Source of the DNA: an uncultured Pseudomonadota bacterium
Lineage (GTDB): Bacteria > Pseudomonadota > Alphaproteobacteria > RF32 > CAG-239
Length of the DNA stretch: 51,408 bases
Assembly: GCA_949292335.1 (NCBI GenBank)
Contig: CASEYY010000019.1
Coordinates: forward strand, 1 to 51,408
Direction: 5' to 3'
Shown here: piece after piece, positions 1 through 51,408 of the stretch
How positions within the stretch are numbered: position 1 is the first letter of the stretch
How the letters are laid out: the number at the start of each line of letters is the position of its first letter
Made by a program: the position numbers and the translations under genes
Notes under the pieces: model-generated
Database searches by the model: none
What the model was told of the DNA's origin: nothing
Seen by the model: the letters and a program-made list of their open reading frames with translations, nothing else

Positions 1-39
1 AAAAAAGTTTTCTTATTATTTGCCTCATTCTCCACCGTT
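1..39. repeat. 39-bp direct repeat, copy 1
   Basis: The first 39 bases of the window recur exactly at 251-289. The left edge cannot be seen because the window begins inside or at the repeat, so the true unit may be longer. The two copies bracket about 211 bp that contain REP-like palindromes. Confidence 0.85.
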
Positions 40-82
40 TTGTTATCCTTTGTGGTCATTCTCGGGCATGTTTTTCTTTACC

Positions 83-110
83 GTCATTCTCGGGCTTGTC
101 CCGAGAATCT
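83..110 (+). repeat. REP-like palindrome, forward copy
   Basis: A 9-bp perfect stem (ATTCTCGGG at 86-94 with CCCGAGAAT at 100-108) with loop CTTGT. A 13-base half copy, GTCATTCTCGGGC, lies at 55-67. An inverted relative is at 138-165. The layout resembles intergenic REP/BIME elements. Confidence 0.75.
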
Positions 111-137
111 AATGAAGCAATGTGACAATAGCTTATG

Positions 138-165
138 AGACCCTCGGAACAAGTCCGAGGGTGAC
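138..165 (-). repeat. REP-like palindrome, inverted copy
   Basis: Stem ACCCTCGGA (140-148) with TCCGAGGGT (154-162) and loop ACAAG, the reverse complement of the loop in the copy at 83-110. Read on the minus strand it aligns end to end with that copy, and the differences in the stem are compensated on both arms, so the hairpin is preserved. Confidence 0.75.
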
Positions 166-250
166 ATTAAAACGGCGTATAATGGGCAACTAATACAGAA
201 ACCTCTTTTAAGGCTGGGTCATGTACCGCCAGTACACTCCCGTCGCCTTA

Positions 251-289
251 AAAAAAGTTTTCTTATTATTTGCCTCATTCTCCACCGTT
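251..289. repeat. 39-bp direct repeat, copy 2
   Basis: Exact second copy of bases 1-39, lying just beyond the 3' end of the TPR lipoprotein gene, whose stop is at 306 on the minus strand. After the copy the sequences diverge at once (tttg after copy 1, gggg after copy 2). No coding function is supported here; a 60-codon plus-strand frame at 221-403 crosses the repeat and runs antisense into the TPR gene. Confidence 0.85.
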
Positions 290-305
290 GGGGATGGTAA
301 AATCC

Positions 306-2105
306 TTACAATTTTACGGAAGACGACTTGCCGGTCTTGCGAATCTTTTGAATGGTTTGCTCTATCATCTCTTTGTCATAACTTAATTCCGGCACATCTT
401 TGAGACCCTTATTAAGCTTTTGTTTGGTCGCTTTCGGGTTAAGCTCTCCGGTGTCATCTTTTAATTGCAACGAATGTTGCCACTGAAAACGAGCTTCGTT
501 CTTGCGACCGGCTAACCAATAGGCATCACCTAAATGGGAGTTGATTACCGCCGATGACGGATATATATCAGCCGCTTTTTCCAAATATTTGAGCGACATA
601 TTATAATAACCTAAGTTGTATAAGGCAAAGCCTAAACTATCATTTATGTTGGGATCAAACGGTGCTTGGTTATACGCCGATACTATCATTTCAAATGCTT
701 CGTTTACTTTTTTGCCTTGCTTTATCCAACTGTATCCAATGTGATTTAATACCAAAAAATGACGATTTATGTTGTAGGCTTTGAGTAGATATTCTTCAGC
801 TTCTTCCATTTGCCCCATCCGCTCCAGCGAAATCCCTTTGGCATAGTATAAAACCCACAAAGTTACATTGTTGTCTGCCATCGCTATGGCTTTGTCATAA
901 TAGGATATCGCTTCGGTATAACGTCCATTTAGACGCAAAACATCACCAAGCTCCATATATATATTTATGTCATCATAATCTTCATTCAGACTTTCGAGCA
1001 ATATCTCCGCTCCTTTGTAGTCATCTTGCTTGATCAGGTTGCGGGCTTTTTTTAATTGTGCCGGATAGTAGGCTATGTCGCCGGATTTTATACTGTCATA
1101 TATTCTATTTGCATCTTCGTACATCCCTCGTGATTCAAAAATATCCGCCATTAATATTTTGGCCGTGTGATAGTCGGGATTCATGTATATGGTCAAAGAA
1201 GTATAGAGGTGTGCAACATCAAGCATCTCATCTTGATAAAAAGAGGAGGCTATCGCAAATAAAGCTTCGGCCGCTCCGATTTGTGCATTGTTTAATATGG
1301 CTTGCGTGTTATCTGTTTGGGCTTGATTTACCTTGTTGCGTAGCGAACTTAAAAGATTGTCCAAATATTGACCGTTAACCATTGTGTTCATCATGACAAC
1401 GGCCTTGTCTTTTTGACCGTTGCGGATGTAAAAATTGGTAATCAATTCAAGCATCCGGACCGAAATTTCACCGTTCTTGTCGGCTAACATCTTTTCATAT
1501 GCTTTTTCGGCCTCGGCCGTGTGATTAAAATAATCTAAAAGCATAGCTCGTTGTTGATTGTATAGATGAATGAGATTCTTGTCTTTTTTTAACTTCTTAA
1601 GCTCGGTAAAAGCTTTGTTTTCTTCTTTGAGACCGGCATAGTTCCATGCATTGATAACCGGTACCATGAGCGAACTGTAGGTAGGATCTTTTATGCGCTC
1701 GGTGGCCGATATGGAGGCTTGATAATCGCCGTTATGAAGCTTTTGGGAGGCAACAATAATATAGGCAAAATTGTCGTCAGTGTTTAATGATATGGCTTTG
1801 TCGGCATAAACGGAAGCTTCTTCAATCCGACCTTTCGAGGCTAGTAAAATGTATAGACGACTAACCAAATCTATGTTTTCGGGATCTTGCTCGCTGGCAA
1901 TCTTGTAGTAATCGGCCGCGTCATCATAGTCTTTTCGAATCTGAGCAACCATGCCGGATAAATATGCTCCGTATGAGTTGGAATTGAGAGAAGATGCCAT
2001 CGGTTCTTGCGGAACCGCAACTTTGTGCTCGTTCACAATCGGCGAACAAGATATAAACAGAGCCGTCGAAACCATTAATATTGATAAAAAACTTATTTTG
2101 CTCAT
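306..2105 (-). CDS. TPR-repeat outer-membrane-type lipoprotein
   Basis: 599-aa protein with an N-terminal lipoprotein signal: a hydrophobic stretch followed by a lipobox ending FISC, so lipidation is expected at Cys20. Most of the rest is tandem helix-turn-helix units of TPR type, for example segments reading LGDVLRLNGRYTEAISYYDKA and LGDAYWLAGRKNEARFQWQ, with repeats running from about residue 40 to 570. TPR lipoproteins usually act as scaffolds for envelope assembly or secretion; no partner can be named from the sequence. The start ATG at 2105 is the one that gives a proper signal peptide. The gene is transcribed divergently from the uracil-DNA glycosylase gene, with about 150 bp of AT-rich sequence between them that can hold both promoters. 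Confidence 0.85.
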   Translation of the reverse strand: MSKISFLSILMVSTALFISCSPIVNEHKVAVPQEPMASSLNSNSYGAYLSGMVAQIRKDYDDAADYYKIASEQDPENIDLVSRLYILLASKGRIEEASVYADKAISLNTDDNFAYIIVASQKLHNGDYQASISATERIKDPTYSSLMVPVINAWNYAGLKEENKAFTELKKLKKDKNLIHLYNQQRAMLLDYFNHTAEAEKAYEKMLADKNGEISVRMLELITNFYIRNGQKDKAVVMMNTMVNGQYLDNLLSSLRNKVNQAQTDNTQAILNNAQIGAAEALFAIASSFYQDEMLDVAHLYTSLTIYMNPDYHTAKILMADIFESRGMYEDANRIYDSIKSGDIAYYPAQLKKARNLIKQDDYKGAEILLESLNEDYDDINIYMELGDVLRLNGRYTEAISYYDKAIAMADNNVTLWVLYYAKGISLERMGQMEEAEEYLLKAYNINRHFLVLNHIGYSWIKQGKKVNEAFEMIVSAYNQAPFDPNINDSLGFALYNLGYYNMSLKYLEKAADIYPSSAVINSHLGDAYWLAGRKNEARFQWQHSLQLKDDTGELNPKATKQKLNKGLKDVPELSYDKEMIEQTIQKIRKTGKSSSVKL

Positions 2106-2261
2106 TGCCTGATTTTCTCGTAACCCTATGAGTACTTAACAACTGTGTCATTATTACAGAACTTTTATAATCATACAACATCTTTATAAATATATCATTA
2201 AATTTGTGCAAATAAATGTTTGTTCTTGCTTATAATCAATATTTGGCTTAAATTCTTGCGT

Positions 2262-3035
2262 ATGAACGATAATATGCTAGGTGTGAAAGAGTGTTTGGAG
2301 TTTTATATCAGTGCCGGAGTAGATGTTACTTGCGGCAATGTGTCCGGTGTGTACCTGAACTCACCTCCGGAAGAAAAAATCGAGACCCAAAAAACTAAAA
2401 TCCCTTATACCGCTGCCGTCGCCGGAGTCGAATCCGTTAAAGCCGCCACGGCTTTGTGTCAAAATGCCGCTTCTATTCAAGAACTTAAAAAAATTGTCGA
2501 AAATTTCGAGGGATGTGCCCTGAAATATAATGCCAAAAATACCGTCATCGGTGACGGTAATCCTAATGCCAAAATAATGTTTATCGGCGAAGCTCCCGGT
2601 GCCGAAGAAGATATGGTCGGTAAGGCCTTTGTCGGCAAAAGCGGTCAACTCTTGAATAAAATATTGGCCGCTATCGGTTTAGACAGAGATCATTGCTATA
2701 TTTGCAATATCTTACCTTGGCGTCCGCCGGGAAATCGTGCCCCGTCAGATGCCGAAATTGCCGTCTGTCTGCCTTTTTTGAAAAAACAAATCGAAATCGT
2801 TAGGCCTGATTATATTTTTACTTTGGGTGCCGTCGCGGCTAATTCGCTTTTGCAAATGTCCGAAACCGTTTCCAAACTCAGAGGTAAATGGATGGAATAT
2901 ACTGCTGATGACGGCAGAAATATCAAAGTTATGGTCGGTTATCATCCGGCTTATCTGTTGCGAACACCCGCTCAAAAAGCTAAAATGTGGGCCGATATAC
3001 TGCGACTCAAATCCGAAATTGAAAAAAACAATTAA
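2262..3035 (+). CDS. Uracil-DNA glycosylase, family 4-like
   Basis: About 257 aa from ATG 2262; an in-frame ATG 14 codons earlier (2220) would add a hydrophobic MFLLIINIW stretch and is less likely. The protein removes uracil from DNA in base-excision repair. Recognisable segments are the family-4 catalytic motif GEAPGAEED, the following [12 protein letters not shown], the [14 protein letters not shown] segment, and HPAYLL near the C-terminus, which corresponds to the leucine-loop motif. Only one cysteine (GCALK) precedes the catalytic motif, where iron-sulfur members normally show a cysteine pair, so cluster binding is uncertain. The first ~80 residues are poorly conserved-looking, as in alphaproteobacterial members. 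It stands alone, followed by an AT-rich gap and a secreted-protein gene. Confidence 0.88.
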
Positions 3036-3132
3036 CAAGATGGCATTTTTTTTAATATTTAATGGTTTTTTAGATTTTTTCTTGTATGATATCCATAATG
3101 ATTTTTTTTATTGTTAGGGAGTTGACGAAAAT

Positions 3133-3903
3133 ATGATTAATGGGCTTAATTCGTTTGTAAAGTTTTTGGGCGTGTCGGCCGCCGTAATGTTAATTAATCC
3201 GGTAGTGGCCGCCGAACCGGAACAAGATGGCGGTATCGGTGAAATCTTGTTTAAAATTCACGATGTCGTTCCCGAAAAAAATGCCGACGGTAAAGTGTTG
3301 CATTGCAATATCGGGGCAACATTCTTTAATCGTACAAATTCCGATGTCTCAAATATGTCTATCACTTTGCGTTGGGAAGATGAAGTCGTCTCCGATATGA
3401 TCGATATGGAAGAAAGAGAAGATAAAGAAAAAAGAAGAACTGCTCCCAGAGCTGCCCGCTCCAGATATTCTACCGCCAGCTTTAATTCTAAAACTATTGA
3501 TCTTAATGTTAAGTTGCCGCCGATTAAATCTATGCAACAAATATCAATGAAAACCCAAGTCGATACCGACAGATGTTTCCTCTTGCTTAATGATATGGAA
3601 GTGGCGGTGAATAATTGCGGTACTCTCGCTATGAACGGAAAAGCCGGAAAAGATGAATGTGCCAATATCTTTCAATATGTCAGCCCGAAAATGCCGGAAT
3701 ATTATACCGAATTTAAAGAAACTTCCTATGATAAACAAATCGTTATCGAGGACGAGGAAATGGCAAATATCAGAAAAGAAGTGGATAAAATGTTTGCCGA
3801 TGCTTCCGCTACCATTGAAAGTATCACAACCAAAGAGGAAACGAGTGAAACTTCCGAAAATAAAACTGAAACTTCCGCAACTGCCGAAAATGAGGGAAAA
3901 TAG
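3133..3903 (+). CDS. Secreted protein with four-cysteine module (paralogue of the next gene)
   Basis: 256 aa with a signal peptide (hydrophobic core, cleavage probably near VVAA-EP at residue 27). The product is not recognised. The mature part holds a module with four cysteines in the order LHC-N, DRCF, NNCG and DECAN, which aligns with the C-terminal half of the next protein (AGCN, DGCY, NRCR, AECAN). Two disulfides in the periplasm are therefore plausible. The C-terminus is low-complexity and Glu/Thr-rich. A GGGAG-like ribosome binding site precedes the ATG. It directly abuts the next gene, and the lytic transglycosylase follows, so the three probably form an operon acting on or near the cell wall; that role is inference. 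Confidence 0.8.
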   Translation: MINGLNSFVKFLGVSAAVMLINPVVAAEPEQDGGIGEILFKIHDVVPEKNADGKVLHCNIGATFFNRTNSDVSNMSITLRWEDEVVSDMIDMEEREDKEKRRTAPRAARSRYSTASFNSKTIDLNVKLPPIKSMQQISMKTQVDTDRCFLLLNDMEVAVNNCGTLAMNGKAGKDECANIFQYVSPKMPEYYTEFKETSYDKQIVIEDEEMANIRKEVDKMFADASATIESITTKEETSETSENKTETSATAENEGK

Positions 3904-4674
3904 TTGAAAAAGCCGTTTAAGTCATATCTCTTGTGCGGAACCGCGGGCGTCGTGGGATGCCTGGTCGCATCTTGGGCTGTGGCTCAAACTTTTTCTCCGG
4001 GAGCTTTGTCTGCTCCGCAAAAAGTGGCTCCGGCCATGAAGTTGCCTGCCTCAGAGCCCAAAAAAGAAACTCAACCCGAAATCTTGGAAGGCACTATTGC
4101 CGATGTGCAAAACGCTTTCGTGACCAATAGTGAGGAAAGGGTGAACCCGGAGGATTTGTTTAATGCTAAAATGCGGCTGGGCGATGTTGCTCCGAAACAA
4201 ACTTTAACCCCAAAAACCGAAACAAAAGAGGAGGATATCTTTATTCCCGAAGGTGAACTCTATCGCCTTAATACTCCGACAAAGGACGGCTCGGTACGCG
4301 GGGGACAGGCTTTTGTCGAGGTCGATGAAAAAGGCAGAATGAAAAAAGCTTCAAATATCTTTCTGTTCTATGATCAATTTGAAATTACCAACTATTTGTC
4401 TTCTTCTGCCGGATGTAATGTCAGATTTAATTTGTTGTCTAATTTAGATCAGAAAATTACTAATTTGGATGTGAAACTGGTGTGGCCAGGTTTGACGACA
4501 ACCCTATCTTTTTCCAATGTTTCACCGAATACGCAGACCTATTATAATTATGCCCTTATCGGTGACGGGTGTTATAATATGGATAAGGCTCCGAATATTA
4601 TCGTCAATCGCTGCCGGGTTAAGGGTATGACTGCGGCCGAGTGTGCCAATAAAATAATCTGGTTGTCAAAATAA
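3904..4674 (+). CDS. Secreted protein with four-cysteine module, TTG start
   Basis: 256 aa, starting at TTG 3904 immediately after the upstream stop. GAGGG seven bases before it is the likely ribosome binding site, and the resulting N-terminus (MKKPFKSYLLCG, then a hydrophobic core ending WAVAQ) is a good signal peptide. Residues ~30-120 are Pro/Lys/Glu-rich linker. Residues ~150-256 carry the same Cys pattern as the upstream protein (AGCN, DGCY, NRCR, AECAN) and a matching strand segment, ITNLDVKLVW against VSNMSITLRW. No catalytic motif is visible. Four bases separate it from the lytic transglycosylase gene, which suggests co-translation. Function unknown; a cell-envelope accessory role is inferred only from position. 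Confidence 0.8.
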   Translation: MKKPFKSYLLCGTAGVVGCLVASWAVAQTFSPGALSAPQKVAPAMKLPASEPKKETQPEILEGTIADVQNAFVTNSEERVNPEDLFNAKMRLGDVAPKQTLTPKTETKEEDIFIPEGELYRLNTPTKDGSVRGGQAFVEVDEKGRMKKASNIFLFYDQFEITNYLSSSAGCNVRFNLLSNLDQKITNLDVKLVWPGLTTTLSFSNVSPNTQTYYNYALIGDGCYNMDKAPNIIVNRCRVKGMTAAECANKIIWLSK

Positions 4675-4678
4675 GACG

Positions 4679-6424
4679 ATGAAATGTTATGACATTTTTG
4701 CTATATTCCTCTTTGTGATTGGCCTCGGATGGGCTCAAAATTTGGCGGCGGAAATTAATGTTTTGACACCGGAAGTGTATGACAGAATTACCGAAAAGTT
4801 CGATTTATCAAAGAGCGATATTAAAAAATATAAGCAACTGTTTGGCTACATTGAAGAAGCGGATTTTGAAAATGTCGAGCGGCTGGTCCCGAGAATCGAT
4901 AATCAGATTTTGCTCGGGCATGTGTTGGCCGAAAAATATTTGCATACCAAGTACAAAACTTCTTGCGAAGAACTGGTGGATTGGCTGCTTAGTTATGAGG
5001 ATTTTCCGCAGGCAAAAAGGCTTTATCGTCTGAGCCAACGCAAAAAATGTGCATACATACAAGGTGAAAAAAATCTTGAAACAGAGGTTGATGAAACCAA
5101 AAAAATATCTCTGAAATATCTGGAAAAGTTGGGAAAAAACGACCGTAATTTTTTGGTCAAACAGAGCAAAAAATTTCGCTCGTATATAGCCAGAGGTAAA
5201 ACTTTGCCGGCAAGGCAAATCTTGGAAAATCAAAGATTTCAAAAATTAGCACCCAAGCCTTATTGGGATGGATTGGCCGCAACTTTGGCTTTGAAATATT
5301 TGGTGGACAATTATGATAAAAAGGCTTTGGAATGGGCGGTGAAAGCTTCAAAAAGACATAATTCTGGTACGGCAACCTGGGTGGCCGGTTTGGCTTCGTG
5401 GAAATTAAAAAATTATAAAAAGGCGGCAAGCTATTTTGCCAGATTGGGAAATTCTAAAAATTCGGATGAGTGGTTGGTAGCTGCCGGTGCTTTTTGGGCG
5501 GCAAGGGCGTATGAGAAAACCGGAAATACCATAAAGGCTCAGGAAATGTTGAAACAGGCGGCAAAATATAAGTATACTTTTTACGGAATACTAGCCGCGT
5601 ATAAACTTAGCGGTAATTTGGATTTTGCTTTTGATGATGACAGCTATATTAATGACTTTGATACTTATGATTATATTGATGAAATTACACAATCGGAAGC
5701 TATGGTCAGATTTTTGCTCTTGATTGAAATTGAGCAGAAGGAGTTGGCAGAGAGAGAAATTTGGAATGTGTATGAGAACTTGAGCGATAAGCAAAAAGAA
5801 GCGGTGATTCTTATTGCAACACAAGAAGGAATGCATTCGTTGGTGATTGCCATTGCCAGAAGCAAGAGGGAAGCACTGCCGGCCGGAAAATATGATAAAG
5901 AGCTTTATCCGTTGCCAAAGTGGTATGATGAGCAAGAGCTAAAAGTTGACGAGGCTTTGGTGCTGGCTTTAATCAGGCAGGAATCGGCATTTAAGGATAA
6001 TGCAACCAGCAGAGCCGGTGCTCGCGGATTGATGCAGCTGATGCCGAATACGGCATATCATGTCAGCGGTGATAAGTCGGTAAAGCAAGATAAGGATAAA
6101 TTGCTCAATCCGGAATACAATTTGCAGCTGGGGCAGATGTATGTGGACTATTTGTTAAACAAGCCGTTTATTGAGGGAAATTTGTTTTATATGCTGACGG
6201 CTTATAACGGCGGACCGAGCAATCTGGTAAAATGGCAAAAAAATGCTAAGTATAATGGCGATTCGTTGCTGTTTATTGAGGTAATACCGGCGGCAGAAAC
6301 CAGAATTTATATCGAAAGAGTGATGGCAAATTATTGGATTTATAATTTGCGGTTTGGCAAGCCTAACAAAACTTTGGAGCAGATTGCCGATGGTAAATGG
6401 CCGGTGATTGAAAGAGAAGAGTAA
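4679..6424 (+). CDS. Soluble lytic murein transglycosylase (Slt70-type)
   Basis: 581 aa with a signal peptide ending near NLAAE. The long helical N-terminal region (~30-410) corresponds to the superhelical ring of Slt70-like enzymes, and the C-terminal SLT domain starts near residue 425. Family motifs are present: RQESAF with the catalytic Glu at about residue 435, GARGLMQLMPNTA, the LGQMYVDYLL helix and LTAYNGGP. It cleaves the MurNAc-GlcNAc bond of peptidoglycan with 1,6-anhydro product formation in the periplasm. It is the third gene of a run with the two secreted four-cysteine proteins. Length is close to the usual ~600-650 aa, and nothing essential appears to be missing. Confidence 0.92.
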   Translation: MKCYDIFAIFLFVIGLGWAQNLAAEINVLTPEVYDRITEKFDLSKSDIKKYKQLFGYIEEADFENVERLVPRIDNQILLGHVLAEKYLHTKYKTSCEELVDWLLSYEDFPQAKRLYRLSQRKKCAYIQGEKNLETEVDETKKISLKYLEKLGKNDRNFLVKQSKKFRSYIARGKTLPARQILENQRFQKLAPKPYWDGLAATLALKYLVDNYDKKALEWAVKASKRHNSGTATWVAGLASWKLKNYKKAASYFARLGNSKNSDEWLVAAGAFWAARAYEKTGNTIKAQEMLKQAAKYKYTFYGILAAYKLSGNLDFAFDDDSYINDFDTYDYIDEITQSEAMVRFLLLIEIEQKELAEREIWNVYENLSDKQKEAVILIATQEGMHSLVIAIARSKREALPAGKYDKELYPLPKWYDEQELKVDEALVLALIRQESAFKDNATSRAGARGLMQLMPNTAYHVSGDKSVKQDKDKLLNPEYNLQLGQMYVDYLLNKPFIEGNLFYMLTAYNGGPSNLVKWQKNAKYNGDSLLFIEVIPAAETRIYIERVMANYWIYNLRFGKPNKTLEQIADGKWPVIEREE

Positions 6425-6433
6425 GTTTTTGTT

Positions 6434-6462
6434 TTGCTTATGGGCTAAATTTGTGATATAAT
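6434..6462 (+). promoter_or_regulatory. Putative sigma-70 promoter for the 129-aa membrane protein gene
   Basis: TTGCTT (6434-6439), 17-bp spacer, TATAAT (6457-6462). A start about 7 bases further on would leave only ~14 nt of leader before ATG 6484, with no Shine-Dalgarno. Confidence 0.5.
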
Positions 6463-6483
6463 GAAATTCTAAAAATTATAATT

Positions 6484-6873
6484 ATGGATAATATGTTGCT
6501 TTTGCTGCCGTATGCGTTATTGCTTATTGCAGCCGTTGTTACCCTGTTTGTTAAGGGTAATACCGTTAATAAAATTTTGGCCATCATCTTGTTTGTTGTT
6601 GGTATGTTTTGCATATCAGCCGAAAGCGGATGGTGGAGGTGTGGTTTTATTCTCTTGTCGGTTCTAATGGGGGCTGGCAGGGATGTTCCATACCACAATT
6701 CGGAAAAAATTGGGACCCCCGTCCACATGATAATGAGTACGGCTTTGTCCATACTCATTCTCATCAAGGTGGTCATTGCCGATTTTTTTGGCTTTGACCC
6801 ATTTTGGTGGATGATGGTTCCGGCATTGATCTTTGGTTTCTGCATGCCGTTTAATGCGGAAACCAAAGAATAA
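6484..6873 (+). CDS. Small integral membrane protein, unknown function
   Basis: 129 aa, largely hydrophobic, with about four predicted membrane segments (residues ~4-22, 28-45, 52-66, 84-125, the last region probably two helices). There is no recognisable motif. No Shine-Dalgarno precedes the ATG; the leader reads AAAAATTATAATT, as in several other unknown genes of the window. It has its own likely promoter at 6434-6462 and a strong bidirectional terminator behind it. The reverse-strand frame over the same bases (6438-6899) is an overlapping shadow with no better support. Confidence 0.6.
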   Translation: MDNMLLLLPYALLLIAAVVTLFVKGNTVNKILAIILFVVGMFCISAESGWWRCGFILLSVLMGAGRDVPYHNSEKIGTPVHMIMSTALSILILIKVVIADFFGFDPFWWMMVPALIFGFCMPFNAETKE

Positions 6874-6878
6874 AGAAA

Positions 6879-6922
6879 GGCCGCTTTTTGAGATTGCAAA
6901 ATCTTAAAAAGCGGTCTTTTTT
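6879..6922. terminator. Bidirectional terminator between membrane protein and cyclophilin genes
   Basis: A 17-bp stem (6879-6895 with 6900-6916, loop GCAA) followed by TCTTTTTT on the plus strand; the minus strand also ends in a broken T-run. It separates two convergent genes. Confidence 0.85.
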
Positions 6923-6943
6923 GGTGTTGGGGTATTTAATATT

Positions 6944-7555
6944 TTAAATATCGGCAACTACTACCATTGATATAATCTCATCGGGGTTTTTGACTTCGCC
7001 GTTGGCTCCGTCACCTTTTTTGATCATATCAACATATTCCATACCCGAAGTGACTTCGCCCCATACGGTGTATTGCCCGTCAAGCCACGGACAGTCGGCA
7101 AAGCAGATGAAAAATTGACTGTCGGCAGAATCAGGCATCATGGAACGAGCCATCGAAACCGTGCCGCGTTTGTGCGGGTTGCGGTTGAATTCGGCTTTTA
7201 ATTTTTTGCCCGAACCACCGGTTCCGGTACCGTAGGGGCATCCGGTCTGTGCCATAAAGCCGTCTATAACACGGTGAAATTTTAAGCCGTTATAAAATCC
7301 TTGGCGAACCAGCTCTTTAATTCTGGCGACATGGTTGGGAGCGGCATCAGGGTACATTTCAATTACCACATCGCCGTTTTTTAATTTCAAAACCAAAGCA
7401 TTTTCGGCGTCTTTGACTTTGTAGGAATGTTTTATCTTTTTGGATCTGGTCTTGCTTTGAGTGAGCTTTTTGGTATTGCCTTCGGCTAAACTCTTGGTCT
7501 TTTTGTCACTTATCTTTTTGGCTTCGGAATTTTTGATTTGTTTTACTTCTGACAT
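6944..7555 (-). CDS. Peptidyl-prolyl cis-trans isomerase, cyclophilin type
   Basis: 203 aa. Residues ~50-203 are a bacterial cyclophilin domain with the catalytic segment FHRVIDGFMAQTGCP, the following GTGTGGSG, and SQFFICF. It catalyses prolyl isomerisation during folding. There is no signal peptide; instead the first ~48 residues are very rich in Lys, Ser and Thr, an unusual basic extension that could bind nucleic acid or be disordered. AGGAGG lies eight bases before the ATG, so the start is secure and the extension is translated. It is probably monocistronic, since the upstream ligase gene ends about 70 bp before it. Confidence 0.9.
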   Translation of the reverse strand: MSEVKQIKNSEAKKISDKKTKSLAEGNTKKLTQSKTRSKKIKHSYKVKDAENALVLKLKNGDVVIEMYPDAAPNHVARIKELVRQGFYNGLKFHRVIDGFMAQTGCPYGTGTGGSGKKLKAEFNRNPHKRGTVSMARSMMPDSADSQFFICFADCPWLDGQYTVWGEVTSGMEYVDMIKKGDGANGEVKNPDEIISMVVVADI

Positions 7556-7624
7556 ATTTGCCTCCTAATCTTTTTGCTTCGTCTGATATTATATATAGGT
7601 ATCCAAAAGCCTAAATGCAAATTT

Positions 7625-8572
7625 TTAAGCCAAAACATAATCAACGCGTTGCTCGGCGGTTAATCCGGAAGGATATTTTTTATCAACCCGCTTAATTGCT
7701 TTTTTTAGTCCTAAGCCGTTGGCTATTTGAATGGCTAAGCCGGGGCGGGCGTTGAGTTCCAACATCATTGGGCCTTTTTGGGCGTCAAGCACAATATCGG
7801 CTCCGAAATATCCCAGTCCGGTCATTTCGTAAGCTTTGGCGGCTATCAGCAAATGTTCGCGCCACAAAGGTACGACAATTTTTCTTAAATCGGCTTTAGT
7901 GTCGGGGTGGTAGGTTATGGGCATGTTGTGTTGGACGGCTTTTTTGGTTTTGCCGGTTTTAATATCCAATCCTACTCCTACGGCACCTTGGTGCAGGTTA
8001 GCACGACCGCCGGATTCGGCTGTTGACAGGCGGCTCATCGCCATAATCGGATAACCCTTATAGACAATAACTCTGACATCGGGAACGCCTTGATAGCTGT
8101 AGTCCTTAAAAATGTCGGAAAAATGCACGACTTCTTCAACCAAAGCACTGTCGTAGCGACCGCCGAGCGAATACAAGCCACTTAAAATATTGGATATGTG
8201 TTGGTAAAGTTCGTTATAAGTCATGGTCTTGCCGGAGGGCAGGGTGAAAGAATTTGCTTCGTAGCCCTTAATTACCAACACTCCTTTGCCACCGGAGCCG
8301 TGTGAGGGCTTAACCACAAATTCGCTATGGTTCTCGACCATCTTTAAGATGTTTTTTACCTGAAATTGGTGCTCAATGACACCTATTAAATTGGGGGTAT
8401 TTACTCCGTATTGCAGAGCCAAGGCTTTGGTTTGAACCTTATCATCTACCAGAGGATATAGTCTGCGAGGATTATATTGGCTGATGATATGAAAGTTGCG
8501 AGCGTTCATGCCTAGTACGCCTTTGGCTCGTAACAGTTTGGGTGAGGTAAATTTCTTGAACCAATCAAACAT
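7625..8572 (-). CDS. RimK-like alpha-L-glutamate ligase family protein (ATP-grasp)
   Basis: 315 aa. An ATP-grasp fold is suggested by FVVKPSHGSGGKGVLVI (glycine-rich ATP loop), by DVRVIVYKGYPIMAMSRLS, and by the metal-binding end MLELNARPGLAIQIANG. It matches the RimK-related ligases encoded beside an inactive-transglutaminase/7TM protein. Such enzymes join an amino acid, typically glutamate, to a peptide or protein carboxylate using ATP; the substrate here is unknown. It is cytoplasmic. It is the last gene of a three-gene minus-strand operon, with its ATG three bases after the stop of the 7TM gene. Confidence 0.85.
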   Translation of the reverse strand: MFDWFKKFTSPKLLRAKGVLGMNARNFHIISQYNPRRLYPLVDDKVQTKALALQYGVNTPNLIGVIEHQFQVKNILKMVENHSEFVVKPSHGSGGKGVLVIKGYEANSFTLPSGKTMTYNELYQHISNILSGLYSLGGRYDSALVEEVVHFSDIFKDYSYQGVPDVRVIVYKGYPIMAMSRLSTAESGGRANLHQGAVGVGLDIKTGKTKKAVQHNMPITYHPDTKADLRKIVVPLWREHLLIAAKAYEMTGLGYFGADIVLDAQKGPMMLELNARPGLAIQIANGLGLKKAIKRVDKKYPSGLTAEQRVDYVLA

Positions 8573-8575
8573 TGT

Positions 8576-10105
8576 TTATTTTACCTTTTTTACCAACGGC
8601 GCAAATCTTCTTAACTCGGTTAAACGATAGCCGGTATAGGTGCCGAGCAACATGACTATAAACAAGATTACGATGTTGAGTTCGTTGAATACAAACATTA
8701 TATGGCGAACATAGTCGTTGGCAATTATAAAGTAGACAATAATACCTACCAATAAACTGTTTAACAATTCGGTTCCGGCATTAAGCGGTCCGTCTTCTTC
8801 CCAAGTAATGGAAGCTCTTTCAATAACCCAAGCGGTAATGATTATCGGGAAAAATACCGAGGCTTGAGCTATCTTGATGTCAAAGTTATAACCGACAAAG
8901 GTTAGGGCATGGATTATCAAGATAACAAAAATTACTACGGCCGAAATTCTCGGTACCAACAGCAAATTTAGCTTAGACATGATAAAGCGAATGCCCAGCC
9001 CAAGCAGTATTATGGCTAAAAAGCAAACCAGTCCGGTGATAAATCCGGTCTTGACCAAGGACATGGATATTAACATCGGTGTAAAGGTACCCATGGTTTG
9101 TACGCCGACAATATTACGCATCAAGACAACCAATAAAATACCTATCGGAAATACCGACAGCCATTTTAGGGTGTTTTGTTGAGCTAACGGCAAGGTGTAT
9201 ATTGAGTGGTCAAACCAACCGGCTTTCTTGGATTGTTTGGCTCGTTGGCTGGCCAGATTCATGGTCGAGGTGATGGATTTGGCAATCGAAAACTTAACCG
9301 ATGAATCCGTGCCGCCTTCAACATCAAGTAAGGAATCGCCGCCGCGTTGGAATAACAGAAAATTATCCGGCAGGCCTCTTTCGCCGGTTGAAACATCATA
9401 TATTCTCCAAGCTCCGTCCATATAGGCTTCAAGCATCATATCGGGAGTAACTTTTTGGCCTTCTTCCAAATTTAAGCCGCGGGCTATGCGGGTGGAAATT
9501 CCTTCAATAGCCAAGAGCTCACGCATTTGGTTTATTTTGCTTTTGGTAGTGTTTTGAACCGGAATGTATGATTTTAGTGCCGGATTTAACGGTTCCTCAT
9601 TGAATAGTTTGATTAATTTTTCTACTGTATCTTTACCCTCGGACTGCTCGACAATATCTAATATTTGTTGAGCCTGTGCCATCTTTTGTTCGTCAAACGG
9701 AGGTATCCGTGGTGCTTTGGGGGCTTTATCTTTTAATTTGTCTTTGGTATTGATATTGTCAAAAACTATGATTTTGTAATAAAGATTTTGTTCGCCAATC
9801 ATGTTGCGTGCCGAAAAGACTATTCGGTCGGCGTGTTTTTGCGTTTTATAGCCGTTGGCAATAATATTTTCTTCTAATATCTTAAAGCCTTTGTTTTGGG
9901 TAGGAATGCCCAAACTAACTTTAATCGGAGAACCGTCGGCGATAAAGTTTATATTGGCTTCAATCGCCCAAACATTGGTGTTTTGTTTCGGTGATATACT
10001 GAAGCCCCAATATTTGATTTTGTAATAAATGCTGTAACCGGCAAAAATCATTGATAAAATCAAGCCGATTGATAAAATTAAGCGGACGGATATAAGTTTT
10101 TTCAT
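8576..10105 (-). CDS. Inactive-transglutaminase domain fused to 7-TM membrane protein
   Basis: 509 aa. One N-terminal membrane helix (~residues 5-25) is followed by a large periplasmic part (~30-300) and then a polytopic C-terminal region (~310-500) with about seven helices. The periplasmic part includes a transglutaminase-like core (RELLAIEGISTRIARGL ... AWRIYDVSTGE) in which the catalytic Cys and His expected in active members are absent, matching the family name. It is known as the partner of RimK-like ligases and retropepsin-like proteases. Topology would allow it to connect the cytoplasmic ligase with the periplasmic lipoprotein protease encoded on either side; that coupling is inference. 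Confidence 0.85.
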   Translation of the reverse strand: MKKLISVRLILSIGLILSMIFAGYSIYYKIKYWGFSISPKQNTNVWAIEANINFIADGSPIKVSLGIPTQNKGFKILEENIIANGYKTQKHADRIVFSARNMIGEQNLYYKIIVFDNINTKDKLKDKAPKAPRIPPFDEQKMAQAQQILDIVEQSEGKDTVEKLIKLFNEEPLNPALKSYIPVQNTTKSKINQMRELLAIEGISTRIARGLNLEEGQKVTPDMMLEAYMDGAWRIYDVSTGERGLPDNFLLFQRGGDSLLDVEGGTDSSVKFSIAKSITSTMNLASQRAKQSKKAGWFDHSIYTLPLAQQNTLKWLSVFPIGILLVVLMRNIVGVQTMGTFTPMLISMSLVKTGFITGLVCFLAIILLGLGIRFIMSKLNLLLVPRISAVVIFVILIIHALTFVGYNFDIKIAQASVFFPIIITAWVIERASITWEEDGPLNAGTELLNSLLVGIIVYFIIANDYVRHIMFVFNELNIVILFIVMLLGTYTGYRLTELRRFAPLVKKVK

Positions 10106-10119
10106 TTACGGGCAGACCT

Positions 10120-10641
10120 TTAGTGCAGGGTGTTTTGTTGCGACGGATCGACAATAAAACGACCGTTTAATATGTTGCGACCGATTAAAACCTGATAGGT
10201 GAATTTTTCGCGTTCGGCCAAAGTAAACTCGGTGTTGATAATCTCATCACCGATTTTGATATTCATGTTTACGACATAGCGGTGTTCTTTGTCTTCTATG
10301 CGGACAATGTTGGTGCGGCGAACCACCGGCTTTTCGTAATGGTGTTTCTCACCGTTTTTGCGATTGATGATATCAAATGATACCCATTTGTCGCCGTCTC
10401 TCTCAAAAGGACGCAGATTTTGCACATCTATGGATGAGGTTTCGGCTCCGGTATCAATGCGAGCTTGAAAGGGCATCTTTATGGGTAAAACATATAGGGT
10501 TTCAACTCCGCCGATTATTTTTAGCTCATTTAAGGTTTGTAAGGTTTGCGGCTCTGGTGTCGTTACCATTGGAACCTCCTCAATCTTGCTTTGGCAAGAG
10601 CTGACAAGTATCATTGCAATAAAAATGAGAATCTTTTTCAT
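10120..10641 (-). CDS. Lipoprotein retropepsin-like protease (family often called ATP-dependent zinc protease)
   Basis: 173 aa. A short lipoprotein signal peptide has a lipobox ending VSSC, with lipidation expected at about Cys16. The core holds ARIDTGAETSSID, the D-T-G-A/S active-site pattern of retropepsin-type aspartyl proteases, then a TEFTLAEREKFTYQVLIGRNIL segment of the kind that ends this fold. Databases label the family as an ATP-dependent zinc protease, but no zinc or ATP motif is visible here. It is the first gene of the operon with the 7TM protein and the ligase. An AAGG ribosome binding site precedes the ATG. An 8-bp hairpin (10669-10676 with 10683-10690) lies in its leader. Confidence 0.85.
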   Translation of the reverse strand: MKKILIFIAMILVSSCQSKIEEVPMVTTPEPQTLQTLNELKIIGGVETLYVLPIKMPFQARIDTGAETSSIDVQNLRPFERDGDKWVSFDIINRKNGEKHHYEKPVVRRTNIVRIEDKEHRYVVNMNIKIGDEIINTEFTLAEREKFTYQVLIGRNILNGRFIVDPSQQNTLH

Positions 10642-10668
10642 GGTTTACCTTATTTTTATCTCTTTACG

Positions 10669-10690
10669 GATGGGCTTAATGTAGCCCATC
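10669..10690. other. Hairpin in the leader of the protease operon
   Basis: GATGGGCT and AGCCCATC separated by TAATGT. On the minus strand it lies between the porin stop (10769) and the protease start (10641). No T-run follows it on that strand, so it is not a clear intrinsic terminator; it may cap or regulate the leader. Confidence 0.45.
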
Positions 10691-10768
10691 AAGGAGCTTT
10701 TTGTAAAGTTAAACTTTTAAAAAATTCTCATTTTTATACAAGATTTTGTCGTATCTGGTCATGCTTAA

Positions 10769-11998
10769 TCAGAAAAACAGAGTCGCCCTTAATGAAAAGG
10801 CAAATGCCGTATCTGATTTTGGATTGAGGGCCGGATCAAAATAAACCTGAACATCCGGTGTAATGGTCATCCATTTGGAAATTCCGAAACTTACATAACT
10901 TTCCAAAATCTTTTCGTAATTGTGCTCAAGCGGTGAACCGACGGCATCTTCGTTAATATGGTTTAGGGCTCCGGCAAATCCTATTTGATCAAGCGGATTA
11001 CGATTGAACGGGTTATTCATGACAACTCCCAACAGGTATGAATTGTCGACTTCGGCCTGATCACCGCTGACCCCGTTGGCTCGGGCAAAAATTGCCCATT
11101 TCTCACCTAAGTTTTGCGAAGCATTAAATGACCAACCGTTCGTGGTTTCGGGTTGGGCTTCAACCCAGGGCTGGTTGTAAAATAAAAACGAATATTGCCC
11201 CAGACCAAGCCCGTTAATCGTCGGATTGTAAGAAATGTAACCGAATGTCGTGTAGTGTTCTTCGTCTAGGTGCGAAGTAGATATGCGGTCGCCGGAAACA
11301 TTGGTGGCGTCTTGAAAACCGGCGGCAAAGGTCCATTCTTGCGTGGCATCAATTTGAAAATATGAACCAAGTCCTGCCGTCGGGTATGTCGATGACGCAT
11401 TTTGCGAAAATGTCCAGTTGATGAAGTTCTCCTGTTGATTGGAATCATAAGTGGTGCCGTCAAAATTATATATCGGGTATTGACCCAAACCAACCGTCAA
11501 CCAATCATATTTTCCGGGAAGCTGGTAACTGATGTAGAGCTCCGGAAATTCGTTTTGTTGATTGTTATAATCGTTTATGGGGGTTACGACACCGATATTG
11601 TCGTCAATGGTGCCGGAATTGGCTCCGCTGTATTGGACAATGTTGTAGGCAAAATTTAGGGTGGCGTTACCATATTCGTTATTCATCATCTCCCAGGTAA
11701 TCGCCGGATATAAAATGGTTTGCAATGCCGTGTTGTGTCCGCTCGGAGCACCGTATTGCGAGGTAAACGACGCAGTTAGAGAGTATCCAAGCCCGTATTT
11801 TTTTTGCAAATAATCCTTAAAATCAGAGTAATCTTGTCCGATGTTATCTAATTTTAGATGTCGATAATGTTCCGATAATAAAACTCTTCCCTCGGCTGTT
11901 TCTTGGTGCGGCATGGCATTACTACCATCGTCGGAAGCTTGTGCGGTGCCAATACACAATAGCATAGTGCTAACCGTGATTGCAGAAAATTTTTTCAT
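10769..11998 (-). CDS. OprB-type carbohydrate-selective porin
   Basis: About 409 aa from ATG 11998, which gives a clean signal peptide (MKKFSAITVSTMLLCIGTAQA) behind an AAGGAAAAA ribosome binding site. A longer frame from 12049 would only prepend a non-signal stretch. The mature chain alternates amphipathic strands typical of a 16-strand barrel, contains family-like segments (TVGLGQYPIYNFDGTTYDSNQ, SYLLGVVMNNPFNRNPLDQIGFAGA) and ends in a terminal Phe as outer-membrane barrel proteins do. OprB-like porins admit sugars across the outer membrane; the specific solute is not known. The gene is monocistronic or leads into the protease operon. Confidence 0.82.
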   Translation of the reverse strand: MKKFSAITVSTMLLCIGTAQASDDGSNAMPHQETAEGRVLLSEHYRHLKLDNIGQDYSDFKDYLQKKYGLGYSLTASFTSQYGAPSGHNTALQTILYPAITWEMMNNEYGNATLNFAYNIVQYSGANSGTIDDNIGVVTPINDYNNQQNEFPELYISYQLPGKYDWLTVGLGQYPIYNFDGTTYDSNQQENFINWTFSQNASSTYPTAGLGSYFQIDATQEWTFAAGFQDATNVSGDRISTSHLDEEHYTTFGYISYNPTINGLGLGQYSFLFYNQPWVEAQPETTNGWSFNASQNLGEKWAIFARANGVSGDQAEVDNSYLLGVVMNNPFNRNPLDQIGFAGALNHINEDAVGSPLEHNYEKILESYVSFGISKWMTITPDVQVYFDPALNPKSDTAFAFSLRATLFF

Positions 11999-12104
11999 TT
12001 TTTTTTCCTTATATGGTTGATTGATGTTTGGATATATATTTGCAAACAATTTAATTTAAACCCTTTGAGAGTAAAAATATTGTTTACTTTTTCTCATAAT
12101 ATGT

Positions 12105-12130
12105 TAATAAGTTATTACTTTAACTTATTA
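12105..12130. promoter_or_regulatory. Perfect inverted repeat before the 111-aa gene
   Basis: TAATAAGTTA (12105-12114) and TAACTTATTA (12121-12130) with a 6-base spacer, ending 11 bases before ATG 12142. It could be an operator or an mRNA hairpin. No terminator T-run follows. Confidence 0.5.
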
Positions 12131-12141
12131 AATTTATTATT

Positions 12142-12477
12142 ATGAAACAGATTGAATCGCAATCAAGTGTGGCTTTAATGCTAAAGTCGCATTTCGAAAA
12201 TGATTGGCAGGGTGTTAAATTCGCTCCGTTGGCAGAGCTGGTGGAAACCGATGAAGTTACTGAAGGTCCTATCTGGGTAGTAATCGGAAAAAAACGGCAG
12301 GAAGAAATATGTTTCATACTGGAAGCGGTTTCCCGTCATGCCTATGTATGTCCGGTGAAGTTCCCTTGGAGGAATGTTGTTCCGGAAAAGGGTAGAAAAA
12401 AAGTGCTGGTCAACGACTGCGGTCGCACCGGTAAAATCACAATCCATAAAGGCGAAGTGGCCATAATTTGGGAGTAA
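12142..12477 (+). CDS. Unrecognised 111-aa cytoplasmic protein
   Basis: No signal peptide or membrane segment; mixed composition with several strand-like stretches (GPIWVVIGKK, KVLVNDCG, KITIHKGEVAIIW). I do not recognise the family. The ATG is preceded by TTAAATTTATTATT with no Shine-Dalgarno and by a 10-bp inverted repeat at 12105-12130. A bidirectional terminator follows at once. The minus-strand frame covering 12181-12495 is less likely: it has no ribosome binding site, and the terminator lies inside its start. Confidence 0.6.
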   Translation: MKQIESQSSVALMLKSHFENDWQGVKFAPLAELVETDEVTEGPIWVVIGKKRQEEICFILEAVSRHAYVCPVKFPWRNVVPEKGRKKVLVNDCGRTGKITIHKGEVAIIWE

Positions 12478-12482
12478 AAATA

Positions 12483-12515
12483 AAGGCGAAATCATTTTTT
12501 TGATTTCGCCTTTTT
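12483..12515. terminator. Bidirectional terminator between the 111-aa gene and gcrA
   Basis: AAGGCGAAATCA (12483-12494) and TGATTTCGCCTT (12501-12512) with a T6 loop, followed by more T. It serves both convergent genes. Confidence 0.85.
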
Positions 12516-12521
12516 GCTTGT

Positions 12522-13127
12522 TTATTTCTTATTGTTTCTTACATAAGCTATTGCAGCATGTTCTTCACAATAGGTTTGTCCGATACGAACCTTTTTGCCG
12601 CAAAAATGGAAGTTTTCATCTTTGGGATCGCCTATCGGCCAGCGGCAGGTGTGATTATCCAAGTCGGTTAAGGAAAATTGTCCTTTATGTGCCGGCGTTT
12701 CTACAGATAATCCCATACTTTTTGCCAATTTGATGTCTTCATCATCTTGTGTGGCGGCAGTCTTCATCGGTTCGACTTTTTTTATTGGAACGGCTTCGGG
12801 CTTAGCTTCCGTTTTTGCTACAGGTTCCGGCTTCGGTGAGCTTATTGCGGGTTTTGCTTCCGGTTTGCTGTCTTTTGCGGATTTTTCATCTTTGTTTTTG
12901 CAACATTTTTTTTCTTTGGTTGCAGGTTCTTGCTTTGCCGCAGGTTTTTTATCCACATTTTCTTCTTTTCTTTTTATCGGAGAAGGACGACCCGAAAGTC
13001 CTAAACGGTGAACCTTACCGACAATGGAGTTCTTGGATATGTTAAGACGGCGGCCAATCTCTCCGGTGGTGACACCTTCGGCCCACAATCTCTTTAGTTC
13101 TTCAACCATTTCATCTGTCCAGGGCAT
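12522..13127 (-). CDS. gcrA: GcrA cell-cycle regulator
   Basis: 201 aa. Residues 1-48 match the GcrA helix-turn-helix start (MPWTDEMVEELKRLW, then IGRRLNISKNSIVGKVHRLGL). The C-terminal ~45 residues hold the conserved CRWPIGDP...FHFCG...G..YCEEH block. GcrA is an alphaproteobacterial factor that works with the housekeeping sigma factor at promoters carrying GANTC sites methylated by CcrM. The middle (~50-130) is a long Lys/Pro/Ala/Glu-rich linker. AAGGAG stands seven bases before the ATG. Its presence is strong evidence for class. One GANTC site (GAGTC, 13191-13195) lies in the divergent intergenic region upstream. Confidence 0.93.
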   Translation of the reverse strand: MPWTDEMVEELKRLWAEGVTTGEIGRRLNISKNSIVGKVHRLGLSGRPSPIKRKEENVDKKPAAKQEPATKEKKCCKNKDEKSAKDSKPEAKPAISSPKPEPVAKTEAKPEAVPIKKVEPMKTAATQDDEDIKLAKSMGLSVETPAHKGQFSLTDLDNHTCRWPIGDPKDENFHFCGKKVRIGQTYCEEHAAIAYVRNNKK

Positions 13128-13284
13128 TTGCTATCTCCTTAAAACATTAAAACCTATATATGTCTCGCATGATAAGGTAATTATAAATCAGAGTCTAGCA
13201 TATTTTTTATTTTTATTTTGTTTATAATTTTTTATACTTTATCATGCTATTTTTAACGACAACATGATTTGAGGTTGTGCTGAA

Positions 13285-14532
13285 ATGAAATACGGAAAAA
13301 TATTGGCAATGGGATTGGCTATATTGTGGAGCGGAAATGCCGCGGCTTTGGGGGTAGCCGATTTTGCCGATTTTTTTGATATCAACCTCGAAACCGATAA
13401 GTTGCCGAGTGTGGAAGATTTGGAAAAAACTTTGGCAAAGTATGACAATTACAATAAAAAATACAGCAGTTTTTACGATTTGCTCGGCGATTTCGATCAG
13501 GAATTTTATGTAACTATTGCAACCTACGGAACTCAGGAAAAAAGAATTAAGGGCGAAAACGAAGATCTTTATATTGAATTTCTTTCCATGATCCCCAAAA
13601 AATATTATCAATATCTCGGACCGATGCTTTTTGAAGTCCCAAATATGTCGGAAAAAATTTTGAACCTGCCCGGAATTAAAGAAACTAAAAATAAATTTCC
13701 AACCAGAATTGCCGAACAGCTTAAAGATGTGGAAAATTTGGAATTTATGTCTCCGTCGTTGTATTTTTTGCTGATGCCGGAAGCCTGGCCCGGATACGAG
13801 ATGAATATCGAACAACCGCAGATGACACCCTATTATCCCAAGGTGAAATATAATCCGGAATTTTATGCCGCTATTAAAAAATTGGTTAAACCAGAAAAAT
13901 ATATGCCGGGGTATAAGGAAAAAGAAAAAGCTTCCAAAAGTGATTTGCGTACCCTCTATCCCGACAAAAATACTTTGCTGACATCGGCAGATGTCAAGGC
14001 TTTTGTCGCAACCATTGATGCCGTCGATAAATGGGCCAAAGAACCGCAAAATGAATTTTTAATGACGCGAATCGGCATAATGTGGATGATGTATGAAAAA
14101 GAGCAGGGTATCGGACAATATGTCCCATCTGGATTGAAGGATATGGTTAATCCTTGTACAAGATTAGTGCAAAAAGCAAGGATATTAAATAAAGAACGTG
14201 AACTGGCTCAGATTGTGGCCGAAGAGGGATTTACCTTAAATGAGTGGGCTTATACCTGCGATAAAACCTTAAAAGCCTACCGTTTGGCAAATATAAGAAG
14301 CGGGGTGGTCAGAGCCATAAGAGAATACCGAAGCGGAATTTATGATAAAAAACTCAGTATGCTGAGCGAATATACACAAAATGTGCGACTTGCAACCATG
14401 CAATCAATTATTCAGGCTCACAAAGCCCCGCTTGCCGATGTAATGGAGGTAAAAAAGAATCGGCTGCAAATTAAAGAAAAATTGCAAAAGCACAATTATA
14501 ATCTGTTTGGCTATCCAATTATCCGATATTAA
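13285..14532 (+). CDS. Secreted protein of unknown function
   Basis: 415 aa with a signal peptide (hydrophobic core to about residue 22, ending AAA-LGV). The mature chain is rich in aromatic residues and Lys/Glu, with predicted helices and no internal membrane segment. Only two cysteines are obvious in the C-terminal half (NPCTR, YTCDK), which could form a disulfide. I do not recognise the family. GAGG about 13 bases upstream is a modest ribosome binding site. It lies between divergent gcrA and rpoZ, with no evident operon partner; about 115 bp of T-rich sequence follow before rpoZ. Confidence 0.75.
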   Translation: MKYGKILAMGLAILWSGNAAALGVADFADFFDINLETDKLPSVEDLEKTLAKYDNYNKKYSSFYDLLGDFDQEFYVTIATYGTQEKRIKGENEDLYIEFLSMIPKKYYQYLGPMLFEVPNMSEKILNLPGIKETKNKFPTRIAEQLKDVENLEFMSPSLYFLLMPEAWPGYEMNIEQPQMTPYYPKVKYNPEFYAAIKKLVKPEKYMPGYKEKEKASKSDLRTLYPDKNTLLTSADVKAFVATIDAVDKWAKEPQNEFLMTRIGIMWMMYEKEQGIGQYVPSGLKDMVNPCTRLVQKARILNKERELAQIVAEEGFTLNEWAYTCDKTLKAYRLANIRSGVVRAIREYRSGIYDKKLSMLSEYTQNVRLATMQSIIQAHKAPLADVMEVKKNRLQIKEKLQKHNYNLFGYPIIRY

Positions 14533-14649
14533 AATAATGCTTTGTTTTTCAATAAAAAAATAATTTTTTTGTTGCTTTTTGTCGGCGAAGTGTTTATACC
14601 ATTGGCGAATCGCGTTTTTTGTTAATTGTTTTTATGAGGATTTGATAAA

Positions 14650-15132
14650 ATGGCTCGTGTTACGGTGGAAGATTGTATTGATAAAATTCCTAATCGTTAT
14701 GAATTGTTGATGGTGGCTGCTCAAAGAGCTAAAGATATTGCTGCCGGTGCCCCTTTGACCGTTGATCGTGATAATGATAAAAATTCGGTGGTGGCTTTGC
14801 GTGAAATCGCCGCAGAAACCGTTAGTATTGAAGAATTGCAACGTTCTCTGGTTATGGGATTGCAAAAGTATGTTGAGGTTGAAGAACCCGAAGAAGAAGA
14901 ATTGGAAATTATGGCTGCCGAAAGAGAATTGGCTGATTTGGATGAGCAATTCTCCGGTCTTATCTCGCAAGATGAGTTGAAAGATTCTATGCAAATACAC
15001 GGCGAAGACGATAGTTTGGATATGGAGGCCGACGCAGAAGGCGATGAGATGTCCGATGATTTGGATGACGAGAGCTTGGATGATATTGCGGTCGATGACG
15101 GATTTGATGATGTCAATGACTTTGACGAATAA
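14650..15132 (+). CDS. rpoZ: RNA polymerase omega subunit with long acidic tail
   Basis: 160 aa. The first ~70 residues are omega ([27 protein letters not shown], then [11 protein letters not shown]). Omega helps RNA polymerase assembly and, with beta prime, forms one ppGpp site. The C-terminal ~47 residues are almost entirely Asp/Glu/Ser/Met, an acidic tail that makes the protein longer than the ~90-aa E. coli subunit. ATGAGGA supplies the ribosome binding site. The (p)ppGpp synthetase gene follows, the usual neighbour, but a strong terminator separates them. Confidence 0.93.
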
Positions 15133-15161
15133 GCTCTGATTCTTAAAAAAAATCTTGCAAG

Positions 15162-15229
15162 AAAAAAATCAGCTATTTAAACTTATTTAAGTAATGTGTA
15201 TTATAAGGTTTATAATAGCTGATTTTTTT
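15162..15229 (+). terminator. Terminator between rpoZ and rsh
   Basis: A 16-bp perfect stem (15162-15177 with 15214-15229), rich in A on the left and T on the right, with a 36-nt loop. The long loop contains TTAAACTTATTTAAG, which can itself fold. Confidence 0.65.
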
Positions 15230-15249
15230 GTTTTTTGAAGTGAATAGAA

Positions 15250-17394
15250 ATGTTACGACAGTACGAACTTGTTGATTTGGTCAAATCTTATGATCCCGAC
15301 GCCGATGAAGATGCTTTGAACCGGGCGTATGTTTATGCTATGAAAAAACACGGTGCTCAGCTCAGAACATCGGGCGACCCTTATTATTCGCATCCGGTGG
15401 AAGTCGCCGGTATCCTGACTAAATTTAAGCTCGACTCAACCTCAATTATTGCCGGATTACTTCACGATACCGTCGAAGATACCGATGCGACAATAGATGA
15501 GATTAAAGAACTATTCGGACCACAAGTGGCTCAAATAGTCGACGGTTTGACAAAGTTGGCAATGATTGAGCTTAAATCAAAAGATACCAAACAAGCCGAA
15601 AATTTCAGAAAACTTTTGCTCGCAATGTCGGAAGATATCAGAGTACTGCTGATTAAACTGGCCGACAGATTGCACAATATGCGTACTTTGCATTTTTGTG
15701 CTCCCGAAAAAAGAATGCGAATTGCCAAAGAAACTCTTGATATTTATGCCCCTTTGGCCGAGAGAATCGGTATGCAGGAAATTAAAACCGAATTGGAAGA
15801 AATCGCGTTTAAGGAACTGCATAAAGAAGCTTATGAATCAATCACCGCACGATTGAACTTCTTGCGTGAACAGGGTAGCAATTTGGTACCTGCCATTATC
15901 AAACAACTTGAAAAAGATATGGAAGAAGGCGGCGTCAAGGCTACAATTTCGGGAAGAGAAAAATCGCCTTATTCAATCTGGCGTAAAATGCAGAAGAAAA
16001 ATGCTTCATTCGAGCAACTGTCCGATATTATGGCCTTTAGAATTATTGTTGATGATGTGGCGGCTTGTTATCAGGCTCTGGGTATTGTTCACAGCAAGTA
16101 TCATATGGTGCCGCGAAGATTTAAGGATTATATTTCAACACCCAAACCCAACGGCTATAAATCAATTCATACCGGTGTTATCGGGCCGGAAAACACCCGT
16201 ATCGAAATCCAAATCAGAACCCAAGAAATGCACGAGGTTAACGAAAAAGGCGTGGCCGCTCACTGGGCTTATAAACAAGGCGAGAAAGTGGTCGGTAAAA
16301 ATTTCCGCTGGATACAGGAGTTGTTAGAAATTTTGGAAGAGGCCTCTAATCCCGAAGAGTTTTTGGAAAATACCAAGCTTGAGATGTACAATGATCAGGT
16401 GTTTTGCTTTACACCGAAAGGTGATTTAATCGGATTGCCGATTAATTCAACTCCGGTCGATTTTGCCTATGCCGTGCATTCAAAGGTTGGAAATACCTGC
16501 GTCGGAGCTAAAATAAACGGCGAAATTAAACCGCTGCGTACGGTATTGCAAAATGGTGATCAGGTCGAGATATTAACTTCAAAAGCTCAACATCCGTCAC
16601 CTGAGTGGGACAGGTTTGTGGTTACCGGAAAAGCCAAAGCCGCTATCAGACGATATGTCAGAGCCAATAAACGCGAGCAGTTTGTTGCTTTGGGCGAGCA
16701 GATGTTGGAACGCACTTTTAAGGGGGAAAATTTAGAGTTTAGCGAAAAAGGGTTGGTCGGTGTATTGCCTAATTTTGAAGCCGAATCGGTTGAAGATATT
16801 TATGCAAAGGTCGGCGAGGGTTTGATTACGGCTTGGGATGTGATGAAGGCGGTATATCCAAGCTATAAACAATCAAAACTCGGAAAAGTGGTAAAATCAT
16901 TCAAAGTCAGAGGCTTTGGAAAATCCGATAAAAAAACAAAATCCGATCCGGTACAGATTAAAGGGCTTATTCCGGGGATGGCTGTGCATTTTGCCGGATG
17001 TTGTCACCCGTTGCCGGGAGACAGAATTGTCGGTATTGTCACAACCGGTAAAGGTGTCGCCGTGCATTCCATCGATTGTAAGGCTCTGGAAAGATATGCT
17101 TCCGAACCGGAAAGATGGCTCGATATTTCTTGGGGAGATGGGGCAACGGAGGGGTCTCATATCGGTAGGTTAAAGGTCATTTTGCTTAATGAACCCGGAA
17201 CTCTGGGCGATTTGTCAAATATGATTGCTCGCTGCGAGGGAAATATTGCCAACCTTAATATTACCAACAGAACAATGACTTATTTTGAACTTATTGTTGA
17301 TATCGAGGTTAGGGATTTGAAACATCTGACCGATATCATAACAACATTGAGGGCTTCAAAATCGGTGTCTTATGTAGCAAGAGCCAATCAATAA
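15250..17394 (+). CDS. rsh: Bifunctional (p)ppGpp synthetase/hydrolase (RelA/SpoT family)
   Basis: 714 aa with the complete long-RSH layout. The HD hydrolase domain (~20-180) has SHPVEVAGIL and intact LLHDTVEDT. The synthetase domain (~230-350) has KPNGYKSIHTGV and EIQIRTQEMHEVNEKGVAAHW. These are followed by TGS (~385-445), a conserved-cysteine region (HFAGCCHPLPGD, ~575-610) and a C-terminal ACT domain (~640-714). Both active sites look intact, so it should make and degrade (p)ppGpp, as the single Rsh of most alphaproteobacteria does. Thirteen bases separate it from acpS, so the two are likely co-transcribed. Confidence 0.95.
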   Translation: MLRQYELVDLVKSYDPDADEDALNRAYVYAMKKHGAQLRTSGDPYYSHPVEVAGILTKFKLDSTSIIAGLLHDTVEDTDATIDEIKELFGPQVAQIVDGLTKLAMIELKSKDTKQAENFRKLLLAMSEDIRVLLIKLADRLHNMRTLHFCAPEKRMRIAKETLDIYAPLAERIGMQEIKTELEEIAFKELHKEAYESITARLNFLREQGSNLVPAIIKQLEKDMEEGGVKATISGREKSPYSIWRKMQKKNASFEQLSDIMAFRIIVDDVAACYQALGIVHSKYHMVPRRFKDYISTPKPNGYKSIHTGVIGPENTRIEIQIRTQEMHEVNEKGVAAHWAYKQGEKVVGKNFRWIQELLEILEEASNPEEFLENTKLEMYNDQVFCFTPKGDLIGLPINSTPVDFAYAVHSKVGNTCVGAKINGEIKPLRTVLQNGDQVEILTSKAQHPSPEWDRFVVTGKAKAAIRRYVRANKREQFVALGEQMLERTFKGENLEFSEKGLVGVLPNFEAESVEDIYAKVGEGLITAWDVMKAVYPSYKQSKLGKVVKSFKVRGFGKSDKKTKSDPVQIKGLIPGMAVHFAGCCHPLPGDRIVGIVTTGKGVAVHSIDCKALERYASEPERWLDISWGDGATEGSHIGRLKVILLNEPGTLGDLSNMIARCEGNIANLNITNRTMTYFELIVDIEVRDLKHLTDIITTLRASKSVSYVARANQ

Positions 17395-17406
17395 AGGAAT
17401 AAACCG

Positions 17407-17802
17407 ATGATATTGGGTCTGGGATGTGATGTTGCGACATTAAAAAGAATCGAAAAAATATTGCAAAGCCACGGGGATGGTTTTATTGAAAAAATTTGTA
17501 ATCCCGGTGAGAAAGAATATATCGTTAAAGGCAAAAATGTTGCCGGACAGTTGGCTAAGTTATGGGCAGTCAAGGAAGCTGCGGTAAAGGCTCTCGGCAT
17601 CGGTTTTGCTCAAGGAATCGCCTTTAAGGATGTGGAACTCAAACATGATAAAAACGGAAAACCGTTTCTTAGCTTTCACGGTAAGGCATCCGAGATTTTA
17701 TATGGAGAAACCGCAAAAGAAGACATAAATGTTTTGCTTTCAGTCAGCGATGAAGGTGGTTATGCTCAAGCAGTTGTTATTATTGAAAAATGTAGTTGTT
17801 AA
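17407..17802 (+). CDS. acpS: Holo-[acyl-carrier-protein] synthase
   Basis: 131 aa, normal length. It transfers phosphopantetheine from CoA to apo-ACP in fatty-acid synthesis. The N-terminal GLGCDVATLKRIEKIL corresponds to the GIGxDxxxxxRIE motif with the metal-binding Asp kept, and LAKLWAVKEAAVKALGIGF is the WAxKEAxxKAxG signature. AAAGGA precedes the ATG. The acpS-lepB-rnc-era order is typical of the class. Confidence 0.92.
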   Translation: MILGLGCDVATLKRIEKILQSHGDGFIEKICNPGEKEYIVKGKNVAGQLAKLWAVKEAAVKALGIGFAQGIAFKDVELKHDKNGKPFLSFHGKASEILYGETAKEDINVLLSVSDEGGYAQAVVIIEKCSC

Positions 17803-17823
17803 TTTCAAAATATGCTGTATGAT
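17796..17823 (+). promoter_or_regulatory. Possible promoter for lepB
   Basis: TTGTTA (17796-17801), 16-bp spacer, TATGAT (17818-17823), overlapping the acpS stop. It would allow lepB-rnc-era to be transcribed independently. Confidence 0.35.
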
Positions 17824-17864
17824 GGCTTAGATTTTGCAAAACTATAGTTGTGTTTGGGGTTAAA

Positions 17865-18593
17865 ATGGAAAAAGAAGAGAGTTTTGTCGATACCATAAAA
17901 ACCATTATCTATGCCGTATTAATAGCCTTAGTTATCAGAAGTTTATGGTTTGAACCGTTTAAGATACCATCAGGCTCAATGTATCCGACACTTTATGTGG
18001 GCGATTATTTATTTGTTTCGAAATATACATATGGTTATTCAAAACATTCTTTTCCTTTCAGTTTGCCGTTGTTTGAGGGCAGAATTTGGTATGATGAACC
18101 GCAAAGAGGCGATGTGGTAGTGTTTAAAAATCCCAGAGATAATTCTACCGACTATATTAAGAGAGTTATCGGCTTGCCAGGTGATAAAATAAAATTGGAA
18201 AACGGTCGTTTGTTTATTAACGGCAAAATGTTGGAACGCAAAAATGAAGAAGAATTTGTAATTCGCAGTCGTTTCGGCAGTGCCGAAAGGTACCGCAAGT
18301 ATGTGGAAGTTTTGCCGGAAGGAAAAGAGCATTATATCTTGGAAGTGTCTGATCAGGAAGATAACGACAATTTTGAAGAAGTTACCGTGCCGGAAGGAAT
18401 GTTCTTTATGATGGGCGATAATCGTGACCGTTCCGATGATAGCAGAGTTAATGTCGGCTTTGTGCCCGAAGAAAATTTGGTAGGTAAGGCTCGTTTCTTA
18501 TTCTTTTCTCATAATGATCAAAAAGCTTGGTATATGCCTTGGACTTGGCCTAAAAAAATAAGATGGTCGCGGTTGTTTAACAGTATTGAGTAG
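17865..18593 (+). CDS. lepB: Signal peptidase I
   Basis: About 242 aa from ATG 17865, with GGGG a few bases before it; a GTG five codons upstream (17850) is possible. One N-terminal membrane anchor (~residues 11-30) precedes the catalytic serine motif PSGSMYPTL, the lysine motif DYIKRVIGLPGDKI and the GDNRDRSDDSR box. It removes signal peptides at the outer face of the inner membrane, so it serves the many secreted proteins in the window. Ten bases separate it from rnc. Confidence 0.95.
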   Translation: MEKEESFVDTIKTIIYAVLIALVIRSLWFEPFKIPSGSMYPTLYVGDYLFVSKYTYGYSKHSFPFSLPLFEGRIWYDEPQRGDVVVFKNPRDNSTDYIKRVIGLPGDKIKLENGRLFINGKMLERKNEEEFVIRSRFGSAERYRKYVEVLPEGKEHYILEVSDQEDNDNFEEVTVPEGMFFMMGDNRDRSDDSRVNVGFVPEENLVGKARFLFFSHNDQKAWYMPWTWPKKIRWSRLFNSIE

Positions 18594-18602
18594 GGTGTTT
18601 TA

Positions 18603-19250
18603 ATGCAAACTTTGCAACAAGTGCTTAAATATAATTTTAAGGACGAAAAACTGCTTAAAAAAGCGATTACACACGGAAGTATTGATGCCGATGTGACTAA
18701 TAACTACGAAAGATTGGAGTTCTTGGGTGACAGGGTCTTAGGCGTGGCGGTAGCGTTTTTGTTGTATAATTTGTTTCCTAAAGAACCGGAAGGTAATTTG
18801 TCGCAAAGATTTGTCGGTTTGGTGTGTAAAGAAACAGTGGCCGAGGTGGCAAGAAAATTGGAACTCGACAGATATATGAATGTAGCCTCTGATGATTTGC
18901 GAAAAAACGAAAATGTATTGTGCGATGTGACGGAAGCTATTATCGGTGCTATTTATATCGATGCCGGAATTGATGCCGCAATCGAATTTGTGAACAATCA
19001 CTGGCGGGAGTTGATTGATAGAAATGTAGCACCGCCAAAGGATAGTAAAACCGAACTGCAAGAATTATCTCATCACTTGAAATTGGGTACTCCGAGATAC
19101 GAATTGTTGTCGCGTTCGGGCAGCGAGCATAAGCCGATGTTTGAAATGGAAGTTATATTGGAAAACGGTAAAAAGGCTTCCGGCAGCGGAACCAGCAAAA
19201 AGGCTGCCGAGTTTGCGGCGGCGACGGCTATGTTGGAGATGTTAAAATAA
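18603..19250 (+). CDS. rnc: Ribonuclease III
   Basis: 215 aa. The catalytic domain has ERLEFLGDRVLG and the second metal-binding segment CDVTEAIIGAIYID. A C-terminal dsRNA-binding domain (~150-215) ends in KKAAEFAAATAMLEML. It cleaves double-stranded RNA, including rRNA precursors. Its stop overlaps the start of era by one base (TAATG), implying translational coupling. Confidence 0.96.
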   Translation: MQTLQQVLKYNFKDEKLLKKAITHGSIDADVTNNYERLEFLGDRVLGVAVAFLLYNLFPKEPEGNLSQRFVGLVCKETVAEVARKLELDRYMNVASDDLRKNENVLCDVTEAIIGAIYIDAGIDAAIEFVNNHWRELIDRNVAPPKDSKTELQELSHHLKLGTPRYELLSRSGSEHKPMFEMEVILENGKKASGSGTSKKAAEFAAATAMLEMLK

Positions 19251-20152
19251 TGACTGAAAATGCAACCAGATGCGGGTTTGTGGCTCTTATCGGAGCACCA
19301 AATGCCGGAAAGTCTACCATTACCAACAATTTTGTCGGTTCTAAAGTATCTATCGTTTCGCCAAAAGTCCAAACAACCAGAACAACCGTTAAAGGTATTG
19401 GAATATTTGAAAATACTCAAATAATTTTTTTGGATACACCGGGGATTTTTAAGCCGAAAAGAAGGCTCGACAGGGCTATGGTGGCTTCGGCTTGGGATGG
19501 TTCAAAAGATGCCGATATCGTGGTGTTGGTGGTAGATGCAAAAAAAGGTTTTGATGAAGAAACCAAAGCTATTATCAATGGTTTAAAAAAGAAAAATACT
19601 AAAGCTGTCTTGCTCATCAATAAGGTCGACTTGGTTAAAGAAAAAGACTTGTTGTCTTTGAGCAAAGAGCTTAATGATTTTTATAAGTTTGAAGAGACTT
19701 TTTTTGTTTCGGCTACAAACGGAAAAAATATTGAAGAATTTTATAAATATTTGGCTGATAATTTGCCGGAAAGTCCTTGGTATTATCCCGAAGAACAGAT
19801 GTCTGATATGCCGCTTAAACTGCTGGCGGCAGAAATTGTCAGAGAAAAAATGTTTTTGTATTTGCAACATGAAATTCCATATGCAACAACCGTTGAACCC
19901 GAGCTTTGGGAAAGAAGAGATGACGGCTCAATCAGAGCAGAAATGACCATTTATGTTGAACGCGACAGCCAGAAGGTTATTGTTTTGGGCAAGGGTGGGG
20001 CGATGATTAAAAAAATAGGTCAGGCGGCTCGCCGCGAAATTGAAGATTTGTTTGAAGATAAGGTGCATTTGTTCTTGTTTGTAAAGGTTAGAGAAAACTG
20101 GCAGGAAGATGCCGGTCGTTATAATGTTTGGGGCTTGGATTTCAGAGCATAA
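19250..20152 (+). CDS. era: GTPase Era
   Basis: 300 aa, normal length. G1 GAPNAGKST, G3 DTPGIF and G4 NKVD are clear. The C-terminal KH domain carries the KVIVLGKGGAMIKKIG RNA-binding motif. Era binds the 3' end of 16S rRNA and aids 30S maturation. It overlaps rnc. recO, often next in this cluster, is absent and fmt follows instead. Confidence 0.96.
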   Translation: MTENATRCGFVALIGAPNAGKSTITNNFVGSKVSIVSPKVQTTRTTVKGIGIFENTQIIFLDTPGIFKPKRRLDRAMVASAWDGSKDADIVVLVVDAKKGFDEETKAIINGLKKKNTKAVLLINKVDLVKEKDLLSLSKELNDFYKFEETFFVSATNGKNIEEFYKYLADNLPESPWYYPEEQMSDMPLKLLAAEIVREKMFLYLQHEIPYATTVEPELWERRDDGSIRAEMTIYVERDSQKVIVLGKGGAMIKKIGQAARREIEDLFEDKVHLFLFVKVRENWQEDAGRYNVWGLDFRA

Positions 20153-20175
20153 TTTATAAATAAAAGAGGGTAATT

Positions 20176-21075
20176 ATGAAAGTAGTGTTTTTGGGAACGC
20201 CGGAATTTGCGGTGCCGACTTTGGAAGCTTTGCATAAAAATCATGAAGTGGTGTGCGTTTATACCAGAGCTCCGAAAGAGGCCGGTCGCGGTAAAGAATT
20301 GCAAAAATCTCCGGTACATGTTTGGGCGGAAAATCACGGGATTGAGGTTAGAACTCCCAAAACTTTGCGAAATGCCGAAGAGCAAGCCAAATTTGCCGCA
20401 CTTAATGCCGATATATCAATCGTGGCAGCGTATGGGCTTATATTGCCCAAAGAAATTATCGAGGCATGCCCAAAAAAATGTTTGAATGTGCATGGTTCTT
20501 TGTTGCCGAGATGGCGTGGAGCTGCTCCGATGCAAAGAGCTATTGAGGCCGGAGACGACAAAACCGGTATTACAATTATGCAAGTGGTAGAAGCATTGGA
20601 TGCCGGTGCAATGTATAAAAAGGGCGAAATTGTTATTGATAAGGATATGACGGTTGGAATTTTGCACGATAAAATGGCTGAGTTGGGAGCAAAACTTATC
20701 ATTGAGGTTTTGGCTGATTTAGATAAGATAGTGCCGGAAGAACAAGATGAGAGCTTGGTAACTTATGCGGCTAAAATTGACAAAGAAGAGAGTCGTTTAG
20801 ACTTTTGGCAATCTGCCGAGGTGTTGGAACACAAAATCAGAGCATTTAATCCGTATCCGGCAACATTTTTTGAGCATAACGGCGAAAGATTTAAGTTGTT
20901 AAAATGTGCTGTAGTCGAGAATGTTTATGGCTTGAAAGCCGGAGAAATCAGAGCAGAAAAAGATAGGCTGTTTATTGGATGTGAAGATGGGTGTTTGCAA
21001 GTTTTGCAGATACAAAGGCAAGGTAAAAAAGCCATGACGGCAGAAGAATTGCTTAGAGGATATTCTTTTAATTAA
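20176..21075 (+). CDS. fmt: Methionyl-tRNA formyltransferase
   Basis: 299 aa. The start MKVVFLGTPEFAVPTLEAL and the catalytic HGSLLPRWRGAAPMQRAI and TGITIMQVVEALDAGAM segments are diagnostic, followed by the C-terminal OB-like domain. It formylates initiator Met-tRNA using 10-formyl-THF. AGAGGG precedes the ATG. A peptide deformylase gene, the common partner, is not adjacent. A strong bidirectional terminator follows. Confidence 0.95.
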   Translation: MKVVFLGTPEFAVPTLEALHKNHEVVCVYTRAPKEAGRGKELQKSPVHVWAENHGIEVRTPKTLRNAEEQAKFAALNADISIVAAYGLILPKEIIEACPKKCLNVHGSLLPRWRGAAPMQRAIEAGDDKTGITIMQVVEALDAGAMYKKGEIVIDKDMTVGILHDKMAELGAKLIIEVLADLDKIVPEEQDESLVTYAAKIDKEESRLDFWQSAEVLEHKIRAFNPYPATFFEHNGERFKLLKCAVVENVYGLKAGEIRAEKDRLFIGCEDGCLQVLQIQRQGKKAMTAEELLRGYSFN

Positions 21076-21085
21076 GCGGAAGATG

Positions 21086-21132
21086 AAAAAACACCCAAGC
21101 AGAGTTTGAAAAATCCTGCTTGGGTGTTTTTT
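21086..21132. terminator. Bidirectional terminator after fmt
   Basis: A 17-bp stem (21086-21102 with 21116-21132) with A-run on the left and T-run on the right. It also touches the stop of the convergent minus-strand gene. Confidence 0.88.
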
Positions 21133-22058
21133 TAAGAGAACATTTCCTTGATTTTAAGGATGCGAATTTCGGCATCCGTCAAATCATTTTTTGGCTTCTC
21201 ATCCAGCCCTTTTTTCTTGGCTAGACGATCAGCAAATGCCGCCGGCAAAATCGACATGCCTTTGGATCTAATCTGTTTTTCCGCATCGCAGAAAAGCTGA
21301 TAGGCACGTTCGCTGATTTCATCATTTTTGAATATATACTCCATTAAACTTACATGGATATATCCGCAGTATTTAATACTGTCTTTGATAAAATCAAAGC
21401 AAATGTCTTTCACAGCTTTGTCAACATCTTCGCCTTCGTGATAAGTTGATAAAACAATGCTTATCTGTTTGGTGTAGATGTCGGGGTCTCCGGCAAAACG
21501 AGGGTCAAGAGCTTGATATAACTCATGAATGCTTGGGGCAATATTGAGTTTTCGCAAGCGGTTGTAGTGCTTGATACTTTGCTTGGTATATAGCAAGTAT
21601 TCGGCACTAACCTCATCTTTGGCTTCAATCTTTGCGGCAATGTTTTCCAGAACATTTTCGACATTGCCTAGAGACAGTTGTTTTCCGGCTTTGTCATATA
21701 GTTCTTTCTCACTGTCAAACAGTTGTTGCAGGATAGCAATAATTTTGGCTATCTGCTTTTGATGCTGTTTGCTGGTAGCTTTGGCATAGCTTTTGCGTGC
21801 CTTGGCCAGAGCTTGAATAACCGTTACTTCCGGCTTGGAAATATACTCAAAAAGCTCAGGTTCATAGGCGTGTAGCTTGACAGCAACCATGCGGCGAAGA
21901 ACATTTTGGTGCCACTTGTTGATAATATTGCCCTCGACCGTGTTGAGATAAAAGAAGCTCTTTTGTATCTCCGGGGTGAGTTCAGCATTTTGCAACTTGG
22001 CATAAAGCCATTTTCTTGTTATCGGCCGAGCCGATTTTAAAATTTCTGCTTTGTTCAT
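21132..22058 (-). CDS. Unrecognised 308-aa helical protein
   Basis: No signal peptide and no membrane segment. Composition and periodicity predict an all-alpha protein rich in Lys, Glu and Leu, with a basic stretch near residues 85-105 (KARKSYAKATSKQHQKQ). I recognise no family. The ATG follows AAATAAATTATT with no Shine-Dalgarno. The upstream gene's terminator at 22134-22171 isolates it, so it has its own promoter. Its neighbour of similar style (22180-22968) suggests a lineage-specific set. No mobile-element motif is visible. Confidence 0.65.
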   Translation of the reverse strand: MNKAEILKSARPITRKWLYAKLQNAELTPEIQKSFFYLNTVEGNIINKWHQNVLRRMVAVKLHAYEPELFEYISKPEVTVIQALAKARKSYAKATSKQHQKQIAKIIAILQQLFDSEKELYDKAGKQLSLGNVENVLENIAAKIEAKDEVSAEYLLYTKQSIKHYNRLRKLNIAPSIHELYQALDPRFAGDPDIYTKQISIVLSTYHEGEDVDKAVKDICFDFIKDSIKYCGYIHVSLMEYIFKNDEISERAYQLFCDAEKQIRSKGMSILPAAFADRLAKKKGLDEKPKNDLTDAEIRILKIKEMFS

Positions 22059-22133
22059 AATAATTTATTTTTTATATTCAACCAATTTTCAAGAATACAT
22101 CAAAAAACGATTGTTGGCAAGCTGTTTTTAGAC

Positions 22134-22171
22134 AAAAAACCGAAAGCTTGGTAAAAAGCTTTCGGTTTTTT
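22134..22171. terminator. Bidirectional terminator between two unknown genes
   Basis: A 16-bp stem (22134-22149 with 22156-22171), loop GGTAAA, with A6 and T6 flanks. It ends the 22180-23261 transcript on the minus strand. Confidence 0.85.
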
Positions 22172-22179
22172 GCTATTTG

Positions 22180-22968
22180 TTACTTGATGTAGCCTTGAGC
22201 CGCTTGGAGCAATATGTTAAAGGCATTGAGCCTTCTGGTCTTGCGGGCGAGCTCTTTTTCCCTTTCCGTATCACTCTCCAGACCTTGTGCCCATTTGAGC
22301 CGCTGAACTTCTTTGTCCCTTTGGACTTCAAACATAGGAACCAACAATCCTATCAACCCTTTGTCAAATATCGGATTTATTTGGTATCCGTCGTTTGACT
22401 TTGTGAGCATCAAACGTATGGCATCCATTGGAACCAAATTGCTGTCGGCCCAGAGCGAGGACCAGAAGTGTGCATCGTTGTAGTCCTTGTGCATTTTATG
22501 CTCTCTGATAAATTCCTCGCAATATTTGTTGAGGTTTTTATCGGGGAACCTTAGTCCAATCACCAGTAAATTGTTTATTAAACTCTTATAGAGCCTGTAT
22601 TTGCTGGTGTAGGTTTTGAAAAGCTCCAGTTCATTCTCACTCAACCCTATCGCTGTCCGGTTGGCTAGGTAGTAGTTGAGTTTTCCTTGAAGGCGGTTGT
22701 AGAACAATTCTATGTCGCCTTCAATCACAGTTCTCATACTTGAGCTAGGACGATTTTCATCTTTGCTTTTTCGCAAAGGATTTTTGATGTCCATAACTCT
22801 TTTCGTCTCTCGGCTAATCCAGAGATTCGAAAAGTAATTGAACTGCTGAACGCTTACTTCTCCACTCTTTTTCCAGTCGTGCAACAAATCGAGTTTTTGT
22901 TGCAAATCCAGTCCTTGCAGCTGCAAGTACTGGTCTTTTGTTAGCTTAATTTTTTCTTTTTTTGCCAT
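22180..22968 (-). CDS. Unrecognised 262-aa helical protein
   Basis: Cytoplasmic and Lys/Leu/Glu/Asn-rich, predicted mostly helical, with no signal peptide and no catalytic motif that I recognise. The start MAKKEKIKLTKDQYLQLQGLDLQQKLDLL looks like a coiled N-terminal helix. The ATG follows AAATCAAATTATT without a Shine-Dalgarno. Its start is only 11 bases after the stop of the 93-aa gene, so the two are likely one transcript ending in the terminator at 22134-22171. Confidence 0.65.
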   Translation of the reverse strand: MAKKEKIKLTKDQYLQLQGLDLQQKLDLLHDWKKSGEVSVQQFNYFSNLWISRETKRVMDIKNPLRKSKDENRPSSSMRTVIEGDIELFYNRLQGKLNYYLANRTAIGLSENELELFKTYTSKYRLYKSLINNLLVIGLRFPDKNLNKYCEEFIREHKMHKDYNDAHFWSSLWADSNLVPMDAIRLMLTKSNDGYQINPIFDKGLIGLLVPMFEVQRDKEVQRLKWAQGLESDTEREKELARKTRRLNAFNILLQAAQGYIK

Positions 22969-22979
22969 AATAATTTGAT

Positions 22980-23261
22980 TTAAATCACTTTTATGCTGCG
23001 AGAACTAAAGTTGTCCCTCATTTCTTGTTCAGAAATGAGTTTTATTTCGCTATGGTTTAAAATAGCCAAGAAGGTTTGGTTTCCGGTATTTTTGACCCAG
23101 CAAGTCCAAGCTGTAAAAGAATCATAAGAGTTTTTTCTTCTGATTTCTTTTTGCACGGGATATTTGTTAATGGTACACAATCCATCCGGCAAAAGAGCTT
23201 GGATTTTTTTCATGACTACTAATTTTTCTGAATCCTCACTGCAATTTAAATTTTTTTCCAT
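22980..23261 (-). CDS. Unrecognised 93-aa protein
   Basis: About 93 aa from ATG 23261; a longer frame from 23297 adds 12 residues and has no better signal. No signal peptide. The segment SFTAWTCWVKNTGNQTF resembles the repeated WxxWVR motif of the protein at 49574-50050 (SGTTWVRTSGF, SWTYWVRAVSF). The function is unknown. It is first in a two-gene minus-strand unit with the 262-aa gene and divergent from the exporter operon, with about 200 bp between. Confidence 0.5.
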   Translation of the reverse strand: MEKNLNCSEDSEKLVVMKKIQALLPDGLCTINKYPVQKEIRRKNSYDSFTAWTCWVKNTGNQTFLAILNHSEIKLISEQEMRDNFSSRSIKVI

Positions 23262-23461
23262 ATACTTTTGTTTGTGTCTAATATTTGCCGCATGCATATT
23301 CGGGTGCGGGAAAGTTCGACGATTTAATAATATTATTTAAATTAATAAGAATATGCATTGTCGATTATAGACAAAAAAAATGCAGAAGCAAGGATTTTTT
23401 AAAACTTTTTTTAGGTTTTGCTGTTATCATCTCTAAAAAATGCAGATATAAGGATACAAAT

Positions 23462-24616
23462 ATGCACAAATTACTTAGAATGTCTTTTCTGGCTTCCGTC
23501 CTGACAATCTTGGCTGTCGGCTTGAGCAGTTGCGGAAAAGATGATAATTTTGTGACTGCTAAAGTGGTTAAAGGCGATATCGTTGAAAAAATTACCGCAA
23601 CCGGTATTATTAACCCTATCTCTACCGTTAATATCGGTACGCAAATCTCCGGTATTATCGCCGAAATATATGTCGATTATAACTCAAATGTAGATAAAGG
23701 ACAGCTTTTGGCTCTAATCGATCCGCAAACCTTTGAAGCTACCGTTGATCAAAAACAAGCCGCTCTTGATATTGCTAAGGCCGAGCTGGAAGTCACCGAA
23801 AACGATATTGCATATTATAAAAAACATTTGGATAGAACCAAAAAACTTAATCGTTCGAAATATTCTACCGATAAAGAACTCGAGTCGGCTCAACGCGATT
23901 ACAGTAATGCCGTGGCCCAAAGAAATCTTAAAAAAGCCGAAATTAAACAAGCCGAGGCCGCTCTTAAACAAGCTCAAATCGATTTGGAATATACCAGAAT
24001 CATCTCCTCGGTCGACGGCGTGGTAATATCTCGCGAGGTGGAGGTCGGACAGACCGTGGCCGCAAGCTTTAATACTCCAACCCTGTTTAATGTCGCCGAA
24101 GATTTAACCAAAATGCAAATCGAGGCTTCGGTCGTGGAGGCCGATATCGCCAAAGTTAAAGAAGAACAAAAAGTCGAATTTATGGTCGATAGCTTTCCCG
24201 ATGAGGTGTTTGAAGGAATTGTTACCCAAGTCCGTAATAACCCGATTACAACCTCAAATGTTGTGACCTATGAGGTGATTATCAGTATCGATAATAAAGA
24301 TTTGCGGCTTAAACCGGGAATGACCGCCAATGTAAGCATTGTCACCGCCGAGAAAAAAGATGTCCTCTTGGTGCCCAATAAAGCTTTGCGATTTTATGTG
24401 ACCGATGAAAACGGCAATATCAAAAGGTACCAAGATAAAGGTTTGTGGATTCTAAAGGACGGTAAACCCCAAAGATTCAATATTATAGACGGTCTGGCCG
24501 ATGATGATAAAACCGAAATTATTTCCGAACAAATCAAAGAGGGTGATGAGGTCATTTTGGAGGATAAAAAAGAGACCGCCAAAAGAGCCGAACAGCTAAG
24601 ATTGCGGAGAAGATAG
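23462..24616 (+). CDS. macA: MacA-like periplasmic adaptor lipoprotein
   Basis: About 384 aa from ATG 23462 (AAGGA eight bases before); the longer open frame from 23285 is not needed. The N-terminus is a lipoprotein signal with lipobox ending LSSC. The chain follows the membrane-fusion order: lipoyl half (ISTVNIGTQISGIIAEIYVDYNSNVDKGQLL), a coiled-coil hairpin (~95-170), second lipoyl half (IISSVDGVVISREVEVGQTV) and beta-barrel (LRLKPGMTANVSIV). It links the inner-membrane ABC pump to an outer-membrane channel. It is the first gene of a three-gene operon; no TolC gene is adjacent. Confidence 0.88.
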   Translation: MHKLLRMSFLASVLTILAVGLSSCGKDDNFVTAKVVKGDIVEKITATGIINPISTVNIGTQISGIIAEIYVDYNSNVDKGQLLALIDPQTFEATVDQKQAALDIAKAELEVTENDIAYYKKHLDRTKKLNRSKYSTDKELESAQRDYSNAVAQRNLKKAEIKQAEAALKQAQIDLEYTRIISSVDGVVISREVEVGQTVAASFNTPTLFNVAEDLTKMQIEASVVEADIAKVKEEQKVEFMVDSFPDEVFEGIVTQVRNNPITTSNVVTYEVIISIDNKDLRLKPGMTANVSIVTAEKKDVLLVPNKALRFYVTDENGNIKRYQDKGLWILKDGKPQRFNIIDGLADDDKTEIISEQIKEGDEVILEDKKETAKRAEQLRLRRR

Positions 24617-24617
24617 T

Positions 24618-25307
24618 ATGAGCCTGATCGAGCTTAAACATATTACCAAATCTTATCCGCTGGAAGATACACAGCTCAAAATCTTGAAAGGGATTAATCT
24701 CAATATCGAAAAAGGCGATTTTGTCGCAATTATGGGACCGTCGGGTTCCGGAAAATCAACCTTGATGAATATACTGGGGTGTCTTGATAAACCTACATCC
24801 GGAACTTATGTCCTCGACGGGCAGAGAGTGGAAAATCTATCCGCCGACGAGTTGGCCGAAATCAGAAATAAAAAAATCGGCTTCGTCTTTCAAGGCTTTA
24901 ATCTGCTTTCCAGAACTTCGGCTTTGGAAAATGTGGAACTGCCGATGGTCTATGCCAATGTGCCGGCAGCTCAACGCGAAGAAAGAGCACAAAAAGCTTT
25001 GGCAAAAGTGGGCTTGAAAGAAAGAATGAATCATATGCCAAATCAGCTCTCCGGCGGACAACAGCAACGCGTGGCAATCGCCAGAGCCGTGGTTAACGAG
25101 GCTCCGATTATCTTTGCCGATGAACCAACCGGAAATCTTGATACCAAAATGAGTGTCGAAATTATGAACCTGTTTACCAAATTAAACGAAGATTTGGGAC
25201 GTACCATTATCTTGGTAACCCACGAAGATGATATTGCTCATTATGCCAAAAGAATTATTCGAATCGTCGACGGTGAAATCCATTCGGACGAAAGGAATGA
25301 AAAATGA
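24618..25307 (+). CDS. ABC transporter ATPase, MacB/LolD type
   Basis: 229 aa with Walker [10 protein letters not shown], signature [14 protein letters not shown], Walker [14 protein letters not shown] and the H-loop LVTHE. This is the stand-alone nucleotide-binding half of a MacB-like exporter, which in E. coli is fused to the membrane part. It starts one base after the macA stop and its last four bases overlap the start of the permease gene, so the three are translationally coupled. Confidence 0.93.
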
Positions 25308-26533
25308 TTGACGCCGCTACCATCTTTGCTATTGCTACTCGAGCCATAAAAGCAAATAAAATGCGTTCGATACTGACTTCACTCGGCATAATTATCGGGG
25401 TGGCGGCAGTTATCGTGATGCTTTCGGTGGGGCACGGTGCTCAGACTTCTATTCAAAACGAAATGAAAACAATGGGCTCAAACTTAATCATAATCCGTTC
25501 CGGCGTGGCTACATCTTCGGGTGCCAGAAGCGGTCACGGTTCTAAACCGACCATGAAAAAAAGTGACGGTGATGCCATTCAGGAAAAAATCGAAGCAATC
25601 AAACTTGCCGCACCGGTTTTGGAAGAAACCACTCAAATAGTATATGGTAATGCCAACTGGTCAACCGGGGTGACCGGAACAGACCGCAGAATGTTTGAAA
25701 TTAAAGAGTGGAATCTGTCTTACGGCAGAATGTTTTCTTCTACCGATGTCAGAAGTGCCGCTAAAGTCGCAATCTTGGGGCAGACCGTGGTAAATGAGCT
25801 GTTCGGCGATGTCGATCCTTTGGGAAAAACTATCAGAATAAAAGGAATACCTTTTCAAGTTATCGGAGTTTTGATTCCCCGTGGACAGTCGGGTAACGGG
25901 ATGGATCAGGATGATGTGGTGTATATCCCGATTACAACCGCTCAGAAAAAAGTTATGGGTATTTCTTTTCCCGATCAGGTGAAAATGATTATGCTCCAGG
26001 CAATCGATTCACAAAGTACCTATACCGCTCAAGAAGAAATCAGAGAGTTATTGCGGCAAAGGCATAATTTGGGAATAAACAAAGATGATGATTTCGTGAT
26101 TCGCAATTTAACCCAAATGATGGAGATGATGGAAAGTTCAACCAAGGTGATGACAATCTTACTTGGTTCTATTGCTTCGATATCTTTGTTGGTCGGTGGT
26201 ATCGGTATTATGAATATTATGTTGGTTTCGGTTACCGAACGAACCAGAGAAATCGGTATCAGAATGGCTATCGGGGCTAAGGCTTGGGATATCAGATGGC
26301 AGTTTTTAAGCGAATCTTTGGTCTTGTCGTTAATCGGCGGGTTGGTCGGTGTGGTATTGGGATTGGTCGGATCCTATTTAGTAGGAATCTTAAGTTCGTT
26401 GCCGACTAAAGTTTCATTAATCTATGTCTTATTACCTTTTTCTTTTTCGGGAATGGTAGGGTTGTTCTTCGGGTTTTATCCGGCTTATAAGGCCTCTCTT
26501 TTGAATCCGATTAATGCTTTGAGGTATGAGTAA
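25304..26533 (+). CDS. MacB-type ABC permease
   Basis: 409 aa. An N-terminal membrane helix (SILTSLGIIIGVAAVIVMLSVG) precedes a periplasmic MacB core domain (~50-270) and three C-terminal helices of the FtsX-like domain, with the motif MNIMLVSVTERTREIGIRMAIGA. With the ATPase and adaptor it forms a mechanotransmission-type exporter of macrolides, peptides or lipid-linked substrates; the substrate cannot be told. ATG overlaps the ATPase stop. Confidence 0.93.
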   Translation: MIDAATIFAIATRAIKANKMRSILTSLGIIIGVAAVIVMLSVGHGAQTSIQNEMKTMGSNLIIIRSGVATSSGARSGHGSKPTMKKSDGDAIQEKIEAIKLAAPVLEETTQIVYGNANWSTGVTGTDRRMFEIKEWNLSYGRMFSSTDVRSAAKVAILGQTVVNELFGDVDPLGKTIRIKGIPFQVIGVLIPRGQSGNGMDQDDVVYIPITTAQKKVMGISFPDQVKMIMLQAIDSQSTYTAQEEIRELLRQRHNLGINKDDDFVIRNLTQMMEMMESSTKVMTILLGSIASISLLVGGIGIMNIMLVSVTERTREIGIRMAIGAKAWDIRWQFLSESLVLSLIGGLVGVVLGLVGSYLVGILSSLPTKVSLIYVLLPFSFSGMVGLFFGFYPAYKASLLNPINALRYE

Positions 26534-26537
26534 GAAA

Positions 26538-26563
26538 AAGCCCCGGACTGGAAGTCGGGGCTT
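26538..26563 (-). terminator. greA terminator, between convergent genes
   Basis: GC-rich stem around AAGCCCCG...CGGGGCTT, followed on the minus strand by a broken T-run (TTTTTCTT). It also lies right after the permease stop on the plus strand, where the T-run is weak. Confidence 0.75.
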
Positions 26564-26570
26564 GGTTGTA

Positions 26571-27044
26571 CTAAATGTATTTGATGTCGATAATCTCAAA
26601 AGATTTGCGACCCGAGGGGGCACTAAATTCTGCAACATCACCGACTTCTTTGCCGATTAGGGCTTTGGCCAAAGGTGAGGATAATGATATCTTGTTTTTT
26701 TCAATATCAGCCTCATAGTCACCGACAATCTGGTAAGAACGTTCTTTATCATCATCTTCATCGGCAACAATTACGGTGGCACCAAAACGAATGACATCAC
26801 TCTTTATCGTCGGTACATCAATTACCTGAGCACGACTCAAAACGGCTTCCAAATCTTGAATGCGGCCTTCAATAAAACTTTGCTTTTCTTTAGCAGCAGA
26901 GTATTCGGCATTTTCCGATAAATCACCTTGAGCACGGGCTTCGGATATGGCCGCTATGATATTGGGACGTTCTACTGCTTTTAAATTCTTTAATTCGGCT
27001 TCCAATGCATTATAGCCGACCTTAGTTAAAGGAAATTTTTCCAT
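26571..27044 (-). CDS. greA: Transcription elongation factor GreA
   Basis: 157 aa, the standard length. The N-terminal coiled coil has the acidic tip segment (ARAQGDLSENAEYSAAKEKQ), and the C-terminal domain contains SPLAKALIGKEVGD. It stimulates transcript cleavage in backtracked RNA polymerase via the secondary channel. It stands alone between convergent macB and a divergent secreted-protein gene. Confidence 0.95.
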   Translation of the reverse strand: MEKFPLTKVGYNALEAELKNLKAVERPNIIAAISEARAQGDLSENAEYSAAKEKQSFIEGRIQDLEAVLSRAQVIDVPTIKSDVIRFGATVIVADEDDDKERSYQIVGDYEADIEKNKISLSSPLAKALIGKEVGDVAEFSAPSGRKSFEIIDIKYI

Positions 27045-27261
27045 TTCTTTATCCTCACAAAATATTAGAAAAAAAGAACTGCGAGGGAGAAAACTCCTTC
27101 ACAGAACGATATTTGAAACTCTATATGGCTCATATATAACACCACTAAAAAATAAATCAAGCTTTTTTCTTTGCGGGGGAAAACTCGGCTAATTTGCTAT
27201 ACATATGAAAAAATTATGTTATCGTAAAATGACTTATGTGAAACTATGGTGGAGATAACAG

Positions 27262-27720
27262 ATGAAAAAATTGTATCTTTTGTCGGCTGTGGCTGCCGGT
27301 GTCTTGGCTCTGTCAACCAATGCAAATGCCTATGATTCAACCGGTTGCGGTTTGGGCTCTATGGCTTGGAGAGGACAGTCCGGTATTGTGCCTCAGGTTT
27401 TGGCCGTTACGACAAACAATATTTTCGGAACACAGACTTTCGGTATTTCTACAGGTACTTCCGGTTGTGATCCCAATGGTCGGGTTACCGGCGGAACCGG
27501 CAGAATGCTCTTGGCCTTTTTGGAAAATAATATGGAACAATTTGCCATGGATGCTGCGGCCGGTCAGGGTGAAACCTTAACTACCGTTGCCGGTATTTTG
27601 AATGTTGATGAAGGTGAGTTTTCGGCAAAAATACAAAATAATTTCGGTACTTTGTTTGCCAGCAATGATGTCGATGCCGTTGATTTGACCTTGTCGGTTA
27701 TGCAGTTGGCTAAAGCATAA
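27262..27720 (+). CDS. DUF3015-type secreted protein
   Basis: 152 aa with a signal peptide ending NANA-YD. The mature part, with STGCGLGSMAWRG, TNNIFGTQTFGISTGTSGC and a Leu/Phe-rich C-terminus, fits the DUF3015 family, whose function is unknown. Two cysteines, one in each of the first two segments, could pair. GGAG lies nine bases before the ATG. It is followed by a strong terminator and then the DUF4105 gene, a neighbour that suggests a shared envelope role. Confidence 0.78.
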   Translation: MKKLYLLSAVAAGVLALSTNANAYDSTGCGLGSMAWRGQSGIVPQVLAVTTNNIFGTQTFGISTGTSGCDPNGRVTGGTGRMLLAFLENNMEQFAMDAAAGQGETLTTVAGILNVDEGEFSAKIQNNFGTLFASNDVDAVDLTLSVMQLAKA

Positions 27721-27737
27721 TTTTTATGATCTCTCTT

Positions 27738-27778
27738 AAAGGAGGAAAATATTGTCGCGGATAATATTTTCCTCTTTT
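27738..27778 (+). terminator. Terminator after the DUF3015 gene
   Basis: A 16-bp stem (27738-27753 with 27763-27778), loop GTCGCGGAT, ending in a short T-run. It separates the DUF3015 and DUF4105 genes, perhaps only partially. Confidence 0.7.
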
Positions 27779-27798
27779 GTTTAATTAAGGTGATTCCT

Positions 27799-29592
27799 AT
27801 GCGGTGGGGCTTATTGGTATTATTGTTGTGTATGGCAAGCGAGGCAGCGGCAAATGATGATTTTGCCGAAAGTGATGCATGGTTAGCGGTGGGACATTAT
27901 CATAACAACAAAAGCTCTATTGATTCCGAAAATTTCTTTCTGGCTGAAAACGGAAAAACAAATCCTCAAGCAGAGTTGCAAGCAACCATTGAACTCTTTA
28001 ATTCCGACGACAACGAAAAAAAATGTTTGTTCCCGTCGCGTTATCTTTTGCTTAAAAAAAACGGCTTAATCAATACCGATTTCCCCGATTGTGACGAATA
28101 TGAGAAGTTTAGGCAAGATCTACAGCCGGCCGGCGTTACTTTGCTGTTTACCGATGCTTACATGAATAATCCGTCGTCAATGTTCGGACATACATTGTTT
28201 AGAATTGATACCAAACGCAAAGGTACTCAAATGCTTGCACACGGAGCAAATTATGGTGCCTTTACCGGAGATAATCCGGGAGCATTATATGCCATATTGG
28301 GTTTAACCGGAGGATATTATGGCGGATTTACCGTTAAACCTTACTATGACATTATCAATACCTATAATAATATCGAAAATCGCGATATCTGGGAGCTTAA
28401 TTTGGACTTAACTCCGCAAGAGTTGGATTTTTTTGTGGCTCATTTGTGGGAGATCGGGCAGACTCAATCAAGATATTATTTTTTGTCGCGTAATTGTTCG
28501 TATATGCTGATGGAAATGCTTGATGCGGTCAGACCATCGTTAAAACTGGCCGAACAATTTCCGGTTCATGCAATTCCTCTGGATACTTTTAAAGCCGCAT
28601 ATAGAGCCGATAATTTGGTTAAGGGAATTAATTATCGTCCGTCTCGGCAAAACAAAATAAAACATCGTTACAATCTAATGAATGATGAACAGAAGTCCGC
28701 CTATAACCAATTTTTGAATAGCGGAAATTTTAATACGAAAAATAATTTGAGCAAAGCACAGCAAGTCGATGTGTATGAGACGGCTTATCAGTATGTGCAG
28801 TATCAGTATATTGCTAAAAATTTAGAGCTGAACGAATATCGCAAACAAAGTTTTGATGCGTTGCGAAACAGAAATGCCTTAAAAGAAAAGGGTAGTATTG
28901 CCGAGCTGGAAAAAGGAAATTCGCCATTGAAAGCACATGAATCAATGCGTGTCGTCGCAGGAGCGGGCATCAGAAACGGCGAAGCTTTTCAAGAAATTGC
29001 TTATCGGCCGGCATACCAGTCTTTGACCGATAATAATTTAGGCTTACCCAAAGGTGCGGAGATAAATTTTTTGGAAACCAAACTGCGTCACTATGATAAT
29101 CAAAATAATTTGGTGTTGCAAAATTTTGATTTATTGACTATTCGTTCAATCTCGCCGATTGATAAAATGTTTAAGCCGATTTCTTTTCAGATAAAAGCCA
29201 ATGTCGAAAGATGGCAAAACCCAAAAGATGAAAAATTCGGCTACTTGGGTAACTTGAGTGTCGGCTCCGGCGGAACTTATGCTTTTAGCGATTGGCTGTG
29301 GGGATTTATGCTGATTAATACAAAAGCGGCTTACGGTGGGGCTCTGCCGCATAATTCGTGGTTGGCAATGAGTGCTAATGCCGGAATCTTTGCCGATTTT
29401 GAAAAATGGAAAATATTGGCAGAGATTGAACCACAGTGGGCCAGCCAGAAATTGGGACAAAAGGTAACCTATAAAATTGAGGCCAATTATGTGCTTGACA
29501 CAAACTGGGCAATCGGCGGAAATATACTTGCCGAAAATAATTACGGCGATGATACGGAAGAATTTTCACTCGGTTTACGGTATTATTTTTAA
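27799..29592 (+). CDS. DUF4105-domain outer-membrane protein
   Basis: About 597 aa from ATG 27799, with AAGG eight bases before; a GTG at 27790 overlaps that site. A signal peptide is followed by a DUF4105 domain (~100-290), recognised by DAYMNNPSSMFGHTLFRI, GLTGGYYGGFTVKPYYD and RNCSYMLMEMLD. The His and Cys of these motifs recall NlpC/P60-like papain folds, so a hydrolase fold is possible but not shown. The C-terminal ~200 residues are beta-strand rich and end in LGLRYYF, as an outer-membrane barrel would. Function unknown. Confidence 0.82.
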   Translation: MRWGLLVLLLCMASEAAANDDFAESDAWLAVGHYHNNKSSIDSENFFLAENGKTNPQAELQATIELFNSDDNEKKCLFPSRYLLLKKNGLINTDFPDCDEYEKFRQDLQPAGVTLLFTDAYMNNPSSMFGHTLFRIDTKRKGTQMLAHGANYGAFTGDNPGALYAILGLTGGYYGGFTVKPYYDIINTYNNIENRDIWELNLDLTPQELDFFVAHLWEIGQTQSRYYFLSRNCSYMLMEMLDAVRPSLKLAEQFPVHAIPLDTFKAAYRADNLVKGINYRPSRQNKIKHRYNLMNDEQKSAYNQFLNSGNFNTKNNLSKAQQVDVYETAYQYVQYQYIAKNLELNEYRKQSFDALRNRNALKEKGSIAELEKGNSPLKAHESMRVVAGAGIRNGEAFQEIAYRPAYQSLTDNNLGLPKGAEINFLETKLRHYDNQNNLVLQNFDLLTIRSISPIDKMFKPISFQIKANVERWQNPKDEKFGYLGNLSVGSGGTYAFSDWLWGFMLINTKAAYGGALPHNSWLAMSANAGIFADFEKWKILAEIEPQWASQKLGQKVTYKIEANYVLDTNWAIGGNILAENNYGDDTEEFSLGLRYYF

Positions 29593-29668
29593 GCTTGATA
29601 AACTTGTTGATTTTTTGAGGCAAGGTGTTTATGCTTGAGGCAGTTTTTTGATAAGAAAGGAATGAAAA

Positions 29669-30121
29669 ATGTTAAGAGAAGATTTGCAAAAAGCTCTAAA
29701 GGAAGCAATGCTTGCTAAAGATACGGTAACAACCAGTGCGGTAAGAATGATTATTGCCGGTCAAAAAGAAAAAGATGTAGAAGCCAGAGGCAAAGGTCAG
29801 GAAAAAGCGACCGATGCCGAATTGATGGCGATGATGCAAGGTATGATTAAACAACGCAATGACTCAATCAAAATGTTTATTGACGGCAATCGTCCGGAAT
29901 TGGCCGAAAAAGAAAAAGCCGAAATTGTAATCATAGAAAAATTTTTGCCTAAACAAATGTCTGAGGCTGAGGCCGAAGCGGCAATAAAAGCAATTATTGC
30001 CGAGACCGGTGCCGCTTCCATGAAAGATATGGGTAAAGTTATGGGGGCTCTGAAGGCTAAATATGCCGGACAAATGGATATGGGAAAAGCCAATGCCATA
30101 ATAAAGGGCTTGTTATCTTAA
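29669..30121 (+). CDS. GatB/YqeY-domain protein
   Basis: 150 aa. The family features are MLREDLQKALKEAMLAKD, the central AEKEKAEIVIIEKFLPKQMSEAE and the C-terminal GKVMGALKAKYAGQMDMGKANAIIKGLL. It resembles the tail domain of GatB amidotransferase subunits, but its own job is unclear, perhaps tRNA-linked. AAGGAA precedes the ATG. It lies 15 bases upstream of dnaG, a common alphaproteobacterial arrangement. Confidence 0.92.
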   Translation: MLREDLQKALKEAMLAKDTVTTSAVRMIIAGQKEKDVEARGKGQEKATDAELMAMMQGMIKQRNDSIKMFIDGNRPELAEKEKAEIVIIEKFLPKQMSEAEAEAAIKAIIAETGAASMKDMGKVMGALKAKYAGQMDMGKANAIIKGLLS

Positions 30122-30136
30122 GGCAGATTATAACTT

Positions 30137-31930
30137 ATGGCTTCAACCGACTTACAAAGATTTTGCGACGAACTTAGAGCCAAGATATCAATCGTTGATG
30201 TCGTGGCTTCTAAGATAAAATTGGTGCGTAAAGGCAGAGAGTATCAGGCTTGCTGCCCGTTTCACAGCGAAAAAACGCCGTCGTTTACGGTTAATGAAGC
30301 CAAAGGTTTTTACCATTGCTTTGGTTGCGGTGCTCATGGCGACATTATTAAATTTGAAATGGAAGCCAACGGTTTGACTTTTATCGAGGCGGTGGAAAAA
30401 CTGGCTCATAAAGTCGGAATGCAGTTGCCTAAACTTACGCCGGAAAGTAAAGAACAGGCGGAAAAAAGGGCTTCGGCTTATGATATTATGGAAATGGCAG
30501 CTCGCTTTTTTGAGAAATGTTTGCGGCTTCCTGTGGGACGCGAAGGCTTGGATTATTTGTATGCCAGAGGCTTTGACGATAACATCATTACAAAATTTCG
30601 TTTGGGGTTTGCTCCTAACAATAACGGCCTAAAGGCTCAACTGTCATCACAAGGTATTTCTGATGAAGAAATGGTCGAGCTGGGGCTTTTGACCATACCG
30701 GAAAATAATCGGCCACATGACTTCTTTCGTAATCGGGTTATGATTCCGATTATGGATAAACGCGGCAAGGTTATTGCTTTCGGCGGAAGAGTTATGGATA
30801 AAAGTCAGCCTAAATATCTGAACTCTCCGGAAACTCCGGTCTTTAATAAAAGACGAATATTATATAACCTAAATAATGCCCGAGAAAAAGGATATGAAGC
30901 CAAAAGGCTGATTATTTGCGAAGGTTATATGGATGTGATTGCCATGGATAAATACGGTATCGGCTATGCGGTGGCTCCATTGGGAACGGCTTTGACCGAA
31001 GAACAAATCCAAGAGGCTTGGAAGGTAGTTGGTGAGCCGATATGTTGTTTTGACGGCGATTTGGCCGGTATCAGAGCCGCAGTGCGTTCGGTCGACAGAG
31101 TGTTACCAATACTAAAACCGGCTTACTCTTTGCAATATGCCTTTTTGCCGGATAAGCAGGATCCGGATGAATTCCTGAAAGCCAAAGGTGTCGATGAATT
31201 TTTAAAAACCGTTACCGATACCATGCCGCTTAAAGATTTGTTGTGGCGTAAAACAACCGAAAACAAATCCTTACAAACTCCGGAACAAAAAGCCGGCATC
31301 GAAAAAGAACTTAAAGCCGAAATTGCCAAAATTACCGATGAGACCGTGCGTGGTTATTATGCTCAAGAAATGAAAAACAAGTTAAGAGCCGAATTTTTGC
31401 CGCAACTTAGTACAAAATCTTCTTTTGCTCGCAATACAGCACATAAAGATAAAATTTCGCAAATCAAAAGGATTAAAACCGATTTGGATGATTTGGTAGC
31501 CAGATATATAATTTCGGCTTTTGTTATCTATCCGGAGTTGGTGGAGGAATATGAGGAACGGTTGCTCAACTTTTCTATAAAAGATACCAAACTGAAATCT
31601 TTATATGAGGCCATCTTGGATATTATTCATAATGGTGCGGAAGCCCCCGATGAAACAGGTTTGCTCGCATCCTTGGATGAAGCCTTGGGGCAAAATTGGA
31701 AAAAAGAAGTGGATTTACATATCTTGAAAAAACAGTGTCCGGACATTATAAAAATGCGTAAGCATCTGGATGAAAGAATCATCGAAGTGCAGCTCAAAAG
31801 AATAGAAGCTGATATGCGAGAGGCCAAAAGTGTTATTGACAGCGGAAATTTTACTGATGACGACTATGTGAGGTTTGAGAGCCTGAAAAAGGAATTTAAT
31901 CAACTCTTGGTTGAAACAGACAGCTTTTGA
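30137..31930 (+). CDS. dnaG: DNA primase
   Basis: 597 aa. The N-terminal CHC2 zinc finger is at ~38-66 (CCPFHSEKTPSF, YHCFGCG), followed by the catalytic core and TOPRIM (~255-340: LIICEGYMDVIAM, PLGTALTEEQ, CCFDGDLAGIRAA). The C-terminal ~150 residues form the DnaB-interaction region. It makes RNA primers at replication forks. It lies between yqeY and rpoD in the macromolecular-synthesis cluster. Confidence 0.95.
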   Translation: MASTDLQRFCDELRAKISIVDVVASKIKLVRKGREYQACCPFHSEKTPSFTVNEAKGFYHCFGCGAHGDIIKFEMEANGLTFIEAVEKLAHKVGMQLPKLTPESKEQAEKRASAYDIMEMAARFFEKCLRLPVGREGLDYLYARGFDDNIITKFRLGFAPNNNGLKAQLSSQGISDEEMVELGLLTIPENNRPHDFFRNRVMIPIMDKRGKVIAFGGRVMDKSQPKYLNSPETPVFNKRRILYNLNNAREKGYEAKRLIICEGYMDVIAMDKYGIGYAVAPLGTALTEEQIQEAWKVVGEPICCFDGDLAGIRAAVRSVDRVLPILKPAYSLQYAFLPDKQDPDEFLKAKGVDEFLKTVTDTMPLKDLLWRKTTENKSLQTPEQKAGIEKELKAEIAKITDETVRGYYAQEMKNKLRAEFLPQLSTKSSFARNTAHKDKISQIKRIKTDLDDLVARYIISAFVIYPELVEEYEERLLNFSIKDTKLKSLYEAILDIIHNGAEAPDETGLLASLDEALGQNWKKEVDLHILKKQCPDIIKMRKHLDERIIEVQLKRIEADMREAKSVIDSGNFTDDDYVRFESLKKEFNQLLVETDSF

Positions 31931-31981
31931 TTGTTTTGGTGCAAGCCGAGGTTTTTTGGGTGCGAATCGGAATATTAATAC

Positions 31982-32010
31982 TTGACAAAAAGAGTAAAAA
32001 TTATTACTAA
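31982..32010 (+). promoter_or_regulatory. rpoD: Likely promoter and palindrome upstream of rpoD
   Basis: Consensus TTGACA (31982-31987) lies 17 bp before a weak TACTAA (32005-32010). The -10 region sits inside a 16-bp palindrome (32006-32021, ACTAAC ttag GTTAGT), which could be an operator. It gives rpoD a promoter separate from dnaG. Confidence 0.5.
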
Positions 32011-32060
32011 CTTAGGTTAGTTTAAGCTTAAATGAAAATCGATTTTTTTTAGGAAAATTA

Positions 32061-34142
32061 ATGTCGGACATTGAAAATTCTGATTTGTATGAAGGTGCAT
32101 CTGCAGATGCACCATTAATTGATTCTTTGGGAAGTGCCGTAAAAAGATTAATCGATAAAGGACGAACCAGAGGTTTTATTACCATGGAAGAACTAAACAG
32201 AGCTCTTCCGTCGGAGAGAGAGTCGTCAGAGCATATTGAGGATATTATGACCTCAATATCGGATATGGGAATTAGCATTATTTCGGAAAGCGATGCCGAA
32301 GGTTTTGATGCTGATGCCGTCGAAGAAGAAAATTATGAAGATGACGACGAGGAAGGCGGTAATTTCGACGAAAAAGAACTGGGAAGAAGCGACGATCCGG
32401 TCAGAATGTATTTGAAAGAAATGGGCTCGGTCGAATTGCTGTCTCGTGACGGCGAAATCGCAATCGCTAAAAGAATTGAGGCCGGTAAAACAGTTATGAT
32501 TGACGGTTTGTGCGAAAGCCCGATGACCATTAAGGCGATTGCCGGTTGGCGTGACGAGCTCTTAGAAGGAGCCATGCAGCTCAGAGATATTGTCGATCTA
32601 GAAATGATGTATGGCGATGATGTCGAGGCCATGGCTTTTGAAGATGATGACACAAATGCCAGTGCTACTGAAGATTTGGATAAAGTTGCTCAGGAATTGG
32701 ATGAAAAAGAAAATCTTGACGATATCGACGATGATATCGACGATGATATGGAAATTGAAGGTCCGGTCGATGAGGATGAGGAAGATGATCAGACCGATGA
32801 TATTAACGATGAAAACGGAGAAAATTCTGACGGAGAAGGTGATGACGACGAAGACGGAGGTGCTAACCGTTCTTCGGCTTCAATAGCGGCTATGGAGGAG
32901 GCTCTTAAAGAACCGGTGTTGGATATATTGAATAAAATTGCCGGTTATTACGATGAGTTGAAAAAAATCCAAAATCAGCGCGTGGCTGCTATCATTGCCG
33001 GTAAAAAAGTCTCGGCTAATGTCGAGAAAAGATATCTGGAAGTTAAAAAAGATCTGGTCGAATTAATGAGCTCAATCCATCTTAATGCTACCCGCGTGGA
33101 ACAGTTGGTGGAACAGTTAAACGAACTTAATAAACGACTTATGGGTTTTGAAGGAAAATTAATGCGTTATGCCATGAGCTGTAAGGTAAAACGCGATGAT
33201 TTCCTTAATATGTATCAAAAAGCCGAACTCGATCCTAAATGGTTGGAGGAAGTTGCCAAAATCAAAGATAAACATTGGCAAGAATTTGTGAGCAAATACG
33301 GAGTTGAAATTACCGAATTAAGAGACAGTATTGCCCAGATGGCTCAGGAATGCGGATTACCAATAAGCGAATATCGCCGTATGGTCGATACCGTCAAAAA
33401 AGGCGAAAGAGAAGCCGAAAGAGCCAAAAAAGAAATGATCGAGGCAAACTTGCGTTTGGTTATCTCAATAGCTAAGAAATATACAAATCGCGGTTTGCAA
33501 TTCTTGGATTTGATTCAAGAAGGAAATATCGGTTTGATGAAAGCCGTTGATAAATTTGAATATCGCCGCGGTTATAAGTTTTCGACTTATGCAACTTGGT
33601 GGATAAGACAGGCTATTACTCGTTCTATTGCCGATCAGGCCAGAACTATCCGTATTCCGGTTCATATGATCGAAACCATCAATAAGTTGGTCAGAACTTC
33701 AAGACAGATGCTGGCGGAGATGGGAAGAGAACCGGTACCGGAGGAATTGGCTAAGCGATTGTCAATGCCTTTGGAGAAGGTTCGCAAAGTTATGAAAATT
33801 GCTAAGGAGCCGGTTTCTTTGGAATCACCGGTCGGCGATGAAGAAGATTCATCATTGGGTGATTTTATTGCCGATGAGAGTGCTTTGCAGCCGTTAGATT
33901 CGGCAATCCACTCCAATTTGAAAGAAACTTGTACGCGTATATTGTCCTCTTTGACACCAAGAGAGGAAAGAGTACTGCGTATGCGGTTTGGAATCGGTAT
34001 GAATACCGATCACACTTTGGAAGAGGTCGGACAGCAATTTAATGTTACCCGTGAACGCATTCGTCAAATCGAGGCAAAGGCATTGCGTAAGCTTAAACAT
34101 CCGAGCAGATCGCGTAAGTTGCGTTCGTTCTTGGATCAATAA
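32061..34142 (+). CDS. rpoD: RNA polymerase sigma factor RpoD with acidic insertion
   Basis: 693 aa. Region 1.1 is at the N-terminus, region 1.2 near [17 protein letters not shown], regions 2-3 at ~460-590 ([29 protein letters not shown], then [17 protein letters not shown]) and region 4 at the end ([27 protein letters not shown]). It is the housekeeping sigma factor. Residues ~186-270 are an extremely acidic, low-complexity insertion of Asp/Glu/Asn within the non-conserved region. AGGA precedes the ATG. A terminator follows at 34149-34181. Confidence 0.96.
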
Positions 34143-34148
34143 ATTAAG

Positions 34149-34181
34149 AACTCCGATTTTTTTTGAAAGTCGGAGTTTTTT
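34149..34181 (+). terminator. rpoD terminator
   Basis: AACTCCGA (34149-34156) pairs with TCGGAGTT (34170-34177), followed by T-run. Confidence 0.82.
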
Positions 34182-34248
34182 GTGTTTTGTGAAAATAAAT
34201 TCTTGACTATCGTGAACGAATAGCATATTTTCGTTTTTGTCAACTGGC

Positions 34249-34325
34249 GGGCCCTTAGCTCAGTTGGTTAGAGCAGGCCGCTCATAACGGTCTGGTCGTT
34301 GGTTCGAGTCCATCAGGGCCCACCA
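34249..34325 (+). tRNA. tRNA with anticodon CAT, most likely tRNA-Ile2
   Basis: 77 nt with encoded CCA. Acceptor GGGCCCT pairs with AGGGCCC (34315-34321), discriminator A. Anticodon stem GGCCG/CGGTC encloses loop CTCATAA, anticodon CAT. A paired first base and an anticodon stem without the three G-C pairs rule out the initiator. Acceptor pairs C4-G69 and C5-G68 and the overall likeness to E. coli ileX favour tRNA-Ile2, in which TilS converts C34 to lysidine; an elongator tRNA-Met is the alternative. Confidence 0.9.
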
Positions 34326-34332
34326 ATAAAGG

Positions 34333-34358
34333 AGCTCTCCCTCGCGGAGAGCTTTTTT
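34333..34358 (+). terminator. tRNA terminator
   Basis: AGCTCTCC (34333-34340) pairs with GGAGAGCT (34346-34353), then T6. Confidence 0.85.
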
Positions 34359-34442
34359 GTTGGTGAGTTTTGTTGACTTTTGGAATGAGCCGTGTGATAT
34401 TTTATCTGTCTTGTTAAATATAAAAATAAGGAATTTTGGAAG

Positions 34443-34913
34443 TTGAGTTTGGATAGTGTCAGAAAGTATTTAAGTCGGTTTAATGCAGAAAACAGAATAT
34501 TGGAATTTCCGGTCTCGAGTGCAACGGTTGGTTTGGCGGCACAGGCTCTCGGTTGTGAAGCCGGAAAAATAGCCAAGACTTTGTCGTTTGATGTTAAGGG
34601 AAAAATTATGCTCGTGGTAATGGCCGGAGATTGCAAAATCGATAACGCAAAATATAAGGCTTTTTTCCATGCTAAGGCAAAAATGTTGACGGCAGATGAA
34701 GTGCTTAAATATGTAGGACATGAAGTCGGCGGAGTGTGCCCGTTCGGGGTCCCTGAAAATGTTGATATCTGTTTGGATGTGTCATTGAAAAAATATAAAA
34801 CCGTATATCCGGCTTGCGGTAGCTCAAACAGTGCAATAGAGCTGACACCTGATGAACTGGAAACATACACAAAATCTTCTAAATGGGTGGATGTTTGTAA
34901 ACAATCGGCTTAA
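34443..34913 (+). CDS. YbaK/EbsC-family tRNA-editing protein
   Basis: 156 aa from TTG 34443; GGAAG a few bases upstream is a fair ribosome binding site. The YbaK/ProRS-editing fold is seen in AKTLSFDVKGKIMLVVMAGDCKID, TADEVLKYVGHEVGGVCPFGV and the C-terminal VYPACGSSNSAIELTPDEL. Members deacylate mischarged tRNAs such as Cys- or Ala-tRNA(Pro). It follows the tRNA terminator and is probably transcribed alone. Confidence 0.9.
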   Translation: MSLDSVRKYLSRFNAENRILEFPVSSATVGLAAQALGCEAGKIAKTLSFDVKGKIMLVVMAGDCKIDNAKYKAFFHAKAKMLTADEVLKYVGHEVGGVCPFGVPENVDICLDVSLKKYKTVYPACGSSNSAIELTPDELETYTKSSKWVDVCKQSA

Positions 34914-35017
34914 AAAAATAGTGATGATAAAACGGCCTTGAAAATCTTGAAAAATAAGATTACCATGGCAGGCAAAATAATCATTATTTCACAAATTAAA
35001 TAAACATCCGATTTTTT

Positions 35018-35479
35018 ATGAAAGAAAAACAAATGAAAAAAGAAGCTTCTCTCTCCATTGTGGAGGACAAAGTTAATCGAAAATTTTTGATGATTAAACA
35101 TCAAAGAGGTATTAATCAGGGCTGTGTTAATTTTCCCGGGGGAAAAAAAGAGCCAAACGAAACTATGGAAGAATGCGTTGTTAGAGAAACTTTTGAAGAA
35201 ACCGGCTTGAAAATTGAGAATCCGGTTGAGGTGGGATATATAGAATTTCCGACCAAGAATTTTTATGTTCATGTGTTTAAAAGCACAAAATTTAGCGGCT
35301 CAATTCATGAAAATAAAGATGAGGCAGAAGTGTTTTGGATTGATGAAGACAAAATACCTTATGATAAAATGCGTGAAGCCGATAGAAATTTCTTACCGGA
35401 AATAATTGCCGGAAAATATGTGAAAAGGCAATTTATTTACGATGACAATTTTCATGTTATTGGGATTAATGATTTGTAG
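35018..35479 (+). CDS. Nudix hydrolase
   Basis: 153 aa from ATG 35018; an ATG at 35033 (MKKEASLSIV) is an alternative. The Nudix box is complete in GGKKEPNETMEECVVRETFEETGL: GX5E, X7, then RE..EE.G. Early ISI-like strands and NFPGG fit the 8-oxo-dGTP diphosphatase-like (MutT) subset. It hydrolyses nucleoside diphosphates linked to another moiety; the substrate is unknown. A terminator follows. Confidence 0.9.
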   Translation: MKEKQMKKEASLSIVEDKVNRKFLMIKHQRGINQGCVNFPGGKKEPNETMEECVVRETFEETGLKIENPVEVGYIEFPTKNFYVHVFKSTKFSGSIHENKDEAEVFWIDEDKIPYDKMREADRNFLPEIIAGKYVKRQFIYDDNFHVIGINDL

Positions 35480-35488
35480 CATTTTTTG

Positions 35489-35520
35489 AAAAGCAGCTTT
35501 TTTACAGGCTGCTTTTTATT
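35489..35520 (+). terminator. Nudix gene terminator
   Basis: AAAAGCAGC (35489-35497) pairs with GCTGCTTTT (35508-35516), then T-rich sequence. Confidence 0.82.
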
Positions 35521-35596
35521 TTTTTACCAAAGCTTAAATATTAGAGGCTTAGGATTTCATCTAGTTGTTTTTTTATATTATAAAAAGGAGGTTAGC

Positions 35597-36757
35597 ATGG
35601 CTTATCGTTTTATTTTGAATGAAACAAGTTATCACGGACATGGTGCCGTTAATGAAATTGTAAACGAAATAAAGAATCGAGCATTTAAAAAGGCATTAAT
35701 CGTTACCGATAAAGATTTGGTAAAATTTAAAGTGGTTAAAAAAGTTACCGACCTTTTGGATAAAAACAAATTACCTTATGAAATTTTTGATGAAGTTAAA
35801 GCAAACCCAAGTGTCGATGTGGTTAAAAACGGGGTTAAGGCATTTAAAAAAGCTAAGGCCGATTATATGATTGCCATCGGAGGTGGTTCACCGCAAGATA
35901 CGGCAAAAGGAATCGGAATTATTATCAATAATCCGGAATTTGATGATGTGGTGTCATTAGAAGGGGTGGCTCCGACCAAAAATAAAAGCGTGCCGGTAAT
36001 CGCTGTGGCAACAACCGCCGGAACCGCCGCCGAAACAACCATTAATTATGTAATTACCGATGAGAAAAAACGCAGAAAATTTGTTTGTGTTGATCCTCAT
36101 GATATTCCGGTGGTAGCAATAGTTGATCCGGATATGATGTCTTCAATGCCCAAAGGTTTGACTGCGGCAACCGGTATGGATGCTCTGACTCATGCCATTG
36201 AGGGATATACAACTTTGGGAGCTTGGGAACTTGCTGATACTCTGAATTTGAAAGCGATTGAATTGATCTCTAAAAACTTGCGTAAAGCCGTAGATAATGA
36301 TCCTGACGGTCGTGAAGGTATGGCTTTGGGACAATATATAACCGGTATGGCTTTTTCTAATGTCGGTTTGGGTGTGGTGCATGGAATGGCTCATCCGTTA
36401 TCGGCATTTTATGATACTCCGCATGGGGTGGCAAATGCTGTTTTATTGCCGTATGTTATGGAATTTAATGCTCCGAATACCGGCAAAAAGTTTAAGGAAA
36501 TTGCCAAAGCCATGGGCGTTAAAAATGTTGATGATATGAAGCAGGCCGAATATCGTGAAGCGGCAATAAAGGCGGTTAAAAAGTTGTCAAAGGATGTGGG
36601 TATTCCAAAAACTTTGAAAGAAATCGGTGTTAAAAAAGAAGATTTGGAAGCTTTGGCAGAGGCCGCAATGGCTGATGTTTGCACCGGCGGAAATCCTCGC
36701 CCTTGCACCAAAGAATTGGTCTTAAAAGTTTATGAAAAAGCATATAACGGTAAATAA
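35597..36757 (+). CDS. fucO: Lactaldehyde reductase (iron-containing alcohol dehydrogenase)
   Basis: About 386 aa from ATG 35597, ten bases after AAGGAGG; an open frame back to 35486 lacks such a site. By recall the chain is very similar along its length to E. coli FucO: NAD-binding GGGSPQDTAKGIGI, TTAGTAAETTINYVITDEKKRRKFVCVDPHDIP, the metal-binding region ATGMDALTHAIEGY with Asp and His ligands, then HGMAHPLSAFYDTPHGVANA with further His ligands. It reduces L-lactaldehyde to 1,2-propanediol, ending anaerobic fucose or rhamnose breakdown. No other fucose genes are adjacent. Confidence 0.9.
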   Translation: MAYRFILNETSYHGHGAVNEIVNEIKNRAFKKALIVTDKDLVKFKVVKKVTDLLDKNKLPYEIFDEVKANPSVDVVKNGVKAFKKAKADYMIAIGGGSPQDTAKGIGIIINNPEFDDVVSLEGVAPTKNKSVPVIAVATTAGTAAETTINYVITDEKKRRKFVCVDPHDIPVVAIVDPDMMSSMPKGLTAATGMDALTHAIEGYTTLGAWELADTLNLKAIELISKNLRKAVDNDPDGREGMALGQYITGMAFSNVGLGVVHGMAHPLSAFYDTPHGVANAVLLPYVMEFNAPNTGKKFKEIAKAMGVKNVDDMKQAEYREAAIKAVKKLSKDVGIPKTLKEIGVKKEDLEALAEAAMADVCTGGNPRPCTKELVLKVYEKAYNGK

Positions 36758-36781
36758 AGCATAATTTGTTTTGCTTGAATG

Positions 36782-36812
36782 GCCGCTGCAAGAAAATTGT
36801 GGCGGCTTTTTT
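36782..36812 (+). terminator. fucO terminator
   Basis: GCCGCTGCAA (36782-36791) pairs with TTGTGGCGGC (36797-36806), loop GAAAA, T6 after. Confidence 0.88.
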
Positions 36813-36829
36813 ATAATACAAAAAAAATA

Positions 36830-36857
36830 TTGACATGCTTGATAAATTAGATAGAAT
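36830..36857 (+). promoter_or_regulatory. Near-consensus promoter for the leader ORF
   Basis: TTGACA (36830-36835), 16-bp spacer, TAGAAT (36852-36857). It lies just past the fucO terminator, and transcription should begin near 36864, giving ~24 nt before the leader ATG. Confidence 0.75.
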
Positions 36858-36887
36858 TTTACGAGATGAATAGTTAAAAGGATAAAT

Positions 36888-37013
36888 ATGAACCATTTTG
36901 TGAGCAATAGATTTGATTTGTTTGCAGCTCTGAAGTTAAATCAGGGTGGTTCTTTCGTTATTTCTGCTCAAATTTTGATTATCAACTTGATTTTGTTGAT
37001 TATGGTCCTCTGA
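36888..37013 (+). CDS. 41-aa putative leader peptide rich in Ile/Leu
   Basis: ATG 36888 follows AAAGGA by five bases, so translation is likely. The first ~25 residues are mixed; the last 13 codons (36972-37010) encode I-L-I-I-N-L-I-L-L-I-M-V-L, with five Ile and five Leu codons. The stop (37011-37013) lies inside the left arm of an antiterminator-like hairpin, and a terminator follows. This is the layout of a branched-chain amino-acid attenuator leader. A small hydrophobic membrane peptide or type I toxin is the alternative. Confidence 0.65.
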   Translation: MNHFVSNRFDLFAALKLNQGGSFVISAQILIINLILLIMVL

Positions 37014-37078
37014 GCATTTCAATTACGGTTTAGATAGCTTGGGTGCTTGGAGGATAATAACCGACAAGCTATTTTTTT
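36965..37078 (+). promoter_or_regulatory. Attenuator: alternative pairing region
   Basis: TGCTCA (36965-36970) can pair with TGAGCA (37011-37016). The latter, as part of 37006-37016, can instead pair with 37044-37054 over 11 bp (nine Watson-Crick, two G-U). The terminator stem ATAGCTTG (37034-37041) with CAAGCTAT (37065-37072) has its left arm inside the loop of that antiterminator, so the two folds exclude each other. Stalling at the Ile/Leu codons should favour antitermination; reaching the stop should favour termination. Confidence 0.6.
37034..37078 (+). terminator. Attenuator terminator
   Basis: An 8-bp stem (37034-37041 with 37065-37072) directly followed by T7 (37072-37078). A shorter alternative stem pairs GCTTG (37045-37049) with CAAGC (37065-37069). 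Confidence 0.65.
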
Positions 37079-37117
37079 ATGTGCGTGTGTTAATTGAATA
37101 ATCGAGAATTGAATAAA

Positions 37118-38947
37118 ATGAGTAGATATAGTCAAGCCGTAGTGGCAAAAAAATCGGAATTTTCATATTTAGAAACCGAAAAATCTTTAAGAGAAACTTA
37201 TACCGACGGGAATAAAACCCCGTATAATCCTGATGTATTTCCGTATGCGAAAGAATTTTTGTCTTTGGTATTAAAAAGAGTAACAGATACTTATGCCGCA
37301 GTCGTTGATGAAGGTAATCGTGAGTTGCTGACAAAAGAGCTTGCCGCACAGCTGAAAAGAGATTTTCGTTTTGATTTTTCCGATCACTTGGGGCCGATGA
37401 GACAGCGAGATAAACGCGGGGCTACGGCAAAAGCGGAAGAAAATGATTATAATATGTTTCACTCTTGCTATAAGTTTGTTAATCAGGCTGCAAGGGCAAA
37501 AAGTCTCGGCGAGAAGTTCAACCTCTCTTTAATGTCGGGAAGAGTTAATACCGATAATCAGACCGGTGCCGAGATATGCGATCCGTTTGTTTTTGGGGCT
37601 CCGTTATATTTGTATAGTAAAGCTTACCCGAAAATCGTGGCCATGACTTTGCCGGGGTTCGATACTCAGCAAAAAATAGCACAACTGCAAAATCATGAAA
37701 AAGAAATAAAAAAGGATATGATAGCACAAAAGGCTTTGGCCGCTAAGGAATTGAAGGCACAATGGCATTTTTTAATTAATAAAAAATTTATGCCCGAGGG
37801 TATGAGTTTTAAGGATTTGAGTGAAGATACGGTTAAGAAACTTTCGGAACTTAACAAAGATATGTTAAATGAACTTTCCGCTCAAGTGGATGAGCTGTAT
37901 CAAAAAGATGTTGCCATGCTCAAAAAAGTGACCAAATTAATGAATAAACAGATGTTGTATATGCAGAGAAACAATACTCCGCAGGAGGATTTGGCAGCAC
38001 TACAACTGGCTTCTTTGCACGCAATGCAAGCAAACGATTTGTTAAAAAATTCTTCGGTGGTGCAGGTTAGTATAGAGGCTGAAAAACCAATATATACCTT
38101 AATGGCAGACATATTGGAAAATGATAATTCTTTGACGGCAAAAATATATGATAACCCAAAAACCAGAGAAGTTTTTGAAACTGAAATGAAAAAAATACAT
38201 ACCGTTAAAGAAGGTGAAACTTATGCGGGACTGCTTGATAGGTTGGTGGCGGTAAATAATGATAAAATGCCAACATTTGCAAAAGTGGTGGGAGATGAGT
38301 ATTCGGAGAAGATGAATCGCTTCCAAATGGCAGAGTTGCTTAGAAAAGGCGAGGCAATGCCAAAAGTTTCGTTTATGTTGGCCGTGATGTTATTGGAAAC
38401 CGGTGCCAAAATAGAGGGTGGAAGCTCGCAGATAGTTTATGCCAACAAAATAAAACAGGCATTAGCAAAAGTGTTTGCCGTTGCCGAAAATCAACCGGGA
38501 TTCGTGGGCGAAAATATGAGCAGACGATGGGAAGTAATTGAAAAATTTGATTATCGTACGGCTCAGGCACAGGTGTGGGGAGTTAAAGATAACGGAGATG
38601 TTTTGAGCTATCGCAGCTTAATTGACGGAAGCGTGAAAATAGACGACAATTTACTTGATAAAGTAGCTGATTTGCCGGCAAAAGATGCTTTTGATGCGGC
38701 CGCGGTACATCGTTTTTATAGCTTTGTTACCAAGCAACAGATGAGTGAGGAGGAGTTGGCAGTGCAAAAGCAAAGAGTTAAAAATAATGTGTTGCAGTTT
38801 GCAGACAGAAGCGATTTTACACGTATATTGTCGCCTAACTCACCAGTATATAAAAAGCTTGCCAATATAATCAAAAACGATGCAAATGTGCAGAAAAAAC
38901 AAATCGTATTCTTTAGCTCTTATGCAAGGCAGGCGGTTGTGAGATAG
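37118..38947 (+). CDS. Unrecognised ~609-aa soluble protein downstream of the attenuator
   Basis: The frame is open from TTG 37094, but ATG 37118 (MSRYSQAVVAKKSEF) is the likelier start; neither has a strong Shine-Dalgarno. There is no signal peptide or membrane segment. The N-terminal ~200 residues contain FHSCYKFVNQAARAKSLGEKFN and ICDPFVFGAPLYLYSKAYPKIVAM. The middle (~200-330) is Lys/Glu/Leu-rich and probably coiled coil (KIAQLQNHEKEIKKDM, ELNKDMLNELSAQVDELYQ), and the C-terminal part is helical. I recognise no domain. Expression should depend on readthrough of the upstream attenuator. It ends just before a convergent GtrA-like gene. Confidence 0.7.
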   Translation: MSRYSQAVVAKKSEFSYLETEKSLRETYTDGNKTPYNPDVFPYAKEFLSLVLKRVTDTYAAVVDEGNRELLTKELAAQLKRDFRFDFSDHLGPMRQRDKRGATAKAEENDYNMFHSCYKFVNQAARAKSLGEKFNLSLMSGRVNTDNQTGAEICDPFVFGAPLYLYSKAYPKIVAMTLPGFDTQQKIAQLQNHEKEIKKDMIAQKALAAKELKAQWHFLINKKFMPEGMSFKDLSEDTVKKLSELNKDMLNELSAQVDELYQKDVAMLKKVTKLMNKQMLYMQRNNTPQEDLAALQLASLHAMQANDLLKNSSVVQVSIEAEKPIYTLMADILENDNSLTAKIYDNPKTREVFETEMKKIHTVKEGETYAGLLDRLVAVNNDKMPTFAKVVGDEYSEKMNRFQMAELLRKGEAMPKVSFMLAVMLLETGAKIEGGSSQIVYANKIKQALAKVFAVAENQPGFVGENMSRRWEVIEKFDYRTAQAQVWGVKDNGDVLSYRSLIDGSVKIDDNLLDKVADLPAKDAFDAAAVHRFYSFVTKQQMSEEELAVQKQRVKNNVLQFADRSDFTRILSPNSPVYKKLANIIKNDANVQKKQIVFFSSYARQAVVR

Positions 38948-38954
38948 GAAATTA

Positions 38955-39449
38955 CTAACGGGTAATGTCAAAAATGCTCAAAACCTTTTCCCAAAAACGC
39001 AAGGGTGACGGTTTGCGGAAGGCAAAATGCTTAAACAGCAAGTAGTTGGTTATTAAAAGTAAACCAATGGCTATGGTTTGGGCAAAATACAGGTTAAGCT
39101 GCATATGCTCAATCATAATCTCTAAAAGTCCGGCATTGATGATATAACTTAATGTCCAGATAGCAATACTTTTGAGGTATTCTTTGAGGTGGTTGCCTTG
39201 GGTGTTAAACACCAGTTTTTTATAAGAGTAAAAGGCAATGAACGAAGAGATAAACCACATTAAAAATAGATTTACTTGATAGTGTAAATTGTTAAATAAA
39301 AGGCTTAATGCAATAAAAAGCACATAACGAAACCCCATATTGAGCGAGGCCAGAAGCGTAAAACGAATGCTCTCCGGGGTATCAAACCAGGGGTCGATTA
39401 TGTTCTTTTCTTTAACAAAAACATTTTTAAGCGATGATATTATATTCAT
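38955..39449 (-). CDS. GtrA-like membrane protein
   Basis: 164 aa with four hydrophobic segments (~residues 35-52, 58-74, 92-110, 118-140) and the GtrA-type features RYVLFIALSLLFNN and FIAFYSYKKLVFN. GtrA-family proteins are thought to flip or carry undecaprenyl-linked sugars for surface polysaccharide modification. GGAGAAGG precedes the ATG. No glycosyltransferase partner is nearby, so the substrate is open. Confidence 0.78.
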   Translation of the reverse strand: MNIISSLKNVFVKEKNIIDPWFDTPESIRFTLLASLNMGFRYVLFIALSLLFNNLHYQVNLFLMWFISSFIAFYSYKKLVFNTQGNHLKEYLKSIAIWTLSYIINAGLLEIMIEHMQLNLYFAQTIAIGLLLITNYLLFKHFAFRKPSPLRFWEKVLSIFDITR

Positions 39450-39510
39450 AACCTTCTCCGTGAATTGTTTATCGTCAGAGATAATAGTAAAAAAATAAAA
39501 GTCAATACAG

Positions 39511-39539
39511 CAAAAAAGGCTTCTGTTTTTACAGAAGCC
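39511..39539 (-). terminator. Terminator of the 152-aa gene (minus strand)
   Basis: GGCTTCTGT (39518-39526) pairs with ACAGAAGCC (39531-39539); T6 follows on the minus strand. Confidence 0.85.
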
Positions 39540-39545
39540 ATTTTG

Positions 39546-40004
39546 TTAATGCAACCAGTTTAATACCTTGCTTAAGGAAATGGTTCTGCTAGAAATCCAT
39601 TTGCCTTCTTGTAAGGAAAATTCAATTTTGCCGTGTTCTGTGTTGCCATCATAGAAAAAGAAATTTCTGCCAACCAGTTTTTTGGTCAGATCTTTTTCAA
39701 TGATATACTTTTCGGCAATAAAGATTGCTCGTCCGCTGTTTTTAAATATTCCTTTCTCGACGGATAACTTGTGATAACGCCGTATGCCTAATACCAAAGA
39801 AAGAAATGAGTTTTCGATTTTTGCGTTGCTGAATTTTCCTTTGCGGTTGTAAAATACCTGATAATGACTTTCCGTTTCGACATCAAAACCTTCGACCAAA
39901 AAGCGGTCACCACAATTTTGATATTGATGATTGCGTGCCAAGTCATGAACGACCATGATACCGTCGATAAATTCAACCGGTTTCCTTAAACTGAAAATTT
40001 TCAT
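39546..40004 (-). CDS. Unrecognised 152-aa protein
   Basis: Cytoplasmic, basic, with many aromatic residues and beta-like segments (RFLVEGFDVETESHYQVFYN, KLVGRNFFFYDGNTEHGKIEFSL). No motif is recognised. The ATG follows AAAAAATCGAAATT with no Shine-Dalgarno. It has its own terminator and is transcribed divergently from the 164-aa gene at 40153. Confidence 0.6.
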   Translation of the reverse strand: MKIFSLRKPVEFIDGIMVVHDLARNHQYQNCGDRFLVEGFDVETESHYQVFYNRKGKFSNAKIENSFLSLVLGIRRYHKLSVEKGIFKNSGRAIFIAEKYIIEKDLTKKLVGRNFFFYDGNTEHGKIEFSLQEGKWISSRTISLSKVLNWLH

Positions 40005-40152
40005 AATTTCGATTTTTTATGATTAATAATTTAATATGCTTAGTTTGATAAGAAGCATTTAACATATAATTTCGGCTCTGGCAATATTATTTTTTCTGCG
40101 GTCGTTGTTTTATTTGTAAGTGCTATTATATCAGTGATGAGGGGGATTAAAA

Positions 40153-40647
40153 ATGATTGTGGTAAACGATAAAATGCAAAGCGGATATGCCTATGAATGT
40201 GTGGCAAAGGAAGGGTGTGATTTTGCCGAAGATTTTAGACCAGAGCTAACTCCTAAAGAAATGCTTGAGCTCGGAGTGTTTGAAGGGCATTATATGACAG
40301 ATTGTCAAGATGAGTTTCCGAAAGATTGGTTCGTTAATGCCAAACTATCATACAAAAGTCCAGATGTCGGATGTAACTACTTTAAGATAAAATCAAGGCA
40401 ACCGCTTATGGTTTGGCGACAAAAGGGGTGGATATATATGCCCGATCCCAGAGGGTGGTTTCAATGGTATTGCCGCTATTATATGGGGCGTAGAATACCT
40501 GAGATTGATAAATTACAGATTAAACGGTGGAAGTCTTTTAAGAGACATAAGGCTCAGGTAAGTAAAAATTGTATGATGTATGATATTGAATGCAGACAAC
40601 GGCAAAGACAGGCCTTGTTGCAGTGGGCATATAATCCGTTTTTTTAA
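40153..40647 (+). CDS. Conserved hypothetical protein, 164 aa
   Basis: GAGGGGG precedes the ATG. The protein is soluble and has a striking aromatic core (MVWRQKGWIYMPDPRGWFQWYCRYYMGRR) plus an N-terminal MQSGYAYECVAKEGCDFAEDF and several Cys. I have the impression of a widely found hypothetical family with this DPRGWFQWYCRYY core, but I cannot name it, and its function is unknown. Confidence 0.8.
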   Translation: MIVVNDKMQSGYAYECVAKEGCDFAEDFRPELTPKEMLELGVFEGHYMTDCQDEFPKDWFVNAKLSYKSPDVGCNYFKIKSRQPLMVWRQKGWIYMPDPRGWFQWYCRYYMGRRIPEIDKLQIKRWKSFKRHKAQVSKNCMMYDIECRQRQRQALLQWAYNPFF

Positions 40648-40745
40648 GTTAATTTAATTTGTGCGATAATTTATTTAAGTTATTGTATTTTTGAAGCTCT
40701 CTTGCTAACATTTGTAAAATTGAAATTGATTTAAGGAGAGTAAAA

Positions 40746-41651
40746 ATGCATGAGAGGCATGAACATGAAGGATTGCTGCATCATCACCATCATCACGAGG
40801 TAAGCGAAAAGTCTGTAAAATACTTGTTTATATCGTTTATTATTAATATGCTTTTGAGCGTGGTGGAAGTCGTTGGCGGCATAATTTCTGGCAGCGTATC
40901 TTTAATCGGCGATGCTTTGCATAATACTTCGGATGCTTTTTCGATTTTGATTGCGGTTGTCGCGTTTAAAATCGGTCGTAAAAAAGCTGATAACAAGTAT
41001 ACATACGGTTTTAGAAGAGCTGAAGTTATCGGCGGTTTTGTGAATTTGATTTTGCTTTTTATTGCCGGTTGCTATTTGCTGGTTGAAGGAGTGGGGCGTT
41101 TGATAACTCCTGAGAAAATCGACGGTGCAATAATTGTTTGGGTGTCGGTGGCAGCACTGATAATTGATGGGTTGACGGCAAAGCTTTCACATCATGACGC
41201 CGGACACAATACCAATATGCGAATGGTGTTCTTGCATAATCTGGCCGATGCTTTAGGTTCTTTAGGCGTTATCGTTTCGGGTTTGTGCGTTATATATTTT
41301 AATGTTTTTTGGGTCGATGGGGTTGTGGCATTATTGATTGCCTTTTATATGATTTATCAATCAATTCTATCTTTTCCCAAAGTGGTGAACATTTTGATGA
41401 ACGCCGTGCCGGAAGGGCTTGATTTAGAAGAAATTACGGCAACAATAAAAAAAGTAAAAGGGGTTAAAGATGTACACCATTTACATGTTTGGTGCATTAA
41501 TGAAGAAGATGTTTCTTTGGAGTGTCATATTGTGGCCGAAGATATTAATTTGGTACATCAGATTGCCGAGGTAATAGAAGAAAAATTTGCAATAGAGCAC
41601 TGCAATATTCAGATTGAAAATCAGAAAAATTGTCATAAGTGTAATTTGTAG
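40746..41651 (+). CDS. Cation diffusion facilitator (Zn/Cd/Co efflux)
   Basis: 301 aa with six membrane helices and a C-terminal cytoplasmic ferredoxin-like domain. Signatures are SGSVSLIGDALHNTSDAFSILIA (the first metal-site HxxxD in helix 2) and FLHNLADALGSLGVI (the HxxxD in helix 5). The N-terminus is His-rich (MHERHEHEGLLHHHHHHE), and HHLHVWCI lies in the C-terminal domain. It exports divalent metal using the proton gradient, most like the CzcD/ZitB group. AAGGAGAG precedes the ATG. The next gene is 12 bases downstream. Confidence 0.92.
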   Translation: MHERHEHEGLLHHHHHHEVSEKSVKYLFISFIINMLLSVVEVVGGIISGSVSLIGDALHNTSDAFSILIAVVAFKIGRKKADNKYTYGFRRAEVIGGFVNLILLFIAGCYLLVEGVGRLITPEKIDGAIIVWVSVAALIIDGLTAKLSHHDAGHNTNMRMVFLHNLADALGSLGVIVSGLCVIYFNVFWVDGVVALLIAFYMIYQSILSFPKVVNILMNAVPEGLDLEEITATIKKVKGVKDVHHLHVWCINEEDVSLECHIVAEDINLVHQIAEVIEEKFAIEHCNIQIENQKNCHKCNL

Positions 41652-41663
41652 AAAGGGAATATA

Positions 41664-43268
41664 ATGAAAATAGTCGTTGTGGGAGGCGGTGCCGGCGGAG
41701 CCAGTTTTGCGGCCAGAATGCGTAGGCTTGATGACAAAGCCGAGATTACAATTTTGGAAAAAACCGCTGAAACCTCGATTGCCAGTTGCGGCTTGCCGTA
41801 TTTTGTCGGTGATGTGATTGAAGACAGAGAAAATATGCAGGTGGCAAAACCGGCATTGTTTAAGAACTTGTTTAATATTGATATTAAGCTTAATGCCGAG
41901 GTTGTAAAAATTGATACCGAAAATAAGACGGTTATAACCTTTGACGGAAATAAATATGAATATGGTAAATTGGTGCTGTCTCTTGGGGCAGAGCCTTTTG
42001 TGCCGCAGATTGACGGTATTGAAAATATGCCGCATTTTGTGCTTAAACATCTTGCCGATGCCGATAAGATAAAAGCTTTTATCAAACAAAATAATGTTAA
42101 GTCGGCAGCAGTTGTCGGCGGCGGTTTTATCGGAGTTGAAATAGCCGAAAATTTGGTGCATTTGGGCTTGAAAACATCGCTGATTGAATTGGCTCCGCAA
42201 GTTTTAATGCCTTTGGATGAGGATATGGTTTGTCAAATTCATACCGAGATGAAGAACAAAGGTATTGATTTGTATTTGGGCGATGGGTTGAAAAAAATCG
42301 AGCCGCAACAAGTGGTGCTTAATTCGGGAGCAAAAGTTGGTGCCGAAATGGTGATTTTGGCAATTGGGGTTAAACCAAATACTTATTTGGCCAAAGAAGC
42401 CGGTATTGCTTTAACGGAAAGAGGCTCGATTAAAACCAACGAATTTATGCAGACCAACATTGCCGATATCTATGCTTGCGGTGATAGCGTTGCGGTAAAA
42501 GATTTTGTTTCGGGCAATGAGGTTATGATTGCATTGGCCGGTCCGGCAAATCGTCAGGGTAGGTTGATTGCCGATCATATTGTCGGCAAAAATCCGTATC
42601 CGTATAATGCAACCCAAGGGACGGGGATTGTTAAAGTATTTGGCTTAACGGCTGCATTTACCGGTAATTGCGAAAAACAACTGCAAAAATCAGGTGTCCA
42701 GTACGAAAAAATGCTGATTTGGGGAAATTCACATGCCGGATATTACCCTGATGCAAAAGCATTGACCTTAAAAGTTTTGTATGATGCACAAGGAAAAATT
42801 TTGGGTGCTCAGGCAGTAGGAAGCGAAGGCGTGGATAAAAGAATTGATGTAATTGCTACTATAATGCGTCTGGGTGGAACGGTTGAAGACTTGAGAGATG
42901 CAGAGTTATGCTATGCTCCGCCGTATTCGGGAGCAAAAGACCCGGTTAATATGATTGGTATGGCAATATGTAATGCCAGAGATGGTTTGGTTAAACCTTA
43001 TTTCAGTAATGATTTTTCTGATATGGTGGTGCTTGATGTGCGTCCGGAAGCCGTATATAACCAAGAACATATCAACGGTGCAATCAATATTCCGGCCGGA
43101 CAGTTACGCAATCGTTTGGGAGAGCTGCCAAAAGACAAAACCATCATGATACATTGCTTTAAGGGATATACCAGCTATGTGGCTGCCAGAATTCTGTTGC
43201 AAAACGGCTTTGATAAAGTTTTGAGTTATGCCGGAGGTTGGCAGCAGTATAAAGCCATGACGAAATAG
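41664..43268 (+). CDS. CoA-disulfide reductase-like flavoprotein fused to rhodanese
   Basis: 534 aa. The FAD motif is VVVGGGAGGASFAARMRR, a redox Cys lies at SIASCGLPYFVGD, the NAD motif is AAVVGGGFIGVEIAENL, the second FAD motif is DIYACGDSVAV, and the dimerisation domain is to ~430. The last ~100 residues are rhodanese with an active Cys in MIHCFKGYTSYVAARIL. Such fusions reduce CoA disulfides, polysulfide or persulfides with NAD(P)H. AAAGGGAA precedes the ATG. It probably shares a transcript with the metal transporter. Confidence 0.9.
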   Translation: MKIVVVGGGAGGASFAARMRRLDDKAEITILEKTAETSIASCGLPYFVGDVIEDRENMQVAKPALFKNLFNIDIKLNAEVVKIDTENKTVITFDGNKYEYGKLVLSLGAEPFVPQIDGIENMPHFVLKHLADADKIKAFIKQNNVKSAAVVGGGFIGVEIAENLVHLGLKTSLIELAPQVLMPLDEDMVCQIHTEMKNKGIDLYLGDGLKKIEPQQVVLNSGAKVGAEMVILAIGVKPNTYLAKEAGIALTERGSIKTNEFMQTNIADIYACGDSVAVKDFVSGNEVMIALAGPANRQGRLIADHIVGKNPYPYNATQGTGIVKVFGLTAAFTGNCEKQLQKSGVQYEKMLIWGNSHAGYYPDAKALTLKVLYDAQGKILGAQAVGSEGVDKRIDVIATIMRLGGTVEDLRDAELCYAPPYSGAKDPVNMIGMAICNARDGLVKPYFSNDFSDMVVLDVRPEAVYNQEHINGAINIPAGQLRNRLGELPKDKTIMIHCFKGYTSYVAARILLQNGFDKVLSYAGGWQQYKAMTK

Positions 43269-43279
43269 TAAAAAAATGC

Positions 43280-43307
43280 TTGCAAAATTAAATCGTTGTG
43301 GTATATA
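43280..43307 (+). promoter_or_regulatory. Likely promoter of the rplK operon
   Basis: TTGCAA (43280-43285), 16-bp spacer, TATATA (43302-43307), leaving ~115 nt of leader. Confidence 0.5.
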
Positions 43308-43370
43308 GAGGCGAATCTTTTCTAAAGGGGTGACCTTGAGAAAGGGTTTTGAATAGTGAAAATGTAATAA

Positions 43371-43409
43371 TTTCGTGGGAGACCGGCCATCGTCTTGTTG
43401 ACCACGAAA
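43371..43409 (+). ncRNA. Hairpin before rplK, plausible L1 binding site
   Basis: Outer stem TTTCGTGG (43371-43378) with CCACGAAA (43402-43409) and inner stem AGAC (43380-43383) with GTCT (43392-43395). An asymmetric internal loop has GGGAG-like sequence on the 5' side and TGA on the 3' side, as in L1-binding sites on rRNA and mRNA. It ends about 20 bases before ATG 43431, well placed for autoregulation. Confidence 0.55.
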
Positions 43410-43430
43410 CCTAGTTAAAAAGGTGATGAA

Positions 43431-43868
43431 ATGGCTAAGTCTAAAAAACAAATTTTAGGTTTAATCAAGCTTCAGATACCGGCAGGAAAAGCTAATCCGT
43501 CTCCTCCGGTCGGACCTGCTTTGGGTCAAAAAGGCTTGAATATTATGGAATTCTGCAAAGCGTTTAACGCAGCTACGCAAAAATTGGAACCCGGTATTCC
43601 GGTTCCGGTTGTGATTACCGCTTATGAAGATAAATCTTTCACATTTGTAACCAAACTTCCTCCGGTTGCTTACTATTTGAAAAAAGCTGCCGGTGTTAAG
43701 TCTGCTTCTAAAGAACCGGGTAAAGTTGTTGCCGGTCAGGTTACTATGGCTCAAGTTAAGGAAATTGCCGAGACCAAATTGCCGGATTTGAACTGCTCAA
43801 CAGTTGAATCTGCCATGAATATGGTTAAAGGTCAGGCTGTTTCCATGGGTATTAAAGTAGTGGAGTAG
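43431..43868 (+). CDS. rplK: Ribosomal protein L11
   Basis: 145 aa. The start has [42 protein letters not shown], with the proline pair typical of the N-terminal domain, and the C-terminal rRNA-binding domain ends [24 protein letters not shown] precedes the ATG. The upstream gene is not nusG, which is unusual for this operon. Confidence 0.98.
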
Positions 43869-43872
43869 TCAA

Positions 43873-44553
43873 ATGGGAAAGAGAATCGTAAACGCTTACA
43901 AAAATCTTGATAAGAACCAAGTTTATTCTTTGAAAGATGCTGTGAAAATCGTTAAAGAAAACGCTAAAGCTAAATTTGACGAAACTATTGATATTGCTAT
44001 CAACTTGGGTGTTGATCCCAAATATGCCGACCAAATGGTTAGAGGTGTTTGCTCCTTGCCGCATGGTACCGGTAAAACCGTTAGAGTTGCCGTTTTGGCT
44101 CAAGGTGAAAAAGCCGATCAAGCTAAAGCTGCCGGTGCCGATATCGTCGGTGCCGAAAACCTTATCGATTCAATTCTGGCCGGAAAAATCGATTTCGACA
44201 GAATGATCGCAACTCCCGATATGATGGGTATTGCCGGTAAGGTTGCTCGCGTTTTGGGTCCTAAAGGCTTGATGCCGAACCCGAAGTTGGGTACGGTTAC
44301 CGTTGATGTAGAAAATGCCGTTAAAAAAGCTAAAGCAGGTGAAGTTCAATATCGTGTTGAAAAAAGCGGTATCGTTCATGCCGGTATCGGTAAAGCTAGT
44401 TTTTCTGAAGATCAAATCTACGAAAATACTAAAGCTTTCATTGATGCTATCGTTAAGGCTAAACCCCAAGGTGCCAAAGGTACTTATATGAAGAGAATAT
44501 CTTTGAGCTCTACAATGGGTGTCGGCGTTAAAGTCGACTTGGCTGCTCTCTAA
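43873..44553 (+). CDS. rplA: Ribosomal protein L1
   Basis: 226 aa, the standard length. The [32 protein letters not shown] signature is clear. L1 binds the L1 stalk of 23S rRNA and commonly represses its own mRNA. Four bases separate it from rplK. Confidence 0.98.
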
Positions 44554-44635
44554 TCTTAGAGTAGTCACTTGAAAAGTTTCGGGTGGTGAGCTTATCATCA
44601 CCCGCTCCTTCAAGAAAATTTTATCTTGAAGGAAA

Positions 44636-44751
44636 CTGTCCAAGACTGTAGGTGGTGGTTTTTAGAGCTGGTCGCTTGAATAAACTATCTTAAATATCCT
44701 ACATAGACGGAGTTAGTAAGATTTTTTATAATCCTTTTTTCTCCTGGACAG
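44636..44751 (+). ncRNA. L10 leader (ribosomal protein autoregulatory RNA)
   Basis: CTGTCC (44636-44641) pairs with GGACAG (44746-44751), enclosing TGTAGG (44646-44651) with CCTACA (44698-44703) and the flanking AAGACTG and TAGACGG characteristic of the L10 leader. The element lies in the 315-base gap before rplJ, where L10(L12)4 binds to repress its operon. Two further hairpins precede it (44581-44603 and 44606-44633). Confidence 0.75.
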
Positions 44752-44821
44752 ATGAGTTGCCGCTTGAAACAGTGCAAGGCTTAGCTTTGCCGATGTTTGG
44801 GCGGTGTGTGTGAAAAGGTTG

Positions 44822-44849
44822 CATCTTTTCTTTAGTTAAAGAAAAGATG
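44822..44849 (+). promoter_or_regulatory. 12-bp hairpin before the rplJ start
   Basis: CATCTTTTCTTT (44822-44833) pairs perfectly with AAAGAAAAGATG (44838-44849), loop AGTT. It ends eight bases before the GGAG ribosome binding site (44858-44861), so it may affect initiation. Confidence 0.6.
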
Positions 44850-44868
44850 TCGAAATTGGAGACAATAA

Positions 44869-45357
44869 GTGAACCGCGAAGAAAAAACACAGTTGCTGGC
44901 AGAACTTAATGAATTGTTCAACAACTCCGAAACTGTCGTCATCTCCCACTACAAGGGATTGACCGTGCAAGAAGTTTCACAGTTGCGTGACAATATCAGA
45001 AAAGCAGGTGCCGGCTTTAGAGTTACTAAAAACCGGATTACTCGTCTTGCTCTCAAAGGTACAAAATTTGAAGCTTTGGCTGATCTGTTTGTCGGACCGA
45101 CCGCTATTGCGTTTGCCAACGATCCGCTGTCGGCTTGCAAAGTTTGTGTCGAATTTGCCAAAACTAACGAGAAGTTAGTCGTTATCGGCGGTGCCAATGT
45201 TGCCGGCGTTTTGTCTGTAGAAGATATCAAACGTTTGGCTTCCTTGCCCTCGCTCGACGAACTCAGAGCCAAAATTATCGGATTGCTGCAGGCTCCTGCC
45301 GCTCAGTTGGCTCGTGTTACCAAGGCTTATTCCGAGAAGAACGAAGCTGCTGCTTAG
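44869..45357 (+). CDS. rplJ: Ribosomal protein L10
   Basis: 162 aa from GTG 44869 with GGAG before it. It shows NREEKTQLLAELNELFNNSETVVISHYKGLTV, TKNRITRLALKGT and the C-terminal helix that carries L7/L12 dimers. It forms the base of the ribosomal stalk and binds its own leader. Confidence 0.97.
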   Translation: MNREEKTQLLAELNELFNNSETVVISHYKGLTVQEVSQLRDNIRKAGAGFRVTKNRITRLALKGTKFEALADLFVGPTAIAFANDPLSACKVCVEFAKTNEKLVVIGGANVAGVLSVEDIKRLASLPSLDELRAKIIGLLQAPAAQLARVTKAYSEKNEAAA

Positions 45358-45414
45358 TGTATGCAATTAAAGTTTTTAGTTTAATTTGTTAATTTATTTA
45401 ATTGGAGAAAAAAA

Positions 45415-45789
45415 ATGGCCGATTTAGCCAAATTAGTAGATGAATTGTCAGCCTTGACCGTTATGGAAGCTGCTGACTTGTCAAAAATGTTAGAAGAAAA
45501 ATGGGGCGTTTCTGCCGCTGCCGCCGTTGCCGTTGCTGCCGGTGGTGCTGCTGCCGGTGCCGCTGCTGCCGAAGAAAAAGATGAATTCGATGTAGTCTTG
45601 GCCGAAGCCGGTGCTAACAAAATCAATGTTATTAAAGAAGTTCGTGCTATCACAGGATTGGGCTTGAAAGAAGCTAAAGACTTGGTAGACGGCGCTCCGA
45701 AGACCATTAAAGAAGGCGTTGCCAAAGCCGAAGCCGAAGAAATGAAGAAAAAATTGGAAGAGGCCGGTGCTAAAGTTGAATTGAAGTAA
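45415..45789 (+). CDS. rplL: Ribosomal protein L7/L12
   Basis: 124 aa. The N-terminal dimerisation helices are followed by an Ala/Val/Gly-rich hinge (~35-55) and the conserved C-terminal domain ([33 protein letters not shown]). It recruits translation factors. TTGGAG precedes the ATG. It is followed by a terminator and not by rpoB. Confidence 0.98.
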
Positions 45790-45819
45790 TTTTATTTCGA
45801 TTTGATCGCAATGCGTGTC

Positions 45820-45855
45820 AAAGACTCTCCTGCTTTTTGCTGGAGAGTCTTTTTA
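45820..45855 (+). terminator. rplL terminator
   Basis: AAAGACTCTCC (45820-45830) pairs with GGAGAGTCTTT (45842-45852), then T. It closes the operon. Confidence 0.87.
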
Positions 45856-45924
45856 TGTTAAACAATCTTAAACTTTATATTCGTATGATAGCAGCATTAG
45901 TTTTGTTATTCTATAGGTGACATT

Positions 45925-46647
45925 ATGAGTGACTCTTTTGTGAAAAAATTACCATTAAATAAAATCTTGTATGAAGCGTTATCTGATTGTCGAAACGACG
46001 GAAAAAATAATCTTATCTTCTCGACGGTTGCATATGTTGTCGGTGCTATGGCCTTGTTTTCGTGGAAAAGTTTAGCTTTTTGGCCGGTTTTGCTTTTGAT
46101 GTATGTTTTGTGGGGAGCTCATTTTCGTTATTATTTACAGAAAAGACCGTATTTTGATTGTAAAATGCTGTTTGACTCTTTAGTTCCGTCAACCAAAATT
46201 GTCCTGCTTTCAGTTCTTATCGTGAGTATTCTTATATTGTTACCTTTATTACCGTTATTTATGAATTTATCACCAGAGTTTAAGGTCGCATATGCAAAGT
46301 TGTTGCAAGGAAATTTTCAAGAGCAACAAATATTTGTCGCATTCACTGATATATTTTTCCTTGTAATATCTCCCGTGGTAGCTTATCGTCCCTTTTTGGC
46401 TTGGATTTCTTCTTTAGTCGGTCGTTCGGGTTCCCTGCGGTTTGCTTGGAGCAGAACAAGAGGAAATTATTGGGAATTTTTGCTTATTGCAATCTTAACC
46501 AATTTGACGATTATGTTTATTCGTTGGGTGGTATTTGAGCTTGGCGGCAATGACTATATAACCTTATTATTTGCCGCCCCGATGGTGATTTATTTTAATG
46601 TGGTTTCGGCCAAGGCATACGAATTTTTCTTTTTGGATAAGGAATAA
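45925..46647 (+). CDS. Unrecognised 240-aa polytopic membrane protein
   Basis: About five to six hydrophobic segments (~35-65, 90-113, 139-160, 190-212, 218-235). The N-terminus is short and charged, with no cleavable signal. Residues FAWSRTRGNYWEFLLIAIL recall membrane proteins of the uncharacterised YciC/GlpP-membrane-domain style, but I cannot assign it. AGGTGA precedes the ATG. It sits where rpoB would normally follow rplL. Confidence 0.7.
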   Translation: MSDSFVKKLPLNKILYEALSDCRNDGKNNLIFSTVAYVVGAMALFSWKSLAFWPVLLLMYVLWGAHFRYYLQKRPYFDCKMLFDSLVPSTKIVLLSVLIVSILILLPLLPLFMNLSPEFKVAYAKLLQGNFQEQQIFVAFTDIFFLVISPVVAYRPFLAWISSLVGRSGSLRFAWSRTRGNYWEFLLIAILTNLTIMFIRWVVFELGGNDYITLLFAAPMVIYFNVVSAKAYEFFFLDKE

Positions 46648-46648
46648 A

Positions 46649-46678
46649 AAAAAGACAGGTTTTAAGACCTGTCTTTTT
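46649..46678. terminator. Bidirectional terminator after the 240-aa membrane protein
   Basis: AAAAAGACAGGT (46649-46660) pairs with ACCTGTCTTTTT (46667-46678). A second, partial AAGACAGGTC copy follows at 46684-46693. Confidence 0.87.
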
Positions 46679-46706
46679 GATTTAAGACAGGTCTTTTCCT
46701 GTCTCT

Positions 46707-47249
46707 TCATTCCGGATAGCCATATTTACGGATGTACCCGTAGAATATGGTGTTGTCGGTTGATTTGGTTTCCTCGTCTTCATGGGGAAACATTCTTACC
46801 CATGAATGAGGATGTCCTGCCGAAACGGCATGTTCGTCAAAATCGGTGGGAACCCTTCTTGAGGTTTCAACCGAGTAAGTTTCTTCTTTGGGGTCATAGG
46901 TATATTTTTCATATACAATACCGTCTTTTGACAGTCTTCTGATGAAAAAGTCATATCCCTTTTTTGATCCAAAGAGGTCTACAGCATCGCTGTTTTGCTG
47001 CAGAAACAACAGCTTATCGCTACGGGATTGCCAGATGATAATATCGTTGCCAATCTGGTATCCGGTTATTTCAAGATTATGGAACCGTCTTGAGATGTCT
47101 TTGCGGTAAAAATACCCATTACACATCGCAACTCGGCACATAAAATTACTGTTTACTGCAGCGATCTTCTGGTTCTTGAACAGTTGTTCAAAGAAGGTAC
47201 ATCTTTCAGCCTCGCTTACCGGATGTAATTTTTTTACTTCTTTTTTCAT
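46707..47249 (-). CDS. Unrecognised 180-aa protein
   Basis: Cytoplasmic, mixed alpha/beta, with charged and aromatic residues (KLLFLQQNSDAVDLFGSKKGYDFFIRRL). No motif is recognised. The leader reads TAAAATTATTTTGTT before the ATG and has no Shine-Dalgarno, but a very good promoter lies at 47288-47316. It may be a small regulated accessory protein; nothing further can be said. Confidence 0.6.
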   Translation of the reverse strand: MKKEVKKLHPVSEAERCTFFEQLFKNQKIAAVNSNFMCRVAMCNGYFYRKDISRRFHNLEITGYQIGNDIIIWQSRSDKLLFLQQNSDAVDLFGSKKGYDFFIRRLSKDGIVYEKYTYDPKEETYSVETSRRVPTDFDEHAVSAGHPHSWVRMFPHEDEETKSTDNTIFYGYIRKYGYPE

Positions 47250-47287
47250 AACAAAATAATTTTAAAATTTTTAATTAATGTGAGCAT

Positions 47288-47316
47288 AAGATAGGCGTGA
47301 AAAGCCTTTGTGTCAA
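47288..47316 (-). promoter_or_regulatory. Promoter for the 180-aa gene
   Basis: On the minus strand TTGACA (47316-47311), 17-bp spacer, TATCTT (47293-47288). It lies about 30 bases past the end of ligA on the same strand. Confidence 0.6.
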
Positions 47317-47345
47317 CGGATATTTTATGGTTTATAATAAAAGAA

Positions 47346-49421
<2,076 letters not shown>

Positions 49422-49515
49422 CTAAAATTTGCTCCTCTGAGGTTTTGTTAGTTTATATATATGCTCTTTGAAAGAGCTTGTCAGTAAAAATCGGGTGATT
49501 ATCAGAAAGATTTGC

Positions 49516-49544
49516 TTGTTATTATTAAAATATAAAAATATAAA
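49516..49544 (+). promoter_or_regulatory. Possible promoter for the duplicated-motif gene
   Basis: TTGTTA (49516-49521), 17-bp spacer, TATAAA (49539-49544), ~29 bases before ATG 49574. The region is very AT-rich, so chance matches are easy. Confidence 0.4.
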
Positions 49545-49573
49545 AGTGAGCGAAATTTAATTACTTATATATT

Positions 49574-50050
49574 ATGAAGGAATATGAAAAATTATGCTTA
49601 AATACTGTGTCAGAGACCGTATTTAAGGCAAAAAAAGGAAAATCACTGGATGAAGCTTGTAATTGTTTGGGAGAGTGTTCGCTGGCTTCCGTCAATTTGC
49701 AAAATGAAAACGGTGAAATTACGGAAAAAGAAAGAGTTTGGATGGCAGCCAGCGGTACAACCTGGGTCAGAACTTCGGGATTTGCTTCGGTTTGGACAGT
49801 AAAAGGTGTCTTTAACGGGAGACCGGTAGTGCGGCAATCCAAGTTTGAAAAGGCTAAATTAAGTTCGCTTGATGAAGCTAAAAAATTATTAGGTGTGTGT
49901 TCTTTGTGCAAAGTTGTGCTTTGTGATGAGGAAGACCTAATCGTTATGCAAGACGGAAAACCAAGAGAAGAGATGGTTTGGCTCAGCTTGTCGTGGACAT
50001 ATTGGGTGAGAGCCGTGTCTTTTGATGATAGTATTGGTTTTGTCTTGTAA
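49574..50050 (+). CDS. Unrecognised 158-aa protein with internal duplication
   Basis: Two repeats of ~55-60 residues: SLDEACNCLGECSLASVNL...ERVWMAASGTTWVRTSGF and SLDEAKKLLGVCSLCKVVL...EEMVWLSLSWTYWVRAVSF. Shared positions are SLDEA, LG-CSL, V-L, VW and WVR. It is cytoplasmic, with no signal peptide. The family is not recognised, but the W-x-x-WV motif also appears in the 93-aa protein at 22980-23261. The ATG follows TAATTACTTATATATT with no Shine-Dalgarno. It is closed by a bidirectional terminator shared with infC. Confidence 0.65.
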   Translation: MKEYEKLCLNTVSETVFKAKKGKSLDEACNCLGECSLASVNLQNENGEITEKERVWMAASGTTWVRTSGFASVWTVKGVFNGRPVVRQSKFEKAKLSSLDEAKKLLGVCSLCKVVLCDEEDLIVMQDGKPREEMVWLSLSWTYWVRAVSFDDSIGFVL

Positions 50051-50057
50051 AAATGGT

Positions 50058-50088
50058 AAAAGGGAGGTTTTTTAATTACCTCCCTTTT
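50058..50088. terminator. Bidirectional terminator between the 158-aa gene and infC
   Basis: AAAAGGGAGGT (50058-50068) pairs with ACCTCCCTTTT (50078-50088). It ends infC without rpmI or rplT behind it. Confidence 0.85.
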
Positions 50089-50109
50089 GGTTTGACAATA
50101 TAATCGGTT

Positions 50110-50649
50110 CTATACCGGTGATATTATCATCATCATTTGTTTGCCCTCTAACTTGGGGGCGGAATCGACCTTGCATAAATCTTCTAAATCTTCAAGCAGG
50201 CGGTCTAAAACTTCTTTGCCTAAGTTGTTGGCGCTCATTTCGCGGCCTTTGTAACGCATGGTAAATTTGACCTTGTTGCCTTCGGATAAAAACTTCTTGG
50301 CTTGCTTTACTTTAACTTCGTAGTCATGAGTATCAATCATGGGACGAAGCTTTAGTTCTTTTATTTCAACAACTTTCTGATTCTTCTTGGCTTCGGCTTT
50401 GCGTTTTTGAACTTCGTATTTATATTTGCCGTAGTCTAGGATTTTGCAAACAGGAGGAGTAGCTTGGGGAGATATTTCAATTAAGTCATATCCGGCATCA
50501 TCAGCCATTTGCAATGCTTGAGATATTGAAACAACTCCTTGGTTTTCACCTTTTTCGTCAATTAATCTTACTTGTTTTGCAGTTATTTCTTCGTTAATGC
50601 GTGGTCCGTCATTATCGCGTACTGGCGCATTGGTGTATTCCTTTGCTAT
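50110..50649 (-). CDS. infC: Translation initiation factor IF-3, ATA start
   Basis: About 179 aa. Translation in frame upstream of the obvious core restores the normal N-terminus: AKEYTNAPVRDNDGPRINEEI, then RLIDEKGENQGVV and the DDAGYDLIEISPQATPPVCKILDYGKYKYE signature. No ATG, GTG or CTG starts this region. The codon at 50649-50647 is ATA, five bases after AGGAGG (50660-50655). Rare starts (ATT, ATA, ATC) are known for infC and allow IF-3 to restrain its own synthesis. IF-3 discriminates start codons and blocks 50S joining. It is monocistronic here. Confidence 0.92.
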   Translation of the reverse strand: MAKEYTNAPVRDNDGPRINEEITAKQVRLIDEKGENQGVVSISQALQMADDAGYDLIEISPQATPPVCKILDYGKYKYEVQKRKAEAKKNQKVVEIKELKLRPMIDTHDYEVKVKQAKKFLSEGNKVKFTMRYKGREMSANNLGKEVLDRLLEDLEDLCKVDSAPKLEGKQMMMIISPV

Positions 50650-50682
50650 TTTAGCCTCCTATTTAATTGTTAAACCGCAGTT

Positions 50683-50710
50683 ATAATACAAAACAAATAT
50701 AAGTTTTCAA
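50683..50710 (-). promoter_or_regulatory. infC: infC promoter
   Basis: On the minus strand TTGAAA (50710-50705), 16-bp spacer, TATTAT (50688-50683), giving about 30 nt of leader with AGGAGG. Confidence 0.55.
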
Positions 50711-51047
50711 GATAAAAAATTGGTTAATATATAAGAAAAAAGCAAAATTATTCGTGTTTTTTCAATAATAGAAGCGGAACGATGTCGACAGTGCAGAGAA
50801 ACGGCTGTATTTTATAATATACAAATTATGCAATATGAAATTATGCAATATGAAACTCTAAGGCATTCTACTTTGGCAATAGTTTTATATTTGTTATGTT
50901 GGGAATCGGAGCATAAAAAAGACTACAGGAATCGGTTCGGAGTGGCAAAATAAGGGTTGTGGATAAAGTTTTTTGTGTAATTTTTTATTTAATTTCAAAG
51001 CGATAAAATATTTTGCACATTTTTTTTATTTTTTTTGAAAAAAGGTG
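50711..51047. other. AT-rich intergenic region upstream of the rRNA promoter
   Basis: No gene is seen. It contains a 15-bp tandem duplication at 50825-50854 and a long A/T-rich stretch just before the rRNA -35, which could act as an UP element. A minus-strand open frame at 50985-51194 overlaps the rRNA promoter and is not credible. Confidence 0.6.
50825..50854. repeat. 15-bp tandem duplication
   Basis: ATTATGCAATATGAA occurs twice head to tail (50825-50839 and 50840-50854) in the intergenic region between infC and 16S. Confidence 0.85.
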
Positions 51048-51076
51048 TTGACTTTGCAGATTGGTTGTCATATAAC
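51048..51076 (+). promoter_or_regulatory. rRNA operon promoter
   Basis: TTGACT (51048-51053), 17-bp spacer, TATAAC (51071-51076), then a GC-rich CCCCACTCGC discriminator region and an AT-rich upstream tract. A GC-rich discriminator is typical of promoters under stringent (ppGpp) control. About 190 nt of leader precede 16S. Confidence 0.75.
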
Positions 51077-51275
51077 CCCACTCGCTGACGCTGATAAACG
51101 AAAGCAAGTTTTGAAAAGCGTTGGTGGTTATAAAGACAGAGTGAATAAGAGATATAAAAGGATACGCAGACAGTATTATGTATGAAAAAAACATGATAAA
51201 GTCTGAAGTATGAATAAAGGAACCTGTAATAAGAAATTCTTTATGAGTAATTTAGACAGGATTGATACAATCATT

Positions 51276-51408
51276 TAATATGAGAGTTTGATCCTGGCTC
51301 AGAACGAACGCTGGCGGCAGGCTTAACACATGCAAGTTGAACGGGATTCATTTTAGCTTGCTAAGATGATGAGAGTAGCGCACGGGTGAGTAATATGTAG
51401 GAACATAC
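51276..51408 (+). rRNA. 16S ribosomal RNA, 5' part
   Basis: AGAGTTTGATCCTGGCTCAG at 51283-51302 and the following AACGAACGCTGGCGGCAGGC, plus AGCGCACGGGTGAGTAA near the end of the window, are universal 16S landmarks. The 5' end at 51276 is estimated by aligning AGAGTTTG with E. coli position 8. The gene runs off the window. Confidence 0.98.

Follow-up and report, generated by a model that had tools for sequence, protein, structure and literature searches.

An isoleucine/leucine attenuator-type leader ahead of genes other than leu and ilv in gut Alphaproteobacteria that appear to lack leucine and isoleucine synthesis

Branched-chain leaders and the locus analysed

Attenuators that respond to an amino acid are the textbook means of controlling the pathway that makes this amino acid, and the leuL and ilvL leaders of Escherichia coli exemplify them as attenuators of the proteobacterial leu and ilv operons. 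The ilv leader of Caulobacter is a further proteobacterial leu/ilv attenuator (PMC4117421), and in Staphylococcus aureus the ilv-leu biosynthesis operon is controlled by an Ile/Leu-rich leader at ilvD for which a terminator/antiterminator model has been put forward (PMC5794164). A different architecture is described for the LEU element of Actinobacteria, a conserved pseudoknot before leuA in which a run of leucine codons is complementary to the downstream Shine–Dalgarno (SD) box and for which classical attenuation was held unlikely (PMC1262725).

The window (the whole stretch of 51,408 nucleotides that was analysed) contains a leader that shares with the E. coli and Caulobacter attenuators a leader peptide with branched-chain codons and alternative terminator and antiterminator stems. 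Unlike these attenuators, it stands before genes other than ilv and leu, and neither IlvC nor LeuA turned up in the genomes searched; moreover, Val codons are avoided, a protector stem is not conserved, the T-run is often missing in relatives, and tandem copies of the element occur at several loci. With the S. aureus leader it has in common the Ile/Leu-rich peptide and the model of two competing stems, but not the biosynthetic operon as the target (PMC5794164). The complementarity of the codon run to a downstream SD box that is seen across loci is reminiscent of the LEU element, from which the window's family differs by a covarying terminator/antiterminator pair and by other output genes (PMC1262725). 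Among open-licence papers, no title or abstract listed describes a leader of this kind in front of the genes concerned.

All features discussed here lie on the forward strand. An intrinsic terminator at 36781..36807 (11 pairs and a T tail in the terminator scan) closes the upstream iron-alcohol-dehydrogenase gene and separates it from the leader unit, whose anatomy as proposed in the first-pass annotation is borne out when read directly from the sequence. A sigma-70-type promoter at 36830..36857, assigned by consensus match only (TTGACA at 36830-36835, a 16-nt spacer and TAGAAT at 36852-36857; 11 of 12 consensus letters), is followed by the ribosome-binding site AAAGGA (36877..36882) and a 41-codon ORF (36888..37013, from the ATG at 36888 to the TGA at 37011-37013). 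The encoded peptide, MNHFVSNRFDLFAALKLNQGGSFVISAQILIINLILLIMVL, has an ending of the same type as those of relatives' leaders, and its last 13 codons, the control-codon run ILIINLILLIMVL at 36972..37010, comprise five Ile, five Leu, one Met, one Val and one Asn. Between 36700 and 37200 there are three promoter-like sites, a number near the shuffle mean of 2.1. Two weak matches (9 of 12 letters) at 37029-37058 could give rise to transcripts that begin past the leader, which would count against attenuation.

The leader stop codon (37011-37013) is contained in the 5′ arm of an antiterminator, TCCTCTGAGCA (37006..37016), which can form 11 pairs, G-U included, with the 3′ arm TGCTTGGAGGA (37044..37054). 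The terminator is a perfect 8-bp stem with a 23-nt loop between ATAGCTTG (37034..37041) and CAAGCTAT (37065-37072), the latter arm together with its T7 tail (37072-37078) spanning 37065..37078. Since the antiterminator 3′ arm lies inside the terminator loop and its 5′ partner outside, the two stems are mutually exclusive. The terminator scan misses this hairpin because it permits loops of 3-8 nt only. A pause-type pair, TGCTCA/TGAGCA (36965-36970 with 37011-37016), which had also been noted, is present in the window but weakened or lost by eye in most relatives; a conserved 1:2 protector or pause hairpin was not found in the relatives' alignment, likewise judged by eye, and is not essential to a switch of this kind.

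Conservation, folding and codon content of the leader

A first model of the element matched 46 of the 153 genomes of the window's family at E<=1, and a second model retained 31 of the 153 at E<=0.05. First-model matches at E 0.05-1 (in 16 genomes beyond those kept by the second model) and matches to the antisense strand of the element itself were dropped, as was G125, a pattern match with two mismatches that had no matching leader and lay in a stretch judged repeat-like by eye. An in-frame ATG leader ending at the arm's stop codon, where the stop was sought, was found at 11 of 11 loci, and further loci showed it as well.

Covariation of the two stems had been proposed as a check, and both stems do covary over an alignment of 25 sequences. 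In the antiterminator, 96.8% of 250 cells are paired and 5 of 10 pairs have changed on both sides; the corresponding values for the terminator are 90.5% of 200 cells and 7 of 8 pairs, and in either stem the covariation score was reached by none of 500 shuffles. Weaker measures separate the terminator (pairs changed on both sides reached by 9 of 500 shuffles, pair types by 18 of 500) and the antiterminator (41 of 500 and 500 of 500, respectively) less well from shuffled alignments. Two sequences, L067 and L073, form only 6 of the 10 antiterminator pairs in the alignment register, and 4 to 6 of the 8 terminator pairs are formed in 7 of the 25 sequences. As for the claimed T-run, the window has its T7, but a run of at least five T after the stem is present in just 7 of the 25 sequences and absent from the other 18.

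Folding of 36985-37082 yields a z of -3.85, with none of 200 shuffles equally stable (z -2.22 and 3 of 200 for the terminator segment 37028-37082 folded alone), which, taken together with the covariation of both stems, indicates structure beyond chance. In a departure from the textbook, the minimum-energy fold without a leader ribosome is the (extended) antiterminator rather than protector plus terminator. The Rfam collection includes T-box and amino-acid leaders. Its covariance models identified no family in 36700-37250 of the window, where the sole match was a miRNA far below the cut-off (E 0.1), and none at the loci L005, L013, L014, L021 and L023, where the sole match was a tRNA in L014. 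With its relatives compared, the leader is a well-supported regulatory RNA.

The codon run had been read as a sensor of Ile, Leu and Val, of which the first two stand and Val does not. In 24 leaders (24 of 27 were kept, with L009, L053 and L073 excluded as near-duplicates), Ile and Leu account for 206 of the 336 codons at positions -3 to -16 (61%), as compared to 16% in ORFs of the same loci and 38% in the loci's membrane-helix-like stretches (binomial p 1e-18 against the latter, codons taken as independent). Relative to such stretches, both Val (8 of 336 codons; 2.4% versus 12.3%) and Gly (0.6% versus 6.3%) are depleted, and some leaders, L063 and L070, carry Phe and Tyr within the run. The end of the peptide is conserved and hydrophobic, mostly L-I-[IM]-[NS]-L-stop.

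Genes behind the leader and the missing pathway

The gene behind the leader in the window (37118..38947), whose frame can also be read from an upstream TTG (617 codons), encodes a 609-aa orphan protein with 12 full-length homologues in the 153 family genomes, the window's own gene included. All 12 have the element upstream, beginning 119-276 nt before the gene (positions compared by hand), and both stems and the Ile/Leu codons are kept there, so that the outcome named beforehand as speaking against an attenuator, relatives devoid of stems or Ile/Leu codons, is absent. Weak similarity (28% along part of the length) was seen for a protein of G036 that has no Pfam match of weight, and no element was detectable there in the 3.4 kb searched; it was not counted as a homologue. 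The orphan has no relative in Pfam or PHROGs or among phages, plasmids or viral contigs, and its matches to NCBIfam and PDB sequences are at chance level only. An AlphaFold2 model based on eight sequences (mean pLDDT 49.4, pTM 0.36) is too poor for a fold to be read from it.

Control of this gene by the leader would agree with the original claim, but the gene would not be the sole output, as at least four gene types stand behind the leader in the window's family: the orphan, an amidoligase, an ATP-grasp protein and an acetyltransferase. An amide hydrolase gene mostly follows the leader-headed gene. The orphan profile shows no similarity to either amidoligases or ATP-grasp proteins, leaving the idea of a divergent member of one of these groups unsupported. 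Two S66 peptidases encoded elsewhere in the window's genome are just 26-32% identical to the partner peptidase of the relatives and hence do not look like the window's missing partner. Probably, the outputs form or cleave amide bonds of amino acids or peptides as enzymes, be it in salvage or in storage.

IlvC was found in none of 44 genomes of the window's family, as opposed to all 14 of 14 controls and 20 of 31 class members from elsewhere, and LeuA did not exceed the cut-off in any of the 44. These searches covered 44 of the 153 family genomes, among them 16 of the 31 element carriers, and the gut bacteria of this family are apparently no longer able to synthesise leucine and isoleucine. Across 385 genomes of the class, the element model matched the window and one place outside its family. 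In the family to which that place belongs, f50, 9 of 18 genomes were matched at E<=1, with E values around 1e-3 in five, and 8 of the 9 matches lie directly before leuA, identified in G496 by NCBIfam LeuA (1.2e-249) and at the other f50 loci by N-terminal sequence; L093 (E 0.99) was dropped, having neither a leader ORF that could be found nor leuA behind it. The same model finds both the leuA leaders of G496 and its relatives and the leaders of the window's family. The f50 leaders end in LLSLLLISL-stop, with the stop codon within a CCTCTAG arm, and differ by a Leu-dominated run and a biosynthetic target. With such a leader standing before genes other than leu and ilv in bacteria apparently devoid of leucine and isoleucine synthesis, the sensor was seemingly retained and given new targets.

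Proposed mechanism and alternative readings

Very probably, the leader works as a ribosome-mediated attenuator with charged tRNA-Ile and tRNA-Leu as its signals; a lineage that seemingly no longer makes these amino acids would have retained it and connected it to other genes. The attenuator reading agrees with the first-pass annotation, whose interpretation is supported by the stems and Ile/Leu run kept before the same gene and by the leuA leaders of another family. With ample Ile and Leu, the leader ribosome would reach the stop codon and cover the 5′ antiterminator arm, allowing the 37034-37041/37065-37072 stem to form and transcription to stop at the T7. If Ile- or Leu-tRNA were uncharged, the ribosome would instead stall within the codon run, the 11-bp antiterminator could form, and RNA polymerase would enter the 609-aa gene. 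In some relatives, the free codon run may also pair with the SD region of the downstream gene, with the consequence that ribosome stalling would also make this gene accessible to translation.

In the window, this complementarity involves the leader segment UUUUGAUUAU (36973..36982) and the weak SD region AUAAUCGAGA (37098..37107) before the 609-aa start (10 pairs, two of them G-U). Over 15 loci, the codon run and the SD region are more complementary than expected (z -4.98, 0 of 20,000 permutations), and three gene-body controls are without excess; two neighbouring controls are not clean (leader start versus SD, 569 of 20,000; leader end versus -60..-29, 1,767 of 20,000). The duplex tests excluded tandem loci, L009, L073, L053 and six of the eight leuA loci, and L060 was left out of the 15-locus test because its contig end had spoiled an earlier leader-start control. 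Such complementarity across loci suggests a translational layer, which is likely to exist besides attenuation in some relatives and is weak in the window itself, where the leader-SD duplex does not reach significance (z -1.5, with 8% of shuffles equally strong) and the leader's own SD ranks 7th of 16 in the permutation test.

Taken further, the same data could mean that control is mainly translational: the codon run would act as an anti-SD strand, an Ile/Leu-stalled ribosome would unmask the downstream start, and the 3:4 stem would free the codon run rather than terminate transcription. This reading, which overlaps with attenuation and does not exclude it, we consider possible but somewhat doubtful. 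It would account for uninterrupted duplexes of 11-17 bp, G-U pairs counted, in L059, L066, L067, L055, L062 and L063 and for the T-run of at least five that 18 of the 25 sequences lack, and the pairing of a leucine codon run with the leuA SD box in the LEU element provides a precedent (PMC1262725). However, the window has both a T7 and a perfect 8-bp stem, and L005, L054, L057, L060 and L068 barely exceed shuffles.

The remaining alternatives explain less of the evidence. TnaC and SpeFL are nascent-peptide arrest switches, and the conserved hydrophobic end of the peptide might likewise stall the ribosome in response to a metabolite rather than to uncharged tRNA. We regard this as improbable, given that the run switches between Ile and Leu and between synonymous codons, that Val and Gly are avoided relative to membrane-helix-like segments, that the conserved peptide end coincides with an RNA arm and that arrest at the stop codon would, with the observed geometry, favour the terminator. 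Still less probable is a relic left behind by a lost leu operon, its regulation gone: the genomes searched yielded neither IlvC nor LeuA, and a leader of this type stands at leuA in another family, but double changes that keep the pairing in both stems within an apparently auxotrophic family, as well as the linkage to four gene types (12 of 12 for the orphan), point to continued selection. We give the least credence to a small hydrophobic peptide that is itself functional, with incidental RNA stems. The hydrophobic C-terminus of the leaders displayed would suit it, yet conservation between the classes does not extend to the N-terminal halves (by eye) while the RNA stems covary.

Returning to the attenuator, the sensor seems to have outlived its pathway and to be attached now to other genes, which would make this leader a clear-cut example of regulation rewired in the wake of auxotrophy and renders a link between leader codons and translational masking testable outside Actinobacteria. 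The regulation also points to a set of uncharacterised enzymes of probable importance under isoleucine and leucine shortage. As a tentative extension, gut alphaproteobacteria unable to make branched-chain amino acids may keep a dedicated Ile/Leu-starvation regulon that is governed by a sensor of the leuA-attenuator type and acts at two levels through one strand, the control codons doubling as anti-SD sequence. The outputs of this regulon might then be interchangeable modules of an amide-forming enzyme and an amide hydrolase, and the 609-aa protein could belong to an undescribed enzyme family for the salvage or storage of amino-acid conjugates.

Leader anatomy and conservation of the two stems

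Reading of the sequence, translation of the leader and a promoter and terminator scan found all features listed in the first-pass annotation in place. The leader ORF (36888-37013, + strand) carries five Ile and five Leu codons among its final 13, and its stop codon (37011-37013, +) lies within the 5′ arm of the antiterminator (37006-37016 with 37044-37054), which excludes the 8-bp terminator stem (37034-37041 with 37065-37072) read from the sequence together with its T7 run, ending at 37078 (+). The region 36985-37082 folds more stably than 200/200 dinucleotide shuffles (z -3.85); the terminator portion folded alone gives z -2.22. Since the scan shows the upstream Fe-alcohol dehydrogenase to have its own terminator (36781-36807, +), the leader and the 609-aa gene (37118-38947, +) look like a transcription unit of their own. 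The next large frame 3′ of this gene, by ORF reading, is on the opposite strand (38955-39449).

The proposed covariation of both stems was borne out, as 0/500 shuffles reach the covariation score in antiterminator or terminator. In A5, an alignment of 25 sequences excluding near-duplicates, 96.8% of antiterminator and 90.5% of terminator cells (pair-by-sequence entries) are paired, with 29 double changes in 5/10 pairs and 43 in 7/8 pairs, respectively, although kinship may make sequences share changes, so that cells do not equal events. Shifting the register by one to three columns lowers pairing in A5 to 34-53%, a comparison in which the unslid register is favoured for pairing, though not for double changes elsewhere, because the stems were first defined on the window. 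Compensated pairings include ATAGCTTG/CAAGCTAT, TTGGCTTG/CAAGCCGA, AAAGTGTG/CACACTTT and GCAGCCTA/TAGGCTGC, and a second set of arms comprises CCTCTGAGCA/TGCTTGGAGG, CCTCTAGGCG/CGCTTAGAGG and CCTCTAGATG/CATTTAGAGG. As counter-evidence, 41/500 shuffles have at least as many doubly changed pairs as the antiterminator, which also shows fewer pair types than the shuffle mean. L067 and L073 form 6/10 antiterminator pairs in the A5 register, and seven loci (L061, L064, L065, L068, L069, L071 and L072) form four to six of the eight terminator pairs. On balance, both predicted stems are real.

Genes behind the leader

Searches of family databases gave no family assignment for the 609-aa protein. A protein search placed it in 7/135 genomes, a count that includes the window's genome and a single weak, partial match, and a profile search of the 153 genomes of the window's family found 12 full-length homologues, including the window's, plus the same weak partial match. 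Leader and gene are conserved together, as had been proposed: R2, the model of the element, finds it starting 119-276 nt before the gene in 12/12 full-length homologues (distances compared by hand). The leader peptides end alike (e.g. LIINLILLIMVL, LLISILLLLIMNL, LIINILVLLIINL), and by eye their N-terminal halves differ.

With strict filters that lose weak matches, R2 detected 39 elements at E ≤ 0.05 in 31/153 family genomes, a single one being in the window's own genome. The genes that follow define four classes (representatives assigned via Pfam/NCBIfam, the remainder by sequence likeness). Class A (12 genomes) has the orphan 609-aa gene, directly followed in 6/12, the window not among these, by an S66 LD-carboxypeptidase-like gene. 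Class B (10 genomes) pairs an Amidoligase_2 protein with an N-formylglutamate-amidohydrolase-like gene; class C (eight genomes, including G019, whose contig stops within the first gene) an ATP-grasp protein, matching ATPgrasp_YheCD slightly below cut-off, with an AstE/AspA-type deacylase-like gene; and class D (one genome) a GNAT acetyltransferase with an ArgE-like M20 gene. In our reading, the common thread of these predicted outputs is an amide-forming enzyme plus an amide hydrolase, a theme to which the orphan may belong, judged only by its position and S66 neighbour.

All four classes occur at one site between rho (5′) and mnmE (3′), occupied by L010 and L013 (class A), L061 (B), L058 (C), L055 (D), L056, L064 and others, with rho verified in three loci, mnmE in one and the other loci placed by sequence likeness. 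Thus, the leader is constant and the genes behind it change. The site looks as if gene modules had been swapped behind a fixed switch; the window's copy lies elsewhere.

Six of the seven class C loci first examined (L056, L064, L065, L069, L071 and L072) have two leaders ahead of one operon, the second, ending LRSL-stop, lying between the first leader and the gene; these second leaders contain 28/72 Leu vs 7/72 Ile residues. The model also matched second copies in L010, L012, L013 and L061 (E 0.004-0.06), and L065 (2806-2900, -), L072 (5512-5608) and L080 (1795-1891) each have an additional element ahead of a second ATP-grasp gene close by. L081 (from 796, reverse orientation) has a weak element (E 0.018) with a hydrophobic leader, and possibly a second leader too, ahead of an ATP-grasp operon; this element has the look of a diverged member.

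Across 385 genomes sampled from the class, the model matches the window and one other genome, G496 (E 9.6e-4), whose element is located after ilvN and ilvC. In f50, the family of G496, 9/18 genomes match at E ≤ 1 (in five of them E is near 1e-3), and in eight of these nine (L079, L086-L092) the element lies directly 5′ of leuA, with a Leu-rich leader peptide (LLSLLLISL-stop). These leuA leaders provide separate evidence for assigning the element type to the leucine attenuators. The L088 leader has codons (UUUUAUCUCU) able to pair with the Shine-Dalgarno (SD) region of leuA, GGAGAUAAAA.

Control codons and possible Shine-Dalgarno pairing

The first-pass annotation had the leader sensing Ile, Leu and Val. 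The codons at positions -3 to -16 in 24 leaders (the final two codons being excluded because the RNA arm constrains them) uphold Ile and Leu, with 33% Ile and 28% Leu, but not Val, which makes up 2.4% vs 12.3% in membrane-helix-like segments of ORFs from the same loci. Phe (7%) and Ser (9%) also occur. Gly is likewise scarce (0.6% vs 6.3% in those segments), and such low Val and Gly levels tell against reading the run as a mere membrane helix.

Several loci show complementarity between the codon run and the downstream gene's SD region, with duplexes, G-U allowed, of e.g. 17 bp (L059), 12 bp (L066) and 11 bp (L067, L055); in the window alone, complementarity is weak. Across 15 single-element loci, near-duplicates excluded, own pairs are stronger than swapped ones (z -4.98, 0/20,000 permutations; 1/20,000 without the leuA loci, 17/20,000 without class B). 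Gene-body controls are flat or reversed, and two other controls trend weakly (leader start vs SD, 569/20,000; leader end vs -60..-29, 1,767/20,000). Such pairing has a precedent in the LEU element of Actinobacteria (PMC1262725). A translational layer of this kind could account for the scarcity of T-runs of at least five, which follow the 3:4 (terminator) stem in only 7/25 sequences even though the stem is conserved.

A putative branched-chain sensor in apparent auxotrophs

IlvC was found in 0/44 family genomes searched, compared with 20/31 other genomes of the class and 14/14 controls. LeuA was likewise above cut-off in 0/44, under a strict cut-off passed by 9/14 controls though 14/14 match. 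These 44 genomes take in 16/31 element-bearing and 4/12 orphan-bearing ones. The lone sub-threshold LeuA-like gene among them (G041:C1:72119-73600) is possibly another enzyme of the LeuA superfamily. The absence of IlvC and of above-cut-off LeuA leads us to infer branched-chain amino-acid auxotrophy in the window's lineage.

Taken together, the comparative sequence evidence argues strongly for a well-conserved Ile/Leu attenuator, a familiar mechanism where it was not expected: a putative Ile/Leu sensor that, in apparent auxotrophs, would be wired to amide-chemistry genes and to a family-less 609-aa gene.
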